From assembly GCF_001443605.1 (NCBI RefSeq), contig NZ_CP013118.1:1871501-1935500 (forward strand): a stretch of DNA of 64,000 nucleotides, given 5' to 3'. The notes beneath the pieces are model-generated. The model ran no database searches. It was given only the letters and a program-made list of their open reading frames with translations, and was not told the DNA's origin. Shown here piece by piece: positions 1-64,000 of this stretch. Positions within the stretch are counted from its first letter, which is position 1, and every line of letters begins with the position of its first letter. A program made the position numbers and the translations under genes. The DNA comes from Salinivirga cyanobacteriivorans (GTDB lineage: Bacteria; Bacteroidota; Bacteroidia; Bacteroidales; Salinivirgaceae).

Positions 1-1
1 G

Positions 2-64
2 GCGTCGGCCAAAGGTGCCGCCGAACAAATTGTACGGGTACTAACTTTTAAAAACCCGCAATAA
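2..64 (+). CDS. C-terminal end of an unidentified gene (partial)
   Basis: Reading frame 2 is open from the window edge and encodes about 20 residues ending in RVLTFKNPQ before TAA at 62-64. The composition (Ala/Lys/Glu-rich followed by a short hydrophobic strand) looks like a genuine protein C-terminus, and the next gene lies convergently on the other strand. Too little is present to name a family. The call rests only on frame openness and plausible residue use. Confidence 0.4.
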   Translation, partial: ASAKGAAEQIVRVLTFKNPQ

Positions 65-72
65 TAATTCGT

Positions 73-444
73 TCATGTGGTAAACTCCATCAACTCAACC
101 GGGGCACCGTTGATCTCGACCATAGCTACTCGCACGCCATCAGACGGCGGGTTGGGAGGTATAAGTATTTTGAAATTATGCCTTTTCAGCTCCAGGTCAA
201 GATCATCAACCTCAAAAGCTACATGCGTAGTATTCTGAATGAGGTCAGGTAAGGAACAGTCCGGCTCAAACCTCATCCACTCCACACCAACTGGACTTTC
301 GGGAAACCCTGAAACATAAAACTTCAAATGTGCGATGTAACGTTCACCTGGCATTTTACGGCTGGTGGGCACACCAATATGATGATAGCGCCACCCCCAC
401 TCCATCGTTGCCTGAGGTAATCCTGAATCTTTTCGCATCTTCAT
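73..444 (-). CDS. VOC (glyoxalase/bleomycin resistance) family protein
   Basis: A small protein of about 123 residues with the beta-alpha-beta-beta-beta pattern of vicinal-oxygen-chelate proteins. WRYHHIGVPT forms the first strand with its His, and later come THVAFEVDDLD and the closing strand PVELMEF with a Glu, the usual places for metal ligands. The enzymatic substrate cannot be inferred. The frame continues upstream to a TTG at 486, but the extra residues are hydrophobic and outside the fold, so the ATG at 444 is preferred; a further ATG lies just before the first strand. It faces the partial gene to its left and is divergent from the thioredoxin gene to its right. Family fairly sure, function unknown. 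Confidence 0.65.
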   Translation of the reverse strand: MKMRKDSGLPQATMEWGWRYHHIGVPTSRKMPGERYIAHLKFYVSGFPESPVGVEWMRFEPDCSLPDLIQNTTHVAFEVDDLDLELKRHNFKILIPPNPPSDGVRVAMVEINGAPVELMEFTT

Positions 445-633
445 CTGTTTATAATCCACAATAAAGATAATGAAAAGTATGGCCAATGGTCATTAAAAAT
501 AACTCATCGGCCAAAATTACAGAAAACACAAGATGGAAACCCGCTGTAAAAAAACATAAAAACAGAATATTTTATTATTTTTATCCTGGTAAGACCAGAT
601 TTTGATTTCAGAGATATCGAAAAAACAAATAAG

Positions 634-1170
634 ATGATAAAAAGACAATTACTTTTACTAAGCATTTTAAGCATTGTGCTTTGGCTCCCAACTAATGCAC
701 AGAGCGTAAAAGTCGGAGATACAGCCCCTGATATTGTCCAAACCAACCACAAGGGCGAAGTGGTAAAACTTTCTGATTTGCGTGGTAAAATGGTTCTTGT
801 AGATTTTTGGGCTTCGTGGTGCGTACCATGCCGAAGAGAAAACCCCAACCTTGTAGAGGCTTACAATGAATACAAAGATGCTGAGTTTATAAATGGTAAT
901 GGTTTTACCATATTCAGTGTATCACTTGATTCAAAAAAAGCCAGCTGGTTAAAAGCCATAAAAGACGACAACCTCGTATGGCCATATCATGTAAGTGATT
1001 TAAAAGGCTGGAGAAGCGAACCGGCCAAAAAATATGGAATCCGTGCGGTACCGGCAAACTACCTGATTGATGGAGACGGTAAAGTGGTGGCAGTATACCT
1101 GCGAGGAGATAAAATTGAAGAAGCGCTTGAAAAAAATGAAGATACCTGGCTAAATCAAATTTTCAGATAA
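634..1170 (+). CDS. TlpA-like periplasmic thioredoxin
   Basis: The 178-residue product starts with a signal peptide (residues 1 to about 22, ending TNAQ) followed by an AhpC/TSA-Redoxin type thioredoxin fold. The active site WCVPC is at residues 62-66, preceded by the strand MVLVDFWAS. The segment VPANYLID near residue 147 carries the cis-proline of the fold, although the preceding residue is Val-Pro rather than the commonest Thr-Pro. Such exported proteins usually reduce disulfides in the periplasm or in cytochrome c maturation; the partner here is unknown. It is transcribed towards the AsmA/DsbA-like group, with about 114 bases between them, so co-transcription is possible but not shown. 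Confidence 0.85.
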   Translation: MIKRQLLLLSILSIVLWLPTNAQSVKVGDTAPDIVQTNHKGEVVKLSDLRGKMVLVDFWASWCVPCRRENPNLVEAYNEYKDAEFINGNGFTIFSVSLDSKKASWLKAIKDDNLVWPYHVSDLKGWRSEPAKKYGIRAVPANYLIDGDGKVVAVYLRGDKIEEALEKNEDTWLNQIFR

Positions 1171-1284
1171 CACGTCAACCTGCAACTAATAAAATATGCA
1201 ATAAGCGTAAAATAAGGCTGGCTCAGACAAAATTTTCACAACGACTTTTAATAACCTATTGGTCTGACATTAAAATAACTCACA

Positions 1285-4200
1285 ATGAAAACCGGACGCA
1301 TACTCAAAAAATCAGGAAAAATCCTACTCATCACCTTACTATCTCTTATTGTATTTATTTTGATGGTAATTGGAATTGCATTGCATTCTGAAAACACAAT
1401 AACAAGATTAGCCCTTGAGGAAGTAACAGAAATGTTTGATGCTCCGGTTAAAGTCGATAATGTAGATTTGCATATCACGCGTAATTTTCCCTATGCCACA
1501 GTTGCATTCGAAGGACTTAAAGTGGGGCCATATCGCAAAAACCAGAAAGACACTTCAGACCTCATCAGCAACGATACACTTTTAAGTTTAGATAAACTCT
1601 ATGTAGCTGTAAAGTCAAGACCATTATTAAAAAATAAAATAGAGATCCAGAAAATAGAGATAGAAGGATTTGCATTCAACTATTTTGTCGACTCCTCAGG
1701 AGGAACCAATATTGATTTCCTGATGGAATCAGACACTACAGCAGTTGAAGAACCGGACACTGTGACCACAGAGCCTACTGAAAGCGTGCTTGATGTGCTG
1801 CTCAGCAACCTCACAATTCGGGATGTCACCATCAATTATAAAGATCACTCAATGGGGGCAGCAGCACTGCTTCATATTCCTGAAATGGATATTTCGGGAC
1901 GCGTACTCGATGAATATTACAAGGGGGCGTTAAGCGGGGAGGTGGTACTCACAAACAGCAAATATAACGGCACAAACCTCAACCTGATGAATCGTACCTC
2001 CCTGGCTTTTATGGTAGATTATGATGATGGTGCCGTGGAACTGGAATCACTCAACTTTTTAACCGATGGCGCAAAATTAACGGCCAGCGGTAACGCCATG
2101 ATTCGCGACTCCATTTACATGGATATGCAATTCAACCTGGAAGATGTAAACCTGAAAGAATTGAGCAAATACGCACCTCAGGAGTTGCTTGCAGAATACG
2201 GTTTAAAAGAGATCGAGGGCAAACTTAACCTGGCCAGCAATGTAAAAGGTTATTTATACGACACATTATTACTGCCTTCAGTAAATACAAACATCGCATT
2301 AGAGGGTGCCCGCATCATAACCACTGATTACCCGGCCATAGATGACATTACTTTTGAAGGAAAAATCCTGGTGCCAAACCCCAATGACATGCAAAGTATG
2401 ACGGCAGACTTTAAAACCTTCCGCCTGGCCACTCCACAAAGCCGTGTAAATGCATCGTTTCATGTGAAAAACTTCGATCAACCCAAATATCGTATCAACA
2501 CAGATGCAGCACTCACCCTTGATGAATTTGCCGCATTCCTGCCCAAAGGTACTGTGGAATATCTGAAAGGAAATATCGACTTCCGATTTTCCACACACGG
2601 CACACTGCCCAAAAATCTGGGGATGAACAGTGCTGATTATTTCCTTGCGCGCACAAAACTCGATGTTCAAATGCGCAATATTGCCACTGCAATGGATTCA
2701 GTACAGAAAATAGAAAATTTCTCTGCTAATTTCTCCTACAGCCCAAATAAAAGAATGGTACTTGACAAATTTACAATGGAAGCGCCCGGGTACAATGTAA
2801 AAATAGATAATGTGGCATTAATGGCCGACATACTTGGCCTGGTAAGCGACATGGATAACATGGGCGCCAATGTGGATTCACTTTACTTTAAAATGGGCAA
2901 CACCACACTCAATGCTAAAGCACATGTCAAAGGATTATCAAAACCAACCTTCAATTTAACCTCTGATTTGAGATTAGATTTGGATGAGTTAAAGCAACTT
3001 ATGCCAGATAGTTTGGTAGACAAAATGGGCGGACAGGTTGCATTTGCCTTAAAATCGCACGGCACGGTAGACCTTGACTCCATCGAAACTCAAATTATGC
3101 CAATCGTATTTGAGCAAAGCGAATTCGGACTCAACATAGCAAATTTCAACTTTGCCATGCCCGATGATACGTTAACCAGTATAGACAAGCTGAACCTTGA
3201 CTTTGCCATGGCAAATGACACCATGAGAATTGATAATGTGCATGCCCAAATGCACGGGCTTGACTTCTGGCTCGATTCCACCGAAATTTGGAACGTATAC
3301 AAAGCATTCCTGCTGGAACAAAAAGACAAAAAAATTATAGTCAACACCAACGCCAAACTCAGCAAATTTAACTATGCCATGGTATTACCATTCATGGAAG
3401 AAGATACAACTGCGGCGGACACAAGCGTCAATACAGAAATTGCTGAAAATAAGCCAAAACCCGAAGCACAACCTAACACTGAATCAAACAGGGAAGTAAC
3501 CAAAGAGACTGGAGCAAACACTGACACAACAAGTACAGAAGAAACTTATATTCCACCGTACATCGTGCGTGGAACATTTGCACTTAATAGTGTTAAATAC
3601 GAAAATATTTACCTTGAAAACCTTTCCACAAAATTCCGCGTTGACGACAGCCTTTATGTGGCCGACAAGCTCACATTCGATGCTTTTGGAGGAAAAATCA
3701 TTACATCGGCAGTTTACGACACACGCAAAGACTCCCCCGATGATACACTGATAACTGTCTACTTTAAAAATGAAATGGAGAACGTAGACATACATCAAAT
3801 GCTGAAAGATGCTGACAATTTTGATCAGGAAGATTTCACTTATGATAACATCAGAGGTTCACTTACAAGCTCATTAGACGGCCGCGTAATACTTACAGAC
3901 AGTTTCGACGTTATTTACGATAAAATCAATGTACTTGGAGATTTCACACTTGAGAACGGTGCTATATACAATTACAAGCCGCTAATGGAAGTTTCGGAGT
4001 ACCCGGTACCAGCATTAAGCGACCTCGATACGCTTATTTTCAGAACTTTAAACACAAATGTATTCATTTATAAAAACGACATTTTCTTCCCTAAAACTGA
4101 CATTATAAGTAACAAACTCGATATTTCGGCCTACGGAATGCAAAGTTTCAATGAAGATTATGAATACCACTTCCTGATGTTTTTCAGTGATGTGATTTTT

Positions 4201-4473
4201 GGAAAAAACAAAAAGACACTTGAAGACCAGGGGTTCGAAAGCACAGTGTTTGAAGGCAATGATGAAGCTAAAAGAAGAGGAACTCCAATTATTGCAAAAG
4301 ATTTAGATGGAGAAACCAAATACGGACCCGACAGCAAAGCTGCACGCCGTATGATGCAAACCAGAATAAGACTTAAAGAAAGAGGACTAAACCTGATTTT
4401 CCACCCACGACTTGTGAACTTCAGTACCGACCTCGACCGAAAAGAAGGCAGAGCACAAAAAGAAGAAAACTAA
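1285..4473 (+). CDS. AsmA-like family inner-membrane/periplasmic protein
   Basis: A 1062-residue protein with one N-terminal membrane segment (about residues 12-33) and a long periplasmic part rich in short beta strands. The opening region (NTITRLALEEV, then APVKVDNVDLHITRNFPYAT) is typical of AsmA proteins, where domains are predicted to form an elongated lipid-transfer groove, and the C-terminal third resembles the AsmA-2 region. A low-complexity Thr/Glu-rich linker lies around residues 708-755. Proteins of this family are linked to outer-membrane phospholipid transport and assembly. The next gene (DsbA-like) begins 7 bases after the stop, so the two are very probably one transcript. Exact role unproven. 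Confidence 0.8.
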   Translation: MKTGRILKKSGKILLITLLSLIVFILMVIGIALHSENTITRLALEEVTEMFDAPVKVDNVDLHITRNFPYATVAFEGLKVGPYRKNQKDTSDLISNDTLLSLDKLYVAVKSRPLLKNKIEIQKIEIEGFAFNYFVDSSGGTNIDFLMESDTTAVEEPDTVTTEPTESVLDVLLSNLTIRDVTINYKDHSMGAAALLHIPEMDISGRVLDEYYKGALSGEVVLTNSKYNGTNLNLMNRTSLAFMVDYDDGAVELESLNFLTDGAKLTASGNAMIRDSIYMDMQFNLEDVNLKELSKYAPQELLAEYGLKEIEGKLNLASNVKGYLYDTLLLPSVNTNIALEGARIITTDYPAIDDITFEGKILVPNPNDMQSMTADFKTFRLATPQSRVNASFHVKNFDQPKYRINTDAALTLDEFAAFLPKGTVEYLKGNIDFRFSTHGTLPKNLGMNSADYFLARTKLDVQMRNIATAMDSVQKIENFSANFSYSPNKRMVLDKFTMEAPGYNVKIDNVALMADILGLVSDMDNMGANVDSLYFKMGNTTLNAKAHVKGLSKPTFNLTSDLRLDLDELKQLMPDSLVDKMGGQVAFALKSHGTVDLDSIETQIMPIVFEQSEFGLNIANFNFAMPDDTLTSIDKLNLDFAMANDTMRIDNVHAQMHGLDFWLDSTEIWNVYKAFLLEQKDKKIIVNTNAKLSKFNYAMVLPFMEEDTTAADTSVNTEIAENKPKPEAQPNTESNREVTKETGANTDTTSTEETYIPPYIVRGTFALNSVKYENIYLENLSTKFRVDDSLYVADKLTFDAFGGKIITSAVYDTRKDSPDDTLITVYFKNEMENVDIHQMLKDADNFDQEDFTYDNIRGSLTSSLDGRVILTDSFDVIYDKINVLGDFTLENGAIYNYKPLMEVSEYPVPALSDLDTLIFRTLNTNVFIYKNDIFFPKTDIISNKLDISAYGMQSFNEDYEYHFLMFFSDVIFGKNKKTLEDQGFESTVFEGNDEAKRRGTPIIAKDLDGETKYGPDSKAARRMMQTRIRLKERGLNLIFHPRLVNFSTDLDRKEGRAQKEEN

Positions 4474-4480
4474 GCAACCA

Positions 4481-5125
4481 ATGCGACTGAGTAAAAGTCA
4501 TATCATAGCCTATACAATTTCATTGGTAATAATAGTTTTATTGGCAATAAAACTATGGCAACACTACAGCCCAAACCATTTAGAAAAGGTCAGGGCAAAA
4601 ATTAGTGTAGCTAAACAGCAACCTTTGGATATAGTTTTTGGTAACGAGAGTGCAGGTTTATCCGTATACATGTACGCAAGCTATAATTGTAGTTATTGCA
4701 GAAAATTTTTCACAGAAGTATTGCCAGAACTGGAACCTTTTATCGAACAAAACCAAATTAAAATAATCATGCGCCTCACATCAAAGTCGAGAGACGACAG
4801 ATTAAAAAGGGCACTTAAAGCAGCTGTTTGCGTAAACCACTATGGAAATTTTGAGCATTTGCACAAACTGCTTTTACATGACCCTAAAGTGGCATATACC
4901 CTAGACTTTCAAAATATGATTGATGGGTTTAGCATGAAAGACCCCTTTGTTGGCGAATGTATAGATGGTGAAATTGCAGCTCAACATCTTGAGAAAAATC
5001 TGAAAGAGTTCAACCAACTGGAATTAAAAGGAACACCCAGTTTTGTAATAAACGACATAGTTTACCAGGGGTATCGTGAACCCGAATTATTTAAAAAAAT
5101 AATAAAAAAACATCTATCAAAATAA
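4481..5125 (+). CDS. DsbA/DsbG-like thiol-disulfide oxidoreductase, membrane anchored
   Basis: The 214-residue protein has a single N-terminal hydrophobic segment (residues about 8-25), then a thioredoxin-like fold with an inserted helical domain. The active site CSYC is at residues 70-73 and the cis-Pro loop reads KGTPSFVIND near residue 186, both characteristic of the DsbA/DSBA-like thioredoxin_4 group. Two further cysteines (VCVNH and GECIDG) sit in the helical insert. It probably oxidises or isomerises cysteines of exported proteins. It lies 7 bases behind the AsmA-like gene and 22 bases before a small cysteine-rich lipoprotein, which makes that protein an obvious candidate substrate (inference). 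Confidence 0.8.
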   Translation: MRLSKSHIIAYTISLVIIVLLAIKLWQHYSPNHLEKVRAKISVAKQQPLDIVFGNESAGLSVYMYASYNCSYCRKFFTEVLPELEPFIEQNQIKIIMRLTSKSRDDRLKRALKAAVCVNHYGNFEHLHKLLLHDPKVAYTLDFQNMIDGFSMKDPFVGECIDGEIAAQHLEKNLKEFNQLELKGTPSFVINDIVYQGYREPELFKKIIKKHLSK

Positions 5126-5147
5126 AGTATAATTTAAAATCAAGACT

Positions 5148-5543
5148 ATGAAGAAGAAGATTTATTTACTTCCATTATCGCTACTTGCAATTTTCCTGGC
5201 TTTTAACTACAGCTGCGAAACAGAAGATGAAAATGATGAACTTTGCGAGGCATTTGACGGACTTCCGGAATACTGTGAAATTCCAACCATATGCTGCCCG
5301 ACTGATGGTGGAGACTGTTATTACGTAAACCCAGACGGCGAAAACTATTATTGTGATTCTGACCTGGCAACTGATACCGACCCTGACGGATGTGCACAAG
5401 CAGAAAATGCATACATCGATGATCACTGCGAAACAACAGCTATTACAAAATCAATCAGAGCTGAAATGCACAAAGACTTGAGTCAGTTTACACGTAAATT
5501 GATGCAAAAAGCCAGAGAACAATCTGTTTGCTATACAGAATAA
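5148..5543 (+). CDS. Small cysteine-rich lipoprotein, unknown function
   Basis: The 131-residue product has a lipoprotein-type signal sequence ending NYS-C23. The residues after the acylated Cys are acidic (CETEDENDE), as in the surface-export signal of Bacteroidota lipoproteins. Nine additional cysteines follow (33, 43, 49, 50, 57, 69, 82, 94, 128), including an adjacent pair, so several disulfides are likely. The C-terminal 35 residues are helical and basic. No family is recognised. Position directly behind a DsbA-like gene and before a strong terminator makes it the last gene of the AsmA-DsbA operon. Confidence 0.7.
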   Translation: MKKKIYLLPLSLLAIFLAFNYSCETEDENDELCEAFDGLPEYCEIPTICCPTDGGDCYYVNPDGENYYCDSDLATDTDPDGCAQAENAYIDDHCETTAITKSIRAEMHKDLSQFTRKLMQKAREQSVCYTE

Positions 5544-5569
5544 AGTTTAAAACAAAATATCGGGTTTTG

Positions 5570-5597
5570 GGTCTCGCTTAAAACGAGACCTTTTTTT
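5570..5597 (+). terminator. Rho-independent terminator
   Basis: Perfect 7-bp stem GGTCTCG/CGAGACC with a 7-base loop, followed by seven T residues. It closes the AsmA - DsbA-like - cysteine-rich lipoprotein operon and stands between convergent genes. Confidence 0.9.
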
Positions 5598-5603
5598 ATA
5601 TGT

Positions 5604-6485
5604 TTATTCCAACTGATTTTGCAACCAATCTTTTGGCATCCAGGACTGAATCATTTGCTTGTTGGCTCTGTACCATTCTTTTGCAACAAGATCTTCATCT
5701 TCAGCATTGGCAAACAAAAGCATTAATTCAGCAAGCTGTTTCTGATCGAAATACATATTTTTTAAAAAGGTTTTAAAACCCGGCTGTCCTTTTACAAACC
5801 CCTTTCTTGTGACAATATAAGAAGTCTCATGAGCATAAACATGCCTGGAATCGATAAGATATTTGAGGTCATACAGTGCCCATTTGTAATGAGGTTTCCA
5901 CCCTGTAACCACGATCCATTCACTACGGGTTATAGCCCTTTTCAAACTAGCCATCATTGCTGCATCGCTTGAAGTAATTTGCTTAAAATCCAAATCGTAC
6001 ACTTCTATCGCCTCCTCTGTATCTTTATATACTCCGGCACCACTTCCTATACCCACTATGCGATGATCAAAACGGTTAGCAAAATCATTAAGCTGTGAAA
6101 TAGAATCAATGGAAACGTATTGTGGAACTACCAGGCCTGTTGATGCATAATCAAAAGAAATACCCACAGTATCCAGCTGATCTTTATACTTTTCCCAGTA
6201 ATGCTTTGAAGTCTGAGGCAGCCAACATTCGAGCAGAATATCACCATCGCCACGGGCAAGTGATGTGTAAATAAGCCCCGGTTCCAACAACACTGCTTTT
6301 GCCGGTATGCCAACATCATTTAATGCCAGAGCAGTGACTTTGCTCATGGCCATGGTTTCGATCCAGTTTCCGTAATATAGGATAATAGGATCGCCTTTTG
6401 AATTTTTCACAGGTTGGCAGCCGCTCAAACTTAATATAATGAGCAACAAAACCACCATTCGATATTTTATAGCCCTGTTTTTCAA
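5604..6485 (-). CDS. Glycine betaine/quaternary amine-binding lipoprotein (OpuAC/ProX-like)
   Basis: The 293-residue product has a basic n-region, hydrophobic core and lipobox LSGC (Cys 23). The mature part follows the substrate-binding protein type of glycine betaine/proline betaine ABC importers: YYGNWIETMAMS, LLECWLPQTSKHYW and VTGWKPHYKWALYDLKYL supply the tryptophans expected for the aromatic cage. The start is TTG at 6485, overlapping the stop of the upstream deformylase gene by 4 bases (TTGA), which implies translational coupling. An internal ATG at 6458 would lose the charged n-region. No permease or ATPase gene is nearby, so this is an orphan binding protein; ligand unproven. Confidence 0.8.
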   Translation of the reverse strand: MKNRAIKYRMVVLLLIILSLSGCQPVKNSKGDPIILYYGNWIETMAMSKVTALALNDVGIPAKAVLLEPGLIYTSLARGDGDILLECWLPQTSKHYWEKYKDQLDTVGISFDYASTGLVVPQYVSIDSISQLNDFANRFDHRIVGIGSGAGVYKDTEEAIEVYDLDFKQITSSDAAMMASLKRAITRSEWIVVTGWKPHYKWALYDLKYLIDSRHVYAHETSYIVTRKGFVKGQPGFKTFLKNMYFDQKQLAELMLLFANAEDEDLVAKEWYRANKQMIQSWMPKDWLQNQLE

Positions 6486-7102
6486 TCCTTAGTGACTTTC
6501 ATCTCCTCTTGAAGATGATCTGTGTATAAAATACCATTCAAATGATCGATCTCATGCTGAAAGATCACAGCAGTAAAATCTTCCACCATCTCAACGTGTT
6601 TTTGACCGTCCATAGATTGATATTCCAATAAAATTGCGTAAGATCTTGAATTTAATGTATCCATACGGTCAGGTATGGAGAGGCAACCCTCACGGCACTC
6701 CTGGGTAAGTTTTGAATATTGTTTAATTTGAGGATTCAGGTAAAACTCAAACGGGAAGCCATCTTTATCGAACCGCTGCACCCATATCACCTGTTTTAAA
6801 ATGCCCACTTGCGGTGCAGAAATTCCTACACCCAGCGACATACTGTCGGTTACCGTTTTGTATAAGCGGTGCACAAGAGTTTGTAAAACCTCATTGGTAG
6901 AATCAGGTATTACCGGCTCACTCTTTTGCCTAAGCAGCAGTGAATCTTCGGTATTCGCAATTGACCAAACACGCATGGCTTGTGAAGTATCGCTGGCCAT
7001 AATTAGCTCTTGTTGTCCAGGTGTAAATTGATTAGGTTTATCACATGAGGAAAAACCAATAGCCCAAAGTACCATCAAGAAAATCAAAAAAGTTTTATAC
7101 AT
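6482..7102 (-). CDS. Peptide deformylase-like protein with lipoprotein signal
   Basis: All three deformylase motifs are present: GVGISAPQ (about residues 91-98), EGCLS (138-142; Cys 140 is a metal ligand) and HEIDH (183-187; both His bind metal, Glu 184 catalytic). Unlike cytosolic Def, the protein starts with an N-terminal hydrophobic segment ending GFSS-C20, a lipoprotein signal, plus about 40 extra residues before the catalytic domain. It should therefore be exported, where N-formyl peptides from nascent chains are not expected. A GTG precedes the ATG directly; the ATG at 7102 is chosen. Coupled to the betaine-binding lipoprotein downstream. The enzymatic class is clear, the physiological substrate is not. 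Confidence 0.85.
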   Translation of the reverse strand: MYKTFLIFLMVLWAIGFSSCDKPNQFTPGQQELIMASDTSQAMRVWSIANTEDSLLLRQKSEPVIPDSTNEVLQTLVHRLYKTVTDSMSLGVGISAPQVGILKQVIWVQRFDKDGFPFEFYLNPQIKQYSKLTQECREGCLSIPDRMDTLNSRSYAILLEYQSMDGQKHVEMVEDFTAVIFQHEIDHLNGILYTDHLQEEMKVTKD

Positions 7103-7344
7103 CACTGAAAATTCTGATACAAATTTTGATAAAGATAATGAGTATTCAAACCAAAAAATAATCTTTCTTTTGCCAGCCGAAGTTGTAATTCGGCTTAACC
7201 TACCATTTTTGTTTTAACATTCCGTTTTTAATATAGCCGTGAAAAAAAGTTCAGTCTACGTGATCAAAAAACATGGTAACGGTGTTTACTATATAATAGC
7301 CAAAATACTGATTATTGAATTACCAATGCAAAATAATTAACTGT

Positions 7345-7971
7345 ATGAAAATTTTAGAAAGTTTAAAATGGCGCTACGCCATCAAAAAATACGATAAGAG
7401 CAGAAAAATTGCATCCACCGACCTGGAAAAAATAAAAGAGGCAGTACGCTATTCGGCTTCCTCCTATGGGTTACAGCTCTACAAGATCCTTATCATTGAA
7501 GATGAAGAGGTGCGAGAAAAGTTGAGAGCGGCCTCTTTCGACCAGGAAAAAGTTACCGACGCATCACACCTGGTGGTTTTTTGCAATTACACAAACCCCA
7601 CACCCGATGACGTGGATAAATACGTAAAACTCACAGCCGAAACAAGGAATCAGGATATTGAAGCACTGGAAGGTTTCAGTAAATCTATGAAAAAGAACAT
7701 AGAGGCTAAAGGAGAGGAAGTTGACCACTGGACAGAGAATCAAGTTTACATCGCACTTGGCACCCTATTAGCAGCTGCCTCGGAACTTAAAATAGACTCC
7801 TCTCCGATGGAAGGCTTTAAACCACCAGAATACAATAAAATCCTCGGGCTGGAGGAAAGAGGGTTAAATGCAGCAGTGATTGCGGCTATTGGTTACAGAT
7901 CAGAGGAAGACACATACCATCATCAAGCCAAAGTTCGTAAACCCAGCGATGAGCTTTTTGAAACCATATAA
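7345..7971 (+). CDS. Nitroreductase family NAD(P)H-dependent oxidoreductase
   Basis: Product of 208 residues beginning MKILESLKWRYAIKKYD, the usual FMN-binding opening of NfsB/YdgI-like nitroreductases, followed by SASSYGLQLYKI and near the C-terminus SSPMEGFKPPEYNKIL and AAVIAAIGYRSEEDTY. These flavoenzymes reduce nitro compounds, quinones or related substrates in the cytoplasm. A TTG 30 bases upstream would add ten atypical residues, so ATG 7345 is the chosen start. Monocistronic: a terminator lies 20 bases behind it. Specific substrate unknown. Confidence 0.85.
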   Translation: MKILESLKWRYAIKKYDKSRKIASTDLEKIKEAVRYSASSYGLQLYKILIIEDEEVREKLRAASFDQEKVTDASHLVVFCNYTNPTPDDVDKYVKLTAETRNQDIEALEGFSKSMKKNIEAKGEEVDHWTENQVYIALGTLLAAASELKIDSSPMEGFKPPEYNKILGLEERGLNAAVIAAIGYRSEEDTYHHQAKVRKPSDELFETI

Positions 7972-7990
7972 ACAATAAACTCACAAAGAA

Positions 7991-8024
7991 AGCCCGATTA
8001 GGCAATGCCTGACCGGGCTTTTTT
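7991..8024 (+). terminator. Rho-independent terminator
   Basis: Stem AGCCCG/CGGGCT with an inner AGGC/GCCT stem and a run of six T residues, directly downstream of the nitroreductase gene. Confidence 0.85.
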
Positions 8025-8123
8025 GTACTACCATATTTTTAAACATTTGGCGGTTCCATCTTGTCATACTGAAGCAAACATAAAACACTAAATTTAAGCA
8101 AATTAAAGAGACAGTTAAATACT

Positions 8124-10193
8124 ATGCAAATACAGGATAAACACCATCATCACAAACACAAAAAAGAAACATATCATGGTAATCATGAACACGGGTCACA
8201 TAACCACCATCATGAACACCATGACCACACCGAACACCATAAGATGATGATTAAAGATTTCCAGAAACGTTTCTGGATTTCGCTCTTACTCACGCTACCA
8301 ATCCTTGTATTGTCACCGCTTGTTCAAAGCATCCTTAACTATACACTGGAAGTACCCGGTCATAAATGGATTTTGTTTGCTTTATCTACTGTAGTTTTCT
8401 TCTATGGTGGATGGCCATTCCTTAAAGGGCTTTTTGATGAATTAAAAAAACAAAGCCCGGGCATGATGACCCTGATAGCCGTTGCCATAACTGTTGCATT
8501 TGGCTACAGTACAGCTACAACCTTCGGCTTAGAAGGAAAAACATTCTTCTGGGAATTGGCCACACTAATTGACATTATGCTGCTCGGCCACTGGATTGAA
8601 ATGAAATCGGTTGTAGGGGCATCGCAATCGCTCCAAAAATTGGCGGCATTGATGCCTTCAGGGGCACATAAAATAACAGGCGACACCACAGAAGATGTAA
8701 GTATAGAATCATTAGCAAAAGGCGATAAAGTACTGGTAAAACCGGGAGAAAAGATACCGGTTGACGGAATCATAACAGATGGTAACAGCCAGGTAAACGA
8801 AGCAATGGTTACTGGTGAATCGCGCCCTCAAAAAAAGCAGGAAAACGATAAAGTCATAGGAGGAACAATTAATGGCAACGGATCACTTAACATTGAAGTG
8901 CAACAGGTGGGCAAAGATGCTTATTTAAACAAAGTTATTGAGATGGTTCGCTCTGCCCAGGCCAAAAAATCAAAAACTCAAAACCTCGCCGACCGCATTG
9001 CCTTCTGGTTAACCATAATAGCGCTAACTATAGGTGCAGGAACGCTAACAGCCTGGCTCATACTCGGTAAACCTTTTGTTTTTGCACTGGAAAGAATGGC
9101 TAGTGTTATGGTGATTACCTGTCCGCATGCCTTAGGACTGGCAGTGCCTTTAGTCGCTGCGATTTCAACATCAATTTCAGCACAAAACGGATTATTAATA
9201 AGAAACAGAACAGCCTTTGAAAAATCGCGAAAAATTACGCTGTTAGCTTTTGATAAAACAGGTACCCTTACAGAGGGTATTTTTGGCGTAAACCTGGTTA
9301 AAGCAATAGATACAAATTACGATAATAAAAAAATATTACAGCTGGGAGCTGCACTCGAAAACCACTCGAATCATCCATTGGCACAAGGAATTACAAATAA
9401 AGCCAAAGAAGAAAACATTCAAATACCAGAAGCTGAAGAATTTGAAAACATGACGGGAAAGGGTGTGCGCGCTACTGTAAACAATATGAAAGTAGCCGCA
9501 GTCGGGCCGGCATATTTAGAAGAAAACGACATTGAGATTCCAAAAACAGATGAAATAAAAAATTATGAAACGGTTGTTTACATACTGGCTGACAACAAAA
9601 TAGCCGGACTCATAACCCTTGCAGACAAAATTCGGGATGCATCACAATCAGCAATTAAATCGCTTCAGGCTAACGGCATAAAAACATACATAATTACGGG
9701 TGACAATGAAAATGTGGCCAAAAGTGTGAGCGAAGAATTGAAAATGGATGGTTACTTCGCTGGTATATTACCCGACGAAAAGCAGGAAAAAGTTAAAGAG
9801 TTGCAAAACAAGGGCGAAGTGGTAGCAATGACTGGCGATGGCATAAACGATGCTCCAGCACTTGCAACAGCTGACGTGGGCATAGCTGTTGGTTCAGGAA
9901 CCGATATAGCTGCCGAGACAGCTGATATTATTCTTGTAAACAGCAACCCACAAGATATTGCCTCACTCATAAAATTTGGCAAAGCAACCTTCACTAAAAT
10001 GATTCAAAACTTTGTATGGGCAACAGCCTACAATGTGGTAGCAATACCCCTGGCCGCAGGAGTACTCATTGGTTATGGCATACTCATTAACCCGGCACTT
10101 GGAGCCTTATTAATGAGTCTCAGCACTGTGATAGTGGCCATAAATGCACAACTACTAAAAAGAAAACTAAACCTAAAACCTCTAAACAAATAA
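8124..10193 (+). CDS. copB: Copper-translocating P1B-type ATPase, CopB-like
   Basis: 689 residues. The first 40 residues are a His-rich metal-binding tail instead of a CXXC heavy-metal domain. The transmembrane motif is CPH (333-335) rather than CPC, which places it in the P1B-3 group (CopB: copper or silver export). Actuator motif TGES is at 230-233, phosphorylation motif DKTGT at 377-381, an HP motif occurs in NHSNHPLAQG, and the hinge GDGINDAPA lies near residue 573. The end (YNVVAIPLAAG, MSLSTVIVAINA) fits membrane helices 7-8. It is followed after 3 bases by a DUF302 gene. Complete, no lesions; likely role is copper/silver efflux across the inner membrane. Confidence 0.92.
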   Translation: MQIQDKHHHHKHKKETYHGNHEHGSHNHHHEHHDHTEHHKMMIKDFQKRFWISLLLTLPILVLSPLVQSILNYTLEVPGHKWILFALSTVVFFYGGWPFLKGLFDELKKQSPGMMTLIAVAITVAFGYSTATTFGLEGKTFFWELATLIDIMLLGHWIEMKSVVGASQSLQKLAALMPSGAHKITGDTTEDVSIESLAKGDKVLVKPGEKIPVDGIITDGNSQVNEAMVTGESRPQKKQENDKVIGGTINGNGSLNIEVQQVGKDAYLNKVIEMVRSAQAKKSKTQNLADRIAFWLTIIALTIGAGTLTAWLILGKPFVFALERMASVMVITCPHALGLAVPLVAAISTSISAQNGLLIRNRTAFEKSRKITLLAFDKTGTLTEGIFGVNLVKAIDTNYDNKKILQLGAALENHSNHPLAQGITNKAKEENIQIPEAEEFENMTGKGVRATVNNMKVAAVGPAYLEENDIEIPKTDEIKNYETVVYILADNKIAGLITLADKIRDASQSAIKSLQANGIKTYIITGDNENVAKSVSEELKMDGYFAGILPDEKQEKVKELQNKGEVVAMTGDGINDAPALATADVGIAVGSGTDIAAETADIILVNSNPQDIASLIKFGKATFTKMIQNFVWATAYNVVAIPLAAGVLIGYGILINPALGALLMSLSTVIVAINAQLLKRKLNLKPLNK

Positions 10194-10196
10194 ATT

Positions 10197-10583
10197 ATGA
10201 AGTACTACACAGAAAAAATAATTAAAAGCGATTTTGATTCAGCAATAACAAAAACACAAGAAGCCTTAAAAAACGAAGGCTTCGGTGTATTGTCTGAAAT
10301 TAAAATCAATGAAAAACTAAAAGAAAAACTGGGTGTTGAATTCAGAAAATATACAATCCTGGGAGCATGTAACCCACCACTTGCTCATGAAGCGCTGCAA
10401 ACTGAAAATAAAATTGGAACCATGCTTCCCTGTAATGTAATAGTGCAGGAAATTGGCGACAATGAAGTAGAGGTAGCAGCAATAGACCCATTTGCCTCAA
10501 TGCAGGTTGTTGATAATGAGGAACTGTCAAGAATAGCTAAAGAGGTAAAAGAAAAACTCGATACAGTAATTGAAAATTTATAA
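10197..10583 (+). CDS. DUF302 family protein coupled to CopB
   Basis: 128-residue cytosolic protein of the DUF302 family (EALKNEGFGVLSEI, YTILGACNPPLAHEAL, MLPCNVIVQE, VAAIDPFASMQ). Two cysteines (GAC and LPC) are conserved with the second DUF302 gene at 14019 and could bind metal, but this is inference. Its start is 3 bases after the copB stop, so it is in the same operon. The two copies are roughly two thirds identical by eye. Function not established; a link to copper or thiol/redox handling is suggested by context only. Confidence 0.8.
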   Translation: MKYYTEKIIKSDFDSAITKTQEALKNEGFGVLSEIKINEKLKEKLGVEFRKYTILGACNPPLAHEALQTENKIGTMLPCNVIVQEIGDNEVEVAAIDPFASMQVVDNEELSRIAKEVKEKLDTVIENL

Positions 10584-10592
10584 AACAATATC

Positions 10593-10627
10593 TAATTCCT
10601 CCGTCATAAAGCGTGGCGGAGGAATTA
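10593..10627 (+). terminator. Stable hairpin, possible terminator of the copB operon
   Basis: An 11-bp perfect stem (TAATTCCTCCG with CGGAGGAATTA) and a 13-base loop follow the DUF302 stop. The downstream tail is A-rich rather than T-rich, so termination on the plus strand is uncertain; it may instead stabilise the mRNA 3' end. Confidence 0.45.
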
Positions 10628-10704
10628 AAAAAACTGTTTTCTGAATTCCTTTTCATCAATTATAATCGTTAAATTGGTGATTTTAACTTATAAATCTTCC
10701 ATAA

Positions 10705-11436
10705 ATGAAGCCTGATCCCTCTTATTTGTTGCAAAAAACAGAAATAGACCAGCCATTAATTGCATTTTATGATGCCCCGGAAACTGAGCTTTTCAACCCG
10801 GTGATAGCGCCCAATAAAAAGGGGCACGCCTGCATGTATTCGTTTTATAAAAAGTGGCTCGATGGCAAAACAGTAGTACTTACCAAAGACAATTTTGGCT
10901 GTGGTGGAGCATCTCATCACCTTTTTAATCAGCCGCTGCAATCGCATGAAGATTTCATTAAGTTTTTGGCCGACGACGAAGGACTGAAAGCAAATCATGC
11001 TTTAATGGATGAATGGATTCGCGAATCAAATGAGTATACACCCGATCATGAATTTGTGCTTTATGGACCATTAAAAGAAGAGGCGTACAAATATGTAAAA
11101 ACAATTACTTTTTTGGTAAATCCGGACCAGCTAAGTATGCTTATGATTGGAGCACAATATTATGCCACCAAAAATGATCCTGAACCTGTTTTGGCACCTT
11201 TTGGCTCAGGATGCATGCAATCTGTATCGCTTTTCGAAGACTTAAATAAGCCACAAGCCGTTATAGGGGCCACCGATATGGCCATGCGACAATACCTGCC
11301 ACCAAACCTGCTTGCTTTTACAGTAACCAAACCGATGTATGAAAATCTCTGCCGGCTCGATAAAGACAGTTTTTTGGAGAAAGGATTCATTAAACAATTG
11401 AAAAAAGTCCGGGCAAAGCAAAAGGGTGATGAATAA
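10705..11436 (+). CDS. DUF169 family protein
   Basis: 243 residues of the DUF169 (COG2043) type, recognised from the opening ending LIAFYDAP, the central GHACMYSFY, the cysteine/glycine motif NFGCGGASHHLF around residue 66 and FGSGCMQ near 172. The conserved cysteines suggest metal or Fe-S/heme-type binding, but no function is established. It has no signal peptide and stands alone, ending 11 bases before the convergent outer-membrane protein gene. Family call good, role unknown. Confidence 0.75.
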   Translation: MKPDPSYLLQKTEIDQPLIAFYDAPETELFNPVIAPNKKGHACMYSFYKKWLDGKTVVLTKDNFGCGGASHHLFNQPLQSHEDFIKFLADDEGLKANHALMDEWIRESNEYTPDHEFVLYGPLKEEAYKYVKTITFLVNPDQLSMLMIGAQYYATKNDPEPVLAPFGSGCMQSVSLFEDLNKPQAVIGATDMAMRQYLPPNLLAFTVTKPMYENLCRLDKDSFLEKGFIKQLKKVRAKQKGDE

Positions 11437-11447
11437 AGGTCGTAATA

Positions 11448-12599
11448 CTAATAATTCACACCAAAAACAATCCCAACACTAAAATAAGCCATGTCACCGG
11501 AGAACAATTCGTCATCAACACCTGACAAAAAGCGATAACCACCCTTTGCGAATAAATCAAGCTGCGCAGGCAATGCGTGGCCGTAGAAAGTACGGTAGTT
11601 GAACTCTGCCAGTGTCCAACTAAACCTCAACCCCGGGCCATAAGACCTTGAACTGAATACATCTATAAAGGTATCATCGCCCTCGTAATTAAAATCAGGA
11701 CTGTCTAATTCAGCATCGCCAAAAGAAAAATAAGGTGTAATGCGCATTGATTTTTTATCATAAACAGTATATCCCGCTTCAATGCTATAGTCATAAAAAT
11801 AGAAGTCTTCATTTTCTTCAAAAGTTACCTGATTGGCATCAAGTTGTGCATCAACCGGGTAATTCAGCCCCAGATTACCAAACCCCACAGAAAAGTTCAA
11901 ATAGACTTTTTCAATTTGAAAGGTTCCGCCAAAATAAAAACCCACATTCCAATCGAAGGTATTGCTGAGCTCACCAATTGGTATTAATGCCTGTGGGCCA
12001 AACTCACTGGCAATCATAAAATCAACATTTACAACCGGCAAATATCTGCCAATAAAATCATCATATTTCGTGCGCGGATAATATCTTTTAAATTTTTTCA
12101 GTGCTGATTCGTATTCCTTATTAACCCCTCCGGCTTCAATTAATTCGAGAAAAACATTAAGCATAGCTTTGTCGACTTCCGGCAAGGCTGAGGCTTTCAG
12201 GTCTTGTCTTATTTGCGGCACCTGATTTTGCAGCTCATAGAAATACTGATCAGTAAAATCTTTGACACCGGGATAAAGATCATTTCCAAACTTTTGCCTG
12301 CATTTTCTTGCATGCGCTATCCATAACTCCCATTGCCTTGAGAGCAGCAGCACATACAGCTCAGAAGAATAGGTATATAGATTAGTCTTACGGTCGGTAA
12401 CACGCTCATTAATGTAGCCGTAAATTTCGGCAACTTTTCCCGGCCTTTCTTCTGCGGCATACTTCAGCATTAATGACTTTGCCTTATTGGCAAGCACGAC
12501 CGTACTATCTTTGTAATTTTTTATTTCTCTTTCAATTTGTGCCAGTCCTATTGAGGAGTAAAAGCTCAAAACCAAAACTAAAGCAACGATTTTTCTCAT
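11448..12599 (-). CDS. Predicted outer-membrane beta-barrel protein, unknown function
   Basis: 383 residues with a signal peptide (MRKIVALVLVLSFYSSIGLAQ). Residues about 22-190 are charged and helical, with no recognised domain. From about 195 to the end the sequence alternates aromatic and polar residues in short strands (WNVGFYFGGTF, VYLNFSVGFGNLGLN, FYFYDYSIEAGYTVY) and finishes FSVGIVFGVNY, as expected of a barrel with a terminal aromatic residue. A TAnnTTTG-type box (TAGATTTG) lies on the minus strand at 12631-12638. Likely localised to the outer membrane; function not identified. Confidence 0.65.
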   Translation of the reverse strand: MRKIVALVLVLSFYSSIGLAQIEREIKNYKDSTVVLANKAKSLMLKYAAEERPGKVAEIYGYINERVTDRKTNLYTYSSELYVLLLSRQWELWIAHARKCRQKFGNDLYPGVKDFTDQYFYELQNQVPQIRQDLKASALPEVDKAMLNVFLELIEAGGVNKEYESALKKFKRYYPRTKYDDFIGRYLPVVNVDFMIASEFGPQALIPIGELSNTFDWNVGFYFGGTFQIEKVYLNFSVGFGNLGLNYPVDAQLDANQVTFEENEDFYFYDYSIEAGYTVYDKKSMRITPYFSFGDAELDSPDFNYEGDDTFIDVFSSRSYGPGLRFSWTLAEFNYRTFYGHALPAQLDLFAKGGYRFLSGVDDELFSGDMAYFSVGIVFGVNY

Positions 12600-12754
12600 A
12601 GCCTCTTCTTAAGATTAAATTAACCATTGACAAATCTAACAATAAAAGTCATTTTATTGTATTACCTATAATCCTGATTTTTAAAAAATAAACTATATTA
12701 ATAAACCAAAACCACATTTCATTTGTAAGGTTTTACATAAATAGCCGACTAAAA

Positions 12755-12908
12755 TACTTTGACAGATTAAGTCAAGGTTCGATTTTTCGCCTTTTTTGTG
12801 CCCAATCCGACAGCTGTCGGAAGAAAGCCGAAAATCCAGTTTCCGCCAATCGGCCGATCAAGGGCAAATCGGGCTGATTCTGGCAATTTATTTAAATGTG
12901 TCAAAGTA
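12755..12908. repeat. MITE-like intergenic element with short terminal inverted repeats
   Basis: The 328-base gap at 12600-12927 contains no gene. Within it, TACTTTGACA (12755-12764) recurs as its exact inverse TGTCAAAGTA (12899-12908), with some further similarity inwards (GATTAAGT versus CATTTAAAT). The interior holds a perfect 14-base palindrome, CCGACAGCTGTCGG at 12807-12820, and GC-rich segments unlike the flanking DNA. Total length 154 bases. This fits a small non-autonomous element, but a second genomic copy was not found in this window. Confidence 0.35.
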
Positions 12909-12927
12909 GAACTAATATTATAAACAA

Positions 12928-13929
12928 ATGAGAATCTTCCTGCTCATATTCACAGTGCTGATACTTTTATCTTGCGAGCAAGATGAGGCAAATAAATCAA
13001 CGAATAACAAGCGCGATTTTTATTGGCGTGTAGATACAACTGAAATGTCGGGCACGAGTATCAGAGAAACCTTCCCTGTAGTTACAATGGTTAACTACAC
13101 CACTGCATCAGCCATTGATTTGCCCGAATCGTCAAGGGTATTGGTCACCCGGCAGGGTGGACAGGTATTTGCCTACCCCTTGAATTACATGGGCATTGAA
13201 GTACTAAATGAGGAATCAGGCGACAAATTCTTTGTACCTAATTATTGTCCTCTTACCCGAACCTCCATGGTTTGGGACCGGAAAATAGGCGATACGGTTT
13301 TCACATTTGCTGCGTCAGGTTTATTGTACCGTGAGAACCTGGTACTTTACGATATTGAACGTCGCCGGTTATGGTCTCAAATGCTAATTGAAAAAATATA
13401 TGGCGGTCAGGATCTTAGTCAGCCCCAAACGCTACATTCTTTTGAAAGTACATTCGGTATGATTAAAACCCATTATCCAAATGCAAAGGTTTATAATGGA
13501 GTATTCAATTCATCTGCAAGAAAAACCGAACAAGCCGACCATAAAGATGCAGACCCCGGAGATGATGACATATCTACCCCCCTTTATTCACCAGGTGAAA
13601 ATGTTTACGGAGTAATACAGGATGATTATGTTATCACAATCAGTCACAACGATTTACCAAATGGACTTTCCATAATCACAAAAGACAATATTGTAATAGT
13701 TAGTAATCGTGAGATGGGACTTATAGTAAGCTTCATTAATAACTCCGGACTCAGCCTGGTTAAAAATGAATTCCCAACCGTTTTAAGAGATGCCCAGGGC
13801 ATAAAATATGATATTTTTGGTAAGCCCGTAAACCTTACTGGTACCGCAAACCTTGAATCACCCAATGCATATAATGCGTTATGGTGGGCATGGGATAGTT
13901 TTTATGATGAATTTGATCCGGTTGAATAA
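12928..13929 (+). CDS. DUF3179 domain-containing lipoprotein
   Basis: 333-residue protein with lipobox LLSC (Cys 16) and acidic residues after it. The body matches DUF3179: VNYTTASAIDLPE, then YCPLTRTSMVWDR, FAASGLLYRENLVLYD, RRRLWSQM and the closing WWAWDSFYDEF. The conserved Cys in NYCPLT and the nearby aromatic residues recall a ligand-binding site, but the family has no established activity. Probably surface or periplasmic. It is followed by a DUF302 gene on the same strand with an 89-base gap. Confidence 0.8.
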   Translation: MRIFLLIFTVLILLSCEQDEANKSTNNKRDFYWRVDTTEMSGTSIRETFPVVTMVNYTTASAIDLPESSRVLVTRQGGQVFAYPLNYMGIEVLNEESGDKFFVPNYCPLTRTSMVWDRKIGDTVFTFAASGLLYRENLVLYDIERRRLWSQMLIEKIYGGQDLSQPQTLHSFESTFGMIKTHYPNAKVYNGVFNSSARKTEQADHKDADPGDDDISTPLYSPGENVYGVIQDDYVITISHNDLPNGLSIITKDNIVIVSNREMGLIVSFINNSGLSLVKNEFPTVLRDAQGIKYDIFGKPVNLTGTANLESPNAYNALWWAWDSFYDEFDPVE

Positions 13930-14018
13930 TTTATACTTTTTGAGATAAAATTCCCATACACATTGGTTTATAGCAAACAAAAGCGAAATAAAATCGTAGA
14001 AAACTATAAACCACAGCC

Positions 14019-14420
14019 ATGAACTACTACATTACAACAACACTAAAAACCGATTTTCAAACAGCTTTGACGCTCACAAAAGAAGCATTGAAGGATGAGG
14101 GCTTTGGCGTACTTTCAGAAATCAACATTCAGGAAAAATTTAATGAAAAACTGAATGTCGACTTTCAAAAATACACCATTCTTGGTGCATGCAATCCTCC
14201 CCTGGGACATGAAGCTTTAACAGCCGAAAACAAGGCAGGTGTGATGTTGCCATGTAATGTAATATTGCAGGAAATTAAGCCCGGGATTATTGAAGTTGCA
14301 TCTATCGATCCCTTTACCTCAATGCAAATAATCGATAATGATGAGCTCTCACGCATTGCCAAGCAGGTAAAAGACAAACTTGAAAATGTAATTTATACAC
14401 TTGAGGGAGAAAACACCTGA
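14019..14420 (+). CDS. DUF302 family protein (second copy)
   Basis: 133 residues, closely similar along its whole length to the copB-linked protein at 10197 (shared EGFGVLSEI, YTILGACNPPL, MLPCNVI, IDPF.SMQ and DELSRIAK). Both cysteines are kept. This copy is not attached to a transporter; its neighbours are a DUF3179 lipoprotein upstream and a small lipoprotein downstream. Likely a paralog from duplication within this region, since the two lie less than 4 kb apart. Function unknown. Confidence 0.8.
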   Translation: MNYYITTTLKTDFQTALTLTKEALKDEGFGVLSEINIQEKFNEKLNVDFQKYTILGACNPPLGHEALTAENKAGVMLPCNVILQEIKPGIIEVASIDPFTSMQIIDNDELSRIAKQVKDKLENVIYTLEGENT

Positions 14421-14569
14421 AGAACCAGGCTTTGATAAAAATAAATTATACACTACCGGTTTTTGATAGTGCACATTTTATATGCATAGAGCATAAATTT
14501 GCTCATCAAAAAAAGCTGCACATTGTTTTAAAAATAAATTTTAGCTAAACGTCTAAATTTCTTAAATTT

Positions 14570-14598
14570 ATAAGTAATTGCTAACTATAATTACTTAT
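14570..14598 (+). promoter_or_regulatory. Inverted repeat just upstream of a lipoprotein start
   Basis: Ten-base arms ATAAGTAATT and AATTACTTAT separated by 9 bases end 3 bases before the ATG at 14602. It could be an operator or an mRNA hairpin that covers the translation start; the AT-only arms make chance a real alternative. Confidence 0.35.
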
Positions 14599-14601
14599 AC
14601 T

Positions 14602-15186
14602 ATGAATCAAAAATTCTTTTTACTGTTAGTCGCATCAGCCTTTATTTTAGTAGGGTGCAACAGGTACATCGCACCACCCTTTACCGATGTAGACAAAATC
14701 AGCCGATTGAAAAACGGCATGAAACTCAACCAGGTGGTAAACATTTTGGGTGTAGAACCTTATAATGTCTATCACATGCAAACCACTGGCAACAAGCTTT
14801 TAACATTCAACTACCGATTGAAAAACAGAAAGCTTAAGGTCTCTACACTTAATCGCGACGAGTTCTCTCGAAGAACCACCAACGAAGAATCGCAAACCTC
14901 AGGGGAAGTCTATTATGATAAAGACTATAAGACCCTGTATGTGATGCTCTCAGATGGAGAACTATCCTCATTCAGCACAACGCACGGGGTGGACGATAGT
15001 GAATTTCTTATGATCCATCAAAACAACCTCAATGTGATTGGAGAACAATACATCTCGCAATACGACAGCATTAGAGATACGATTCCGAATGTAGAGATTT
15101 ACAGAATACTTCAAAACAACAAACTCGTGCTACCAGGAAGAGAAGGACGATCCAAAGAGCAATCATTCTTGAAACGTATTTTCTAA
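14602..15186 (+). CDS. Small lipoprotein, possibly BamE/SmpA-like
   Basis: 194 residues starting MNQKFFLLLVASAFILVGC, a clear lipoprotein signal with Cys 19. The segment FTDVDKISRLKNGMKLNQVV followed by NILGVEPY is reminiscent of the SmpA/BamE core (short helix, then Gly-Met-x-x-x-x-Val and Leu-Gly-x-Pro), but the rest is not recognisable and the assignment is weak. An in-frame TTG 24 bases upstream is rejected because it would put extra residues before the signal. An inverted repeat lies immediately before the ATG. Next gene downstream is separated by a 247-base stretch with two copies of a dispersed repeat. Confidence 0.6.
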   Translation: MNQKFFLLLVASAFILVGCNRYIAPPFTDVDKISRLKNGMKLNQVVNILGVEPYNVYHMQTTGNKLLTFNYRLKNRKLKVSTLNRDEFSRRTTNEESQTSGEVYYDKDYKTLYVMLSDGELSSFSTTHGVDDSEFLMIHQNNLNVIGEQYISQYDSIRDTIPNVEIYRILQNNKLVLPGREGRSKEQSFLKRIF

Positions 15187-15244
15187 CACTTCTCAAAGCT
15201 TAAAACAATGAAACCAGCATATTTAAAATAATTATTTTTAAAAA

Positions 15245-15303
15245 TGCGGTTCCATCAGATAGCCATCGGATGACCACTAATATCAAAATTATAAACATAT
15301 GAA
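15245..15303 (+). repeat. Dispersed leader repeat, copy 1
   Basis: Contains GCGGTTCCATC, a short hairpin-like spacer, then the 33-base core at 15271-15303 that begins TGACCACTAA and ends ATAAACATATGAA. The ATG at its end opens only a 15-residue reading frame (15299-15346), so this copy looks like an orphan leader. The same core recurs at 15406-15438, 47889-47921 and, inverted and diverged, 52598-52653. Confidence 0.7.
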
Positions 15304-15405
15304 CCGAGCCATGATCCGCCGGCTTGCGGAACACACACCAGCATGATTATAAGGAAGCTAATAGACCATTTGACGTGTAATTGAAACATCATGGCGAGCT
15401 CCATA

Positions 15406-15438
15406 TGACCACTAAAATCAAAATTATAAACATATGAA
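15406..15438 (+). repeat. Dispersed leader repeat, copy 2 (contains the start codon of the next gene)
   Basis: Matches copy 1 over the 33-base core with one difference (TGACCACTAAAATC here, TGACCACTAATATC there). It ends on the ATG at 15434 of the beta-barrel gene. Upstream, ACACACACCAGCATGATTAT and AACATCATGG also resemble the sequence before copy 3 at about 47845-47880, so homology extends to roughly 100 bases. Confidence 0.75.
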
Positions 15439-15958
15439 AAAGATCATCATAATCCTCTTTCTTTTTATATCAACCGCCAATGCCTACAGTCAGTTTACTT
15501 ATGGGCCGCGGTTCGGATTTGGCGCCACTACCATTGAAAATGTCAATGCTGGATTTGGGTTTCACGCAGGCGTATTTATCAATGCTGAAATTTTTGACAG
15601 ATTTGGCGTTCAGCCAGAAATCATTTACAATTTCCAAACCGGAAGCGATGAAGAAGATGCAGCTGGCACAACTATCGACATTGATTATAAACACCAAACC
15701 ATAGATGTGCCGATATTGGTTTTCTTCCCATTATCAGACCATCTAAGGGTACTGGTCGGACCAATGCTTTCGACCATTTCATCTGCCACAAGAGAGGTAG
15801 ATGGAGAAGAGGACGACACCTATAACCCTGAAGCTAATGCAGGATTTGCTGTTGGAATAGAAACAGACACATTCTCCCGTTTAAGATTCGGAGCTCGATA
15901 TAGAAAAGCCGGAACAAGCAGCATAGAGGTTACAGCATCATATACTTTAGACTGGTAG
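15434..15958 (+). CDS. Outer-membrane beta-barrel protein (PorT/OmpX-like size)
   Basis: 174 residues with a signal peptide (MKKIIIILFLFISTANAYSQ) followed by about eight alternating amphipathic strands: FTYGPRFGFGATT, GFGFHAGVFINAE, RFGVQPEIIYNF, IDVPILVFFP, LRVLVGPMLS, AGFAVGIETD, LRFGARYRKAG and the terminal VTASYTLDW. This matches the small outer-membrane beta-barrel family common in Bacteroidota. The start codon lies inside a dispersed repeat, so its translation leader is shared with the gene at 47917. A weak hairpin (15969-15986) with a later T-run follows. It precedes a secreted caspase-like gene by 65 bases. Confidence 0.75.
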   Translation: MKKIIIILFLFISTANAYSQFTYGPRFGFGATTIENVNAGFGFHAGVFINAEIFDRFGVQPEIIYNFQTGSDEEDAAGTTIDIDYKHQTIDVPILVFFPLSDHLRVLVGPMLSTISSATREVDGEEDDTYNPEANAGFAVGIETDTFSRLRFGARYRKAGTSSIEVTASYTLDW

Positions 15959-16023
15959 ATATTTATAGCCTGGGCAAATGCTCAGGGTATAATACTTTTT
16001 TAACCTAGTAACATCAAGGAGCC

Positions 16024-17373
16024 ATGAAACACATATTGAAAATATTTGCACTGACAGTCATCATCTTAACCTGTAATACAGTTAGGGCACAATTCAACAA
16101 TATCATGCTGTTGAATAAGTATAAATCCATTGTACTAAAACCAGAAAAAAGGAATGCTGAATACAACGATTATGCTGAACAAATCATAACCAAACATCTT
16201 ACTGCAGCAGGATTTCCCAAACCACTAGACAAAAGCATTCTTTACACCAATCAGGGTAGTAGTTGCGAGATACTCACCTGTAACTATCTCGTGAAAAACG
16301 CCTCAAATGTTGCAGTTGAGGTTCGTACAAATTTAGAATTTATCAATTGTGAATATGAAACTGTATTTGAAATTGATGAAACAACCAAAGCATCATTTTA
16401 CACAAAAAAATCTGTTAAGAAAAGCATTGACAATGCCCTAAAAGTTTTTAAAAACTTCACCTATGACTATCAGCCGGATAGACAGGAGGCTAATGATTTT
16501 CAACAAGAAGCAGCCGGTAAAAACGTGTCCAGAAAAACACTGGATGCTGAAAATTATAAATTCCAGAAACTTTCATCGGTTGATCAAAATATACCACGCT
16601 CGGCGTCACAAAAACACAATCGATTTGCATTAATTATTGGAAACGAAGATTACTCATCGCACCAAAAGGATCTGGCTGAAGAGGTGAATGTAGCCTATGC
16701 AAGAAATGATGCAAGTGCATTTAAACTTTATGCACAAAATTTATTGGGCATACCTGAACAAAACATTACTTTTTTACTTGATGCTACAACAGGACAAATG
16801 AACCAGGCCATTGCCAAACTAAAACTCATTTTAAAAAATACCAATGGCAATGCTGATGTTTTTGTTTATTACGCAGGACACGGCCTGCCCGACGACAAAA
16901 CCAAAGCTCCTTACCTGATGCCTGTGGATGTTAGTGGTAAAAACCCGGAACTGGGTATAAGTTTACAAGGGCTATACACCACCCTTGCAGAGTTCCCTTC
17001 TGAAAAAGTAACAGTATTTATTGACGCCTGTTTTAGCGGAGGGGCCCGAAATCAGGGACTTCTGGCAGCAAGAGGTGTTAAAATAAAACCTCGCAAAAAC
17101 ACACTTAGGGGCAACATAGTAAGCTTCACTGCTTCAAGTGGGAATCAATCATCGTTACCTTATCACGATGAACAACACGGTTTTTTTACTTTCTATTTAT
17201 TAAAAAAATTTCAGGAATCCAAAGGAGACATCACATATGGAGCCTTATCTGATTACCTGAAAAAAACTGTTGCACTTAAGTCTATTTTAATTAACGAAAA
17301 AGAACAAACACCACAGACAAATGTGAGCATTGGTATTGTTGACGAATGGGAAACGTGGAAGTTAAATCCTTAA
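16024..17373 (+). CDS. Secreted caspase-like cysteine peptidase (family C14)
   Basis: 449 residues with a signal peptide (about 1-23, ending VRAQ). Residues 24-195 form an uncharacterised N-terminal region; 198-440 is a caspase fold starting HNRFALIIGNEDYSS. The catalytic dyad is visible: His 286 in YYAGHG and Cys 336 in DACFSGG. Bacterial C14 enzymes often cleave after Arg/Lys or Asp; specificity cannot be told here. Export is unusual for a regulator of cell death, so a periplasmic or surface protease role is more likely. ATG 16024 is preceded by AAGGAG, a rare Shine-Dalgarno-like site for this window. Possibly co-transcribed with the upstream barrel protein. Confidence 0.88.
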   Translation: MKHILKIFALTVIILTCNTVRAQFNNIMLLNKYKSIVLKPEKRNAEYNDYAEQIITKHLTAAGFPKPLDKSILYTNQGSSCEILTCNYLVKNASNVAVEVRTNLEFINCEYETVFEIDETTKASFYTKKSVKKSIDNALKVFKNFTYDYQPDRQEANDFQQEAAGKNVSRKTLDAENYKFQKLSSVDQNIPRSASQKHNRFALIIGNEDYSSHQKDLAEEVNVAYARNDASAFKLYAQNLLGIPEQNITFLLDATTGQMNQAIAKLKLILKNTNGNADVFVYYAGHGLPDDKTKAPYLMPVDVSGKNPELGISLQGLYTTLAEFPSEKVTVFIDACFSGGARNQGLLAARGVKIKPRKNTLRGNIVSFTASSGNQSSLPYHDEQHGFFTFYLLKKFQESKGDITYGALSDYLKKTVALKSILINEKEQTPQTNVSIGIVDEWETWKLNP

Positions 17374-17432
17374 ATACTTATTCGCTTACCAGAAACTGCT
17401 AAATTTGTATCATTTAAAAGCTCATTTGGCTC

Positions 17433-18152
17433 ATGCAATTAAAATTTAATTATTTTGACCAGATCACCAGCACAAACAGCACCTTAAAAGCAGATCGCGA
17501 GGCCCGAGAAGGCACTGTATTGCTTGCAAAACTTCAAACAAGCGGACGGGGCACAGGCTCAAACCAATGGGAAAGCGAAAAAGCACAGAATATAACAGGA
17601 AGCATTGTGTTTGAACCCACATTTCTTGAACCTGCCAACAGCTTCCTTGTGTCGATGGCCATTTCAGTTGGAATAGCAACATTTCTAAATCAATACAGCA
17701 ACGAAGTAAAGATCAAATGGCCCAATGACATTTACATTAAAAACAAGAAAATTGGTGGAATACTCATAGAAAATGAATTTACAGCAAGTGCCATTACACG
17801 TACCATTGCAGGCATTGGCCTTAACATAAACCAAACCCGTTTCATTAAAGCCCCAAATCCAACTTCTTTAAGCATAGTTACCGGAAAGCACTTTAACTTA
17901 GGGATCATAGAAAAAGAACTATTCAATTCTATCGACAAACAATACCTACAACTTAAAAAAGACAAAGAGCTGGTTTATCAAAATTACCACGCCCTGCTTT
18001 ATGGAAAAAACAAGCTACTCCATTTTGAAGATATTCATGGCAGGTTTTCAGGCCAAATACAACAAGTCGATTATGACGGACGCCTTTCCATAAAAGACAG
18101 CCAGAACGATATCCGGCATTATTACTATAAAGAAATAACATTCTTGCATTAA
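17433..18152 (+). CDS. birA: Biotin--[acetyl-CoA-carboxylase] ligase (no DNA-binding domain)
   Basis: 239 residues matching the catalytic domain of biotin protein ligase: STNSTLK, the nucleotide loop SGRGTGSNQW (38-46), KWPNDIYI (95-102), KIGGILIEN and GIGLNIN. The usual loop is GRGRRG or GRGQRG; here the positions after GRG are Thr-Gly-Ser, losing the second arginine, which might alter adenylate retention. There is no N-terminal helix-turn-helix, so it is a monofunctional ligase attaching biotin to carboxyl carrier protein. A TAAATTTG box (17400-17407) lies 25 bases upstream of the ATG. A terminator follows directly. Confidence 0.9.
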   Translation: MQLKFNYFDQITSTNSTLKADREAREGTVLLAKLQTSGRGTGSNQWESEKAQNITGSIVFEPTFLEPANSFLVSMAISVGIATFLNQYSNEVKIKWPNDIYIKNKKIGGILIENEFTASAITRTIAGIGLNINQTRFIKAPNPTSLSIVTGKHFNLGIIEKELFNSIDKQYLQLKKDKELVYQNYHALLYGKNKLLHFEDIHGRFSGQIQQVDYDGRLSIKDSQNDIRHYYYKEITFLH

Positions 18153-18154
18153 AA

Positions 18155-18190
18155 AAGCCCGGTAAGAACCATGCTCACCGGGCTTTGCTT
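18155..18190 (+). terminator. Rho-independent terminator
   Basis: Nine-base stem AAGCCCGGT/ACCGGGCTT with a 13-base loop, beginning 2 bases after the birA stop and followed by a T-rich tail interrupted by GC. Confidence 0.8.
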
Positions 18191-18224
18191 TGTAGCTTCA
18201 AATCAACTATTGAAGAAGCTTAAA

Positions 18225-19169
18225 TTATTTGCTGAAGAAAAACGAATGGTTTTCAGGCTTTTTCTTCTCTTTATCATCGGTACTTTTCTTTGCCGTTCCA
18301 TCGTCCAGGTTAACTTCCATATAATAATAACCTATGCTTGAGCCACCAAAACCAGTTACTTTAAAATAATAGGTTCCATCTGCCTGGCAAGTCCATACAA
18401 GATATGGATTTCCCCAGTAAGTAGTACCATCATTTTCAACGCTACTGTCATCATCAGAATCAATCAGTGTTGTTCCATCAGTGCTGTACAGTCTTAAATA
18501 GTTGTCCATATAGCCTGAAACTTTTAATACATAAGTTTCCCCTGCAACAGCATCAAAATGGAACCAGTCATCATCTGCAGATGTAGTACTGTGCTGCTGT
18601 GGCTGACCACCAATTGTAATTTCTGTAGCTGCAGTGTATTCGTCATCAGATTCGTAGCTATCTGCCTGTATTTCAGTAGTCCAACTAGCGGGAGGAAGAT
18701 CACCACTATAAGGTTTCAAATACATTTCGTTTCTGTAATATTCTTCTCCACCTTCAGATTGGCTGGTGACAATCACAAGCATTTCGCCATCAAAATGGTA
18801 TTCAGCAGTATCATAATAAGTTTGAGATCCATCCATGATGCTTACAATTATTTTACCATCTGATAGTTCATAATCCATTTCATCCATACTGTAATCAGTA
18901 CCACTATTATTATAATAATTGGTTACTGTAGATTCGGTAATGTCATAAATATCAGCAGCATAAAAATCGTAGTCATATTCCTTGTAGTAATAATCATCAT
19001 ATGCCTCTTCGCCCTGATCATCAACATTAATATCTACGTCATTGTATACATACCATTTGCCGGTTATACCCTGATCATCTTCTTCATCGTCTTCACAAGC
19101 TGTAAAAGTCAGGAAAAATGCGCCCATAATTAGCAAGGGGATCAATAAAAGGTTAAATTTTGTTTTCAT
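18225..19169 (-). CDS. Acidic lipoprotein with PPC-type C-terminal domain
   Basis: 314 residues with lipoprotein signal (FTAC, Cys 25) followed by a strongly acidic surface-export-like stretch (CEDDEEDDQ). Residues about 35-150 look like a lipocalin-like beta region (ITGKWYVYND through MLVIVTSQSEGG). Residues about 165-290 fit a bacterial pre-peptidase C-terminal domain: DSYESDDEYTAATEI, DDDWFHFDAVAGETYVLKVSG, LRLYSTDG and a Gly-rich closing strand ending YYYMEVNL. The tail is Lys-rich. No protease domain is present, so the PPC domain is stand-alone, probably carbohydrate or surface binding. Ligand unknown. Confidence 0.7.
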   Translation of the reverse strand: MKTKFNLLLIPLLIMGAFFLTFTACEDDEEDDQGITGKWYVYNDVDINVDDQGEEAYDDYYYKEYDYDFYAADIYDITESTVTNYYNNSGTDYSMDEMDYELSDGKIIVSIMDGSQTYYDTAEYHFDGEMLVIVTSQSEGGEEYYRNEMYLKPYSGDLPPASWTTEIQADSYESDDEYTAATEITIGGQPQQHSTTSADDDWFHFDAVAGETYVLKVSGYMDNYLRLYSTDGTTLIDSDDDSSVENDGTTYWGNPYLVWTCQADGTYYFKVTGFGGSSIGYYYMEVNLDDGTAKKSTDDKEKKKPENHSFFFSK

Positions 19170-19204
19170 AATAGTTATGTTTTAGTGAATTATTAATATT
19201 GAAC

Positions 19205-19236
19205 CAAATATATTGTTTTGTATTGTGAGAAACAAG
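19205..19236 (-). promoter_or_regulatory. Bacteroidota-type promoter of the PPC lipoprotein gene
   Basis: On the minus strand, CTTG (19233-19236) is followed after 20 bases by TATATTTG (19205-19212), the TAnnTTTG -7 box. The ATG is 36 bases further. The rest of the gap (19237-19662) is AT-rich with no gene or repeat that I can support. Confidence 0.5.
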
Positions 19237-19662
19237 ATGCCTGCCTAACTTAACAAATTATAAACATTAAGAAAAACAATAACAACCATTAAATCAACCC
19301 GGTATTACAACAATAAATTTTATTCACCAATGACCATTTTTTTTAGCTATTCTCAGAAAAACATAAATATCCTAAGCATCATTATTGTCTTCATTTGTGC
19401 TTTTATCATTGGCTAGTTTTACTAAATAATAGAACGCCATAACACTAAACTGAAAATTATAAACATTTAAACAGGATGTCATTTCTTTATTATTGAGGAG
19501 AATAAGATATATCTTATAACCATACAATTTGTCCAAAACACTGTTTTCCTCCTAAAACACAAGATGCGAGTAGCCCATAAAAAACAGAAACTATTATAGT
19601 GCTTCTAGATGATCTTATATCAAAAACGTGCCATTTGTATTTTCACCACACCTACAATACCT

Positions 19663-19699
19663 GTAACTTATAAAAGGTAACTTACTTTTTGTAAGTTAC
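19663..19699 (+). promoter_or_regulatory. Operator-like palindrome with extra half-site
   Basis: GTAACTTAC (19677-19685) and its exact inverse GTAAGTTAC (19691-19699) are separated by TTTTT; a third half-site GTAACTTA lies at 19663-19670. The palindrome covers the -33 box of the promoter for the ATPase gene at 19738, a position suited to repression. No regulator gene lies adjacent on this strand other than the ATPase, which has a winged-helix-like C-terminus. Confidence 0.6.
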
Positions 19700-19718
19700 A
19701 AAAAGCATTGTAAATTTG
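19688..19718 (+). promoter_or_regulatory. Bacteroidota-type promoter of the ATPase gene
   Basis: TTTG (19688-19691), 19-base spacer, TAAATTTG (19711-19718). Expected transcription start is a few bases later, giving a leader of roughly 10-15 bases before ATG 19738. Confidence 0.65.
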
Positions 19719-19737
19719 ATAAGTAAATCAAACTACG

Positions 19738-20871
19738 ATGAGTGCAACCAATAGAAATCCTTTTCCAATAAGTGCATACCAGGGGGCTGCCTATTTTTGT
19801 GACAGAAAAGAGGAACTGCAGTTTATGGAAAACGCATTGACAAATGGTGAGTCGATAACCTTAATGGCCATCCGTCGAATTGGCAAAACAGGACTAATCC
19901 ATCACTTCAAAGCCAATAAGCCCGATGACATGGAGATGATTTATGTAGATATCCTGGACACTGAAAACATGTCTGATTTTCTAAATAAGCTTTCCTCCGC
20001 TATTTTAACCCAGTTTAAAGAAAAATCGGGCATAGGAAAAAAAATGTGGGAATTCGTTAAATCATTGAGACCCACAATATCTTTCGATCCTTTAACAGGA
20101 GCTCCTCAAGCCTCATTCACAAAAGATTCAACAACAACAGCTTCCAGTATCGAGAGCGTATTTCAGTTTTTGGAGCAGCAAAACACCACTTTTGTAATTG
20201 CTATAGATGAGTTTCAACAAATCATGCAGTATCCCGAACAAAATGTGGATGCATGGCTACGCGCACGAGTACAATCATTAAAAAATATTCGTTTTATCTT
20301 TTCTGGTAGTCAACAACACCTAATGACTGAGCTTTTTGCTAACGCAGATCGGCCATTTTTCCGCAGCACGGCTTTTTTAAGACTTCAAAAAATAAACAAA
20401 GAAGCATACAGCAAATTCATATACAATCAATTTACTGCACGTGGAAAGAAAATAAAAAGTTCCATTATCAACGAAATATTAGACTGGACAGAAGTGCATA
20501 CCTATTATGTACAACAATTATGTAACAGAATCTATGCATCGGGGGCAAACAACATTACGAATGAGGTCTGGCGAAACCAAGCAGCATCTTTAATAAAAGA
20601 ACAAGAAATTCTATTCTTTTCGTTCCGGAACATGCTATCTAAAAATCAATGGGAAATACTAAAAGCAATTGCCAAAGAGGGGGTTGTCTATCAACCCACG
20701 TCTACAAAATTTATTAAAAAATATAATTTAAATACATCAGCCACCATCATTAAAGCCCTGTCAAAACTTATTGAAACAGGATTGGTTTTTAAAGATTATA
20801 ACCATAATGGTGTATCGTATTACAGCATGTATGATGTATTCTTTAAACGATGGAGTGAACAAAAACAATAA
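19738..20871 (+). CDS. STAND-like ATPase of the archaeal-type AAA family (PF01637-like)
   Basis: 377 residues. RNPFPISAYQGAAYFCDRKEEL is the usual opening with Asp-Arg-Lys-Glu-Glu-Leu. Walker A is the variant AIRRIGKTGL (44-53), Walker B is VIAIDEF (153-159), followed by a sensor strand IRFIFSGSQQHL. The last 90 residues (NQWEILKAIAKEG, SATIIKALSKLIETGLV) resemble a winged helix. Members are signal-responsive ATPases, often of unknown role. It is a single gene with its own promoter and a palindrome over it. Family sure, target unknown. No terminator is clear before the tRNA-related repeat downstream. Confidence 0.8.
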   Translation: MSATNRNPFPISAYQGAAYFCDRKEELQFMENALTNGESITLMAIRRIGKTGLIHHFKANKPDDMEMIYVDILDTENMSDFLNKLSSAILTQFKEKSGIGKKMWEFVKSLRPTISFDPLTGAPQASFTKDSTTTASSIESVFQFLEQQNTTFVIAIDEFQQIMQYPEQNVDAWLRARVQSLKNIRFIFSGSQQHLMTELFANADRPFFRSTAFLRLQKINKEAYSKFIYNQFTARGKKIKSSIINEILDWTEVHTYYVQQLCNRIYASGANNITNEVWRNQAASLIKEQEILFFSFRNMLSKNQWEILKAIAKEGVVYQPTSTKFIKKYNLNTSATIIKALSKLIETGLVFKDYNHNGVSYYSMYDVFFKRWSEQKQ

Positions 20872-20970
20872 TTGAGAAAACAAAGCAGGAAAATTTCTTC
20901 TTTGTAGGTTTAATGCTGAACATTTAGGTGCAATTCTGAGCCAGGATTAATAAATAAAACACAATATTCA

Positions 20971-21053
20971 TCAGTGCTTCTTTGCTCCCCCTCTAGGACT
21001 TGAACCTGGGACCCTCCCGATTATCCATCGGGATGCGTTAATCCCGAAACAGG
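20971..21053 (-). pseudogene. Truncated tRNA-Asn copy fused to a hairpin module
   Basis: Bases 20971-21014 repeat 21079-21122 (T arm, acceptor 3' strand and trailer of tRNA-Asn) with one mismatch within the first 43 bases. Upstream of this 3' half the tRNA sequence is replaced by a module reading, on the minus strand, TTTCGGGATTAACGCA, then TCCCGAT-N5-ATCGGGA. The same module type is fused to the 3' half of tRNA-Pro at 45835-45876. No 5' half or acceptor partner exists, so it is not a working tRNA. The trailing sequence (20950-20985) is a degenerate copy of the tRNA-Asn terminator. Confidence 0.75.
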
Positions 21054-21055
21054 GC

Positions 21056-21087
21056 AAAAAAAAGCACCAACATTCCTGTCAGTGCTT
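21056..21087 (-). terminator. Terminator of tRNA-Asn
   Basis: On the minus strand AAGCAC and GTGCTT form the stem around a 14-base loop, followed by a run of T residues (A-run 21056-21063 on the plus strand). Confidence 0.75.
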
Positions 21088-21092
21088 CTTTG

Positions 21093-21167
21093 CTCCCCCT
21101 CTAGGACTTGAACCTAGGACCCCATGATTAACAGTCATGTGCTCTAAACCAACTGAGCTAAGGAGGA
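21093..21167 (-). tRNA. tRNA-Asn(GTT)
   Basis: 75 bases folding as a cloverleaf. Acceptor TCCTCCT pairs with AGGGGGA (one G-U), D arm TAGCTCAGTTGGTTTAGAGC, anticodon arm ATGAC-TGTTAAT-CAT region with anticodon GTT, T arm CTAGG-TTCAAGT-CCTAG, discriminator G. CCA is not encoded. A good promoter lies upstream and a terminator downstream, so it is a single-gene unit. Confidence 0.93.
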
Positions 21168-21200
21168 ATTTTAGATCGTCGTTTTGTTTCAAACGCGATG

Positions 21201-21231
21201 CAAAAGTAAACTTCATTTTGGAATTTGCAAA
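21201..21231 (-). promoter_or_regulatory. Promoter of tRNA-Asn
   Basis: Minus strand TTTG (21228-21231), 19-base spacer, TACTTTTG (21201-21208) followed by CATCGCG. The same arrangement with the same -7 box precedes tRNA-Ser at 45293-45323. Confidence 0.75.
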
Positions 21232-21402
21232 ATTTTTTTTCGAAAAAATACGTCCTTTTAGTACAAAAAAGCCAACTAAACAGGTAAAACCCTGAACCAC
21301 AACGCAGAAATAAACAGGTATTTTTAATATTTGTATATCAACACAAAAAGCAGCATCTTTGTATGGCTTTCAGCAGCCATAAAATATACTAAAAGCTTGA
21401 AT

Positions 21403-22380
21403 ATGAAGAGAATACTTGGAATGGGCAATGCCCTGGTTGATATGCTTGTGCAGATACCAAACGATGACCTGCTCAATGAAATTAATTTCCCAAAGGGTAG
21501 CATGCAATTGGTAGATGTAGCGCAAAGTGACGCTGTGATGCTAAAAACACAAAATATGCCTGTACAGCAATTGAGCGGCGGATCAGCAGGAAACACAGTG
21601 CATGGTATTGCGGCATTGGGTGGCCAAACCGGATTCATTGGTAAAGTCGGACCCGATGAGCTGGGAAAATTTTTCCACAACGACCTTAAAAATGCCGGCA
21701 TATCGGCTACCTTTATTGAAAGCAAAAACCCAACCGGCAAAGCCATTGCCATGATAACACCCGATAGCGAGCGCACCTTTGCCACGCACCTTGGGGCTGC
21801 TGTAGAACTTTCGGCTGAAGACCTGAAACCGGATATGTTTGCCGGATATGAAATTTTTCATATTGAAGGCTATCTGGTACAAAACCACGATCTACTGCGA
21901 CAGGCTATGCAACTCGCCAAAAATGCCGGAGCAAAAATTTCCATTGACATGGCCAGCTTTAATGTGGTTGAGGAAAATTTCGATTTTCTGTGGGAAATGG
22001 TTAAAAAATATGTCGACATTGTATTTGCCAACGAGGACGAAGCAAAAGCTTTTACAGGGAAAGAACCCCTGGACGCACTTAAGAAAATTGCAGAAGAAGT
22101 TGACTATGCCATTGTGAAAATTGGTGAAAAAGGCGCACTGATTCAGTCAGGTGAAGAAATAGTCGAAATTGAAGCCGTGGGCACAAATGTAATTGACACT
22201 ACGGGTGCAGGCGATCTGTTTGCTTCAGGTTTCTTATTTGGATTGCTCAACGACTGGTCCATTGAAAAATCAGGGAAGGCAGGAGCAATTATGGCCGGAA
22301 AAATTATTTCAAAAATTGGCGGTCGCCTATCTTTAGAAGAGATCGTAGATGTTAAAAATCATATAAATACTTTGATCTGA
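21403..22380 (+). CDS. PfkB family carbohydrate/nucleoside kinase (adenosine kinase-like)
   Basis: 325 residues from MKRILGMGNALVDMLVQIP. PfkB signatures are present: the Gly-rich early motif LSGGSAGNTVHGIAALGG, FIGKVGPDELG, and near the end DTTGAGDLFASGF with the catalytic Asp. The order and length fit the sugar kinase/adenosine kinase subgroup widespread in Bacteroidota. An upstream TTG at 21331 would add 24 residues unlike the family, so ATG 21403 is used. It is cytoplasmic; substrate (adenosine, ribose or other) is not decidable by eye. The T9SS peptidase gene follows after 48 bases. Confidence 0.85.
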   Translation: MKRILGMGNALVDMLVQIPNDDLLNEINFPKGSMQLVDVAQSDAVMLKTQNMPVQQLSGGSAGNTVHGIAALGGQTGFIGKVGPDELGKFFHNDLKNAGISATFIESKNPTGKAIAMITPDSERTFATHLGAAVELSAEDLKPDMFAGYEIFHIEGYLVQNHDLLRQAMQLAKNAGAKISIDMASFNVVEENFDFLWEMVKKYVDIVFANEDEAKAFTGKEPLDALKKIAEEVDYAIVKIGEKGALIQSGEEIVEIEAVGTNVIDTTGAGDLFASGFLFGLLNDWSIEKSGKAGAIMAGKIISKIGGRLSLEEIVDVKNHINTLI

Positions 22381-22428
22381 AAATATTTTGGCTAATTTTA
22401 TAGCTTCCAAAATCCAAAAAAGAAAGCT

Positions 22429-25400
22429 ATGAGGTTCTTATTATTAGTCACAATGTTGGTGTGGACACTATCCACATCAGCACAAACGATTGTACAAAAA
22501 TTTTCGTTTGGAAAATACACGTTAAAAACTCAAAATGAGCACAGTATATTTTCCATACCCGGAACAAGAAACATGGCCGCCCCGGGCAATCCGGCTCAGC
22601 CATACAAACTTACCAACATCCTCCTTCCACCGGGAGCCAAAGTAACTAACGTACACATAAAAATCACGAAAAAGCAGCACATTGGGTTGAACCATGATCT
22701 GATGCCAATGCAACATGTGCAGCCATTATCTGTGTCTGAAAAGCATGGGTTCATTAAAAACAAAAGCAGCTACACAAAAACAAAAAATCTCGATATCGGC
22801 GAAAGCATTATCATAAACCAGGAGCGAATGAATGGTTATGACATTGCACAAATAAAATTTTCGCCCATTGAATATTATCCTGTACAAAAAAACATTGACC
22901 TGGCCAATGAACTGGAGCTTATTGTGGAGTATAAAAACAGCAAAAACAATAACCTTTCTATGCGCTCGGCCAGAAAGCGCGTAAACGACCGGGTAATAAA
23001 CTTTTGCGACCACAAAGCATTTGCAAAAGCATACAAACCCAAACAAAAAACGAGCAACAGCAGTATCGATGCCATAATTATCACCCCGGAAGCGTTCGTT
23101 GCAGATTTCGAACCGTTAATTCTCGATTATCAGCTCCGGGGCATGGCGTCGGAGGTACTTACCGTCGAAAACATTCAATCAGCCTACAGTGGAACAGACC
23201 TGCAGGAAAAAATCCGAAACGCTATAATCGACTACTATCAAAACCACGATGTAATGTACGTTTTATTGGGTGGCGATGTGGAGCATATTCCGCACCGCGG
23301 GTTCTTCTGTCAGGTACAATCGAGTACGGTGTATGAAGATGACGACATACCTGCAGACCTTTACTACATGGCACTTGACGGCAACTGGAATACCGACGGT
23401 GACAGTAACTGGGGCGAACCTGATGAAGACGACCTTATTCCTGAAATTGCCCTGTCGCGCTTGCCATTTACAACCCATGAGGAGCTTGGTAAAATGCTCA
23501 ATAAAATAAACATGTATGCCAATCAGCCTGTAACAGGAGAACTAAACAATCCACTTTTAGCAGGCGAACACCTTTACGACAACCCGCTTACCTGGGGCGC
23601 TCAATACCTGGACCTCATACATGGCACGCACGACGACAACGGATATACCACCACAGGTATTCCCGATTCACACCCGTTTGACAGCCTTTACGACAGAAAC
23701 GCATCGTGGTCATCGGGTGACATAATAGATGAAATAAATAACGGACACCCGTTTATCCATCATGTTGGCCACAGCAACTCAAATTACGCAATGCGCCTCT
23801 ACAACAGTGACATTACAAACAGCAATTTTAGCCAGGTCGACGGAATTACACATAACTTTCCACTTATTTATACCCATGGATGTATTTGCGGTGCTTTTGA
23901 CGATAGCGACTGCATTGCTGAAGAGATGCTCCAAATCGACAATTTCGCCGTTGCATTTGTTGGCAACAGCCGCTATGGTTGGTTCAACGAAGGACAAACC
24001 GAAGGTCCAAGTCAGCATATACACCGCGAATTTATGAATGCCCTGTATGGCGACAGTATCCAAAGTCTTGCTGAGGCCCACATGATTTCCAAAATTGAAA
24101 CATCAGGCTGGGTTGAGGCAGCCGGGCAACACGAACCCGGAGCGCTCCGCTGGTGTTTCTATGATTGCAATGCCCTGGGCGAACCCTTATTGCCTATATG
24201 GACAAACGACCCAAGAAACATTGAAGTTTCAGTTCCCGGAAATGTATATGTTGGTGAATCAACCATTACGGTCAATGCCACAGAAAACGGGCAGCCCGCA
24301 AAAAATATAGCCGTGGTAATTAAAATGGCCGATGCATTTTACGGAACCGGCAAAACTAATGAAGCAGGTGAAGCAGAAATTACGCTAGCTCAACCATTCT
24401 CTGAACTCGGAGAAATTGACATCATAAGCAGTGGTTACAATGTACTCAAAGACACCGTACAGGAAACCTTACAACGGCCACAGGAGGGCCACCTGATTGT
24501 ATCGGAAATTGACCTCGACGGCGAACAGCAACCAATTTATGGCCACGCCTATACACCAAACTTACTGCTTGAGAATGTCGGCGAAAATGCGTCAGCCTCA
24601 ACTTTATTGAAAGTGAGCACCGAAAATTCATATGTTGAAATAAGTGACACCATTGTATCACTTGAACCTGTAAATGCACTTCAACAAACCAACATTGCCG
24701 AAGCATTTGGTTTAAGCATTTGCGATACTATTCCGGATCAGCAACCCATTGAACTCACCTTCAGTTTTTTCCAGAATGATGAACTGACGCACACAATGCA
24801 AAAAACACTAATTAGTCGTGCTCCGGTACTTAACTGGCAAACCGCCATTTTAAACGACGAAATAAGTGGTAATGCAAATGGTATTTTTGATCCGGGAGAA
24901 ATTATAAAACTAATCGTGCAACTTGAGAACAAAGGAAGTATAATGCCACAAAACGTGATGGCACATATTGAAAACACGGGTAAAAACATCACAATACTTA
25001 ACGATACAGTAAATTACATACCCTCTGGCGATGAAACCAGCGTGAACATAGAATTTGCCATACAGGCAAGCAATGAACAGAGCAGCGGCAGTAGCCTTAG
25101 TCTGGTATACAGCGGAGCTTACGACAACTTTGCGCTACCCGAGATGCAATTTAACTGTATTGTAGGTCAGGCACTGGAAGATTTTGAAACCGGCGACTTC
25201 ACCAAATACAATTGGGTTAACGACAACTCATTTCCATGGGAAGCTATTACAGAAGAAACATTTGAAGGCAATTTCAGCGGTTGCTCACCCGATCTGGATC
25301 ACGATCAAATGAGTGAGTTAAGCATAACCATGGATGTGCCCGAAGCCGATTCAATCAGTTTCATGTATAAAGTATCGTGCGAAGACGGCAGTAGTTACCT

Positions 25401-26160
25401 GTGGGATTACCTGGAATTCTCAATTGATGGCACCCAAATAGAAACCTGGGATGGCGAGATCGAATGGAACCGTGCAGCCTACCCTGTAGATGCAGGAACA
25501 CATACATTTAGATGGACCTACACAAAAGATGGAAGCGTAAGCAGCGGAGATGATTGCGCATGGATAGACAACATTATGTTCCCAATACCCGGCTACACGC
25601 CGCCTGAAGACAACCTTCCTCCAGAAATATTTGCAGATTCCGAAATCAATATCACAGAAGGTGAAGCTTTTATCCACACATTTGATGCATCAGACCCTGA
25701 GAACGACCCACTCACTGCAACCCTTCTTCTCGCACCAGAATGGATCAACATGGAAGTAGCTAATACCAACGAATGGAATATTACAGGAACAGCCCCAACA
25801 CCTATGATAAACCTTCCAGATATTGTTGTTGCGGTTGGAGATGGTTATCAATATGCAGGCAAATCGTTTTTCTTTAAGACCAATCCGGTTGGCATAGAAG
25901 CAACGCAACCAGCACAAGATAAAATTAAAATTTATCCGCAACCTGCTGCTGATTTTGCCTTTATTGAGTTGCAACAAAAAAGCGGTATACAAAATATTCA
26001 GATCATTTCCGCGCAGGGTAAAACCTTAGTACAAAAAAGCCTCAACAGCTTGCAAAATAAACACAGAATAGATTTGCAAAACATGGCACCGGGAGTATAT
26101 CTCATTAACTTCCAAACAAAAAACGGCGAAAACCATAATAAAAAACTTATCGTAAAATAA
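22429..26160 (+). CDS. Gingipain-like C25 cysteine peptidase with T9SS sorting tail
   Basis: 1243 residues. Signal peptide 1-19; a propeptide-like region to about 210; C25 peptidase domain about 212-590 with catalytic His 448 in HVGHSN and Cys 485 in THGCICG; an Ig-like region about 600-690; beta-rich linkers; a jelly-roll module about 915-1050 (ending SCAWID-like DDCAWIDNIMFP); a putative Ig module about 1063-1145; and a type A Por sorting domain about 1160-1243 (IKIYPQPAAD...APGVYLINF...KLIVK). Secreted by the type IX system, probably surface attached or released. It is 18 bases upstream of an M14 carboxypeptidase gene, likely one operon for extracellular protein digestion. All catalytic residues are intact. 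Confidence 0.92.
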   Translation: MRFLLLVTMLVWTLSTSAQTIVQKFSFGKYTLKTQNEHSIFSIPGTRNMAAPGNPAQPYKLTNILLPPGAKVTNVHIKITKKQHIGLNHDLMPMQHVQPLSVSEKHGFIKNKSSYTKTKNLDIGESIIINQERMNGYDIAQIKFSPIEYYPVQKNIDLANELELIVEYKNSKNNNLSMRSARKRVNDRVINFCDHKAFAKAYKPKQKTSNSSIDAIIITPEAFVADFEPLILDYQLRGMASEVLTVENIQSAYSGTDLQEKIRNAIIDYYQNHDVMYVLLGGDVEHIPHRGFFCQVQSSTVYEDDDIPADLYYMALDGNWNTDGDSNWGEPDEDDLIPEIALSRLPFTTHEELGKMLNKINMYANQPVTGELNNPLLAGEHLYDNPLTWGAQYLDLIHGTHDDNGYTTTGIPDSHPFDSLYDRNASWSSGDIIDEINNGHPFIHHVGHSNSNYAMRLYNSDITNSNFSQVDGITHNFPLIYTHGCICGAFDDSDCIAEEMLQIDNFAVAFVGNSRYGWFNEGQTEGPSQHIHREFMNALYGDSIQSLAEAHMISKIETSGWVEAAGQHEPGALRWCFYDCNALGEPLLPIWTNDPRNIEVSVPGNVYVGESTITVNATENGQPAKNIAVVIKMADAFYGTGKTNEAGEAEITLAQPFSELGEIDIISSGYNVLKDTVQETLQRPQEGHLIVSEIDLDGEQQPIYGHAYTPNLLLENVGENASASTLLKVSTENSYVEISDTIVSLEPVNALQQTNIAEAFGLSICDTIPDQQPIELTFSFFQNDELTHTMQKTLISRAPVLNWQTAILNDEISGNANGIFDPGEIIKLIVQLENKGSIMPQNVMAHIENTGKNITILNDTVNYIPSGDETSVNIEFAIQASNEQSSGSSLSLVYSGAYDNFALPEMQFNCIVGQALEDFETGDFTKYNWVNDNSFPWEAITEETFEGNFSGCSPDLDHDQMSELSITMDVPEADSISFMYKVSCEDGSSYLWDYLEFSIDGTQIETWDGEIEWNRAAYPVDAGTHTFRWTYTKDGSVSSGDDCAWIDNIMFPIPGYTPPEDNLPPEIFADSEINITEGEAFIHTFDASDPENDPLTATLLLAPEWINMEVANTNEWNITGTAPTPMINLPDIVVAVGDGYQYAGKSFFFKTNPVGIEATQPAQDKIKIYPQPAADFAFIELQQKSGIQNIQIISAQGKTLVQKSLNSLQNKHRIDLQNMAPGVYLINFQTKNGENHNKKLIVK

Positions 26161-26178
26161 AACAGAACCAACTTTATC

Positions 26179-29100
26179 ATGAAAAAATTAGTATTAATCA
26201 CACTTATTGGAATAATGACCTTTGCACTAAATGCACAGAAAAGCATCATCAAGTTTAATATTGATAGCAATAAAGCATTACAAAAGATATCATCTGTAGT
26301 ATCAATCGACAATGTTCAAGGGAATACAGTTGTTGCCTATGCCAATGATGCGGAGCTCGAGGAGTTCAAATCATTGAATTATGATTTTGAGTTTATGCCC
26401 CACCCTTCCACGGGCAAATCGCTCACAATGGCAAACACAGTAGCAGAAATGGCCAGTTGGGATCGCTACCCTACGCACGACGTATATTTGCAAATGATGC
26501 AGAATTTCGCTACAAATCATCCTGAAATTTGCCGCCTCGAAACAATTGGACAATCAGAAGAAGGAAGAGACGTGGTTGTACTTAAAATAACTGACAACCC
26601 GGATATGGAAGAAGCTGAGCCGGAATACTATTACACCGGGCAAATGCACGGAGACGAAATAGTTGCATATATAATGTTATTGAGACTCATTGACTATACA
26701 CTGGAAAACTACGGCACGTTAGATCGGATAACAAATCTGGTAAATAATTATGAAATATGGATTAATCCTCTATCCAATCCCGATGGTACGTATACCTCCA
26801 ACAATAATACAGTAAGTGGTGCAACACGTTACAATTCTAATAGTGTAGATCTAAATCGCAATTTCCCGTCACCGGAATTACCAAGCCCCGGCTCCCAAAA
26901 CGAAGCTGAGATACAAATGCAAATAGCTTTTGCAGAAGCACATAATTTTGTTGGTTCATCGAACCTGCATAGTGGCATCGAATTGGTAAACTACCCGTGG
27001 GACAGCTGGACCTCCAGCGTAAAAACCCATGCAGACCACAATTGGTTCGAACATGTATCCCGTAATTATGCTGATACAGCACAATATAACAGCCCCAGCG
27101 GTTATATGACTGGTCAGGACAATGGTGTAACGCATGGTGGCGATTGGTACGTAGTGGATGGTAGCAGACAGGACAACATGGTGTATTATCATAACTGCAG
27201 AGAAATAACCCTTGAGCTCTCCAATCAAAAGATGCTCGATTCAGAAGACCTGCCTGCACACTGGAACTATAACCGGGATGCACTCATAGGTTTTATAGAA
27301 GCAATAAGTTACGGTTTCAGTGGAATAGTAACCAACACCAATGACGAACCACTACATGCTAAAGTCGAAATCACTGGTCACGACGAAGACAATTCCGAAG
27401 TATATACCGACGCTGATGTGGGCGACTATTACCGCCCCATTGAACCAGGTACGTACGATGTAACATTTTCAGCCGAAGGATATATTGCACAAACGCACTC
27501 CATAACTGTTTCTGACTGGGAAACCACAACCAACTTCGATGTAACACTTGAACCTGCAGCCGAAGTGCAACTATCAGGCACCGTAATGGATGGGCAAACC
27601 GGCCTGCCAATTGAAAATGCAGAGATAAGCTTTCCAGGCACATCTGTTTCAGCTGTGAGCACCGATGCAAGTGGCCATTATTCATTGACTGTTTTTGAAG
27701 ACCAATATCAAATTTCTGCATACAAGAACGGTTATGCTCAAAACAACAAAACCGTTACCGTAACTTCGGAGAATAACGTAGTCGATTTTGCGCTGGTAAC
27801 TTCAGAAGCCATTACTTTTGAAACAGAAATACCTGAAAACATCACTTTAAGTGGCGATGTGGATTGGTTCCGCTCGAACAACCAGGCTTACGAAGGAAGT
27901 TACAGCGTTGAATCGGGCAATATCAGCGACGATCAGGTAAGCACCATGACATTAACCGCATCAACAGATGCAGGAACCATCAGTTTCTTCCGCAAAATTT
28001 CGTCTGAGTCAGGTTTCGATTTTCTTAAATTTAAGATCGACGGCACAGAACAAGATACCTGGAGCGGGGAATCAGACTGGCAGGAATTCAGTTACAGCAT
28101 TACAGCAGGATCACATACATTTACCTGGGAATACGAAAAAGACGGATCGGTAAGCAGTGGAAGTGATTGCGGCTGGATCGATTACATTGAATTACCTTCT
28201 GATGCCATAGCTACTTATGATTTAACCTTTGTAGTTACAAACGGAGGAACACCTATCGAAAACGCTACAGTGAGTCTTCCCGGATATGGAGCTCAAAGCA
28301 CAAACGCAAGCGGCGAAACCCTGTTTACAGACGTATACGCCACATCAAACGCTACTTTAGCCTATACTGTAGAGGCTACAGGCTTTGAGGCCGTGGAGGG
28401 AACCATTGCTGTTACAGAAAACAAAACCATTACAATTGACATGAACAGCGGCATGGCCGTTACGCCGAGCAGCCTTGATTTTGGAGATGTTACCACCGAC
28501 GAATCGAGCGAATTGTCATACGAAATTACGGCTTCAGGTCTAGCAAATGATGTAACAGTAACAGCTCCGGAAGGGTACATGATTTCTAATACAAGTGGAA
28601 GCGGTTTTGCTTCTTCCATTGTCGTCCCACAATCATCTGGCACCATAGATCAAACTGTTTTTGTACAATTTAACCCGGTTACAGTAACCAATTACACCGG
28701 CTTAATTTCCAACGAAAGCGATGGAGCCCCTGCACAATATGTAGAGGTGACAGGTAACGGGATTGCACCCAACACTCCCAATATTGTAATTTCAGAGACT
28801 TCAATGGATTTTGGACAGGTAACCATAGGCGAAGACTCTGTAAAAACTTACTCGGTTTCGGGAAGCGACCTCACAAATGATGTTGTAGTTACCGTCTCTT
28901 CAGATGGTCCATTTGCAATTTCAACAGATGGCACATCTTATACCAACAGCATAACACTTACGCAAAGTGGCGGCACATTGGCCACAACTGATATCATGGT
29001 AAAGTATGCTCCAACCCAGGAAGGGCCTTTTGGTAATGAAATTATTCATGAAAGCACTGATGCAAACACCCGCACACTAAGCTTGTCCGGAGACACACCT

Positions 29101-29346
29101 GTAGGCATTGATGATATGAAGAATAAAATCTCCATTTATCCAAACCCTGCAACAAATCATTTGACAATAAATAATGCAGAGAATCAGAAATTCATATTGT
29201 ATGATGTGAGTGGTAAGCAGCGGTTGACTAAAACTATTGACAGTAATCAGCACACAATATCACTGAATGCATATAAAAAAGGAGTTTATGTATTAAAAAT
29301 CTTTGGACCAAACAACGTCAGCACACTAAAATTTGTAAAACAATAG
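26179..29346 (+). CDS. Secreted zinc carboxypeptidase (M14) with T9SS sorting tail
   Basis: 1055 residues. Signal peptide 1-20; M14 domain about 95-375 with zinc ligands His 157 and Glu 160 (MHGDE), His 264 (NLHSG) and catalytic Glu 346 (EITLEL). Then two carboxypeptidase-regulatory-like beta domains (about 380-545), a jelly-roll module (about 545-675) closely like that of the upstream C25 peptidase, a third regulatory-like domain, two repeats of about 105 residues beginning VTPSSLDFGDVTTDE and VISETSMDFGQVTIGE, and a Por sorting tail about 976-1055. It should trim peptides outside the cell, complementing the endopeptidase upstream. Confidence 0.9.
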   Translation: MKKLVLITLIGIMTFALNAQKSIIKFNIDSNKALQKISSVVSIDNVQGNTVVAYANDAELEEFKSLNYDFEFMPHPSTGKSLTMANTVAEMASWDRYPTHDVYLQMMQNFATNHPEICRLETIGQSEEGRDVVVLKITDNPDMEEAEPEYYYTGQMHGDEIVAYIMLLRLIDYTLENYGTLDRITNLVNNYEIWINPLSNPDGTYTSNNNTVSGATRYNSNSVDLNRNFPSPELPSPGSQNEAEIQMQIAFAEAHNFVGSSNLHSGIELVNYPWDSWTSSVKTHADHNWFEHVSRNYADTAQYNSPSGYMTGQDNGVTHGGDWYVVDGSRQDNMVYYHNCREITLELSNQKMLDSEDLPAHWNYNRDALIGFIEAISYGFSGIVTNTNDEPLHAKVEITGHDEDNSEVYTDADVGDYYRPIEPGTYDVTFSAEGYIAQTHSITVSDWETTTNFDVTLEPAAEVQLSGTVMDGQTGLPIENAEISFPGTSVSAVSTDASGHYSLTVFEDQYQISAYKNGYAQNNKTVTVTSENNVVDFALVTSEAITFETEIPENITLSGDVDWFRSNNQAYEGSYSVESGNISDDQVSTMTLTASTDAGTISFFRKISSESGFDFLKFKIDGTEQDTWSGESDWQEFSYSITAGSHTFTWEYEKDGSVSSGSDCGWIDYIELPSDAIATYDLTFVVTNGGTPIENATVSLPGYGAQSTNASGETLFTDVYATSNATLAYTVEATGFEAVEGTIAVTENKTITIDMNSGMAVTPSSLDFGDVTTDESSELSYEITASGLANDVTVTAPEGYMISNTSGSGFASSIVVPQSSGTIDQTVFVQFNPVTVTNYTGLISNESDGAPAQYVEVTGNGIAPNTPNIVISETSMDFGQVTIGEDSVKTYSVSGSDLTNDVVVTVSSDGPFAISTDGTSYTNSITLTQSGGTLATTDIMVKYAPTQEGPFGNEIIHESTDANTRTLSLSGDTPVGIDDMKNKISIYPNPATNHLTINNAENQKFILYDVSGKQRLTKTIDSNQHTISLNAYKKGVYVLKIFGPNNVSTLKFVKQ

Positions 29347-29357
29347 CCTAATCAAAG

Positions 29358-29865
29358 AGGCTGTACAAAAAGCATTCGAAGACGTCATTCCGAGTTCCCG
29401 CCACCACAAATAACTGGGGTGGTAAAATGAGAATGATGACAGAATACACAGAGGCAATTAGTGAGGATTTCGCTCAAAGTGAAGCCCTCACTTCTTATTT
29501 TCAGCTTCTTACAAGAATCCCGTATATGATAGAGGCAAAAATTCTTATATTTAGTAATGCAGAATGACGTATAACTTTTTCAGGTTTATGATTGGAATTC
29601 ATATTCTAAACCTTTTAAATTATTTCACGCCACGATCGCCACGAAAAATACGCTACGAACGCTACGAGTCCAACGTTGCAGTCGCTGCGCCTTCGTTGCG
29701 AACGTTGCGTGAAACTTTTTTAGATACGTCATTGGTAACGAAGTGAAGGAACCGCAGCATGAAGTGCAAGCTCAGCGCAGCTAATCTCTTTCTTTTAGTA
29801 ATCAACAGATTGCTTCGTCGTTCCTCCTCATAATAGACGTTGAGTTTTGACTTTTTGGACAGCCT
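29358..29865. repeat. 508-base intergenic mosaic bounded by inverted repeats
   Basis: The 529-base gap holds no credible gene. AGGCTGTACAAAAAG (29358-29372) and CTTTTTGGACAGCCT (29851-29865) are inverse copies with one mismatch. Inside is a second inverted pair TTTCACGC (29623-29630)/GCGTGAAA (29707-29714) enclosing ACG/GCG-rich sequence, and towards the right end AACAGATTGCTTCGTCGTTCC, which resembles the GAAGCAATC-type sequence inserted in the tRNA-Pro copy near 45885-45915. It looks like nested non-autonomous repeats. The right end followed by T residues may also end transcripts. Confidence 0.55.
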
Positions 29866-29875
29866 TTTTTATCAA

Positions 29876-30973
29876 TTAAACATATTTCTTTCCGAATTTA
29901 TCTCCCACATCTTTTACAAACTGTTTTATCATTTGCTCATTTTGTTTGCGGCAAATTAATAACGCCTGCTCTTCTTCTACCACAATATAATCATCCAGTC
30001 CTTCAATAACCGCCACTTTATTGTCAAGCGCCCTTACAATACAATTGTTTGAATTATAAAAAAGTGTTTGGTTACTATTGCTGGTGTTATTTTGACTATC
30101 TGTATCTGAAAGTTCATGCAGGGCACTCCATGAACCCAGGTCAGACCAGCCAATATCTGTACTGATTACCACAACATTTTTTGCTTTTTCCATCACACCA
30201 TAGTCAATGGAAATGCTTTGGCACTGGTCAAAGATTGTCTCTATTGCTTTTCTTTCCGCTCCGGTATTGAAATCAGGCTCATAAGTTTCAAATTGACCAT
30301 ACATTTCGGGTAGATGCTGCTTCATACTGGCCAAAATTGAGTCCACTGACCAAATAAAGATTCCTGCATTCCAAAAATAATCTCCGCTGGCAAGAAAAGA
30401 TTTTGCTGTTTCTAAATCCGGTTTCTCACGAAAAGCATCCACAGAAGATAGTTGCCATTTACCTGAGTCCTCTTTAATCACTTTAGCATCTGACTGGATA
30501 TAGCCATAACCTGTTTCAGGTTTATGCGGCTTAATACCAATAGTTAGCAAAACATTGTTTTGACTTACATAATTGAAGCCTTCCCGTACTACCCTGGTAA
30601 ATAAATCTTCTTTAAGTATAATATGGTCTGAAGGTGCCACAAGAATATTCGCATCCGGGTTTTGTTTCTTTATTTTAAATGCACCATAAGCAATGCATGG
30701 GGCGGTGTTCTTACCCTTTGGCTCACTTAAAATATTTTCCCCGGGCATTTGAGGGATCTGTTTTGCAATGGTATCAGCATATTTTTTATTTGTAATAATC
30801 AGAATGTTTTCTGAAGGGCATATTTGAGTTATGCGCTCGAATGTTTGCTGAATGAGTGTTTTTCCTGTGCCTAGTACATCAAGAAACTGTTTTGGCTGTG
30901 CTGTTCTGCTCCATGGCCAAAATCTGCTCCCTACTCCTCCAGCCATAATAATGGCGTAATTATTTTGCTTCAT
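29876..30973 (-). CDS. manC: Mannose-1-phosphate guanylyltransferase
   Basis: 365 residues with the nucleotidyltransferase opening AIIMAGGVGSRFWPWSR (pyrophosphorylase signature), PKQFLDVLG, ILVAPSDHIIL, ETGYGYIQ, FREKPDLETAK, FWNAGIFIW and DIGWSDLGSWSAL, all typical of GDP-mannose pyrophosphorylases. It makes GDP-mannose from mannose-1-phosphate and GTP for capsule, O-antigen or GDP-fucose. The fused isomerase domain of long ManC proteins is absent, which is usual in Bacteroidota. It stands alone between repeats; no other sugar gene adjoins it. Cytoplasmic. Confidence 0.92.
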   Translation of the reverse strand: MKQNNYAIIMAGGVGSRFWPWSRTAQPKQFLDVLGTGKTLIQQTFERITQICPSENILIITNKKYADTIAKQIPQMPGENILSEPKGKNTAPCIAYGAFKIKKQNPDANILVAPSDHIILKEDLFTRVVREGFNYVSQNNVLLTIGIKPHKPETGYGYIQSDAKVIKEDSGKWQLSSVDAFREKPDLETAKSFLASGDYFWNAGIFIWSVDSILASMKQHLPEMYGQFETYEPDFNTGAERKAIETIFDQCQSISIDYGVMEKAKNVVVISTDIGWSDLGSWSALHELSDTDSQNNTSNSNQTLFYNSNNCIVRALDNKVAVIEGLDDYIVVEEEQALLICRKQNEQMIKQFVKDVGDKFGKKYV

Positions 30974-31099
30974 ATATTTAAGTTTTTATTGCATTTGATA
31001 ACCACAAATCGTTCGATCAATACTTACGATTTAATCAGGTAAAAATAAAAAATCTATCAAACAGATAATTTTCAAAATAAAGAAATCGCATTTTATATA

Positions 31100-31128
31100 T
31101 AAAAAGAGGCTACCTGTGGCAGCCTCTA
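31100..31128 (-). terminator. Terminator of the nine-repeat surface protein gene
   Basis: AGAGGCT/AGCCTCT stem with inner pairing; on the minus strand it is followed by TTTTT. It begins about 20 bases beyond the stop codon at 31149. The remaining DNA up to manC (31129-31148 and 30974-31099) shows nothing else. Confidence 0.75.
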
Positions 31129-31148
31129 AAACATAAAAACAAGTGTTA

Positions 31149-34100
31149 TTATTTAATAATCATCTGTCTGGTCAATTGTTTATTGCCGTTTCTGAAAACT
31201 ACAAAATACACTCCGGAGCTCATATTTGTTACATCAAGCTCTGCATTATCTGAACCGGCTTGCATAACCTTATGCAACTTACCATTCATATCAGTTATCA
31301 TAATCATACCCGTATATCCGTCTGGAGTTTTTATATGAACGCTATATGCTGCAGGATTAGGATAAATTGCAAAGGACTCGTCCATGTTTGCCTCAATTCC
31401 TGTGAGGTAACGTACATTCACTGTCCAGACCCTTACATTAGCTTCATTCTGTGAAGTAACAGTATACGAAACCGGAGTTGAGAAATCATTTACAGTTGTA
31501 CCACTTTCCTGTAATACACCATCAACTTTGGCCACGGCCCCCGAGCTGAGCTCAAAATTAGCTACGAGTTCATCTCGTGGTGTCCCGGATGGGATATCGA
31601 CATATATACTGTTCGAGTTGTTGTAAATTGTGGTTTGTTGTTCAGAAGGTGGTATATCCTGGAAATAGTACGACAAAATTTCTGCTGAAGCATTCTGGTT
31701 TATGGTTACCTGTACGGTCCAATCTTGCGTGTCGGTTCCGTTTTCAGCAACAATGGTGTATGTAACCGGACTGCTAAAATCTACAATATTTTCACCACTC
31801 CATTGTATTTCGCTGCCAATATAGGCTATTGCTCCATCTGACAAATAAAACATTGGAATTAATGCCTCAACGTCGAGATCTAGTGATAGGTTTACAGCAA
31901 TGGTATGTGTTTCGTAATTAATTTCAGCAGGATTGGTTTGTCCATAAAAGCCAAAATATTCAAACAGTGTTGCATTGTTCATATCACCTATTACGGCTAC
32001 ATCTACATACCACGTTTTTGAGGGGCCATCAGCCGGGGTAAGACGATATGCTACAATTTGTGTAAAATCATTTACTGACACACCACTCTCCTGAACTGTA
32101 CCGTTCACCGTAACAGTTGTACCATCAGCAACTTCAAATGTGGCTGCAAGGCTGGTTATATCGGTACCGGCCGGCATCTCCACTCTAACAAAGGCATTTG
32201 CCATGTCAATTACGCCATCCTGTCCGTCAATACTATAGGAGATAAAATCAGCAGGTGAAATAGTCTGCTCGCTCACTGTAACTGTCCAGTCGGCAGTTGT
32301 GGAGCCATCCTGTGCGGTTATGGTATATACCACTGGATTTGTAAAATCATTTACAGTAACGCCACTCTCCTGCACTTCTCCTTCAACGGAAGCAGTTGCA
32401 CCCACCGAAAGGGTAAAATCAGCTACTAATGCAGACAGATCAGTTCCCATTGGCATAACCACATTCACGGTTTGATTTACGGGATTAACATCTGCAGAAA
32501 GCTGGTCGGGTATGCTGTAGGTTAATATCTCTGTTTCTGAAGAAGCTACCGTAGTAACTGTAACGGTCCAATCTTTTGTAGTAACTCCGTCTTGAGCTGT
32601 AACAGTATATAGTACCGGATTTGTAAAATCATTTGGGGTCGATCCGCTAACCTGCTCTACACCACTAACAGTTGCAGTAGCGCCGGTTGACAATGTAAAT
32701 TCAGCAACAAGACTGGTCAAATCTGTCCCAAGCGGAACCTCCACATCTACTGTTTGCGCACCGGCATCAATAACTGAGGTAATCTGACCAGGTAAAGTGT
32801 AGGTCAATATATCGGCTTCGCTTGAAGCATTAATGGTTACGGTGACGGTCCAGTCTGCTGCGGTAACACCATCTTCTGCCGTTACGGTATACACTACAGG
32901 AGTGGTAAAGTCGTTTGCAGTGGTTCCGCTCACCTGCTCCACACCGCCAACTGTAGCAGTAGCTCCGGGCGAAAGTGTAAATTCAGCTACCAAATTGGTT
33001 AAATCAGTTCCGGCGGGCATCACAACATCAACGGTTTGTTCACTTGCGTTTATTTGAGAGCTCTCCTGGCCTGGGATATCATAGCTTAAAATATCGGTAC
33101 CATTCGATGCATTAATGGTTACGGTGACGGTCCAGTCTACTGTGGTAACATCATCTTCTGCCGTCACGGTATACACTACAGGGCTGGTAAAATCGTTTGC
33201 AGTGGTTCCGCTAACCTGTTCCACACCGCCAACTGTAGCAGTAGCTCCGGGCGAAAGTGTAAATTCAGCTACCAAATTGGTTAAATCAGTTCCGGCGGGC
33301 ATCACAACATCAACGGTTTGTTCACTTGAGTTTATTTGCGAACTCTCCTGGCCTGGGATATCATAGCTTAAAATATCGGTACCATTTGAAGCAGCCTCCT
33401 GCACTGTAACTGTCCAGTCTTGAGTAGTTGTACCATCTTCAGCTGTAACGGTATAAACCACAGGATGTGTAAAATCATTTGCTGTGGTTCCGCTCACTTG
33501 CTCAGTACCATCCACGGTGGCTGTGGCACCGGCTGAAAGGGTAAAATCGGCCACAAGGTTTGTCAGGTCTGTCCCCGCAGGCATGGTAACTTCTATAGTT
33601 TGGTTTTGTGTATTGATGTTAGAACCGACCTGATTCGGAATGCTGTAATCAATAATTTCTGTCGCATCTGAAAGCTCTACATTAACTGTAACCGTCCAGT
33701 TTTTGGTAGTTGTGCCGTCTTCGGCTGTCACCGTATACACAACAGGGGCTGTAAAATCATTAGCTGTGGTTCCGCTTACCTGCTCAGTACCGCTTACTGC
33801 AGCAGTGGCACCGGGTGACAGGGTAAAGTCAGCCACAAGGCTGGTTAAGTCAGTACCCTGGGGCATTGTAACATCAATTGTCTGATTATTGGCATCAATT
33901 TCAGAAGTGATCTGATTTGGGAAACTGTATGATAATATCTCGGCTTCACTACTTGCAGGTAATTGTTGAGGTTCAACGTTAACCCATATCGCCGGAGTAG
34001 CTTCGGCATACTCTACCGCTCCATCAATAGCCAACACGCAACGTAAGTCGTAGGGTGCGTAGCTGTCCGGGTCGTTGGCTATGGTAATGCGCCCCTCGTC

Positions 34101-34982
34101 TGTTAAATCATTGCCATTAAAAATGTAAAGCATAAATAAATATTCGCTTTCATTACTAATGGTCATAGGACTAATAAGCGACATGGTTATCATTGAATTG
34201 AGATCATCACTTGTTAAATTTTTGGGATTTGTTTGTGCAATAGCACTTGAAAGATCCCATAGCCCTGTACTTTGGTTTCTTGGATAAACAACTCCCACAA
34301 AGGTGGCATTTCCATTTTCAATTACGCCTGTAAAATCATCTTTAAGATAAGTAGTCATAGAATTTACCTGGTAGGGATCTTCTGCAGGTTCCGGAAAATA
34401 AACAGCTATTCCGATGCCATCCTGATTGCCTGCACTGAGTGTATCAACCAGGGTAAAAGAGCCTGACAGGTTGTCTTTATCGGCAAATCCATAGGTGCTG
34501 TCTGAAAGCACATAATTAAGCGTAGTCTGGTTGTTGGACACATTGCCATCATTTGCACTTATAAGAGTTGCCGAAAGTGCATAGTCATTTATTTCCTGAT
34601 AGTTCACAGCCTGACCAAAAAGAATGGTATCAGACTCACCAGTAGAGAGGGTATAATTACTGGATTGATCAAAAACTACATTTGCAGCTCCTGAAGGATC
34701 GGCAGTTAAATTAAGCTGCCAGTCAAATGTAATAGCCTCTTCGCCGGGGTGCGAAACGGGTAATGCTACCGGATCGAAACCATTGAAAAGATGCACGGGC
34801 ATATAATGATACCCTCCCCAGTAGGGTTTTGTTTGATCCTGGAAATTATAATCCGGCACAGTGCCTTTAATCGCTGGCCAAATATTTGTTACGCCAAGAT
34901 CGACATCCTGTGCTTTTATCGGGCCATAATTTAATAAAATGGCCATAACCAAAAACGGAAAAAGTAGTTTTCTTATTTTCAT
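31149..34982 (-). CDS. T9SS-secreted surface protein with nine DUF5018-like repeats
   Basis: 1277 residues from MKIRKLLFPFL; signal peptide to about residue 25. Residues 26-340 form a unique beta-rich domain. Nine tandem units of about 90-95 residues follow (about 342-1195); each starts like ILSYDIPGQ, has a V-MPAGTDLT-LVA-FTLS core, VSGTTANDF and ends YTVTAEDG...DWTVTV. Units 3 and 4 are almost identical also at DNA level (282-base period), units 7-9 are diverged. A type A Por sorting domain (FAIYPNPA to RQMIIK) ends the protein. An upstream TTG (35021) is not used because it would precede the signal peptide. Probably an adhesin or stalk; ligand unknown. Confidence 0.85.
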   Translation of the reverse strand: MKIRKLLFPFLVMAILLNYGPIKAQDVDLGVTNIWPAIKGTVPDYNFQDQTKPYWGGYHYMPVHLFNGFDPVALPVSHPGEEAITFDWQLNLTADPSGAANVVFDQSSNYTLSTGESDTILFGQAVNYQEINDYALSATLISANDGNVSNNQTTLNYVLSDSTYGFADKDNLSGSFTLVDTLSAGNQDGIGIAVYFPEPAEDPYQVNSMTTYLKDDFTGVIENGNATFVGVVYPRNQSTGLWDLSSAIAQTNPKNLTSDDLNSMITMSLISPMTISNESEYLFMLYIFNGNDLTDEGRITIANDPDSYAPYDLRCVLAIDGAVEYAEATPAIWVNVEPQQLPASSEAEILSYSFPNQITSEIDANNQTIDVTMPQGTDLTSLVADFTLSPGATAAVSGTEQVSGTTANDFTAPVVYTVTAEDGTTTKNWTVTVNVELSDATEIIDYSIPNQVGSNINTQNQTIEVTMPAGTDLTNLVADFTLSAGATATVDGTEQVSGTTANDFTHPVVYTVTAEDGTTTQDWTVTVQEAASNGTDILSYDIPGQESSQINSSEQTVDVVMPAGTDLTNLVAEFTLSPGATATVGGVEQVSGTTANDFTSPVVYTVTAEDDVTTVDWTVTVTINASNGTDILSYDIPGQESSQINASEQTVDVVMPAGTDLTNLVAEFTLSPGATATVGGVEQVSGTTANDFTTPVVYTVTAEDGVTAADWTVTVTINASSEADILTYTLPGQITSVIDAGAQTVDVEVPLGTDLTSLVAEFTLSTGATATVSGVEQVSGSTPNDFTNPVLYTVTAQDGVTTKDWTVTVTTVASSETEILTYSIPDQLSADVNPVNQTVNVVMPMGTDLSALVADFTLSVGATASVEGEVQESGVTVNDFTNPVVYTITAQDGSTTADWTVTVSEQTISPADFISYSIDGQDGVIDMANAFVRVEMPAGTDITSLAATFEVADGTTVTVNGTVQESGVSVNDFTQIVAYRLTPADGPSKTWYVDVAVIGDMNNATLFEYFGFYGQTNPAEINYETHTIAVNLSLDLDVEALIPMFYLSDGAIAYIGSEIQWSGENIVDFSSPVTYTIVAENGTDTQDWTVQVTINQNASAEILSYYFQDIPPSEQQTTIYNNSNSIYVDIPSGTPRDELVANFELSSGAVAKVDGVLQESGTTVNDFSTPVSYTVTSQNEANVRVWTVNVRYLTGIEANMDESFAIYPNPAAYSVHIKTPDGYTGMIMITDMNGKLHKVMQAGSDNAELDVTNMSSGVYFVVFRNGNKQLTRQMIIK

Positions 34983-35014
34983 GGGTATTAATTTATCGTT
35001 GCAATTAGAGTAAA

Positions 35015-35054
35015 TGTACAAATGATTCCTTAATTCATAAAAACAATTTGTACA
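35015..35054. promoter_or_regulatory. Inverted repeat upstream of the nine-repeat protein gene
   Basis: Nine-base arms TGTACAAAT (35015-35023) and ATTTGTACA (35046-35054) separated by 22 bases, 33 bases upstream of the ATG. Spacing of about three helical turns centre to centre would suit two regulator dimers or a looped operator; no regulator is identified. Confidence 0.4.
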
Positions 35055-35112
35055 ATGAATGTATTTTTAATGCATTTATAACAAAACTAATCAAAATATA
35101 TCATTACCTGCA

Positions 35113-36066
35113 CTAACCTTCAAACAGCCTTGATTGCCAGGTGCTTCGTCTTTTCATTTCATTTGATATCCAGTCGGCAATTTGATGGTTTTTCACTCCG
35201 CTCCACATCTTTACAGCTAAAAGGTCAGGCTTTGACTCAGATGCAAAACGCTCAATCACCACCTCCGGATTCATTTTTTCAGTAAAGTTAATACAGATAT
35301 CAATGTATTCTTCTACGGGAAATAACCTGATTTGATATGTTTTCTGCTTATAAATTTTCTCAAGCCCGGTATTTTTCACAATCTGCAATTGGTGAAGTTT
35401 TACCGTATCTAAAGGCAACTTCGAGATTTTCAGTGCATGTTGATCTATATCTTCCCTTGTTTCGCCCGGAAGGCCCAAAATCAGGTGCCCTCCGAGATGT
35501 AACCCTCTGCGTTTCACCCTGTCAACAGCATCTAAAGTATCTTCCCATTTATGCCCCCGGTTTAGCAATTTAAGGGTATCATTTAATGTGGATTCAATGC
35601 CGATTTCAATACCAACAAAAAGCTCGTTATTCAGCTCCGACAACAAATCAAGCACGGACTCCCCAAGGCAATCGGGCCGGGTTGCAATAATTAATCCTTC
35701 TACAGCAGGATGTGCTATTGCTCTTCTGAAAATAGCGGCTAATTCATTGACGGGGGCATGTGTGTTGGTATGCGACTGAAAATATGCAATAAAACCTGTT
35801 CCGGGTTTGCGGTTTGTAAACTTACTTATGCCTTGCTCTATTTGAGCAGCAATATTTTCACGTTCAAACTTATAATTGGGATTAAAACTGCTGTTATTAC
35901 AATAAATACAGCCACCCCGGCTTTTGGTACCATCGATATTCGGACATGAAAAACCGGCATCTATGGAAACCTTTTGCATAGGTTTTCCAAAAACCGTTTT
36001 TAAATAATCGGAATACCGGTTGTAGGGATGATTAACGCTGTACTTCAAAGGGTACTGCTTATCCAT
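35113..36066 (-). CDS. TIGR01212-type radical SAM protein (YhcC family)
   Basis: 317 residues. The radical SAM cluster is SCPNIDGTKSRGGCIYC with cysteines at 41, 53 and 56; the unusually long first spacing is characteristic of the YhcC/TIGR01212 family. Further family features are YFQSHTNTHAP, GLIIATRPDC, GIEIGIES and HLILGLPGE. The biochemical role of the family is not established (a tRNA or protein modification has been suggested). ATG 36066 is chosen over a TTG at 36075. It overlaps the stop of the upstream threonine aldolase gene by 8 bases, so the two are translationally coupled. Confidence 0.88.
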   Translation of the reverse strand: MDKQYPLKYSVNHPYNRYSDYLKTVFGKPMQKVSIDAGFSCPNIDGTKSRGGCIYCNNSSFNPNYKFERENIAAQIEQGISKFTNRKPGTGFIAYFQSHTNTHAPVNELAAIFRRAIAHPAVEGLIIATRPDCLGESVLDLLSELNNELFVGIEIGIESTLNDTLKLLNRGHKWEDTLDAVDRVKRRGLHLGGHLILGLPGETREDIDQHALKISKLPLDTVKLHQLQIVKNTGLEKIYKQKTYQIRLFPVEEYIDICINFTEKMNPEVVIERFASESKPDLLAVKMWSGVKNHQIADWISNEMKRRSTWQSRLFEG

Positions 36067-37093
36067 TACTTGCAAGTTTTGCCACTTCAGCAGTAAAATT
36101 TTCTATATCCTCTCTGGTGGTATCAAATGAGGTCATCCAGCGAACTTCATTTGTTTGCTCATCCCAGATGTAGAAAAAATACTTTTCCTGCAATATTTCG
36201 GTCCATGCTTTGGGAATTATTGCGAAAACACCATTTGCTTCAACTTTACGGGTAATTTTAACCTGTTCTATGGGTGTTAATTTCTCCTTCAGGAGCTGCG
36301 CCATGTAGTTGGCATGCCGGGCAGACTTAAGCCATAAATCATCCTTAAAATAGGCTTTAAACTGGGCAGACACGAAACGCATCTTTGAAAAAAGCTGCAT
36401 ATGCTGCTTACGCATATATTGAAAGCCTTTTGTAAGTTCCTGATTAAAGAAAATTACCGCCTCACCCATTATTAAACCATTTTTTGTGCCACCAAACGAT
36501 AATAAATCCACACCACAATCGCGGGTAAAAGCTCTGAATGACATATCCAGACTTGCTGCTGCATTGGCTATTCTTGCACCATCAATATGCAAATACATTC
36601 CGTGTTCGTGAGCAAGGTCTGCAAGCTCTTTAATCTCTTCAGGAGTATATACGGTACCCATTTCTGTGACCTGACTAATGCTGATAATACCTGGTTGGGA
36701 ATGGTGCTCAAAGCCAAAACCTTTTAAATGAGGTTTAACCCGGTCTGGTCTTAATTTGCCTTCATCGTTAGGTACAGCAATTATTTTGGAACCGGTAATT
36801 TTTTCAGGGGCGCCACATTCATCCTCATTAATATGAGCCGTATCAGTACAAATAACCGAATTATATGACCTTCCTGCGGCCATTATACTCAAAACATTTG
36901 CTGCTGTTCCATTAAAAACAAAATTGACAGAAATATCATCGCCAAAAATCTGCTTAAAGAGCTGTTCTGCTTCATTGGTATAAACATCGTCTCCATAACC
37001 CGTAACATGACCCTGGTTAGCATCAATCATAGCAGCCAATACCTGTGGATGAGCTCCGGCATTATTATCACTTGCAAACCCCTTTTTTATCAT
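36059..37093 (-). CDS. Low-specificity threonine aldolase / beta-eliminating lyase family
   Basis: 344 residues. PLP fold type I of the threonine aldolase group: FASDNNAGAHPQVLAAM at the start, NGTAANVLSI, HINEDECGAPE, LHIDGARIANA and the PLP lysine K204 in SFGGTKNGL. It should cleave threonine or allo-threonine to glycine and acetaldehyde in the cytoplasm. The minus-strand -7-type box TATTTTTG (37119-37126) lies 26 bases upstream, beside a 16-base palindrome shared with the divergent TPR gene. Coupled to the radical SAM gene downstream. Confidence 0.9.
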   Translation of the reverse strand: MIKKGFASDNNAGAHPQVLAAMIDANQGHVTGYGDDVYTNEAEQLFKQIFGDDISVNFVFNGTAANVLSIMAAGRSYNSVICTDTAHINEDECGAPEKITGSKIIAVPNDEGKLRPDRVKPHLKGFGFEHHSQPGIISISQVTEMGTVYTPEEIKELADLAHEHGMYLHIDGARIANAAASLDMSFRAFTRDCGVDLLSFGGTKNGLIMGEAVIFFNQELTKGFQYMRKQHMQLFSKMRFVSAQFKAYFKDDLWLKSARHANYMAQLLKEKLTPIEQVKITRKVEANGVFAIIPKAWTEILQEKYFFYIWDEQTNEVRWMTSFDTTREDIENFTAEVAKLASNG

Positions 37094-37118
37094 AGCAAAA
37101 AATTTTTATCATTATGCA

Positions 37119-37162
37119 CAAAAATAGCAAAATCAAAAGCTTTTGATATTCAGAATCAAAAG
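37119..37162. promoter_or_regulatory. Divergent control region with 16-base palindrome
   Basis: ATCAAAAGCTTTTGAT at 37132-37147 is a perfect palindrome; its half AATCAAAAG recurs at 37154-37162. It sits just upstream of the minus-strand -7 box TATTTTTG (37119-37126) of the threonine aldolase gene and between it and the divergent TPR gene. It fits an operator, though AT-rich palindromes can arise by chance. Confidence 0.45.
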
Positions 37163-37219
37163 AAATATGTTTTGCACTCAGTAAATAATAATGGAATTAC
37201 GTAAAAAAAACTTTTTAAC

Positions 37220-37227
37220 TACATTTG
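37220..37227 (+). promoter_or_regulatory. -7 box of the TPR/pseudocaspase gene
   Basis: TACATTTG matches TAnnTTTG and lies 19 bases before the ATG at 37247. No matching TTTG is seen 19-21 bases upstream, so confidence is limited. Confidence 0.4.
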
Positions 37228-37246
37228 GAGTGTAGAATGAGCAAAA

Positions 37247-39547
37247 ATGAAATATAGTACACAACTGATATACCTTCTTTTAATAATGCTGATTCATAAT
37301 TTCGCTATGGGTCAGCGACCGGGCAAGGCTTACCGAATAGGAAAATCGGCCTACGAGAACAAAGAATATATACGGGCCATAGGATGGCTTGATGTGGCAA
37401 TTAATTCGCAAAAAAAGAAATATAATGATGCCTATATTTATCGTGCTAAGAGTCATCTTGCCCTGGATCGTGAAGAAAAAGCCTTAAAAGATTTTATTAT
37501 CGCCAGCAAGCTATTCCCCAACAATTATAAAAATGCTTTGCAAGCCTCCAGGTTATCATATAAACTTGGCAAACACAACCAGGCGCTGCAATACGCAACT
37601 ACAACCCTCGACAGAGATAGCGCTAATTTTGATGCCCTAAAACTGCAGGCATTGGCACTAATCCATACGGGTAGTTCTGAAAGTGCATTAATTGTGAGCG
37701 AAGATGCACAAAAATTGAACGAAGACGCCGAACTGCTTTATGCTAAGGCATTAGCATCAGACTCATTAGGACTTAACGACTATGCAATAGCCTACTATAA
37801 CGAAGCTATTAAAAAAAATCCGGGCTACAAACCTCCCTACCATGATTTGGGCAGACTACTTGTTAAAAACGACTACATTGATAAGGCCATTGACATTTTT
37901 TCGCAGGCAGCCAGAAGATTTAATGACATCGAAAGCTACCGCCTGAGAGCTATTTTACATAATGTAAAAGGCAATACCCAGGCGCAAATTAAAGATATTA
38001 CAAAAATAATCACCCTCAATCCGGCACGAATAGATTTATATTACACAAGGGCAGAACTCTACAAAAAAGTAAACCAGCTGCAAAACGCACTGGCTGATAT
38101 ATCTTATTACCTCAAATGGGATCCCACCTCTGCAAATGCATGGCTTCTCAAAGGTAAAATACTGAAAGAACTCTATATGAAGCCGGAAGCTATTCAGGCT
38201 TTTATAAACGTAGATAAATACACAACAGACTCCGCAATGCTCAAATATGCAGAAAGTAGTATTTATGAACTCAGAAAAGAGCAATACCCACCACAAATAA
38301 TTGTAACGCATCCTGAAGGCCCGGATCAAGCGACCATTGCCATAAGTCAAAACAAACAAACCTTACAAATAAAAGGAGTTATAAAAGATGACAGTCCGAT
38401 TGCTGAATTAAGAATAAGCGGAGAAAAAGTGCCCATCAAAAACAAAAGTTTTGATCACCAAATTGTATTAGATACAATGCACATCGTAATAAAAGCAACC
38501 GACACTTATGGCAATACATCAAGTAAAACTTACCGCATTATTGAAACCGAGAAAACAGCGCCCAAAATCGTACTAAACTCACCAAAAACCACGAATACAA
38601 ATGTGCTGGTGGCTACACAAACAAACATTAAAATTAAAGGGTATATCGAAGAAACCTCCAATTTAAAAGAGCTGGTCATCGGCAATAAAAAGGTCAATTT
38701 CACTAAAAAAGGAAACAGATATTATTTTTCAGATCAGTTGGATATAAAAAATATTGATACCCTGAAAATTGTAGCTAAAGATTACTTTTCCAACACCGGG
38801 CATGAAGAATTTCCGGTAGTTATACCTGACTCTGTTGAAATTCAAGGATCACCAATGGGCAAGACATGGGTACTAATAATTGCCACAGATAGTATTAAAA
38901 ACAATAAAATCAACCAGGTAGTAAACCTAAGAAACGCTTTAACCAAAAATTATTCAAAATTCATTATCGACAGCCTTATTGTTTGGAAGAACATGACTAA
39001 AGAGAAACTGGAACGAGAGCTTTTATTCAAGTTACCTCAAATGGCAAGAATAAACCGGGTTAATGCTCTTTTAATACACTATATTGGCCCGGGAATAACA
39101 CAAGGGGCATACACTTATTGGGTAACAAACACATCAGATCCCGCAAAAAAATATGGTGAGCTCAATACATCAATTCTCAGAACTGTAACAGAAGCCCTTG
39201 AGCAGGTAAAATACAAAACCATTATTTCTGAATCAGTAAATTTGAGCGAAAATATGGTGCAATTTGTTGATTCCTGTAATTGTGATAACTGCATTAATAT
39301 TCAAAGATTTCCAGATGGAGGCCAGTTCTTTTTAAGTCTTAAAATAGACAACCTGAAAGGTTACGCGTCTATTGTAGACAAACACCTAAATAAAGCTATT
39401 GAAAGCCAAAAAAGATGCTTCTCTCCTTCTATAATACATAAAAACGGCGATAAAAAAATTAAGATTGGACGTTTCAGAAACCTAAACGAGCGCATTTTTC
39501 CGGTAATACTCTATTTAAAGGAAAATAATCAACAGAATGCATATTAA
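37247..39547 (+). CDS. Exported TPR protein with degenerate caspase-like domain
   Basis: 766 residues. Signal peptide about 1-22 (ending AMGQ). About nine TPR-like units fill 26-335 (for example KALKDFIIASKLFPNN, AIAYYNEAIKKNPGYKPPYHDLG). Two Ig-like/extracellular regulatory beta domains follow (about 345-540), then a caspase-fold region from WVLIIATD (541). There the His motif YAGHG is replaced by YIGPG (Pro 615), and the Cys motif DACFSG is replaced by ISESVNL, so catalysis is not expected. The domain order is the same as in active TPR-caspase proteins of Bacteroidota, so this seems an inactivated member serving as a scaffold or regulator (inference). Confidence 0.75.
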   Translation: MKYSTQLIYLLLIMLIHNFAMGQRPGKAYRIGKSAYENKEYIRAIGWLDVAINSQKKKYNDAYIYRAKSHLALDREEKALKDFIIASKLFPNNYKNALQASRLSYKLGKHNQALQYATTTLDRDSANFDALKLQALALIHTGSSESALIVSEDAQKLNEDAELLYAKALASDSLGLNDYAIAYYNEAIKKNPGYKPPYHDLGRLLVKNDYIDKAIDIFSQAARRFNDIESYRLRAILHNVKGNTQAQIKDITKIITLNPARIDLYYTRAELYKKVNQLQNALADISYYLKWDPTSANAWLLKGKILKELYMKPEAIQAFINVDKYTTDSAMLKYAESSIYELRKEQYPPQIIVTHPEGPDQATIAISQNKQTLQIKGVIKDDSPIAELRISGEKVPIKNKSFDHQIVLDTMHIVIKATDTYGNTSSKTYRIIETEKTAPKIVLNSPKTTNTNVLVATQTNIKIKGYIEETSNLKELVIGNKKVNFTKKGNRYYFSDQLDIKNIDTLKIVAKDYFSNTGHEEFPVVIPDSVEIQGSPMGKTWVLIIATDSIKNNKINQVVNLRNALTKNYSKFIIDSLIVWKNMTKEKLERELLFKLPQMARINRVNALLIHYIGPGITQGAYTYWVTNTSDPAKKYGELNTSILRTVTEALEQVKYKTIISESVNLSENMVQFVDSCNCDNCINIQRFPDGGQFFLSLKIDNLKGYASIVDKHLNKAIESQKRCFSPSIIHKNGDKKIKIGRFRNLNERIFPVILYLKENNQQNAY

Positions 39548-39848
39548 TAGATAGCTTATTGCTGATGTCTTATGTGATAGCATGATAGCCGTGATGTGTT
39601 CTAAACCGGGCTAACGAATAAAACCTAATAATCCTCTGATAAAATAGATAAACATCATCAATTAGATAAAATTCTACTCATCAGAGTCAGATTAGTCTTG
39701 TCTGTTTTTAAAGCGATTAAAAGCATAATATGTGTTCTGTTTTATTTGAGTTACAACATACAAGCCCTTCGCTTCAATATTAACCCACAACTATCAGAAT
39801 TGGCCCAGGCTTACACAGTGGCAGATATACCAAACGATGATTGAAATT
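39548..39848. other. Gene-free stretch
   Basis: About 300 AT-rich bases between the TPR gene and the terminator of the next minus-strand gene. I see no coding frame, repeat shared with other places in the window, RNA gene or clear promoter in it. Confidence 0.6.
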
Positions 39849-39876
39849 AAAAAAGGCTGCCCGCTTGGGCAGCCTT
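39849..39876 (-). terminator. Terminator of the five-repeat surface protein gene
   Basis: Ten-base stem AAGGCTGCCC/GGGCAGCCTT with a GCTT-type small loop; on the minus strand it is followed by a T run. Confidence 0.88.
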
Positions 39877-39897
39877 AATATATTTAGTCTATTGAAA

Positions 39898-42800
39898 TTA
39901 CTCAACAATTAGACGCTGTACGCCAACTTTGTCAGCCTCTTTCATGCGTACGAAGTAAACTCCGCTTGCAACGTTAAGGTTAACTTGCTGTGTACCGTTA
40001 ATTACCATTGTTTCAACAACTTTACCAGCTGCATTCATAATAGTAACATTAGCTTGTCCTTGTGCTTCGATTGTAAATTGACCTGATGTTGGGTTAGGAT
40101 AAACATCAAATTGCAATGCATTTACACCATAAATTCCAGTAAAGTTAATTGTAATAGTTGTATCAGCAGAAAGATTATCAATAGTATCATTCTCTGAATA
40201 TGTACTATATATTACTGAATATGGATATGCCTGTCCACCATCTAGATCTATTGTAGCAATACCGTCTACGTCTGTAGCAATAAAGGTATTGTTGATTTCG
40301 ATGTTGGCATTCTGAACAGGAACCTCATCTTCTTGTACTTCGAAAGTAACTGTGTAAACACCAGTAAGGGTAATTGTTCCTGAAGCATCAGCACCAGCAA
40401 CCTCAACAGTTGTAGAGTTATCTACATATCCTTCCATTGAAGCAGTTGCTTCATAAGTTCCATCAATAACTTCATAAGTAACAAGACCTGAAGCATCTGT
40501 AGTTTGTGCATCCATGCCATCAATTGTTACAGTTGCTCCTTCTATAGCAGTACCTGCTGCATCTTCTACATTAATAGTTAACATATGTAGAGGATTAAGC
40601 TCAACAGTCTTTTGCATACTTTCAGTTACAACAACTGAACCTACAAATGTTTGATAGCCTGTAGCAGCTACAGTATAAACTGAAGAACCAAATGGAGCAG
40701 AAACAGAAACTAAACCTGATGCATCAGTAGTATAGTCAGTTCCACCGAAAGTAAGCGTAGCTCCTTCAATTGGTGTAGCTTCTAAATCGGTTACCGTAAA
40801 ATCAACGGTATAAGGCATTGACTGAGTCAACTGAATTTCAACAGTTTGTTCAGCATCTGCAACAGTAACTGATCCTGTAAGTGTATCATAACCTAATAGT
40901 GAAACCATGTAGTCGTAGCTACCATTCACAAGTGCAAGAGAATCAACTCCGTCAGCACCTGTAGAAAGGGTCTCTTCATTAATAGCAATTTTTGCATTAC
41001 TTAAGTAACTTCCTGCTTCGTTTGTTACTTCAAAATAGGTCATATACTCAACGCTCATTGAAACAGTTTCGCTTACAGCAGCACCTGCAACTTCAATTGT
41101 ACCTTCTACATCTCCGTAGCCATCTTCAACAACGGTGTAAGGATAAGAACCATTTTCAAGAGCAATGGTAACTTCACCATTCACGTCAGTTGAGGCACTT
41201 TTACCACCAACATAAACAGTAGCACCTTCAATTGGGTTTGCTCCATCATCAACGGTAAATGTTGCATCGTACTCAGTACTTGGGTAAGCGGCTGTGTAGT
41301 CAACAATCAGTTCAATCATGGCTTGTTTACCTAGATAAACGGTTCCGTTAGGATCTGTAAGCACAAGGTAACCGGCAGTAAGACCTGCTTTTTGCGAGTC
41401 ATTCTCACCAACATTTACCATTCTGCCACCAGATGACATACCATTAAACTTAAGATTGATAAAATAATCTCCACCGTCGCCTTCGGAAATTGTTCTGTCA
41501 CCCGCTTCTGGGAAATCAATACGAACAAAGCTACCTATATCGTCAATAGTCAGTGTATAAGGAGCTGAAGAAACTTTAAGGTCATACTCCTCAGTTGCAG
41601 TATTATAAACCCATACCTGAGCTTCGAAAGAAGCAGCACCGGCATTAATCATATCTTCAACATGATCTCTCTGGTTATCTCTTACGTAAACACGTAATCC
41701 TTTAAGTGTCATTTCGTCTGAAGCAGTTCCATGTAGAGATGGATCAGGTATTTCTACTTCAAAAGCAAGACCTGCGCCATCATTTACATCTGCCCAGTCG
41801 GTTGGTGCAGCTGCTCCTGTAACTGTTGTCATATCAACAGGACTCAAAGTACTATCGGTAATTGCCATTTCACGGCTCACCCAGTTATTATCGTCATTTT
41901 CATCACCTTCATCGGTAGTTGAATAATGAACAAATTCATAAACACCTTTACCAGGAAGCATTAATGAATCTGGAATATCAAGTTCTGTTGTATCTTTTAT
42001 TCCAGGTGCAGCCGAAGCAATAGATGTATTGTAAGACTCAATAATAGCACCATTCCTCTTCACTTCAACATTATGAACTATGTTGTTTTGAGTAACACCA
42101 CCATAATTTTGAAGTGCTAAACTAAAGCTTTCAAAATCCTGAATAACAAACCATGGATAGCTGTAAAAACCACCGTAAAAATCATTATCGTCCTCGATAT
42201 CTACACTTGGCTCAAAATCAACTATATAGTCGTTCCAGTAATCTTCAATTCTCATATCATTATCAATAGGCTTAACGAATCTAACATCGTCAATTTCCCA
42301 GTGATATACGATATAACCCTGAAGATGGAAGCGAAACCAAACATCTGATTCTCCGCCAACAAGTGTAGAGATATCATATTCTCCTACAAATGCATTACCG
42401 GGAGTATAGTTATTTGGAGCTTCTCTTACACTAAAACCTTCCCATGTATCACCCTGATCTGTAGAAACTTCAAAATAGATATCATCAGATGGTGAGCAGC
42501 AAAAACGGTGTGTTTGCTCAAAAACAAGGTGAACAGCCTGGTGATCAGTAAAATCAAGACCTCCGTTGTAAACAAGTGCTGCATTTTGAGTTAATCCAGC
42601 AAAAGTAGAACAGTCGGCAGAAGTATTGAAATCATCCAATTCCAGCATCATAAAACCATTATGTCCCGTTGTTGAAAATAAAGGATCATTAGGTTCATTA
42701 CAATCCTCCCCTAGTGGAGAAGTATACATTCCGCTTGGGCCAACAGTATCCCAACGGAAGTGCCATCCTCGTTCATTGAAGTCAACTAATTCCCAGCCCT

Positions 42801-43044
42801 CCGGCGCGTTTTGGGGTGCTGGTTCACCTTGTACCGATGTACCAGACCATGTGGCACCATTAAAATCTTCGTACCAAATAACATTGCGGGAACTTTTGAT
42901 GTCTTCTTTTACTTGTTGCCTTTTATTCGCTACAGCAGTAGGATCAGCTTTGCTAAAACTGGTTTTAGCAGGCATAAACCCTTTTTGCCCAAAAGCAAAC
43001 GTAGCAAAAGCAACCATTGCTAATAAAATAGTAAACTTTCTCAT
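39898..43044 (-). CDS. T9SS-secreted protein with carboxypeptidase-regulatory-like repeats
   Basis: 1048 residues. Signal peptide 1-19 (ending FAFGQ). Residues about 55-260 are a jelly-roll/adhesion type region (NVIWYEDFNGATWSG, FEVSTDQGDTWEGF, WEIDDVRFV). After a middle beta region, five tandem units of about 75 residues (about 590-965) share the pattern of CarboxypepD_reg domains: PIEGATVYVGG, STDVNGEVTI, GSYPYTVVEDGY. A type A Por sorting domain ends the chain (FDVYPNPTSGQF to VQRLIVE). No enzyme domain was found, so it is probably a structural or binding surface protein. It has a near-ideal promoter at 43071-43101. Confidence 0.82.
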   Translation of the reverse strand: MRKFTILLAMVAFATFAFGQKGFMPAKTSFSKADPTAVANKRQQVKEDIKSSRNVIWYEDFNGATWSGTSVQGEPAPQNAPEGWELVDFNERGWHFRWDTVGPSGMYTSPLGEDCNEPNDPLFSTTGHNGFMMLELDDFNTSADCSTFAGLTQNAALVYNGGLDFTDHQAVHLVFEQTHRFCCSPSDDIYFEVSTDQGDTWEGFSVREAPNNYTPGNAFVGEYDISTLVGGESDVWFRFHLQGYIVYHWEIDDVRFVKPIDNDMRIEDYWNDYIVDFEPSVDIEDDNDFYGGFYSYPWFVIQDFESFSLALQNYGGVTQNNIVHNVEVKRNGAIIESYNTSIASAAPGIKDTTELDIPDSLMLPGKGVYEFVHYSTTDEGDENDDNNWVSREMAITDSTLSPVDMTTVTGAAAPTDWADVNDGAGLAFEVEIPDPSLHGTASDEMTLKGLRVYVRDNQRDHVEDMINAGAASFEAQVWVYNTATEEYDLKVSSAPYTLTIDDIGSFVRIDFPEAGDRTISEGDGGDYFINLKFNGMSSGGRMVNVGENDSQKAGLTAGYLVLTDPNGTVYLGKQAMIELIVDYTAAYPSTEYDATFTVDDGANPIEGATVYVGGKSASTDVNGEVTIALENGSYPYTVVEDGYGDVEGTIEVAGAAVSETVSMSVEYMTYFEVTNEAGSYLSNAKIAINEETLSTGADGVDSLALVNGSYDYMVSLLGYDTLTGSVTVADAEQTVEIQLTQSMPYTVDFTVTDLEATPIEGATLTFGGTDYTTDASGLVSVSAPFGSSVYTVAATGYQTFVGSVVVTESMQKTVELNPLHMLTINVEDAAGTAIEGATVTIDGMDAQTTDASGLVTYEVIDGTYEATASMEGYVDNSTTVEVAGADASGTITLTGVYTVTFEVQEDEVPVQNANIEINNTFIATDVDGIATIDLDGGQAYPYSVIYSTYSENDTIDNLSADTTITINFTGIYGVNALQFDVYPNPTSGQFTIEAQGQANVTIMNAAGKVVETMVINGTQQVNLNVASGVYFVRMKEADKVGVQRLIVE

Positions 43045-43070
43045 AATAAATTGTTTTGGTTAACAGTTAA

Positions 43071-43101
43071 CAAATTTAAGAAATTTTTAATTAGTACCAA
43101 A
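43071..43101 (-). promoter_or_regulatory. Bacteroidota-type promoter of the five-repeat protein gene
   Basis: Minus strand TTTG (43098-43101), 19-base spacer, TAAATTTG (43071-43078), 27 bases before the ATG. A short GTTAACTGTTAAC palindrome lies between the -7 box and the start, at 43059-43071. Confidence 0.7.
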
Positions 43102-43154
43102 TAAACATATTTTTGTGCTTAATTTCAAAAAATATTGACCAAAAACGTGATAAA

Positions 43155-45287
43155 ATGCAGAATAAGTACTTAAAAAAGATTTCGGAGTCTCTTAATCTGG
43201 AACCTTGCCAGATTACTGCCCTGAAGAAACTATTTGACAACCAGGCAACCATACCTTTCATCGCCCGATACCGAAAAGAAGCAACCGGAAATTTGGATGA
43301 AATACAGATTCAGGAAATAAAAACTCAAATTGAATATTTTGATGAATTAGAAAAACGGAAATCCTATATTTTAAATGTTATAAAGGAACAGGAAAAACTC
43401 ACACCTGAACTTGAAAAAAAAATTGACAATGAAAGTGACGCAGATAAGCTCGAAGATCTTTTCCTACCCTACAAGCCACAGCGCAAAACGAGGGCTAGCA
43501 AAGCTATTGATGCAGGACTTAAGCCACTTGCTGATGAAATATTAAAACAAACAAAGCAAATTAATTCAAATGAGTTTAGTCATTATATATGTGAAGCATT
43601 CCCATCACCAGAAGATGTAAAAAAAGGTGTTATTGACATTATTGCTGATGTAATAGCCACTAATGCTGAAATACGTGACCAACTCCGAACTTATTACTGG
43701 GAAAATGGTGCACTAAACAGCAAATTAAAGAAAAAAGACATTGATGCGGATAAATATGGAAACTACACCAATTATTCAGAACCCATTAAACGCTTAAAGA
43801 TGCACCGGGCGCTTGCTGTGTTCAGGGGCGAAAAAGAAGAAATACTCACTGTTGGTATTGGTATAGATGATCAGGTTATTTTGCAGAAACTAAAAAAACA
43901 CTTTTTAAAAGGATATGGTGCTACACAAAACATCATAATAGAAGCCATTGAAGATAGTTTTAAAAGACTTATTCATCCCTCTCTGGAAAACGAAACACTA
44001 AAAAAAATAAGAGAAAAAGCCGATAAAGAAGCCATTAAATTATTTGCCGGGAACCTGAAACAATTATTAATGGCACCCCCAACGGGCGAAAAGCGAATTA
44101 TGGCCATTGACCCGGGCTATCGCACCGGCTGCAAAGTAGTTTGCCTCGATGAACAAGGCAACCTGCTGCACAACGAAACCATTTTTCCACACGCTCCGCA
44201 AAAAGAGACAAAAAAAGCCATAAAAAAAATACAATCACTTACAGATGCTTATCGTCCCGATTATATTGCCATAGGAAACGGAACCGCCAGCAAAGAAACC
44301 GAGCGTTTCATAAAAAAAATAAAATTCACAAAAGATATCGAAGTATTTATGGTAAATGAAGACGGGGCATCGGTTTATTCGGCATCAAAAACTGCACGTG
44401 AAGAGTTCCCACAATATGATGTAACCGTCAGAGGCGCTGTATCTATTGGCAGGCGACTGCTCGATCCTTTGGCAGAACTCATAAAAATTGACCCCAAATC
44501 AATTGGTGTGGGACAATATCAGCATGATGTAAACCAGACACAATTAAAAAAAGAGCTCGACGAAACAGTTTTTCAATGTGTAAATGAAGTGGGTGTCAAT
44601 TTAAATACAGCGAGCTATCACCTGCTTGCATACGTATCAGGTTTATCAGAAACACAGGCAAAAAATATAGTAGCTTTTCGTAAGAAACACGGAAAATTTA
44701 AAAACAGGAAAGAGCTACAAAAGGTAACAAGGCTTGGCCCCAAGGCCTTTGAGCAATCGGCAGGATTTTTACGCATCAGAGATGCAGAGAACCCGCTGGA
44801 CAATACAGCTGTACACCCGGAAAGTTATAAAATGGTAAATGCGCTGGCAAAAATGAAAGGCACAAAACCCGAAAACCTGCCTAACCAACAAATATCGCTA
44901 AGCAAAGCGGAAAAAGAGAAACTACTTGAAGATGGATGGGGCATTTATACCATTGAAGACATAATTCAGGAACTTAAGCAACCTGGACGCGACCCCCGTG
45001 GAAAAGCAAGCGTTTTCACGTTCAATCAGCAAATTCAGGGCATCGAGGACCTTAAAGAAGGTATGCGCGTACCGGGCATCGTCACAAACATAACAGACTT
45101 TGGAGCTTTTATTGACATTGGTATCAAACAAAACGGATTATTACATATTTCTGAAATTGCAAATGAATATGTGGCGCACCCATCGGAGAAGCTGCACATA
45201 AACGACCAGCTAATCTTACGCATTAAAAGTGTAGATTTAGAGCGGGGTAGAATACAACTTTCATTAAAAGATGCGAAAAACGAATAA
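43155..45287 (+). CDS. tex: Tex family RNA-binding transcription accessory protein
   Basis: 710 residues from MQNKYLKKISESL. Tex N-terminal helical region with TIPFIARYRKEATGNLDE and KLEDLFLPYKPQRKTRA; YqgF-like domain near 315-440 (MAIDPGYRTGCKVV, ASVYSASKTAREEFP); helix-hairpin-helix region about 480-560 (VGVNLNTAS, LGPKAFEQSAGFLRI); S1 RNA-binding domain about 634-707 (ITDFGAFIDIG, GLLHISEI). Complete and of normal length. It acts in the cytoplasm on transcription/RNA. TATTTTTG at 43108-43115 may be its -7 box. An upstream TTG at 43113 overlaps that box, so ATG 43155 is used. Confidence 0.93.
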   Translation: MQNKYLKKISESLNLEPCQITALKKLFDNQATIPFIARYRKEATGNLDEIQIQEIKTQIEYFDELEKRKSYILNVIKEQEKLTPELEKKIDNESDADKLEDLFLPYKPQRKTRASKAIDAGLKPLADEILKQTKQINSNEFSHYICEAFPSPEDVKKGVIDIIADVIATNAEIRDQLRTYYWENGALNSKLKKKDIDADKYGNYTNYSEPIKRLKMHRALAVFRGEKEEILTVGIGIDDQVILQKLKKHFLKGYGATQNIIIEAIEDSFKRLIHPSLENETLKKIREKADKEAIKLFAGNLKQLLMAPPTGEKRIMAIDPGYRTGCKVVCLDEQGNLLHNETIFPHAPQKETKKAIKKIQSLTDAYRPDYIAIGNGTASKETERFIKKIKFTKDIEVFMVNEDGASVYSASKTAREEFPQYDVTVRGAVSIGRRLLDPLAELIKIDPKSIGVGQYQHDVNQTQLKKELDETVFQCVNEVGVNLNTASYHLLAYVSGLSETQAKNIVAFRKKHGKFKNRKELQKVTRLGPKAFEQSAGFLRIRDAENPLDNTAVHPESYKMVNALAKMKGTKPENLPNQQISLSKAEKEKLLEDGWGIYTIEDIIQELKQPGRDPRGKASVFTFNQQIQGIEDLKEGMRVPGIVTNITDFGAFIDIGIKQNGLLHISEIANEYVAHPSEKLHINDQLILRIKSVDLERGRIQLSLKDAKNE

Positions 45288-45292
45288 AAAAT

Positions 45293-45323
45293 TTTGCACA
45301 TAAAAAACATTTCAATACTTTTG
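45293..45323 (+). promoter_or_regulatory. Promoter of tRNA-Ser
   Basis: TTTG (45293-45296), 19-base spacer, TACTTTTG (45316-45323), followed by CACCCGC. Its design equals that of the tRNA-Asn promoter at 21201-21231. Confidence 0.75.
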
Positions 45324-45372
45324 CACCCGCATCAGAAACAAATGATGTGTAGAAAGAGGTTCTTTCAAAACC

Positions 45373-45462
45373 GGAGAGGTGGGAGAGTGGCTTAATCCAC
45401 CGGTTTGCTAAACCGGCATACCGTGTAAAGCGGTATCGGGGGTTCGAATCCCCCCCTCTCCG
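45373..45462 (+). tRNA. tRNA-Ser(GCT)
   Basis: 90 bases. Acceptor GGAGAGG/CCTCTCC, anticodon arm CCGGT-TTGCTAA-ACCGG with anticodon GCT, long variable arm TACCGTGTAAAGCGGTA typical of type II tRNA, T arm GGGGG-TTCGAAT-CCCCC, discriminator G. CCA is not encoded. It stands 85 bases after tex with its own promoter. Confidence 0.95.
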
Positions 45463-45480
45463 CTGAGCATCTTCAAAAAA

Positions 45481-45600
45481 CGGGGTGTAGCACAGTCCGG
45501 CTCCGATTTTGTCAAACTGCGTTTGATTACAAAATCGTGAGTCCTCGAAAAAAAATGCAATCACAGATTGCTGTTTTTTCGGGATTAGTGTGCCAGCCAG
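45481..45600 (+). pseudogene. Interrupted 5' fragment of tRNA-Pro
   Basis: Bases 45481-45500 are identical to the first 20 bases of tRNA-Pro (45656-45675). Then about 80 bases intervene, forming two hairpins: CGATTTTGT ... ACAAAATCG (45504-45537) and a longer imperfect one centred on GCAATC-ACA-GATTGC (about 45545-45582). After that GATTAGTGTGCC resumes the D loop (compare GGTTAGTGTGCC in the real gene) and the tRNA similarity stops. It has no 3' half, so it cannot be a working tRNA. Confidence 0.7.
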
Positions 45601-45655
45601 CCCGCACCACATTCACAGGTGACAAAATAAAGTGATGACGAACTTAAAATATTTA

Positions 45656-45730
45656 CGGGGTGTAGCACAGTCCGGTTAGTGTGCCTGCTTTGGGAGCAGG
45701 AGGTCGCAGGTTCGAATCCTGCCACCCCGA
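45656..45730 (+). tRNA. tRNA-Pro(TGG)
   Basis: 75 bases. Acceptor CGGGGTG/CACCCCG, D arm with CACAGTCCGGTTAGTGTG, anticodon arm CCTGC-TTTGGGA-GCAGG with anticodon TGG, T arm GCAGG-TTCGAAT-CCTGC, discriminator A; CCA not encoded. No separate promoter is visible, so it may be read from the tRNA-Ser promoter. Followed by a terminator and by truncated copies of itself. Confidence 0.95.
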
Positions 45731-46076
45731 CATTAAAAAGGTTGATCGTTTGCGGTCAGCCTTTTTTTATGGTTAAAAAAACCGAGTGTATAATTAATCG
45801 AGTGACTTCAAAAAAATCACAGATTGCTGTTGTTTCGGGATTAGTGTGTCCCGATTTCGGATCGGGAAGGTCGCAGGTTCGAACCGACGAGTATAACGAG
45901 GAGCTCGCGAAGCAATCCTGCCACCCCGACATTAAAATGGTTGATCGTTTGCGGTCAGCCTTTTTTTATGGTCAAAAACCGAGTGTATACTAAATCGATT
46001 GACTTCAAAAAAAAATCACAGATTGCTGTTGTTTCGGGATTAGTGTGTCCCGATTTCGGATCGGGAAGGTCGCAGT
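45722..46076 (+). repeat. Direct repeats of tRNA-Pro 3' end, terminator and hairpin module
   Basis: A unit of about 199 bases starting CCACCCCGACATTAAAA occurs at 45722 and 45921. Each has the tRNA-Pro 3' acceptor strand, terminator, an AT-rich spacer with CCGAGTGTATA, TCACAGATTGCTGTTGTTTC and the module TCGGGATTAGTGTG, TCCCGAT-N5-ATCGGGA, then GGTCGCAG of the variable/T-arm. In the first unit the T loop (GGTTCGAA) is split by about 30 bases (45885-45913) before AATCCTGCCACCCCGA completes the tRNA 3' end. The second unit stops inside the T arm at about 46075. Bases 46077-46227 show nothing identifiable. Confidence 0.8.
45738..45768 (+). terminator. Terminator behind tRNA-Pro
   Basis: AAGGTTGATCG/CGGTCAGCCTT stem (two G-U pairs) with TTTG loop and seven T residues. 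A second copy stands at 45938-45967 after the pseudo-tRNA. Confidence 0.85.
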
Positions 46077-46330
46077 AAACCCAATATTTATTGTTTTACA
46101 TGAAGCCTGAACGGTTAACAAATCTGCCCCGGATTCTAAAACAGAAACATAAAGAGTCGCCTCCTTAGCATAGGGAAAAAGTAAAACGAGAAAGCCAGCA
46201 GGCCTATCTGCCTCTTTGTTTTAGGTAGTGTCCAGATTAGTGTGTCTGGGTTGACCTATTATTAGTAATGCATTCTTTCAATACAAACTTATATTTTTTT
46301 CGTTGATTTATTTGTTCTAAATGCTTTTAA

Positions 46331-46425
46331 AATTTGACGAAGGATGTTGTCAATAGTGGCTTAGGTGTTGTGTAGTGGCATGTGGGGCCACTTGTCTTGC
46401 TCTTGACAACTTTCCTAGTCAAATT
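46331..46425. ncRNA. Long structured hairpin inside the IS (possible RNA element)
   Basis: Arms 46331-46353 and 46403-46425 are inverse copies with four mismatches (AATTTGAC ... GTTGTCAA against TTGACAAC ... GTCAAATT), enclosing a GC-richer 49-base loop that itself contains AGTGGC/GCCACT. It follows the transposase gene and precedes the left terminal repeat. It may terminate or protect the transposase transcript, or be a separate RNA; evidence is structural only. Confidence 0.4.
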
Positions 46426-46459
46426 AATTTTGCATTTGAGATAATAAATCAAATCCAGG

Positions 46460-47626
46460 TTAATATTTGTTTGCTAATAGTTTTTCTTCATATCTAAAAT
46501 TATAAATAGGATATGAGTAATGACCCTCTGTTTGTTCTTTTGCCACACTTGTTATCAGTGATAGAACTGCCTCTTCAGATGGTAATGCACCTCTTATTTT
46601 CAATGTTCTTCTGGCGCTTTTATTAAATCGCTCTATCCAGTTGGTCGTATAAAGCATACGACGTATTCTGACATCGTAATCTAAAAAGGTTAAATATGGG
46701 TAAATATCCAGGTTATCAAGATATTGCCCAAAAGACCTGTATTTCTTTCGCCATTTTTCTTTAAATTCTTTAAATTTTGACACAGCTATAGCTTTGTTAT
46801 GGTGCGGATCAGCAGCACTGAGAACTTCTCTAAAGTCATTAGCAACCTCTTTTTTATCACTCATGCGGACATAACTTAATAGGTTACGTTGCAAGTGTAA
46901 AATGCATTTCTGATGCGGGCAACTAAATTTTTTTGCTATGCTCTTATCAATACCGCTTAGAGCGTCTGATATTATAATACCAACAGTCTCTATTCCTCTT
47001 GCTTTGATTTGATCAAATATTATTTCCCATGAATTAGCTGATTCTACGGGAAAATTAACGATAGATATGACTTCTCGCTTAAAATCTTCACGCAAGCCAA
47101 GAATGATATAAAAACATTCTGTTTCATATTTATTTCCTCTTTTTAATTTTACATGAAGGCCGTCAATATAAAGTGCAAGATAATGGGAGTCCAGTTCTCT
47201 GTTTCTCCATGCTTGCATTTGATCATAAAAACTGGTACTAATATCACTAATCTTACTTTTACTATAATGTCCGCCATAAATGGTATCCATGACTGAGGAT
47301 ATATCACGCGTGGTTAAACCTTTTGAATATAGCTTAAAGGAGACTTCTTTTAAGTAAGATTCTTGTTCTCGAAATATAGCTAATATTTTTGGAGTAAATT
47401 GACTTAAGCGATCTCTAGGGACTTGCAGCTCAAGTTGGTGTCCATGACCTAAGGCACTTAGGGGTCTGTAACCATTTCCCTTGTTGCTTTTTGCTCCTGA
47501 CAGAAAGGCTTCCCGTTCTGAATACATCATTGCATTTAAGACCATCTCCATTACATCATGAAGACCATTTTCTCGTGAAATAAACTTGCTTAATACTTCT
47601 TCTGTTTGTTTCTTTGTAAACATCAT
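46460..47626 (-). CDS. IS256 family (mutator-type) transposase
   Basis: 388 residues, full family length. The DDE catalytic residues can be placed: Asp in LALYIDGLHVK, Asp in GIIISDALSGIDKS and Glu in TNWIERFNKSARR, which also contains the family signature. The N-terminal part (KNGYRPL region with RDRLSQFTPKIL) is the usual DNA-binding section. No stop or frameshift interrupts it, so the element may be active. Two ATG codons in tandem open the gene. Confidence 0.93.
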   Translation of the reverse strand: MMFTKKQTEEVLSKFISRENGLHDVMEMVLNAMMYSEREAFLSGAKSNKGNGYRPLSALGHGHQLELQVPRDRLSQFTPKILAIFREQESYLKEVSFKLYSKGLTTRDISSVMDTIYGGHYSKSKISDISTSFYDQMQAWRNRELDSHYLALYIDGLHVKLKRGNKYETECFYIILGLREDFKREVISIVNFPVESANSWEIIFDQIKARGIETVGIIISDALSGIDKSIAKKFSCPHQKCILHLQRNLLSYVRMSDKKEVANDFREVLSAADPHHNKAIAVSKFKEFKEKWRKKYRSFGQYLDNLDIYPYLTFLDYDVRIRRMLYTTNWIERFNKSARRTLKIRGALPSEEAVLSLITSVAKEQTEGHYSYPIYNFRYEEKLLANKY

Positions 47627-47876
47627 GGTTTCTGACTTTTATTGTTTTACTTTTTAATTCATTGCAAAACTAATAATAGTTGGGAACCATGTGTTTTAGA
47701 CACACTTTTTTGGACGGTATGTTGTTTTACAAAAGACCCGGAAAGACATAGTAGCATAAATTGAAAAATCCCTCGAAATTAGTATTTTTGCCTTCCATTC
47801 AATAGCGAAACAAAATGAAACAAGCATGATTAAAATAATTATTAAACACACACGCAGGAATGATTATTTTACATCA

Positions 47877-47921
47877 TGCGGTTCCATCTGACCACTAAAA
47901 TCAAAATTATAAACAGATGAA
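47877..47921 (+). repeat. Dispersed leader repeat, copy 3 (contains the start codon of the GT9 gene)
   Basis: TGCGGTTCCATC is followed directly by the core TGACCACTAAAATCAAAATT and ATAAACAGATGAA, matching copies 1 and 2 except for one base before the ATG. The sequence before it (AAACACACACGCAGGAATGA, ACATCATG) resembles the DNA upstream of copy 2 at about 15340-15395. The ATG at 47917 starts the next gene. Confidence 0.75.
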
Positions 47922-49011
47922 ATTATCCGGGGTAAAGTTTGATTGTAAGCATTTCCGAGGAACAATCCCTTGCAAACCAAACAAGCAACATAACGTACAG
48001 TGCGACAACTGTCCATATTATGAAAAATGGGAAAAGCACATCCTCATAATCAAATTGGGGGCAATGGGTGATGTAATACGCACCACACCCCTGGTAGTTA
48101 AATACCGGGAGTTATACGAAAATGTTCATTTCACCTGGCTTACAGACTTTCCAGATGTATTACCCCCTTCCGACATTCAGGATATACTTAAGCCTACAGC
48201 ATTCAACCTTGAAAAAATTAAAAATCGCACTTTTGACATAGCCATTAACCTGGATAAAGAAGAGGAGGCCTGCCAGCTCTTGGCCGATGTGGATGCAAAT
48301 GAAAAATACGGTTTCATCTGGAACAATGGCCATTTAGATGCCGCGACACCTGCAGCCGAACACAAAATTATCACCGGATTATTCGATCATATTTCAATAA
48401 AAAACACAAAATCGTATCCCGAAGAAGTTTTCGAAATATGCCATCTTAAATTTAACCTGGAAGAGTATTTATTAAACTACAATAAGTCTATTGCAGAAAA
48501 ATGGCAGGGGTTATTAAAGGAAAAAGCCAATGGCCGTAAAATAGTCGGCCTCAATACAGGTTGTGGTAACAGGTGGCTAACCAGGTTATGGCCCAATGAC
48601 TATTGGATACAATTCATAAACCTGCTCGATCACGATAAAGTATTGCCCGTTTTATTGGGTGGGCCACAGGAAGACGAGAAAAATACCTGGTTGGCAAAAC
48701 AAACACAAGCCTGGTATCCGGGCACCTTCTCGCTTGAAGAATTCATTTCACTCACCTCAAATTTAGATGCTGTAGTTACGCAGGTAAGCATGATGATGCA
48801 CATTGCCGTAGGGCATAAAACCCCAATGGTACTCATGAACAACATCTTTAACAAACATGAATTTGAAATGTATAACCGCGGCGTAATCGTAGAACCTGAA
48901 ACAGGTTGCGATTGTTACTATGGTAACAAATGCAAAAGATCGCGGTCGTGCATGTTTGATCTGAGGCCAGAAACTGTAATGAATGAGGTAAACCAACTAT
49001 TGAAGATATAA
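47917..49011 (+). CDS. Glycosyltransferase family 9 (heptosyltransferase-like) with Cys clusters
   Basis: 364 residues. The GT9 core is seen in HILIIKLGAMGDVIRTTPLV (42-61), FDIAINLDKE, KIVGLNTGCGNRW and VTQVSMMMHIAVG, the ADP-heptose:LPS heptosyltransferase pattern. Unlike classical heptosyltransferases it has four cysteines at the N-terminus (10, 19, 29, 32) and four near the C-terminus (331, 333, 339, 345), suggesting a metal or Fe-S site formed by both ends. Its start codon lies in a dispersed repeat. A GT4 gene follows after 3 bases, and gmhA (heptose precursor) lies 2.7 kb away, consistent with LPS core or surface glycan synthesis. Confidence 0.82.
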   Translation: MKLSGVKFDCKHFRGTIPCKPNKQHNVQCDNCPYYEKWEKHILIIKLGAMGDVIRTTPLVVKYRELYENVHFTWLTDFPDVLPPSDIQDILKPTAFNLEKIKNRTFDIAINLDKEEEACQLLADVDANEKYGFIWNNGHLDAATPAAEHKIITGLFDHISIKNTKSYPEEVFEICHLKFNLEEYLLNYNKSIAEKWQGLLKEKANGRKIVGLNTGCGNRWLTRLWPNDYWIQFINLLDHDKVLPVLLGGPQEDEKNTWLAKQTQAWYPGTFSLEEFISLTSNLDAVVTQVSMMMHIAVGHKTPMVLMNNIFNKHEFEMYNRGVIVEPETGCDCYYGNKCKRSRSCMFDLRPETVMNEVNQLLKI

Positions 49012-49014
49012 GCA

Positions 49015-50136
49015 ATGAAAATCAGCTACTTGTCTACATTTTACCCCTTCCGGGGCGGAATTGCTCAGTTTAATGCAGCCTTATACCGGGCCCTGATTGC
49101 CAAAGGACACGAAGTGGACCCGATCACATTCAAAAGACAATACCCTAATCTGCTGTTTCCCGGAAAAACGCAATATGTAACAAGTGATGACAAGGCCGAT
49201 ATTATACCCAGTCAACAAATGGTCGACAGTATAGACCCGTTTAACTGGATAACTTCAGCCAAAAAAATCAGGAAAATGTCGCCCGACATTTTATTGATGA
49301 AATTCTGGATCCCCTACTTTGCTCCATCATTTGGCCATATATCAAAACATCAAAACCCCAACACACGCTCAATAGCCATTTTAGATAATGTAATTCCACA
49401 TGAGCGTAAGTTTTTCGACATACCATTGATAAAATATTATCTGAACAGGGTGAATGGTTTTATTGTAATGTCGGAGCAGGTCCGTGACGAGTTACTCAGC
49501 ATTAAACCCGATGCCCGGTTTGCATACAAACAGCACCCGCTTTATGATCATTTTGGGGCTCCCGAAGATAAAACTATTGCCAGACAGAAGCTTGGCCTTT
49601 CTGCCAACAAAAAAACCTTACTGTTCTTTGGTTTCATAAGGGCTTATAAAGGACTTGATTTGCTAATTGAAGCAATGAATAAATTAGATGACAGTTACCA
49701 GCTGATAATTGCCGGTGAGAGTTACAGCAGTTTTGAACCCTATCAAAAGCAAATTGACCAAAACCGATTCAGGAACAACATTCACCCAAATGTGCGATAT
49801 ATAAGCGACAAAGAGGTGCCGCTTTTCTTCTCTGCAGCTGATGCATGTGTACTACCCTACAAATCGGCAACACAAAGTGGCATCACATCCATTGCCTACC
49901 ATTTTGAACTGCCAATGATTGCCACAAACGTAGGAGGCTTAGAGGAAATGGTAAAGGATAATGAAACAGGCGTAGTTGTGGATAAACCCAATGCAGATAA
50001 CCTGGCCACAGGCATTAAGCGTTTTTTTAAAATTGACCAAAGCCATTTTGCAGATCAAATTAGAGCAAAGAAAAAAGAGTTAAGCTGGGAAGGTTTTGCC
50101 CAAAGTATATTAGATCTCTATAAAACTATCGAGTAA
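49015..50136 (+). CDS. Glycosyltransferase family 4
   Basis: 373 residues with GT-B fold. N-terminal ISYLSTFYPFRGGIAQFNAAL is the acceptor-side glycine-rich loop; the C-terminal half has LLFFGFIRAYKGLDLLIEAM, YQLIIAGESY, VRYISDKEVPLFFSAADACVLPYKSATQSGI and PMIATNVGGLEEMV, the usual nucleotide-sugar-binding E(X7)E-type region. Retaining transferase, donor unknown. It lies 3 bases behind the GT9 gene, so both are one operon. It ends 15 bases before the convergent aminotransferase gene; no terminator is clear between them. Confidence 0.88.
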   Translation: MKISYLSTFYPFRGGIAQFNAALYRALIAKGHEVDPITFKRQYPNLLFPGKTQYVTSDDKADIIPSQQMVDSIDPFNWITSAKKIRKMSPDILLMKFWIPYFAPSFGHISKHQNPNTRSIAILDNVIPHERKFFDIPLIKYYLNRVNGFIVMSEQVRDELLSIKPDARFAYKQHPLYDHFGAPEDKTIARQKLGLSANKKTLLFFGFIRAYKGLDLLIEAMNKLDDSYQLIIAGESYSSFEPYQKQIDQNRFRNNIHPNVRYISDKEVPLFFSAADACVLPYKSATQSGITSIAYHFELPMIATNVGGLEEMVKDNETGVVVDKPNADNLATGIKRFFKIDQSHFADQIRAKKKELSWEGFAQSILDLYKTIE

Positions 50137-50151
50137 TAGCTCAACTCACAT

Positions 50152-51654
50152 TCAGGCAAGTTCAAACCATTTTTCAATATCCTGATTAACAAGTGGAGCA
50201 TTTTTATGGTAATACTCTCCGGTTTCGCTTGAAAACTCGTAGTCCTGCTCCCACTCTGGCTTATGGTCAACCACCTGTTTTATGCTGTCAATCACATAAA
50301 GAAGTTCTTCATCAGTCATTGTAGGATGAATGGATACCCTCACCCAACCGGGCTTTTCTGATAAATCACCAGAGTCAATTTTTTCGGTAATTTTGTGTGA
50401 TGTTTCTTTATCTACATGCAAAAGAAAATGACCATAAGTTCCTGCACACGAACAACCACCACGCACCTGTATACCAAACCTGTCATTCAGCATTTTAACA
50501 ATCAAATTATGATGGAAATCCTCCACATAAAATGATATAACGCCGAGCCTGTCGCGTTGTTCTTCGGCCAAAATATGCAATCCTTTAATTTTCGGGAACT
50601 CCTCAAAAGCAATCTTTAAAAGCTCTTTCTCACGCTGGTGAATCTTTTCACAGGTCATTTGCTCTTTGAGTTTTATACAATAGGCAGCCTTAATGGCTTG
50701 TAAAAAAGCAGGTGTACCACCATCTTCGCGAGCCTCAATATCCTCAACATAGTGAAATTCATTCCAACGATTGGTCCACAATACTGTACCACCTCCCGGG
50801 TGATCGGGAGTTTTATTTTTACACAAATCTTTATTGAAAACAATCACACCTGTAGACCCGGGACCGCCTAAAAATTTGTGTGGCGAAAACATTATAGCAT
50901 CCAGCCGTTGTTCGGGATCATCAGGGTGCATATCAATTGCATCGTAAGGTGCCGAAGCCGCAAAGTCTACAAAACAGAGTCCGCCATGCCGGTGCATAAT
51001 GGCTGCCAACTCATGATATGGCGGTCGCACACCTGTAACATTCGATCCTGCTGAAAAAGCACCGATTTTCATTTTACGGTTTTCATACTGCCCTATAATT
51101 TTCTCGAGGTTGGCCGGATTGACCATTAAATTTTCATCAGGTTCAATGAGTACCACATCGGCAATAGTTTCGAGCCATGACGTGTGATTTGAATGGTGCT
51201 CCAAATGTGTAAGGAATACAACTGGTCGCTGATCTCCCAGCTCACCCAGGCAATTATTCACTTTTTTGGCTGACAGATTACAAAAGTTGTGCAGCTGCTC
51301 AGGCACTTTCAGGCCCAAAATTCGCTGCAGTTTATTTACAACTCCGGTCATTCCGCTACCGCTGGTAATAATAACGTCATTTTCATCGGCATTTACATGC
51401 GATTTAATAATCTGATGGGCTTTATGGTAAGCATGCGTCATGGTCACCCCGGTTTCACTCGACTCAGAATGGGTATTACCCACATAGGGGCCAAAAAGCT
51501 GTTGTATTTTATTTTCAATGGGTTGATATAGTCGTCCACTGGCAATCCAGTCGGCATAAACCATTTTTTGCTCACCATAAGGTGATTGGAATGTGGCATC
51601 GATGCCTACTATCTGATCACGAAAACGTTTGAAATATTGTTCCAGCGATTGCAT
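50152..51654 (-). CDS. Class V aminotransferase-fold PLP enzyme (cysteine desulfurase-like)
   Basis: 500 residues. NTHSESSETGVTMTHAYHKA near the start, FLTHLEHHSNHTSW, FVDFAASAPYDAIDMH, the PLP lysine in FSPHKFLGGPGSTGV and a cysteine-containing loop RGGCSCAGTYGH near residue 400 place it near selenocysteine lyase/cysteine desulfurase proteins. It is longer than IscS/SufS (about 400) because of extra C-terminal residues. No Fe-S assembly genes are adjacent, so its substrate is open. Monocistronic by position. Confidence 0.8.
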   Translation of the reverse strand: MQSLEQYFKRFRDQIVGIDATFQSPYGEQKMVYADWIASGRLYQPIENKIQQLFGPYVGNTHSESSETGVTMTHAYHKAHQIIKSHVNADENDVIITSGSGMTGVVNKLQRILGLKVPEQLHNFCNLSAKKVNNCLGELGDQRPVVFLTHLEHHSNHTSWLETIADVVLIEPDENLMVNPANLEKIIGQYENRKMKIGAFSAGSNVTGVRPPYHELAAIMHRHGGLCFVDFAASAPYDAIDMHPDDPEQRLDAIMFSPHKFLGGPGSTGVIVFNKDLCKNKTPDHPGGGTVLWTNRWNEFHYVEDIEAREDGGTPAFLQAIKAAYCIKLKEQMTCEKIHQREKELLKIAFEEFPKIKGLHILAEEQRDRLGVISFYVEDFHHNLIVKMLNDRFGIQVRGGCSCAGTYGHFLLHVDKETSHKITEKIDSGDLSEKPGWVRVSIHPTMTDEELLYVIDSIKQVVDHKPEWEQDYEFSSETGEYYHKNAPLVNQDIEKWFELA

Positions 51655-51735
51655 ACCATAAATTTTTTAATGAAATAGATTCTCGCAAAAATAAAATAAT
51701 TTGGCTTTGGATATTCGCAACACCGGGCAAAACTG

Positions 51736-52308
51736 TTATTTTGGAAACAATTCACTTTCTACCCACTGGCAAATGATATGTCCCACAAGAATATGACTCT
51801 CCTGAATCCGGGGTGTATCTGATGAGGGTACATTCAATAATATATCAGCCAAATTACTCATTTGGCCCCCTGATTCTCCTGTAAATGCAATATTGTACAT
51901 CCCTATATCACCAGCTGCCTCCATTGCCTTAATAACATTACCGGAGTTCCCTGAAGTAGACAGGCTGATCAAAACATCGCCTTTTTGGCCGGCTGCTTTC
52001 ACATACCTTGCATATACCTCATCATAACCATAATCATTAGCCACTGCTGTTACATATGATGTATTCACATGAAGCGCTTCGGCAAAAAGTGGCGGACGAT
52101 CATAATAAAACCGCCCCGTTAATTCTGCTGCAATATGTTGTGCATCTGCAGCACTTCCACCATTACCACAAAGCAATACTTTCCTGTTTTCCTGGTATGC
52201 TTTCACAATCATTTCACCGGCAGACCTAATTCTTAAGCGAAGCTCATCATCATTAAGCAAAGCTTCCTTGGCAAGAATAGATTCCTGAATGATTTTTTGA
52301 ATATCCAT
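51736..52308 (-). CDS. gmhA: Phosphoheptose isomerase (D-sedoheptulose 7-phosphate isomerase)
   Basis: 190 residues, normal GmhA length. SIS domain with LLCGNGGSAADAQHIAAELTGRF, ANDYGYDEVYARYV, GDVLISLSTSGNSGNV and C-terminal TPRIQESHILVGHIICQWVE, all family hallmarks (Glu and His of the active site present). It forms the first step of ADP-heptose synthesis for LPS core, in the cytoplasm. Heptose kinase/epimerase genes are not in this window; the GT9 gene at 47917 is a plausible later step. Confidence 0.92.
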   Translation of the reverse strand: MDIQKIIQESILAKEALLNDDELRLRIRSAGEMIVKAYQENRKVLLCGNGGSAADAQHIAAELTGRFYYDRPPLFAEALHVNTSYVTAVANDYGYDEVYARYVKAAGQKGDVLISLSTSGNSGNVIKAMEAAGDIGMYNIAFTGESGGQMSNLADILLNVPSSDTPRIQESHILVGHIICQWVESELFPK

Positions 52309-52597
52309 TGATATATTTTTTGATTAAGACGGGCTAAAGATAATCATAAATTGTGGAAGGTAATATGTTAGTATCAAGTCAAGCTTAATCTCACGGGTCA
52401 ATATTGTTCTTTTCACTTTTACCTGCGTTAAAATATTTACAGAACGCTGCTATGGCTCACTTTTTTTGTCTTTATAAAAATAAAAACTCCCTCAAATTAT
52501 ACGTCATTTCAAGCATGACATGACACTTTTTTAATCGCTTATGTTTCGTCATAAGTCTAAATTATCATAAACCTGCCCGGTACCGATAGGACAATTG

Positions 52598-52653
52598 CAT
52601 ATGTTGATTTTTAATGGTCATAACCTGTCCCGATGACTAATCGGGATGGAACC
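52598..52653 (-). repeat. Dispersed leader repeat, diverged copy 4
   Basis: On the minus strand: GGTTCCATC, then the hairpin TCCCGAT/ATCGGGA, then TTATGACCATTAAAAATCAA and CATATG. This has the same order as copy 1 (GGTTCCATC, CATCGG, TGACCACTAA, ATCAA, CATATG). No gene begins at this CATATG. The surrounding gap 52309-52853 holds no gene that I can support. Confidence 0.5.
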
Positions 52654-52698
52654 TTCTATTACCAGTTTTACAGTTTTTCATCTTCCAAATAATCATAC

Positions 52699-52772
52699 TC
52701 GTGCCTTGCTTCGCTGAAGCCATGCGAAGGCGCAGCCTTGCCCCGCCGAAGCTACGCGAAGGCGAAGTGTGC
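52699..52772. repeat. GC-rich paired inverted repeats
   Basis: Segments GCCTTGCTTCGCTGAAGC, CATGCGAAGGCG and GCCGAAGCTACGCGAAGGCG form at least two overlapping hairpins (CTTCGC/GCGAAG type) in otherwise AT-rich DNA. The composition is foreign to the surroundings and looks like a small palindromic repeat of the REP/BIME kind. Confidence 0.45.
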
Positions 52773-52853
52773 TTAAACATTTAAATGGAGGTTTAATAAA
52801 TTATTCGTAATTTGAATGTCATAACAGACACATTTTAACTAAATACTGCAACC

Positions 52854-53681
52854 ATGATAAAGTCATTAAAAACATTGCTTGCATTCACTTTTTTAACTTT
52901 GCTCTTATCCTGTGAATCGCAGCAGCCAAAAGAAGCTTTTTCAGATAAAAGCGACGCATATAAAACACAAGACATAGCTGAAAAATCAAGCACCGGCAAA
53001 TCACAACAGGCAAATCGCAAACTCATCAAAACCGGTGAGCTTCGCTTTGAGACCAGTAATGCAAAATTGGCAAGGCAAAACATATCAGATTTAACCCAAA
53101 AACATAAAGGCTACATGGGCGAAGACAATGTCACTGGTTTTGATGACCGCATTGAATATGAGCTCGAGGTAAGAATTCCGGCAGAATCTTTTGATGCTTT
53201 TATAAATGAACTCACCTCCGGTCTTAAACATATAGAGCACCAGGACATTTCAATTTCTGACGTCACCAGCCGATATATTGACCTCGAAGCCCGATTAAAA
53301 TCCAAACAGCAACTTGAAGCACGTTACCTTAAATTATTGGACAAAGCCAATAAAGTTGAGGATATGCTAAAAATAGAAGCGGAAATTGAAAAAGTAAGAA
53401 GCGATATTGAATCTATGCAGGCCAGATTAAAACAGATGTCAAAAAATGTAGCCTATAGCAAACTCCAAATCAGTTTTTATGAAATAAAAGGGCAAACAAA
53501 TGCAATTGGCCGCAAAGCCGTGCAGGCATTTGTTGAAGGATGGAACCTGCTGCTAAAAGTACTTGTCGGGCTTTTAAACATTTGGCCATTTCTCATTATC
53601 ATCGGACTGGTTTTGTATTTCATTATCAGGTATGATAAAAAAATAAAACACAAAGCAGAAAAAGAGGATAAACAGGAATAA
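52854..53681 (+). CDS. DUF4349 domain lipoprotein
   Basis: 275 residues. Lipobox LLSC (Cys 20). The DUF4349 pattern is clear: ANRKLIKTGELRFETSNA, VRIPAESFDAFINELTS, DVTSRYIDLEARLKSKQQLEARYLKLLDKANKVEDMLKIE (long coiled coil) and a C-terminal membrane segment about 228-258 ending in a Lys-rich tail. Such proteins may be envelope tethers, lipid-anchored at one end and membrane-spanning at the other; function unproven. A terminator follows 7 bases after the stop. Confidence 0.82.
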   Translation: MIKSLKTLLAFTFLTLLLSCESQQPKEAFSDKSDAYKTQDIAEKSSTGKSQQANRKLIKTGELRFETSNAKLARQNISDLTQKHKGYMGEDNVTGFDDRIEYELEVRIPAESFDAFINELTSGLKHIEHQDISISDVTSRYIDLEARLKSKQQLEARYLKLLDKANKVEDMLKIEAEIEKVRSDIESMQARLKQMSKNVAYSKLQISFYEIKGQTNAIGRKAVQAFVEGWNLLLKVLVGLLNIWPFLIIIGLVLYFIIRYDKKIKHKAEKEDKQE

Positions 53682-53688
53682 ATAATAA

Positions 53689-53717
53689 ACGACCGGCATT
53701 TACCGGTCGTTTTTTTA
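53689..53717 (+). terminator. Rho-independent terminator
   Basis: Eight-base stem ACGACCGG/CCGGTCGT, six-base loop, then seven T residues; closes the DUF4349 gene and faces the convergent alcohol dehydrogenase gene. Confidence 0.9.
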
Positions 53718-53739
53718 TACTTTCTTTAATACTTTGAAC

Positions 53740-54891
53740 CTACAAAGCCCCTTCATACATAAAATCGACAACGCGTTGGCGCTCTTCATCAATTAATGGA
53801 TAAACAAACCCACTGGCCTGGTTATCATTGAGCCCCTGGATAATATTTTCGCGTTTATCCACATCAATTCCGGCTTGTTGCAAACGCACAGGAGACTCTA
53901 TGCTTTCAAAGAAATTTTCAAAGTTACGAATGGTAGCTCTTAAATCACTGTCACCCCATAAGGCCTGACCCAAAGCAGCTATGCGGGTACCTGCCTTTTC
54001 AATTTGAAGTTTCATCCAGGCCGGATAGGCTATTGAAAGGCTGGCTCCGTGTGGCACATCAAACTGCAACGACAATTCATGTCCAAGTGCATGTACTCCC
54101 CAGTCGCCATATTTTTTACCCCAGTTAGTCATTCCGTTAAGGGCTGTTGTTCCGGTCCACATCACATTAGCCCGGTACTCATAGTTTTCAGGTTCCTTCA
54201 GCACGAGTGGACCGAAGTGCATGGCCTCCTGAATAATGGAAATAATAAATTTATCGGTTAACCGAGAAACGCCCTGACCGAAATAAGCTTCCAGGGCATG
54301 AGCAATCATGTCTACAATACCATAGGCAGTGTAGTTTTTAGGTACCGAATATGTATATTCCGGATCAAGAAAAGAGTGTTTCGGGTATGCCAAAGGATTT
54401 ACATGTCCAACTTTCTGACCCGTTTTATGATTTTGTAATACTGCAGCTGCATTCATTTCTGTTCCAGTAGCAGCCAGTGTAAGTACTGTTAACAGCGGCA
54501 TGGACTTTTGCGGTTTTTGTTGCCTTATCATCACATGCCAGGGATTGAGGTTTTCCTGTACACAAAGACTCACAATTTTAGCAGAATCAATCACACTGCC
54601 TCCACCCAGGGCCACAATAAAATCAACCTGTTCTTTACGAGCCAGGGCAATAGCAGCTTCAACATCCTCATAAACCGGATTTGATTTAATTCCGCTGTAT
54701 TCTGCAATGTCTATATTATTTTCAACCAACTGTTTTTTTACACGGTCGTAGTAGCCGTGCTTAACTGTAGAACCTTTACCATACATTAGCAAAGCTTTTT
54801 TGCCATATTGTAAAGCGGTGGCTCCTAAATTATCTGTTACGCCTTTTCCAAAGTGAACTTTAACCGGATTGTATGCTGTAAAATTTTCCAT
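53740..54891 (-). CDS. Iron-containing alcohol dehydrogenase (BDH-like)
   Basis: 383 residues from MENFTAYNPVKVHFGKGV, the usual opening of butanol dehydrogenase-type group III enzymes. GGGSVIDSAKIVS binds NAD(P); metal ligands are in VDMIAHALEAYF and HALGHELSLQFDVPHGASLSI. Probably reduces aldehydes with NAD(P)H. A longer frame starting at 54963 would overlap anmK by 65 bases and add residues outside the family, so ATG 54891 is chosen. It follows anmK by 7 bases and is the last gene of that minus-strand group. Confidence 0.9.
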   Translation of the reverse strand: MENFTAYNPVKVHFGKGVTDNLGATALQYGKKALLMYGKGSTVKHGYYDRVKKQLVENNIDIAEYSGIKSNPVYEDVEAAIALARKEQVDFIVALGGGSVIDSAKIVSLCVQENLNPWHVMIRQQKPQKSMPLLTVLTLAATGTEMNAAAVLQNHKTGQKVGHVNPLAYPKHSFLDPEYTYSVPKNYTAYGIVDMIAHALEAYFGQGVSRLTDKFIISIIQEAMHFGPLVLKEPENYEYRANVMWTGTTALNGMTNWGKKYGDWGVHALGHELSLQFDVPHGASLSIAYPAWMKLQIEKAGTRIAALGQALWGDSDLRATIRNFENFFESIESPVRLQQAGIDVDKRENIIQGLNDNQASGFVYPLIDEERQRVVDFMYEGAL

Positions 54892-54898
54892 GTGATTA

Positions 54899-55966
54899 TT
54901 ATATTTTATATTCAACTCCTGAAATATGATCTTTTTTTGCTCCTGTAACAGCACCAAATACATTCTGTTGATTATGCATTTTCAGATAACCCAAAAGTGC
55001 AAAAATCAAAGCTTCTTTGTAATCAATGATTTGTTGCTCTGGAAGTATAACCGACACATTCGCCCATTTGTTGATTCGATTAATTAAAAAATCATTATAC
55101 GCACCTCCACCAGTAATTAAAATGGTACTACCACTATAATTATCAATTGCTTTGGATATTTGAATTGCGATATGCTCTGTAAACGTTGCGAGTTTATCCA
55201 CGACAGGTATTTCATAATATTCCAATAAATGCAACACTTCGCGCTCCACCCATTCCCTGCCGAGGGTTTTAGGTGCTGGCTTACTGTAATACTGCAATTG
55301 ATTTAATTCATTCATCAAATCACGATCAACTTTACCTCGCGCAGAATACGCACCTTTATCATCAAAAGCTTGTCCCATTTGCCTGCTTAAATAGTTCAAT
55401 ACCATATTGGCCGGGCAAATGTCCCAGGCGACTCTTTGCCCCTTGTTTTCCATACTTACATTAGCTATACCTCCCAAATTGAGGCAAAAATCATATTTAC
55501 CAAAAAGCAACCGGTCTCCAACAGGCACAAGAGGAGCACCCTGACCACCTAAAACAACATCCTGAACCCTGAAGTCGCAAAAAACCGGCAACCCAGTCGC
55601 AGCAGCAATTGAGGCACCGTGCCCAAGCTGAAAGGTAAGCTTGCTTTCGGGCTGATGAAAAACGGTATGTCCATGTGAGCTAATGGCCGCAATATCTGCT
55701 TTTGGGATGCCAGATCGGGATAAAAAAGATAAGACGGATGAACCCAAAAACTCACCATATTCATGGTGCAATTTCAATAAGTCAAATGCTCGCTTTTCGT
55801 GAGCATTTTGAAGTTTTTTGCTCCATGCTTTGTCATAAGAAATTGTATCGGCTTCAACTATTTGCCAGTCCAGGTTTTCTCCATGCATTTTGAATTCACA
55901 GATCGCGATATCTAAACCATCAAGCGATGTTCCCGACATTAAGCCGGCAAATAAAGATTTTTTCAT
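54899..55966 (-). CDS. anmK: Anhydro-N-acetylmuramic acid kinase
   Basis: 355 residues. AGLMSGTSLDGLDIAICEF is the diagnostic phosphate-loop start, followed by ISSHGHTVFH, FQLGHGASIAAATG, FCDFRVQDVVLGGQGAPLVPVGD, LNLGGIANVS and ITGGGAYNDFL. It phosphorylates 1,6-anhydro-MurNAc during peptidoglycan recycling in the cytoplasm. The M23 peptidase gene ends 6 bases upstream, which suggests a murein-turnover operon. Confidence 0.95.
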   Translation of the reverse strand: MKKSLFAGLMSGTSLDGLDIAICEFKMHGENLDWQIVEADTISYDKAWSKKLQNAHEKRAFDLLKLHHEYGEFLGSSVLSFLSRSGIPKADIAAISSHGHTVFHQPESKLTFQLGHGASIAAATGLPVFCDFRVQDVVLGGQGAPLVPVGDRLLFGKYDFCLNLGGIANVSMENKGQRVAWDICPANMVLNYLSRQMGQAFDDKGAYSARGKVDRDLMNELNQLQYYSKPAPKTLGREWVEREVLHLLEYYEIPVVDKLATFTEHIAIQISKAIDNYSGSTILITGGGAYNDFLINRINKWANVSVILPEQQIIDYKEALIFALLGYLKMHNQQNVFGAVTGAKKDHISGVEYKI

Positions 55967-55972
55967 TACCCA

Positions 55973-57763
55973 TTATAAATTTGTCTGTTCCTCTGAACGT
56001 TTAAAATTAATGGTTTTTATAGAAGTATTATGTTTTGGATCTGAAACAATGAGCTTTAATTGCAGTGTACTATCCTGCGGCAGGTATTCGTCAAACTCGT
56101 AGTAAAGCAAATCATTTTTAGCATCGTAGCTAAAGAGCACCCATATCCCGTTTATATAACCATTGTATGACTCAATCCCTGTAGCATCATCAGTAATTTT
56201 CACAGAAATTCCCTGTTCACTGGTCATATCTTTATTTTCGTAAATATTTACAGGTCTTATTTCAGGAGCAATAGTATCGGCCATTAGTGCAAACCTACCA
56301 AAAGATCTGATTCGGGTATGTGCCCGGCCCTTATCACACCTTACCTTTGAAGTAACCGGGCTGGTATTGCCATTTTGGGCCACAGAAGCCAGGTATAATT
56401 TATTTTTAAGATGATTGGGAACGTCAGGGGTTTCTAATATAAAATTAAAACGCTGATGCAATGGCACATGCTTATCGTGAAGCTGGTATATCTTACTATA
56501 CATTTCCTCTGAACCTGGTTCACTGCTGTATGTAAAATTCAATTTGGTATATAGCGATTTCGAAGGAAAGACCAGGTGAACATCCTCATTTTCGAAGTGA
56601 TTTGTTTGCCCTGGTTTCAGAACACTGGCAACCGTAATATTCTGTTTAGCCTTTACAGGATCAACACCCAATAACGTAAAACTCAGAACAGATTTATTAC
56701 CGTGGGCATCAATAGCATGAACTTCGACGTGTTTACGGTCCCCGGGAGCAACAAAAACCTTTCCCCGTTCTTCACTGAACTTATAACCACTAAAATGATT
56801 TCCCTCATCAATAAAACATTTGTGGGCTTTAATGTTCCTGTCAACCTTCAAGGCATAATCCATGTGAGAAAGAATGTACCTGTTTTCAGCAAAAGACAAT
56901 TCATTTAATTCAAGAAAATATGTAAGAACGTCATCAACAAAAACTTTTAACTGATTTACACCACAGCGATTATAGGTATTATTCAGGTAATCATTTACAT
57001 AAACGCCAAGGCCAATTGTATCAGCAACCTTTATTGGCGCATTATTTTTCACTTTATAGTTATTTCCTGATTTTTGCAGGCTAAACAAAAGTTTTCTTTG
57101 TACATTGTTCACTGTTGCGCCATCAGAAAGCGGATAAACTATAAGATTATGAAATCTGGGTATGATATTATCCACCACATCAAAATTCCAACGCAGTGGA
57201 TTTTGAGGTTTTTCGTTATCAGTAGTGCGAATTTCAAAATGCAGATGTGGGCCAAGGCTACTGCCTGAATTTCCACCTTTTCCGACCACCTCACCCTGCT
57301 TCACATTTATTAATCCGGGCTCTGGAAATAAATTCACAGCAAAACTTTTACTGGCATATTGCTGGCGTCGCACATACTCTTCAATCTGAATGTTAAACCT
57401 GTGTAAATGCGCATAAACCGACGTATATCCGTTTGGGTGTGTTATATAGAGCGCATTCCCATAGCCATATGGAGAAACTTTTATCCTGGAGACATACCCA
57501 TCAGCAATGGCATAAATATTCAGCCCTGTTTTCCCCTGAGTTTTAATATCAATTCCCGTATGAAAATGGCTTCCCCTCAATTCTGCAAAATTTCCGCTCA
57601 AAAGGATATCTATATCAACTGGTGAGCGAAAAACATCTTTATCATTAATACTCTGAGCTGAAAGATATCTGGGAGAATAGACTAAACAAAAAACAAAAAA
57701 GATAAAAAACAAAAATCTTTCTGGAGATATTTTTTTATGTATTCGATCAGGAATAAACATCAT
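55973..57763 (-). CDS. M23 family metallopeptidase
   Basis: 596 residues. Hydrophobic signal segment about 17-36 (FLFFIFFVFCLVYSPRYLSA). The LytM/M23 domain follows at about 45-180: zinc ligands His 68 and Asp 72 in GSHFHTGIDI, then YAHLHRF (His 119) and GPHLHFEIR (His 173, His 175), so the site is complete. The remaining 400 residues are beta-rich domains without a name. Likely a periplasmic endopeptidase on peptidoglycan cross-links. Two ATGs in tandem (57763, 57760) are preferred to a GTG at 57814. TATTTTTG on the minus strand at 57791-57798 may be its -7 box. Confidence 0.85.
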   Translation of the reverse strand: MMFIPDRIHKKISPERFLFFIFFVFCLVYSPRYLSAQSINDKDVFRSPVDIDILLSGNFAELRGSHFHTGIDIKTQGKTGLNIYAIADGYVSRIKVSPYGYGNALYITHPNGYTSVYAHLHRFNIQIEEYVRRQQYASKSFAVNLFPEPGLINVKQGEVVGKGGNSGSSLGPHLHFEIRTTDNEKPQNPLRWNFDVVDNIIPRFHNLIVYPLSDGATVNNVQRKLLFSLQKSGNNYKVKNNAPIKVADTIGLGVYVNDYLNNTYNRCGVNQLKVFVDDVLTYFLELNELSFAENRYILSHMDYALKVDRNIKAHKCFIDEGNHFSGYKFSEERGKVFVAPGDRKHVEVHAIDAHGNKSVLSFTLLGVDPVKAKQNITVASVLKPGQTNHFENEDVHLVFPSKSLYTKLNFTYSSEPGSEEMYSKIYQLHDKHVPLHQRFNFILETPDVPNHLKNKLYLASVAQNGNTSPVTSKVRCDKGRAHTRIRSFGRFALMADTIAPEIRPVNIYENKDMTSEQGISVKITDDATGIESYNGYINGIWVLFSYDAKNDLLYYEFDEYLPQDSTLQLKLIVSDPKHNTSIKTINFKRSEEQTNL

Positions 57764-57916
57764 AATTGGAAATAATTTGTTATACAGAAACAAAAATAAA
57801 TAAAACTTGTACACGGCCTATTTATAAATCTTTTTCATCGATTAAACGTATAAAAAATTAATAAACCATAAATTTAATAAGCATTGTGAAGCTTAAGTAA
57901 AATAAACAAACGTATA

Positions 57917-57948
57917 TTTGTGCAATTAGGTTTCTTGTTTTAAATTTG
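57917..57948 (+). promoter_or_regulatory. Promoter of the coiled-coil/zapA operon
   Basis: TTTG (57917-57920), 20-base spacer, TAAATTTG (57941-57948), 22 bases before ATG 57971. A second -7-like box TATATTTG overlaps the -33 element (57913-57920). Confidence 0.65.
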
Positions 57949-57970
57949 TATTAAATAAATTCAATCGTGG

Positions 57971-58261
57971 ATGGCTGATAAAGACCAAAAATTGATAGAA
58001 ATACAGGAAAAACTGGATCAGCTTATTAGCTCTTATGAAATGTGCATGGAAGCAAATTCTATGTTATCAAGTGAAATAGAAGAGATAAAAACACGATTGG
58101 ATAAAAGAAACGCTGAATATGAAGCATTGAAGGAGCGTTTCGAGACATTAAAAGTAGCCCGGTCCATAGGTGATACACCTGAAGGGAAAAAGGAAGCCCG
58201 GGCAAAAATTAATGCAATAGTGCGGGAAGTTGATCAATGTATTGCACTTTTAAATCGCTGA
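57971..58261 (+). CDS. Small coiled-coil protein upstream of zapA
   Basis: 96 residues, almost wholly helical with heptads (LIEIQEKLDQLISSYEMCME, IEEIKTRLDKRNAEYEALKERFETLK) and a C-terminal INAIVREVDQCIALLNR. Position one base before zapA, together with the coiled coil, suggests a division-associated partner similar in type to ZapB, but no family is certain. It carries no signal or membrane segment. It is commonly seen as a conserved hypothetical gene in front of zapA in Bacteroidota. Confidence 0.7.
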   Translation: MADKDQKLIEIQEKLDQLISSYEMCMEANSMLSSEIEEIKTRLDKRNAEYEALKERFETLKVARSIGDTPEGKKEARAKINAIVREVDQCIALLNR

Positions 58262-58262
58262 T

Positions 58263-58562
58263 ATGAGTGAACTGAGTGACACGTTTACGATAAGAGTAAA
58301 TATTGCAGACCGTTACTATCCGCTTAAAATAAAGCGGACGGACGAAGCTAAGGTGCGTAATGCAGCTACAAAAATAAACGAAACGGTATTTCAGTACCGG
58401 AAGGTGTATTCAGACAAAGATGCACAAGATTTTTTAGCTATGGCAGCATTACAATTTGCGACAAAATTAACGGATATAGACGATGAAAAATCCGGAAATG
58501 CGTACCAGGAATTTCTGCAGGACATCAGTCAAAAACTCGACTCAGCATTGAAAAAACAATAA
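58263..58562 (+). CDS. zapA: Cell division protein ZapA
   Basis: 99 residues. FTIRVNIADRYYPLKIKRTDEAKVRNAATKINE is the ZapA beta-hairpin and first helix, and DAQDFLAMAALQFATKL the second helical section; the C-terminal helix supports dimer/tetramer formation. ZapA binds and bundles FtsZ at the septum. It starts 1 base after the upstream coiled-coil gene and is followed by the 6S RNA locus and rny. Confidence 0.9.
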   Translation: MSELSDTFTIRVNIADRYYPLKIKRTDEAKVRNAATKINETVFQYRKVYSDKDAQDFLAMAALQFATKLTDIDDEKSGNAYQEFLQDISQKLDSALKKQ

Positions 58563-58586
58563 GAGGTTCTTTTACATAAAGAGTTT

Positions 58587-58787
58587 GCCCGCATTAATCT
58601 AGTTGACTTTTGAAAAATCAACACTACTAAAATTGGTGTTTAGCTGAATGCAGTAAAGACAGGCCTCATCCCGATTCGTCGGGATCTTCTTCGGAAGACA
58701 GTGGAAGTCTGATCTGTGATCGCGGCACCATCCATGTCAGAAATGGATTTTTTACTAAAAGCAATAGTTTTAATGCGGGCTTTTTTT
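58587..58787 (+). ncRNA. ssrS: 6S RNA
   Basis: About 200 bases between zapA and rny, closed by a perfect 11-base stem GCCCGCATTAA (58587-58597)/TTAATGCGGGC (58770-58780) and ended by a T run. The interior is a long irregular helix with a central open region and an apical hairpin (TCCCGA-TTCG-TCGGGA, 58669-58684). Size, rod-like design and location downstream of zapA match 6S RNA of Bacteroidota, which binds housekeeping RNA polymerase. Exact 5' end is inferred. Confidence 0.7.
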
Positions 58788-58867
58788 GTGCCAATTCCCA
58801 CACCTTGCAGCGAATTAAAAACACTATTAATCATATATTTACAAGTATTTACTAAAACTAAACAGAT

Positions 58868-60406
58868 ATGGACGGACTTACAATTATTTTTCTGATAATA
58901 TCTTTTCTTGTAGGTGCCACCGTTTCATTCTTTCTGTGGAATGCCATGCTGCGCAAACGGAAAGACAACATCATTAAGGAAGGTCGCACCGAAGCCGAAG
59001 TGCTCAAAAAAGACAAAATACTTCAGGCTAAAGAAAAATTTCTCGAGTTAAAAAATGAACATGAGAAATACATCAATGAGAAAAACTCGAAAATTAATCA
59101 GCAAGAACAAAAACTAAAGCAAAAAGAACAAAATTTCTCTCAACGCTCAGAGGAATTAAACCGAAAAAAACGCGAATTAGAGGCAATTAAGGAGAACCTC
59201 TCCAGCCAAATGGAATTACTTGAAAAACGAGAGGCTGAGGTAGAAAAAACACACAAAGCACAGGTTGAACAACTGGAAGCAATTAGCGGTATGTCGGTTG
59301 AAGATGCAAAGGCACAACTTATGGAGTCGCTGAAGGCAGAAGCCAGAACCGAGGCAATGTCGTACATTAATGACATCATGGAAGAAGCCAAAATTTCAGC
59401 CAACAAAGAGGCCAAACGCATTGTGATTCAAACCATACAACGCGTTGCTACCGAAGAAGCCATTGAAAACTCAGTGACTGTATTCAATATTGACAACGAC
59501 GATATCAAAGGCCGAATTATTGGTCGCGAAGGTCGAAACATCCGCGCGCTCGAGGCAGCAACAGGTATCGAAATCATTGTTGATGATACACCTGAAGCAA
59601 TTATTCTGAGTGGCTTTGATCCGGTACGAAGAGAAATCGCAAGATTATCACTCCACCAGCTGGTTACAGATGGCCGCATACACCCTGCACGTATTGAAGA
59701 GGTTGCTGCCAAAACAAAAAAACAAATTGAGGAAGAAATTATTGAAACAGGAAAGCGAACTGCCATTGATTTGGGAATTCATGGTTTACATCCTGAATTG
59801 ATAAGACTTATAGGTAAAATGAAATATCGTAGTTCCTATGGTCAAAACCTTTTACAGCACAGCCGTGAGGTTGCAAACCTCTCTGCAATAATGGCGGGCG
59901 AACTGGGGCTAAACACCAAATTGGCCAAACGCGCCGGATTGCTGCACGATATTGGTAAGGTGCCAGATGACGATCCGGAAATTCCACACGCAGTTTTCGG
60001 AATGAAACTGGCCGAAAAATACAAAGAAAAGCCTGAAGTTTGCAATGCTATTGGTGCACACCACGACGAAGTGGAAATGAACACACTCATTGCACCAATC
60101 GTACAGGTTTGCGATGCCATATCAGGAGCTCGCCCCGGTGCACGACGCGAAGTAGTAGAATCTTACATCAAGCGCCTTAAAGACCTTGAAAACCTCGCGC
60201 TACGACACGATGGCGTGCTTAAAACTTATGCAATACAGGCAGGCCGCGAACTACGCGTAATTGTTGGAAGCGATAAAGTTTCTGATAAAGAGTCAGAAGC
60301 ACTCTCATTTGAAATTTCAAAACAAATACAGGATGAGATGACTTACCCAGGGCAGGTAAAAGTAACTGTCATTAGAGAAACACGCTCAGTAAACTACGCG
60401 AAATAA
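58868..60406 (+). CDS. rny: Ribonuclease Y
   Basis: 512 residues. N-terminal membrane helix (3-22), long coiled coil to about 190, KH domain about 200-265 ([23 protein letters not shown]), HD domain about 325-420 with His-Asp in [13 protein letters not shown] and AHHDE, and a C-terminal region ending [14 protein letters not shown]. It is a membrane-bound endoribonuclease initiating mRNA decay. Complete and of usual length. Terminated by a hairpin at 60429-60465. Confidence 0.95.
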
Positions 60407-60428
60407 AAAACATGTAAATAAATTTTAA

Positions 60429-60465
60429 AGTCGGATGAATAGTTTGTAATTTCATCCGACTTTTT
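60429..60465 (+). terminator. Rho-independent terminator between rny and the sugar operon
   Basis: Twelve-base stem AGTCGGATGAA(A/T)-type: AGTCGGATGAA (60429-60439) pairs with TTCATCCGACT (60451-60461), followed by five T residues. The next start codon is only 5 bases later. Confidence 0.88.
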
Positions 60466-60470
60466 ATTGT

Positions 60471-61448
60471 ATGACACAAACCAAACAAATACTCATTACC
60501 GGAGTCGCCGGGTTTATTGGATCAAACCTCGCCGAGGCCTTAATGAAAAAGGGCTATAGGGTAAGTGGAATTGACAACTTTGCCACGGGCAAACACAAAA
60601 ACATTCAAGAACTCCAAACGCTTTTCCCCGATTTTAAATTTACTGAAGGTGATATACGCGACAGGGCTTTACTTGACAAAGTTGTGCCTGGCAATGATAT
60701 TATCATACATCAGGCTGCGTTGGGTTCAGTACCCAGGAGCATAAAAGATCCATCAACATCTATTGATGTGAATATCACCGGCACAACAAATGTGTTTTAT
60801 GCAGCATATAAATATAACGTAGAACGCGTGGTATATGCAGCAAGTTCGTCGACATATGGCGACAGTGAAGAGTTGCCTAAAGTTGAACACAAAATCGGGA
60901 AACCTCTATCGCCATATGCAATAAGCAAATACGTCAATGAGTTACTGGCTGAAAACTTTCACCGTATTTATGGCTTAAATCTCATAGGCCTTCGCTATTT
61001 CAATGTTTTTGGCCGCCGGCAGGATCCGGAAAGCACTTATGCAGCGGTAATACCAAAATTTGTGAGCCAATTAATGAATCACCAACCACCTACAATCAAT
61101 GGTGACGGTGAATTTTCGCGCGACTTCACTTATATTAAAAACGTGATACAGGCCAATGAACTGGCAGCCACAACTAAAAAGCCCGAAGCGCTAAACCAGG
61201 TATACAACGTGGCATGCGGGGAGCAAACATCACTGAACGAACTTTTTGCTATGATTCGAAAAGAATTGACGCAATTCGACAAATCAATAGCTGAAATAGA
61301 GCCCGATTATGGCCCCACCAGAGCAGGTGACATCCCCCACTCGCTTGCCAGTATTGAACTCGCCAGAACCTTACTGGGCTATGCACCCCAATACAATGTA
61401 AGTGACGGTTTAAAAGAGGCAATTAATTGGTATTGGAAAAACTTGTAA
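60471..61448 (+). CDS. NAD-dependent UDP-sugar epimerase (WbpP/GalE-like SDR)
   Basis: 325 residues. Rossmann motif ITGVAGFIGSNLAEAL (9-24), Asp in GIDNFATGKHKN, catalytic SSSTYGDSEELPK and YAISKYVNE (Tyr-x-x-x-Lys), and RYFNVFGRRQDP. It closely resembles the UDP-GlcNAc(A)/UDP-GalNAc 4-epimerases such as WbpP/TviC. Its start cannot move downstream without losing the Rossmann motif, yet the ATG lies 5 bases after a strong terminator, so expression must come from read-through or a promoter inside the hairpin region. First gene of a polysaccharide-precursor operon. Confidence 0.88.
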   Translation: MTQTKQILITGVAGFIGSNLAEALMKKGYRVSGIDNFATGKHKNIQELQTLFPDFKFTEGDIRDRALLDKVVPGNDIIIHQAALGSVPRSIKDPSTSIDVNITGTTNVFYAAYKYNVERVVYAASSSTYGDSEELPKVEHKIGKPLSPYAISKYVNELLAENFHRIYGLNLIGLRYFNVFGRRQDPESTYAAVIPKFVSQLMNHQPPTINGDGEFSRDFTYIKNVIQANELAATTKKPEALNQVYNVACGEQTSLNELFAMIRKELTQFDKSIAEIEPDYGPTRAGDIPHSLASIELARTLLGYAPQYNVSDGLKEAINWYWKNL

Positions 61449-61460
61449 AAAAATAGCATT

Positions 61461-62585
61461 ATGGAGCAAATACAGATGGTTGATCTTCAAACTCAATACA
61501 AACGGCTTCAAAAAGAAATTGACGAAAGTATTCAAAATGTTATAGAAGGCGCAAAATTCATAAACGGACCTGCAGTAAAAAGCTTCGCAGCTAATCTGGC
61601 AGACTATCTTGACGTAAAACATGTAATTCCATGTGCCAATGGTACCGACGCCCTTCAGATTGCACTCATGAGTGCAGGAATACAACCAGGCGACGAAGTA
61701 ATTACTCCCGATTTTACTTTTATTGCAACCGTTGAGGTTGTTGCGCTCCTCGGAGCAAAACCAGTGCTTGCAGATGTAAACCCAGAAGATTTCACAATAG
61801 ATGTCAATCAACTGGAATCACTCATAACAGATAAAACCAAAGCCATTGTACCCGTGCACCTTTTTGGTCAATGTGCCAACATGGCTTCAATAATGAATAT
61901 TGCGCGTAAGCACAACCTGAAAGTCATTGAAGACACCGCCCAGGCCATAGGTTCTGATTATTACATTAAAGACAAACCCGGTAAAGCAGGCGCACTCGGA
62001 GATTTTGGGTGTACCTCATTCTTCCCCTCTAAAAATTTGGGGTGCTACGGCGATGGTGGTGCATTATATACAAATGACGATGAACTTGCTGCAATAGCAA
62101 AAAGCATTACCAACCATGGTAGTACAGTAAAATACCACCACGACAGGATTGGCGTAAACAGTCGCCTCGATGCTATGCAGGCAGCAATACTAAAGGTGAA
62201 ACTTAAAAACCTGGACGATTTTAACCGAAGACGTCAGGCAGCTGCTATCTTTTACGATCACCACCTTGAAGAGATACCAGAAATAGCAATACCTGTAAAA
62301 CGAGATGCTTCAACACATACCTATCATCAATACACAATAAAAGTACCCAAAGGTGAAAACAAAAAATTACAGGAATATTTAAAAAAACACGACATCCCGT
62401 CCATGATTTATTACCCGATACCGCTTCATAAGCAAGCCGCATTCGAACAATGGACAGATGACCGCACATTTCCCGTTTCAGATGAATTGGCTGAACGAGT
62501 ATTATCTTTACCTATGCATACAGAACTTACAAAAGAGCAGCTTACCCATATTTGTAACACCATAAAAACATACTTCCATGAATAA
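61461..62585 (+). CDS. DegT/DnrJ/EryC1/StrS aminotransferase (WbpE-like)
   Basis: 374 residues. MVDLQTQYKRLQKEIDE opening, FINGPAVKSFAANLADYLDVKH, ANGTDALQIAL, PDFTFIATVEVVALLGAKPV, EDTAQAIGSDY and the PLP lysine K191 in SFFPSKNLG, followed by GDGGALYTND. Together with the adjacent WbpD-like acetyltransferase it is likely to aminate a UDP-3-keto-sugar (C3 amination), building a 2,3-diamino sugar for surface polysaccharide. It starts 12 bases after the epimerase and overlaps the next gene by 8 bases. Confidence 0.9.
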   Translation: MEQIQMVDLQTQYKRLQKEIDESIQNVIEGAKFINGPAVKSFAANLADYLDVKHVIPCANGTDALQIALMSAGIQPGDEVITPDFTFIATVEVVALLGAKPVLADVNPEDFTIDVNQLESLITDKTKAIVPVHLFGQCANMASIMNIARKHNLKVIEDTAQAIGSDYYIKDKPGKAGALGDFGCTSFFPSKNLGCYGDGGALYTNDDELAAIAKSITNHGSTVKYHHDRIGVNSRLDAMQAAILKVKLKNLDDFNRRRQAAAIFYDHHLEEIPEIAIPVKRDASTHTYHQYTIKVPKGENKKLQEYLKKHDIPSMIYYPIPLHKQAAFEQWTDDRTFPVSDELAERVLSLPMHTELTKEQLTHICNTIKTYFHE

Positions 62586-63159
62586 AAACGATTTTTTCAT
62601 TCATGAAACAGCAGTGATGGACGAGCCCTGCGAAATAGGGGAGGGTACAAAAATATGGCATTTTAGCCACATCATGAAAAACAGCCGCATTGGGAAAAAA
62701 TGTAACCTGGGCCAAAATGTTGTCGTATCGCCTGATGTAGTGCTTGGCGACAATGTAAAGGTCCAAAACAATATTTCAATATATACTGGTGTAATTTGCG
62801 AAGATGATGTATTTCTTGGACCAAGCATGGTTTTCACAAATGTAATCAATCCAAGAAGTGCAGTTCCCAGAAGAGACCAATATGCAAAAACAACCGTGCG
62901 AAAAGGCGCGACAATAGGGGCAAATGCAACAATTGTATGCGGCAACGATATTGGCAAGTATGCCTTTATTGGAGCAGGAGCTGTGGTGACCAAAGCCATA
63001 CCCGATTATGCACTTGTGGTAGGAAACCCCTCAAGACAAATAGGCTGGATGAGCGAATATGGTCACCGGCTTCATTTCGACGAACACAACCGGGCACAAT
63101 GTCCCGAAAGCAAAGATTTTTACATACTTAAAAATGGACAAGTAAAAAAAGAGAGTTAA
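62578..63159 (+). CDS. UDP-amino-sugar N-acetyltransferase (WbpD/WlbB-like, hexapeptide fold)
   Basis: 193 residues. Left-handed beta-helix repeats (IGEGTKIWHFSHIMKNSRIG, LGQNVVVSPDVVLGDN, VQNNISIYTGVICED) and the family-specific ends VVGNPSRQIGWMSEYG and HRLHFDEHNRAQCPES, typical of 3-amino-sugar-nucleotide acetyltransferases. It would acetylate the amine added by the upstream enzyme with acetyl-CoA. Overlap of 8 bases with that gene implies coupling. Cytoplasmic. Confidence 0.88.
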   Translation: MNKNDFFIHETAVMDEPCEIGEGTKIWHFSHIMKNSRIGKKCNLGQNVVVSPDVVLGDNVKVQNNISIYTGVICEDDVFLGPSMVFTNVINPRSAVPRRDQYAKTTVRKGATIGANATIVCGNDIGKYAFIGAGAVVTKAIPDYALVVGNPSRQIGWMSEYGHRLHFDEHNRAQCPESKDFYILKNGQVKKES

Positions 63160-63160
63160 T

Positions 63161-63994
63161 ATGCTTAAATCATATTTCTTCGTCCCGGCAACAAAACAGA
63201 AGTTTATTGATAAGATGCCTGAAATAGAGGCAGACGAGTTTGTTTTCGATCTTGAAGACGCTATTGCCGAGAACGAAATTGAATCGGCATTCGAAAACCT
63301 TGAAAATATTGAAGGGCGTGAGCAGTATATTGTTAGGCCCAGATTGTATTCATCATCAGGAAAACTCAAAAACAAAAACCTGGAAAGACTCATCGACCTT
63401 GGCTTCAGAAGGTTTTACATACCCAAAGCGGAAACAAAACAGATGCTTGATGAGTTACTGAACATTTTTAATTACTATGATATCAAGGACCTGGAATGGT
63501 ATTACCTTGTGGAGTCGCCTTCAGCGCTTATGCATGTTAAAGAGATGGCGCTTTCGGGGAAATACCCCTTCAAAGGTCTTTGCCTGGGCGCCCAGGATTA
63601 TGCGGCAAACCTTGGCATGACCTATTCACTTGAAAATATAAAATGGGCAAGACACTATTTGCTAAACGTAGCAAAAGCCTGTAATATTGAAGCCATTGAT
63701 ATGGCCTCTATGGTACTGGAAGACCGTGATTTGTTTGAAAAAGAATGCCACCAGGGCTTTCAGATGGGCTACGATGCCAAAATAATAGTACATCCTGCAC
63801 AACTAAAAGTACTACAAGAAATTGAGTATTATAATCAGGCTGAAATTAACCATGCAATTGCCATTAATGAAAGGTTCGATCTGGAAAAACTCAAAGATTT
63901 TTCAATAGTAACCATCGATGGTCTAATTTACGAACGCCCACATATTGCGAGAATCAAAAAAATAATTGAATACCTGAACAAAAAGCAAAATTAA
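63161..63994 (+). CDS. HpcH/HpaI aldolase/citrate lyase beta (CitE-like) family protein
   Basis: 277 residues. LKSYFFVPATKQKFIDKMPEIEADEFVFDLEDAIAENE has the family opening with metal-binding acidic residues; REQYIVRPR binds substrate carboxylate; YYLVESPSALMHVKEMA holds the conserved Glu; LCLGAQDYAANLGM and KIIVHPAQLKVLQE complete the CitE signature. In a glycan operon it may split or form a C-C bond in a nonulosonate-like or lactyl sugar precursor, but this is inference. It starts 1 base after the acetyltransferase stop. An ATG at 63998-64000 may begin the next gene. Confidence 0.82.
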   Translation: MLKSYFFVPATKQKFIDKMPEIEADEFVFDLEDAIAENEIESAFENLENIEGREQYIVRPRLYSSSGKLKNKNLERLIDLGFRRFYIPKAETKQMLDELLNIFNYYDIKDLEWYYLVESPSALMHVKEMALSGKYPFKGLCLGAQDYAANLGMTYSLENIKWARHYLLNVAKACNIEAIDMASMVLEDRDLFEKECHQGFQMGYDAKIIVHPAQLKVLQEIEYYNQAEINHAIAINERFDLEKLKDFSIVTIDGLIYERPHIARIKKIIEYLNKKQN

Positions 63995-64000
63995 TAAATG

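Follow-up and report, generated by a model that had tools for sequence, protein, structure and literature searches.

HEARO and IscB omega-RNA elements are mobile and structured and have a preference for ATGA-like sites. IS200/IS605 elements and the MITEs derived from them have strand-specific ends without inverted repeats and insert 3' of a fixed short site, with a strong preference for the next base. For instance, IS608 inserts 3' of TTAC, its guides pair with the cleavage sites and TTAC followed by C is preferred (~70%), and ISDra2 prefers TTGAT followed by G (~90%), as described in the accessible text of PMC5934647. REP and REPIN sequences, which are associated with RAYT (TnpA-REP) proteins, are small, structured, gene-less repeats present in many copies. 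Canonical REPs carry a 5' GT[AG]G foot, whereas RAYT subclass 2.6, which occurs in Bacteroidetes, is flanked by atypical structures lacking this tetranucleotide, according to the available part of PMC6006769.

Here we describe a repeat family of Salinivirga cyanobacteriivorans that is represented in a 64-kb stretch of its genome (the window, that is, the whole stretch of DNA analyzed). We think it likely that its members are gene-less mobile elements of Bacteroidota, ~90–200 nt in length, which use an IS200/IS605-like guide mechanism and whose 3' end forms a usable leader. It is the combination of a fixed pentanucleotide at both ends, the lack of inverted repeats, a covarying guide and a preference for the next base that points to this type of mechanism. 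As in IS200/IS605 elements and their MITEs, insertion would take place 3' of a fixed short site with a strongly preferred next base, and an internal guide is predicted to pair with the cleavage site, here on the basis of sequence covariation (compare the accessible text of PMC5934647). The ends are likewise strand-specific and without inverted repeats, and the fixed short target, ATGAA, is kept at the left flank with no other target duplication, as seen from the ATGAA that delimits the element on both sides in 47 of 66 genomic places and from empty sites in relatives. Unlike in IS200/IS605 elements, a single guide appears to be used for the two ends, which carry an identical ATGAA, the putative left stem is long-range and no linked TnpA was found. 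The family resembles REP and REPIN sequences in its small, structured, gene-less and abundant copies. However, the GT[AG]G foot is absent from the element sequences, no linked RAYT was found, and start-codon endings are not described for REPs in the available part of PMC6006769. In contrast to HEARO and IscB omega-RNA elements, no nuclease or transposase gene was seen inside any copy, and the HEARO covariance model (RF02033) gave no match in the window and 22 element loci. An Rfam scan of the same sequences found no family match, intron and cis-regulatory families included, and a known RNA family was rejected, the listed hits in element loci being below the gathering score and outside the element. 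A family of this kind was not found described in the titles and abstract openings of the open-licence literature.

Copies in the window, the genome and the phylum

A preliminary description of the window reported a 33-nt core at 15271–15303, 15406–15438 and 47889–47921, and these placements are borne out by the window sequence. The core is a real repeat, but it is not the whole unit: it forms the right (3') end of an element whose first bases are ATGAA (at 15208, 15299 and 47815, respectively). The first copy (15208..15303, + strand; 96 nt, profile score 32.8 bits) is diverged and lies between a 5' ATGAA at 15208–15212 and a 3' ATGAA at 15299–15303; as described before, its ATG at 15299 opens a frame of 15 codons only. 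The second copy (15299..15438, +; 140 nt, subfamily A, 84.9 bits) forms a tandem pair with the first, with ATGAA 15299–15303 common to both, and its terminal ATG is the start codon of an outer-membrane beta-barrel gene (15434..15958, +; 174 aa, PF13505). Near this end, CATATG at 15402–15407 can pair with CATATG at 15431–15436 to form a predicted hairpin, P2 (15402..15438, +), with the ATG inside the second arm. The third copy (47815..47921, +; 107 nt, subfamily B, 42.8 bits) is one of three identical copies at unrelated genomic loci and provides the start codon of a glycosyltransferase family 9 (GT9) gene (47917..49011, +; 364 aa, PF01075), so that the two genes named earlier as starting on core copies, at 15434 and 47917, indeed do so and belong to unrelated families. 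In its P2 hairpin (47885..47921, +) CATCTG can pair with CAGATG, which is compensatory to the second copy.

What had been reported as a diverged inverted copy is a decayed, subfamily C-like copy at about 52598..52800 (−), which scores 23.7 bits for 52601–52703, its 5' limit being judged by eye. It contains a second hairpin repeat and ends in CATATGCAA, with no start codon there. This second, dispersed repeat (TTCGCC...GCGAAGC...) is found at about 52704–52780 of the window and at three further loci (L010, L033 and L150), and it occupies the same internal spot, an ACAC box, in several element copies. The sequence near 8050, upstream of copB, that had been proposed as a remnant scores −3.1 bits (E 3.1 in 701 bases) and was rejected as an element copy. 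Other repeats in the window are ~199-nt tandem repeats at 45554–46246, which adjoin two tRNA genes, and six 282-nt repeats within a 1290-aa reading frame at 31149–35021 (−).

When up to three mismatches are allowed, the core matches the whole 4.81-Mb host genome at 34 sites, compared with none for a reversed-pattern control. A sequence-only profile search detected at least 82 copies at E ≤ 0.01, grouped into 66 places; this count is a lower bound, as 150 of 3114 first-look candidates were scored. From the flanks of 30 fetched copies, the full unit starts with ATGAA and ends with ...AAACAKATGAA, and the copies cut out of this genome measure 96–197 nt. The 3' ATGAA is present in 58 of the 66 places and the 5' ATGAA is as conserved. 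Terminal inverted repeats are absent, as the left end (ATGAAMC...) is not the reverse complement of the right (...CAKATGAA). There are single and tandem copies, located at start codons, in intergenic DNA or within genes; units in tandem runs share ATGAA, for example four units at 824925–825480. In otherwise alike copies (L012, L021, L154) a 23–24-nt hairpin module, CCCGAT..ATCGGGACAGGTAA, is either present or absent in the guide region, and it looks as if it were exchanged separately. The orientation of the 66 places relative to replication (42 on the leading strand, with the origin placed from GC skew) is no different from that of genes (238 of 386).

Related sequences are found beyond the host. 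Matches at E ≤ 0.001 are present in at least 15 of 60 genomes and, in a phylum-wide draw, matches at E ≤ 1e-4 in at least 4 of 296, the host being included in both; these figures and the copy counts in relatives are lower bounds, with 55 and 11 candidates scored per genome, respectively, and under these searches the host itself gives only 56 and 11 matches. Elements of this anatomy also occur in other orders and in another class; it is readable in a genome of the same class with 14 matches and tandem units (G253) and in a genome of another class with three matches (G199). In the relatives that were read, 27 of 33 non-tandem copies have a terminal ATG that begins a frame of at least 60 codons. 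Among named records, the exact core occurs on four contigs from three Bacteroidales or Salinivirgaceae metagenome assemblies.

Target site, empty sites and new start codons

Mobility is seen from comparison with relatives. When the joined flanks of 11 of the 66 places were compared with two genomes of the same genus (G001 and G002), those at purA and lpxB gave a single alignment through the junction in both, with the gene start present and the element absent, and place 3568735 gave an uninterrupted alignment through the junction in G002, again with a gene start and no element. For several other queries mainly the gene side aligned, and three (463800, 1584910 and 1854194) had no orthologous match in the two genomes. 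Some copies split genes. At place 3307806 the joined flanks restore a PF05635 four-helix-bundle protein (E 3e-21) and at 4239055 a PF13568 outer-membrane barrel encoded on the opposite strand (E 4e-9); in both cases the family match spans the junction. The copy at 1370946 is situated close to the end of an HD-domain gene, past the matched domain, and that at 463800 lies inside an open frame without a Pfam match. As judged from the comparison with relatives, the copies are mobile.

The preliminary description had proposed a mobile leader and had made this depend on a relation of copies to start codons genome-wide. Mobility and the predominance of start-codon endings both stand: of the 58 places in which the 3' ATGAA is intact, 39 have a terminal ATG that begins a frame of at least 60 codons, the 8 of 66 places without a 3' ATGAA being left outside this count. 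Host genes that start on an element ATG include, by family models, purA, lpxB, metH (of which the N-terminal part was read) and a C-terminal processing peptidase, as well as a FabK-like gene whose family score is below the cut-off; the target genes look unrelated to one another. For comparison, 464 kb of the host genome, with simple ORF calls of at least 80 aa and the upstream-most ATG, contain 1937 ATGAA sites, 107 at starts, 169 intergenic and 1661 coding, and ATGAA begins 107 of the 386 called genes. Outside coding sequence, starts thus make up 39% of ATGAA sites (107/276) versus 67% of element places (Fisher p 1e-4), an association ~1.7-fold above that predicted from survival outside coding sequence alone. 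In 49 of the 58 places the 3' ATGAA is followed by A. This preference holds at start places (33/39 versus 52/107 native ATGAA starts, p 1e-4) and at non-start places (16/19 versus 78/169 intergenic sites, p 0.003). The start codon as the recognized signal is rejected by the insertions inside genes: since copies lie there too, the target, judging from the insertion sites, is ATGAA, preferably followed by A, rather than a start codon as such.

We hypothesize that an HUH/Y1-type single-strand transposase acting in trans cuts after ATGAA and inserts the element between ATGAA and a following A. After insertion at an ATGAAA start, the gene would begin on the ATG of the element and the protein would be unchanged, because the element ends in its own ATGAA after an A-rich, leader-like stretch, and the original start codon would be left upstream, reading a mini-frame. 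With the protein left intact behind a new leader, start codons would thus be sites where insertions survive. In the 47 of 66 places used for flank counts, the old start codon reads a mini-frame of 2–56 codons, which ends across the new ATG in two.

The 3' end of the element is similar to the A-rich, Kozak-like translation leaders of Bacteroidota, for which the accessible text of PMC6847099 describes, in Flavobacterium, an A-rich leader motif, a favourable effect of A at −3 on translation start and a link between low structure around start codons and good translation. Native ATGAA starts in the 464-kb sample are A-rich at −10 to −13 and the element has A at −11 to −14. In contrast to these leaders, the element has C rather than A at −3 (54 of 58 places), and its leader belongs to mobile DNA.

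A putative internal guide and its predicted pairings

The putative guide is an internal GTTCCAT-NN-G, which would pair with the cleavage site ATGAA, either at the right end, as P2, or alternatively at the left end, where ATGAAAC can pair with GTTCCAT. RNAalifold predicted no pairs on a first alignment (A1), and the pairing was therefore tested directly on an alignment built without structure (A2; 118 rows from 100 chosen sources). Left out were 13 rows without end columns, and of the remaining 105 the 32 that carry the hairpin insert were counted apart. In copies without the insert, the terminal C-NN-ATG can pair with the internal CAT-NN-G. The main variable pair of P2 is standard in 67 of 73 such copies, compared with a mean of 33 and a maximum of 49 in 10,000 shuffles that ignore the relatedness of copies, and it occurs as six types (A-T, C-G, T-A, G-C, T-G and G-T). 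A second variable pair (T-A) is standard in 69 of 73, also above its shuffles (maximum 67), and a third, nearly invariant pair (G-C) is standard in 67 of 73, which is not above them (mean 67). All six P2 pairs are formed in 57 of 73 insert-free copies, and 5 of the 15 distinct exceptions are of the subfamily D type with TTCATT or TTAATT at the guide, TTCAT being the exact complement of ATGAA. In the insert-bearing copies P2 is interrupted in 32 of 32 and the variable pair is standard in 24 of 32. Among 15 hand-picked members, 92% of P2 cells pair, compared with 16–32% for slid partners.

A second stem, P1, would join the left end over a long range to the bases just before the guide. None of 600 permutations of 16 hand-picked subfamily members reaches the observed value. 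P1 is nevertheless only suggestive, because swapping within the larger set gives no clear result (mean 5.49 versus 5.08 for swaps, maximum 5.51) and RNAalifold found nothing on A1. The left-boundary pairing of the guide is seen in one of four predicted folds. Folding z-scores for four copies are −1.55, −5.66, −2.26 and −2.48 as RNA and −1.14, −1.12, −4.23 and −0.43 as single-strand DNA. The loop closed by P2 in plain copies is A/T-rich, 23 nt long and has an inner helix of at most 3–4 bp (in 3/4 RNA and 3/4 DNA folds); these copies lack a subterminal hairpin directly 3' of each guide and, unlike IS608, have no strong hairpin between the guide and the right cleavage site.

Mobilization, alternative explanations and implications

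The search for a mobilizing enzyme covered Y1 transposases and RAYTs and did not reveal one. At 35 of 36 Y1 matches in the host and seven relatives, a motif scan of ~1.5 kb on each side revealed no gene with the element at its flanks, and in the absence of a tnpA sharing the element ends at these loci the Y1 transposases were rejected as the parent insertion sequence. A separate 847-nt unit at about 1393.1–1395.6 kb of the host (L079, L080) contains an intact Y1 transposase gene, has REP-like GCCCCTTCAGGGC ends and is present as a tandem duplicate with identical transposase genes. The host also has a RAYT-like gene (2617559–2618119, −; L082), preceded within 3.2 kb by four GGGGTCAG...CCGAAA repeats, which are possibly its own REP.

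That the element itself serves as REP for a domesticated RAYT, for example one of subclass 2.6, is in our opinion improbable. It would be in line with the occurrence of this subclass, with its atypical flanks, in Bacteroidetes (available part of PMC6006769) and with the presence of a RAYT like that of the host in six of the seven genomes with at least four element matches versus 13 of 60 overall, the host included. Yet this co-occurrence failed in an independent set, in which a RAYT is present in 8 of 20 genomes lacking an element match and the three with matches have a 31%-identity hit only (G253), a RAYT (G351) and none (G199), and RAYT was rejected as mobilizer. Furthermore, a genome with 10 element matches (G056) is without RAYT, no RAYT locus that was read is flanked by intact copies, and another type of repeat lies upstream of the host RAYT; in G034, one decayed copy is found in antisense orientation within a RAYT gene. 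An ordinary DDE-type MITE, whose 5-bp target duplication happens to be ATGAA, would also produce the direct repeat at both ends, but the lack of terminal inverted repeats and an invariant duplication with complementarity to an internal guide make this very improbable.

Two further alternatives place the function of the element in RNA. It could be a cis-regulatory RNA, a translational switch at start codons copied by recombination, with mobility secondary and P2 hiding the start. P2 does hold the ATG, and of 48 plain copies at start codons 40 have it intact. The fold is also shared by members from different orders and from another class, and low structure near start codons is linked to good translation in Flavobacterium (accessible text of PMC6847099). 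However, copies whose ATG opens no gene have an intact P2 at a similar rate (14/18; 3/7 inside tandem arrays), and this near-equality argues for a role in mobility first, with P2 kept whether or not a gene follows. As some copies split genes, the 5' ATGAA is conserved like the 3' one, the target genes look unrelated and there is no Rfam match, we give the regulatory explanation little credence, to the same degree as a RAYT-derived REP. An intron-like RNA, spliced from the mRNA, would restore the native leader and start codon. Removal of the element does restore an uninterrupted gene start with its native A-rich leader, and the guide can pair by sequence with either boundary, the left pairing being present in one of the four predicted folds. 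Self-splicing introns known so far are well above 90–200 nt, though, and the Rfam scan found no match in the loci scanned, intron families included, so that this is the least probable of the explanations considered.

A bolder version of the guide-directed transposition that we favour is a mobile start-codon latch, in which the guide reads ATGAAA as a landing site, P2 encloses the new start and the left pairing of ATGAAAC with GTTCCAT is the open state. We regard it as unlikely, if somewhat less so than the regulatory RNA; if true, each jump would put another, even essential, gene under one translational switch, and a regulon would be spread by transposition across Bacteroidota.

Gene-less elements of the single-strand type are already known, and it is the targeting of a start-codon sequence together with a self-supplied leader that is unusual. 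By using a common host start context and bringing a leader that fits, a selfish element can enter important genes and leave them intact, which would provide a route for wholesale exchange of 5' leaders between genomes. Gene-start prediction would be misled, because the old start codon and its mini-frame stay upstream of each insertion at a start. With this family, guide-directed transposition and translation initiation without Shine-Dalgarno sequences could also be tested cleanly.
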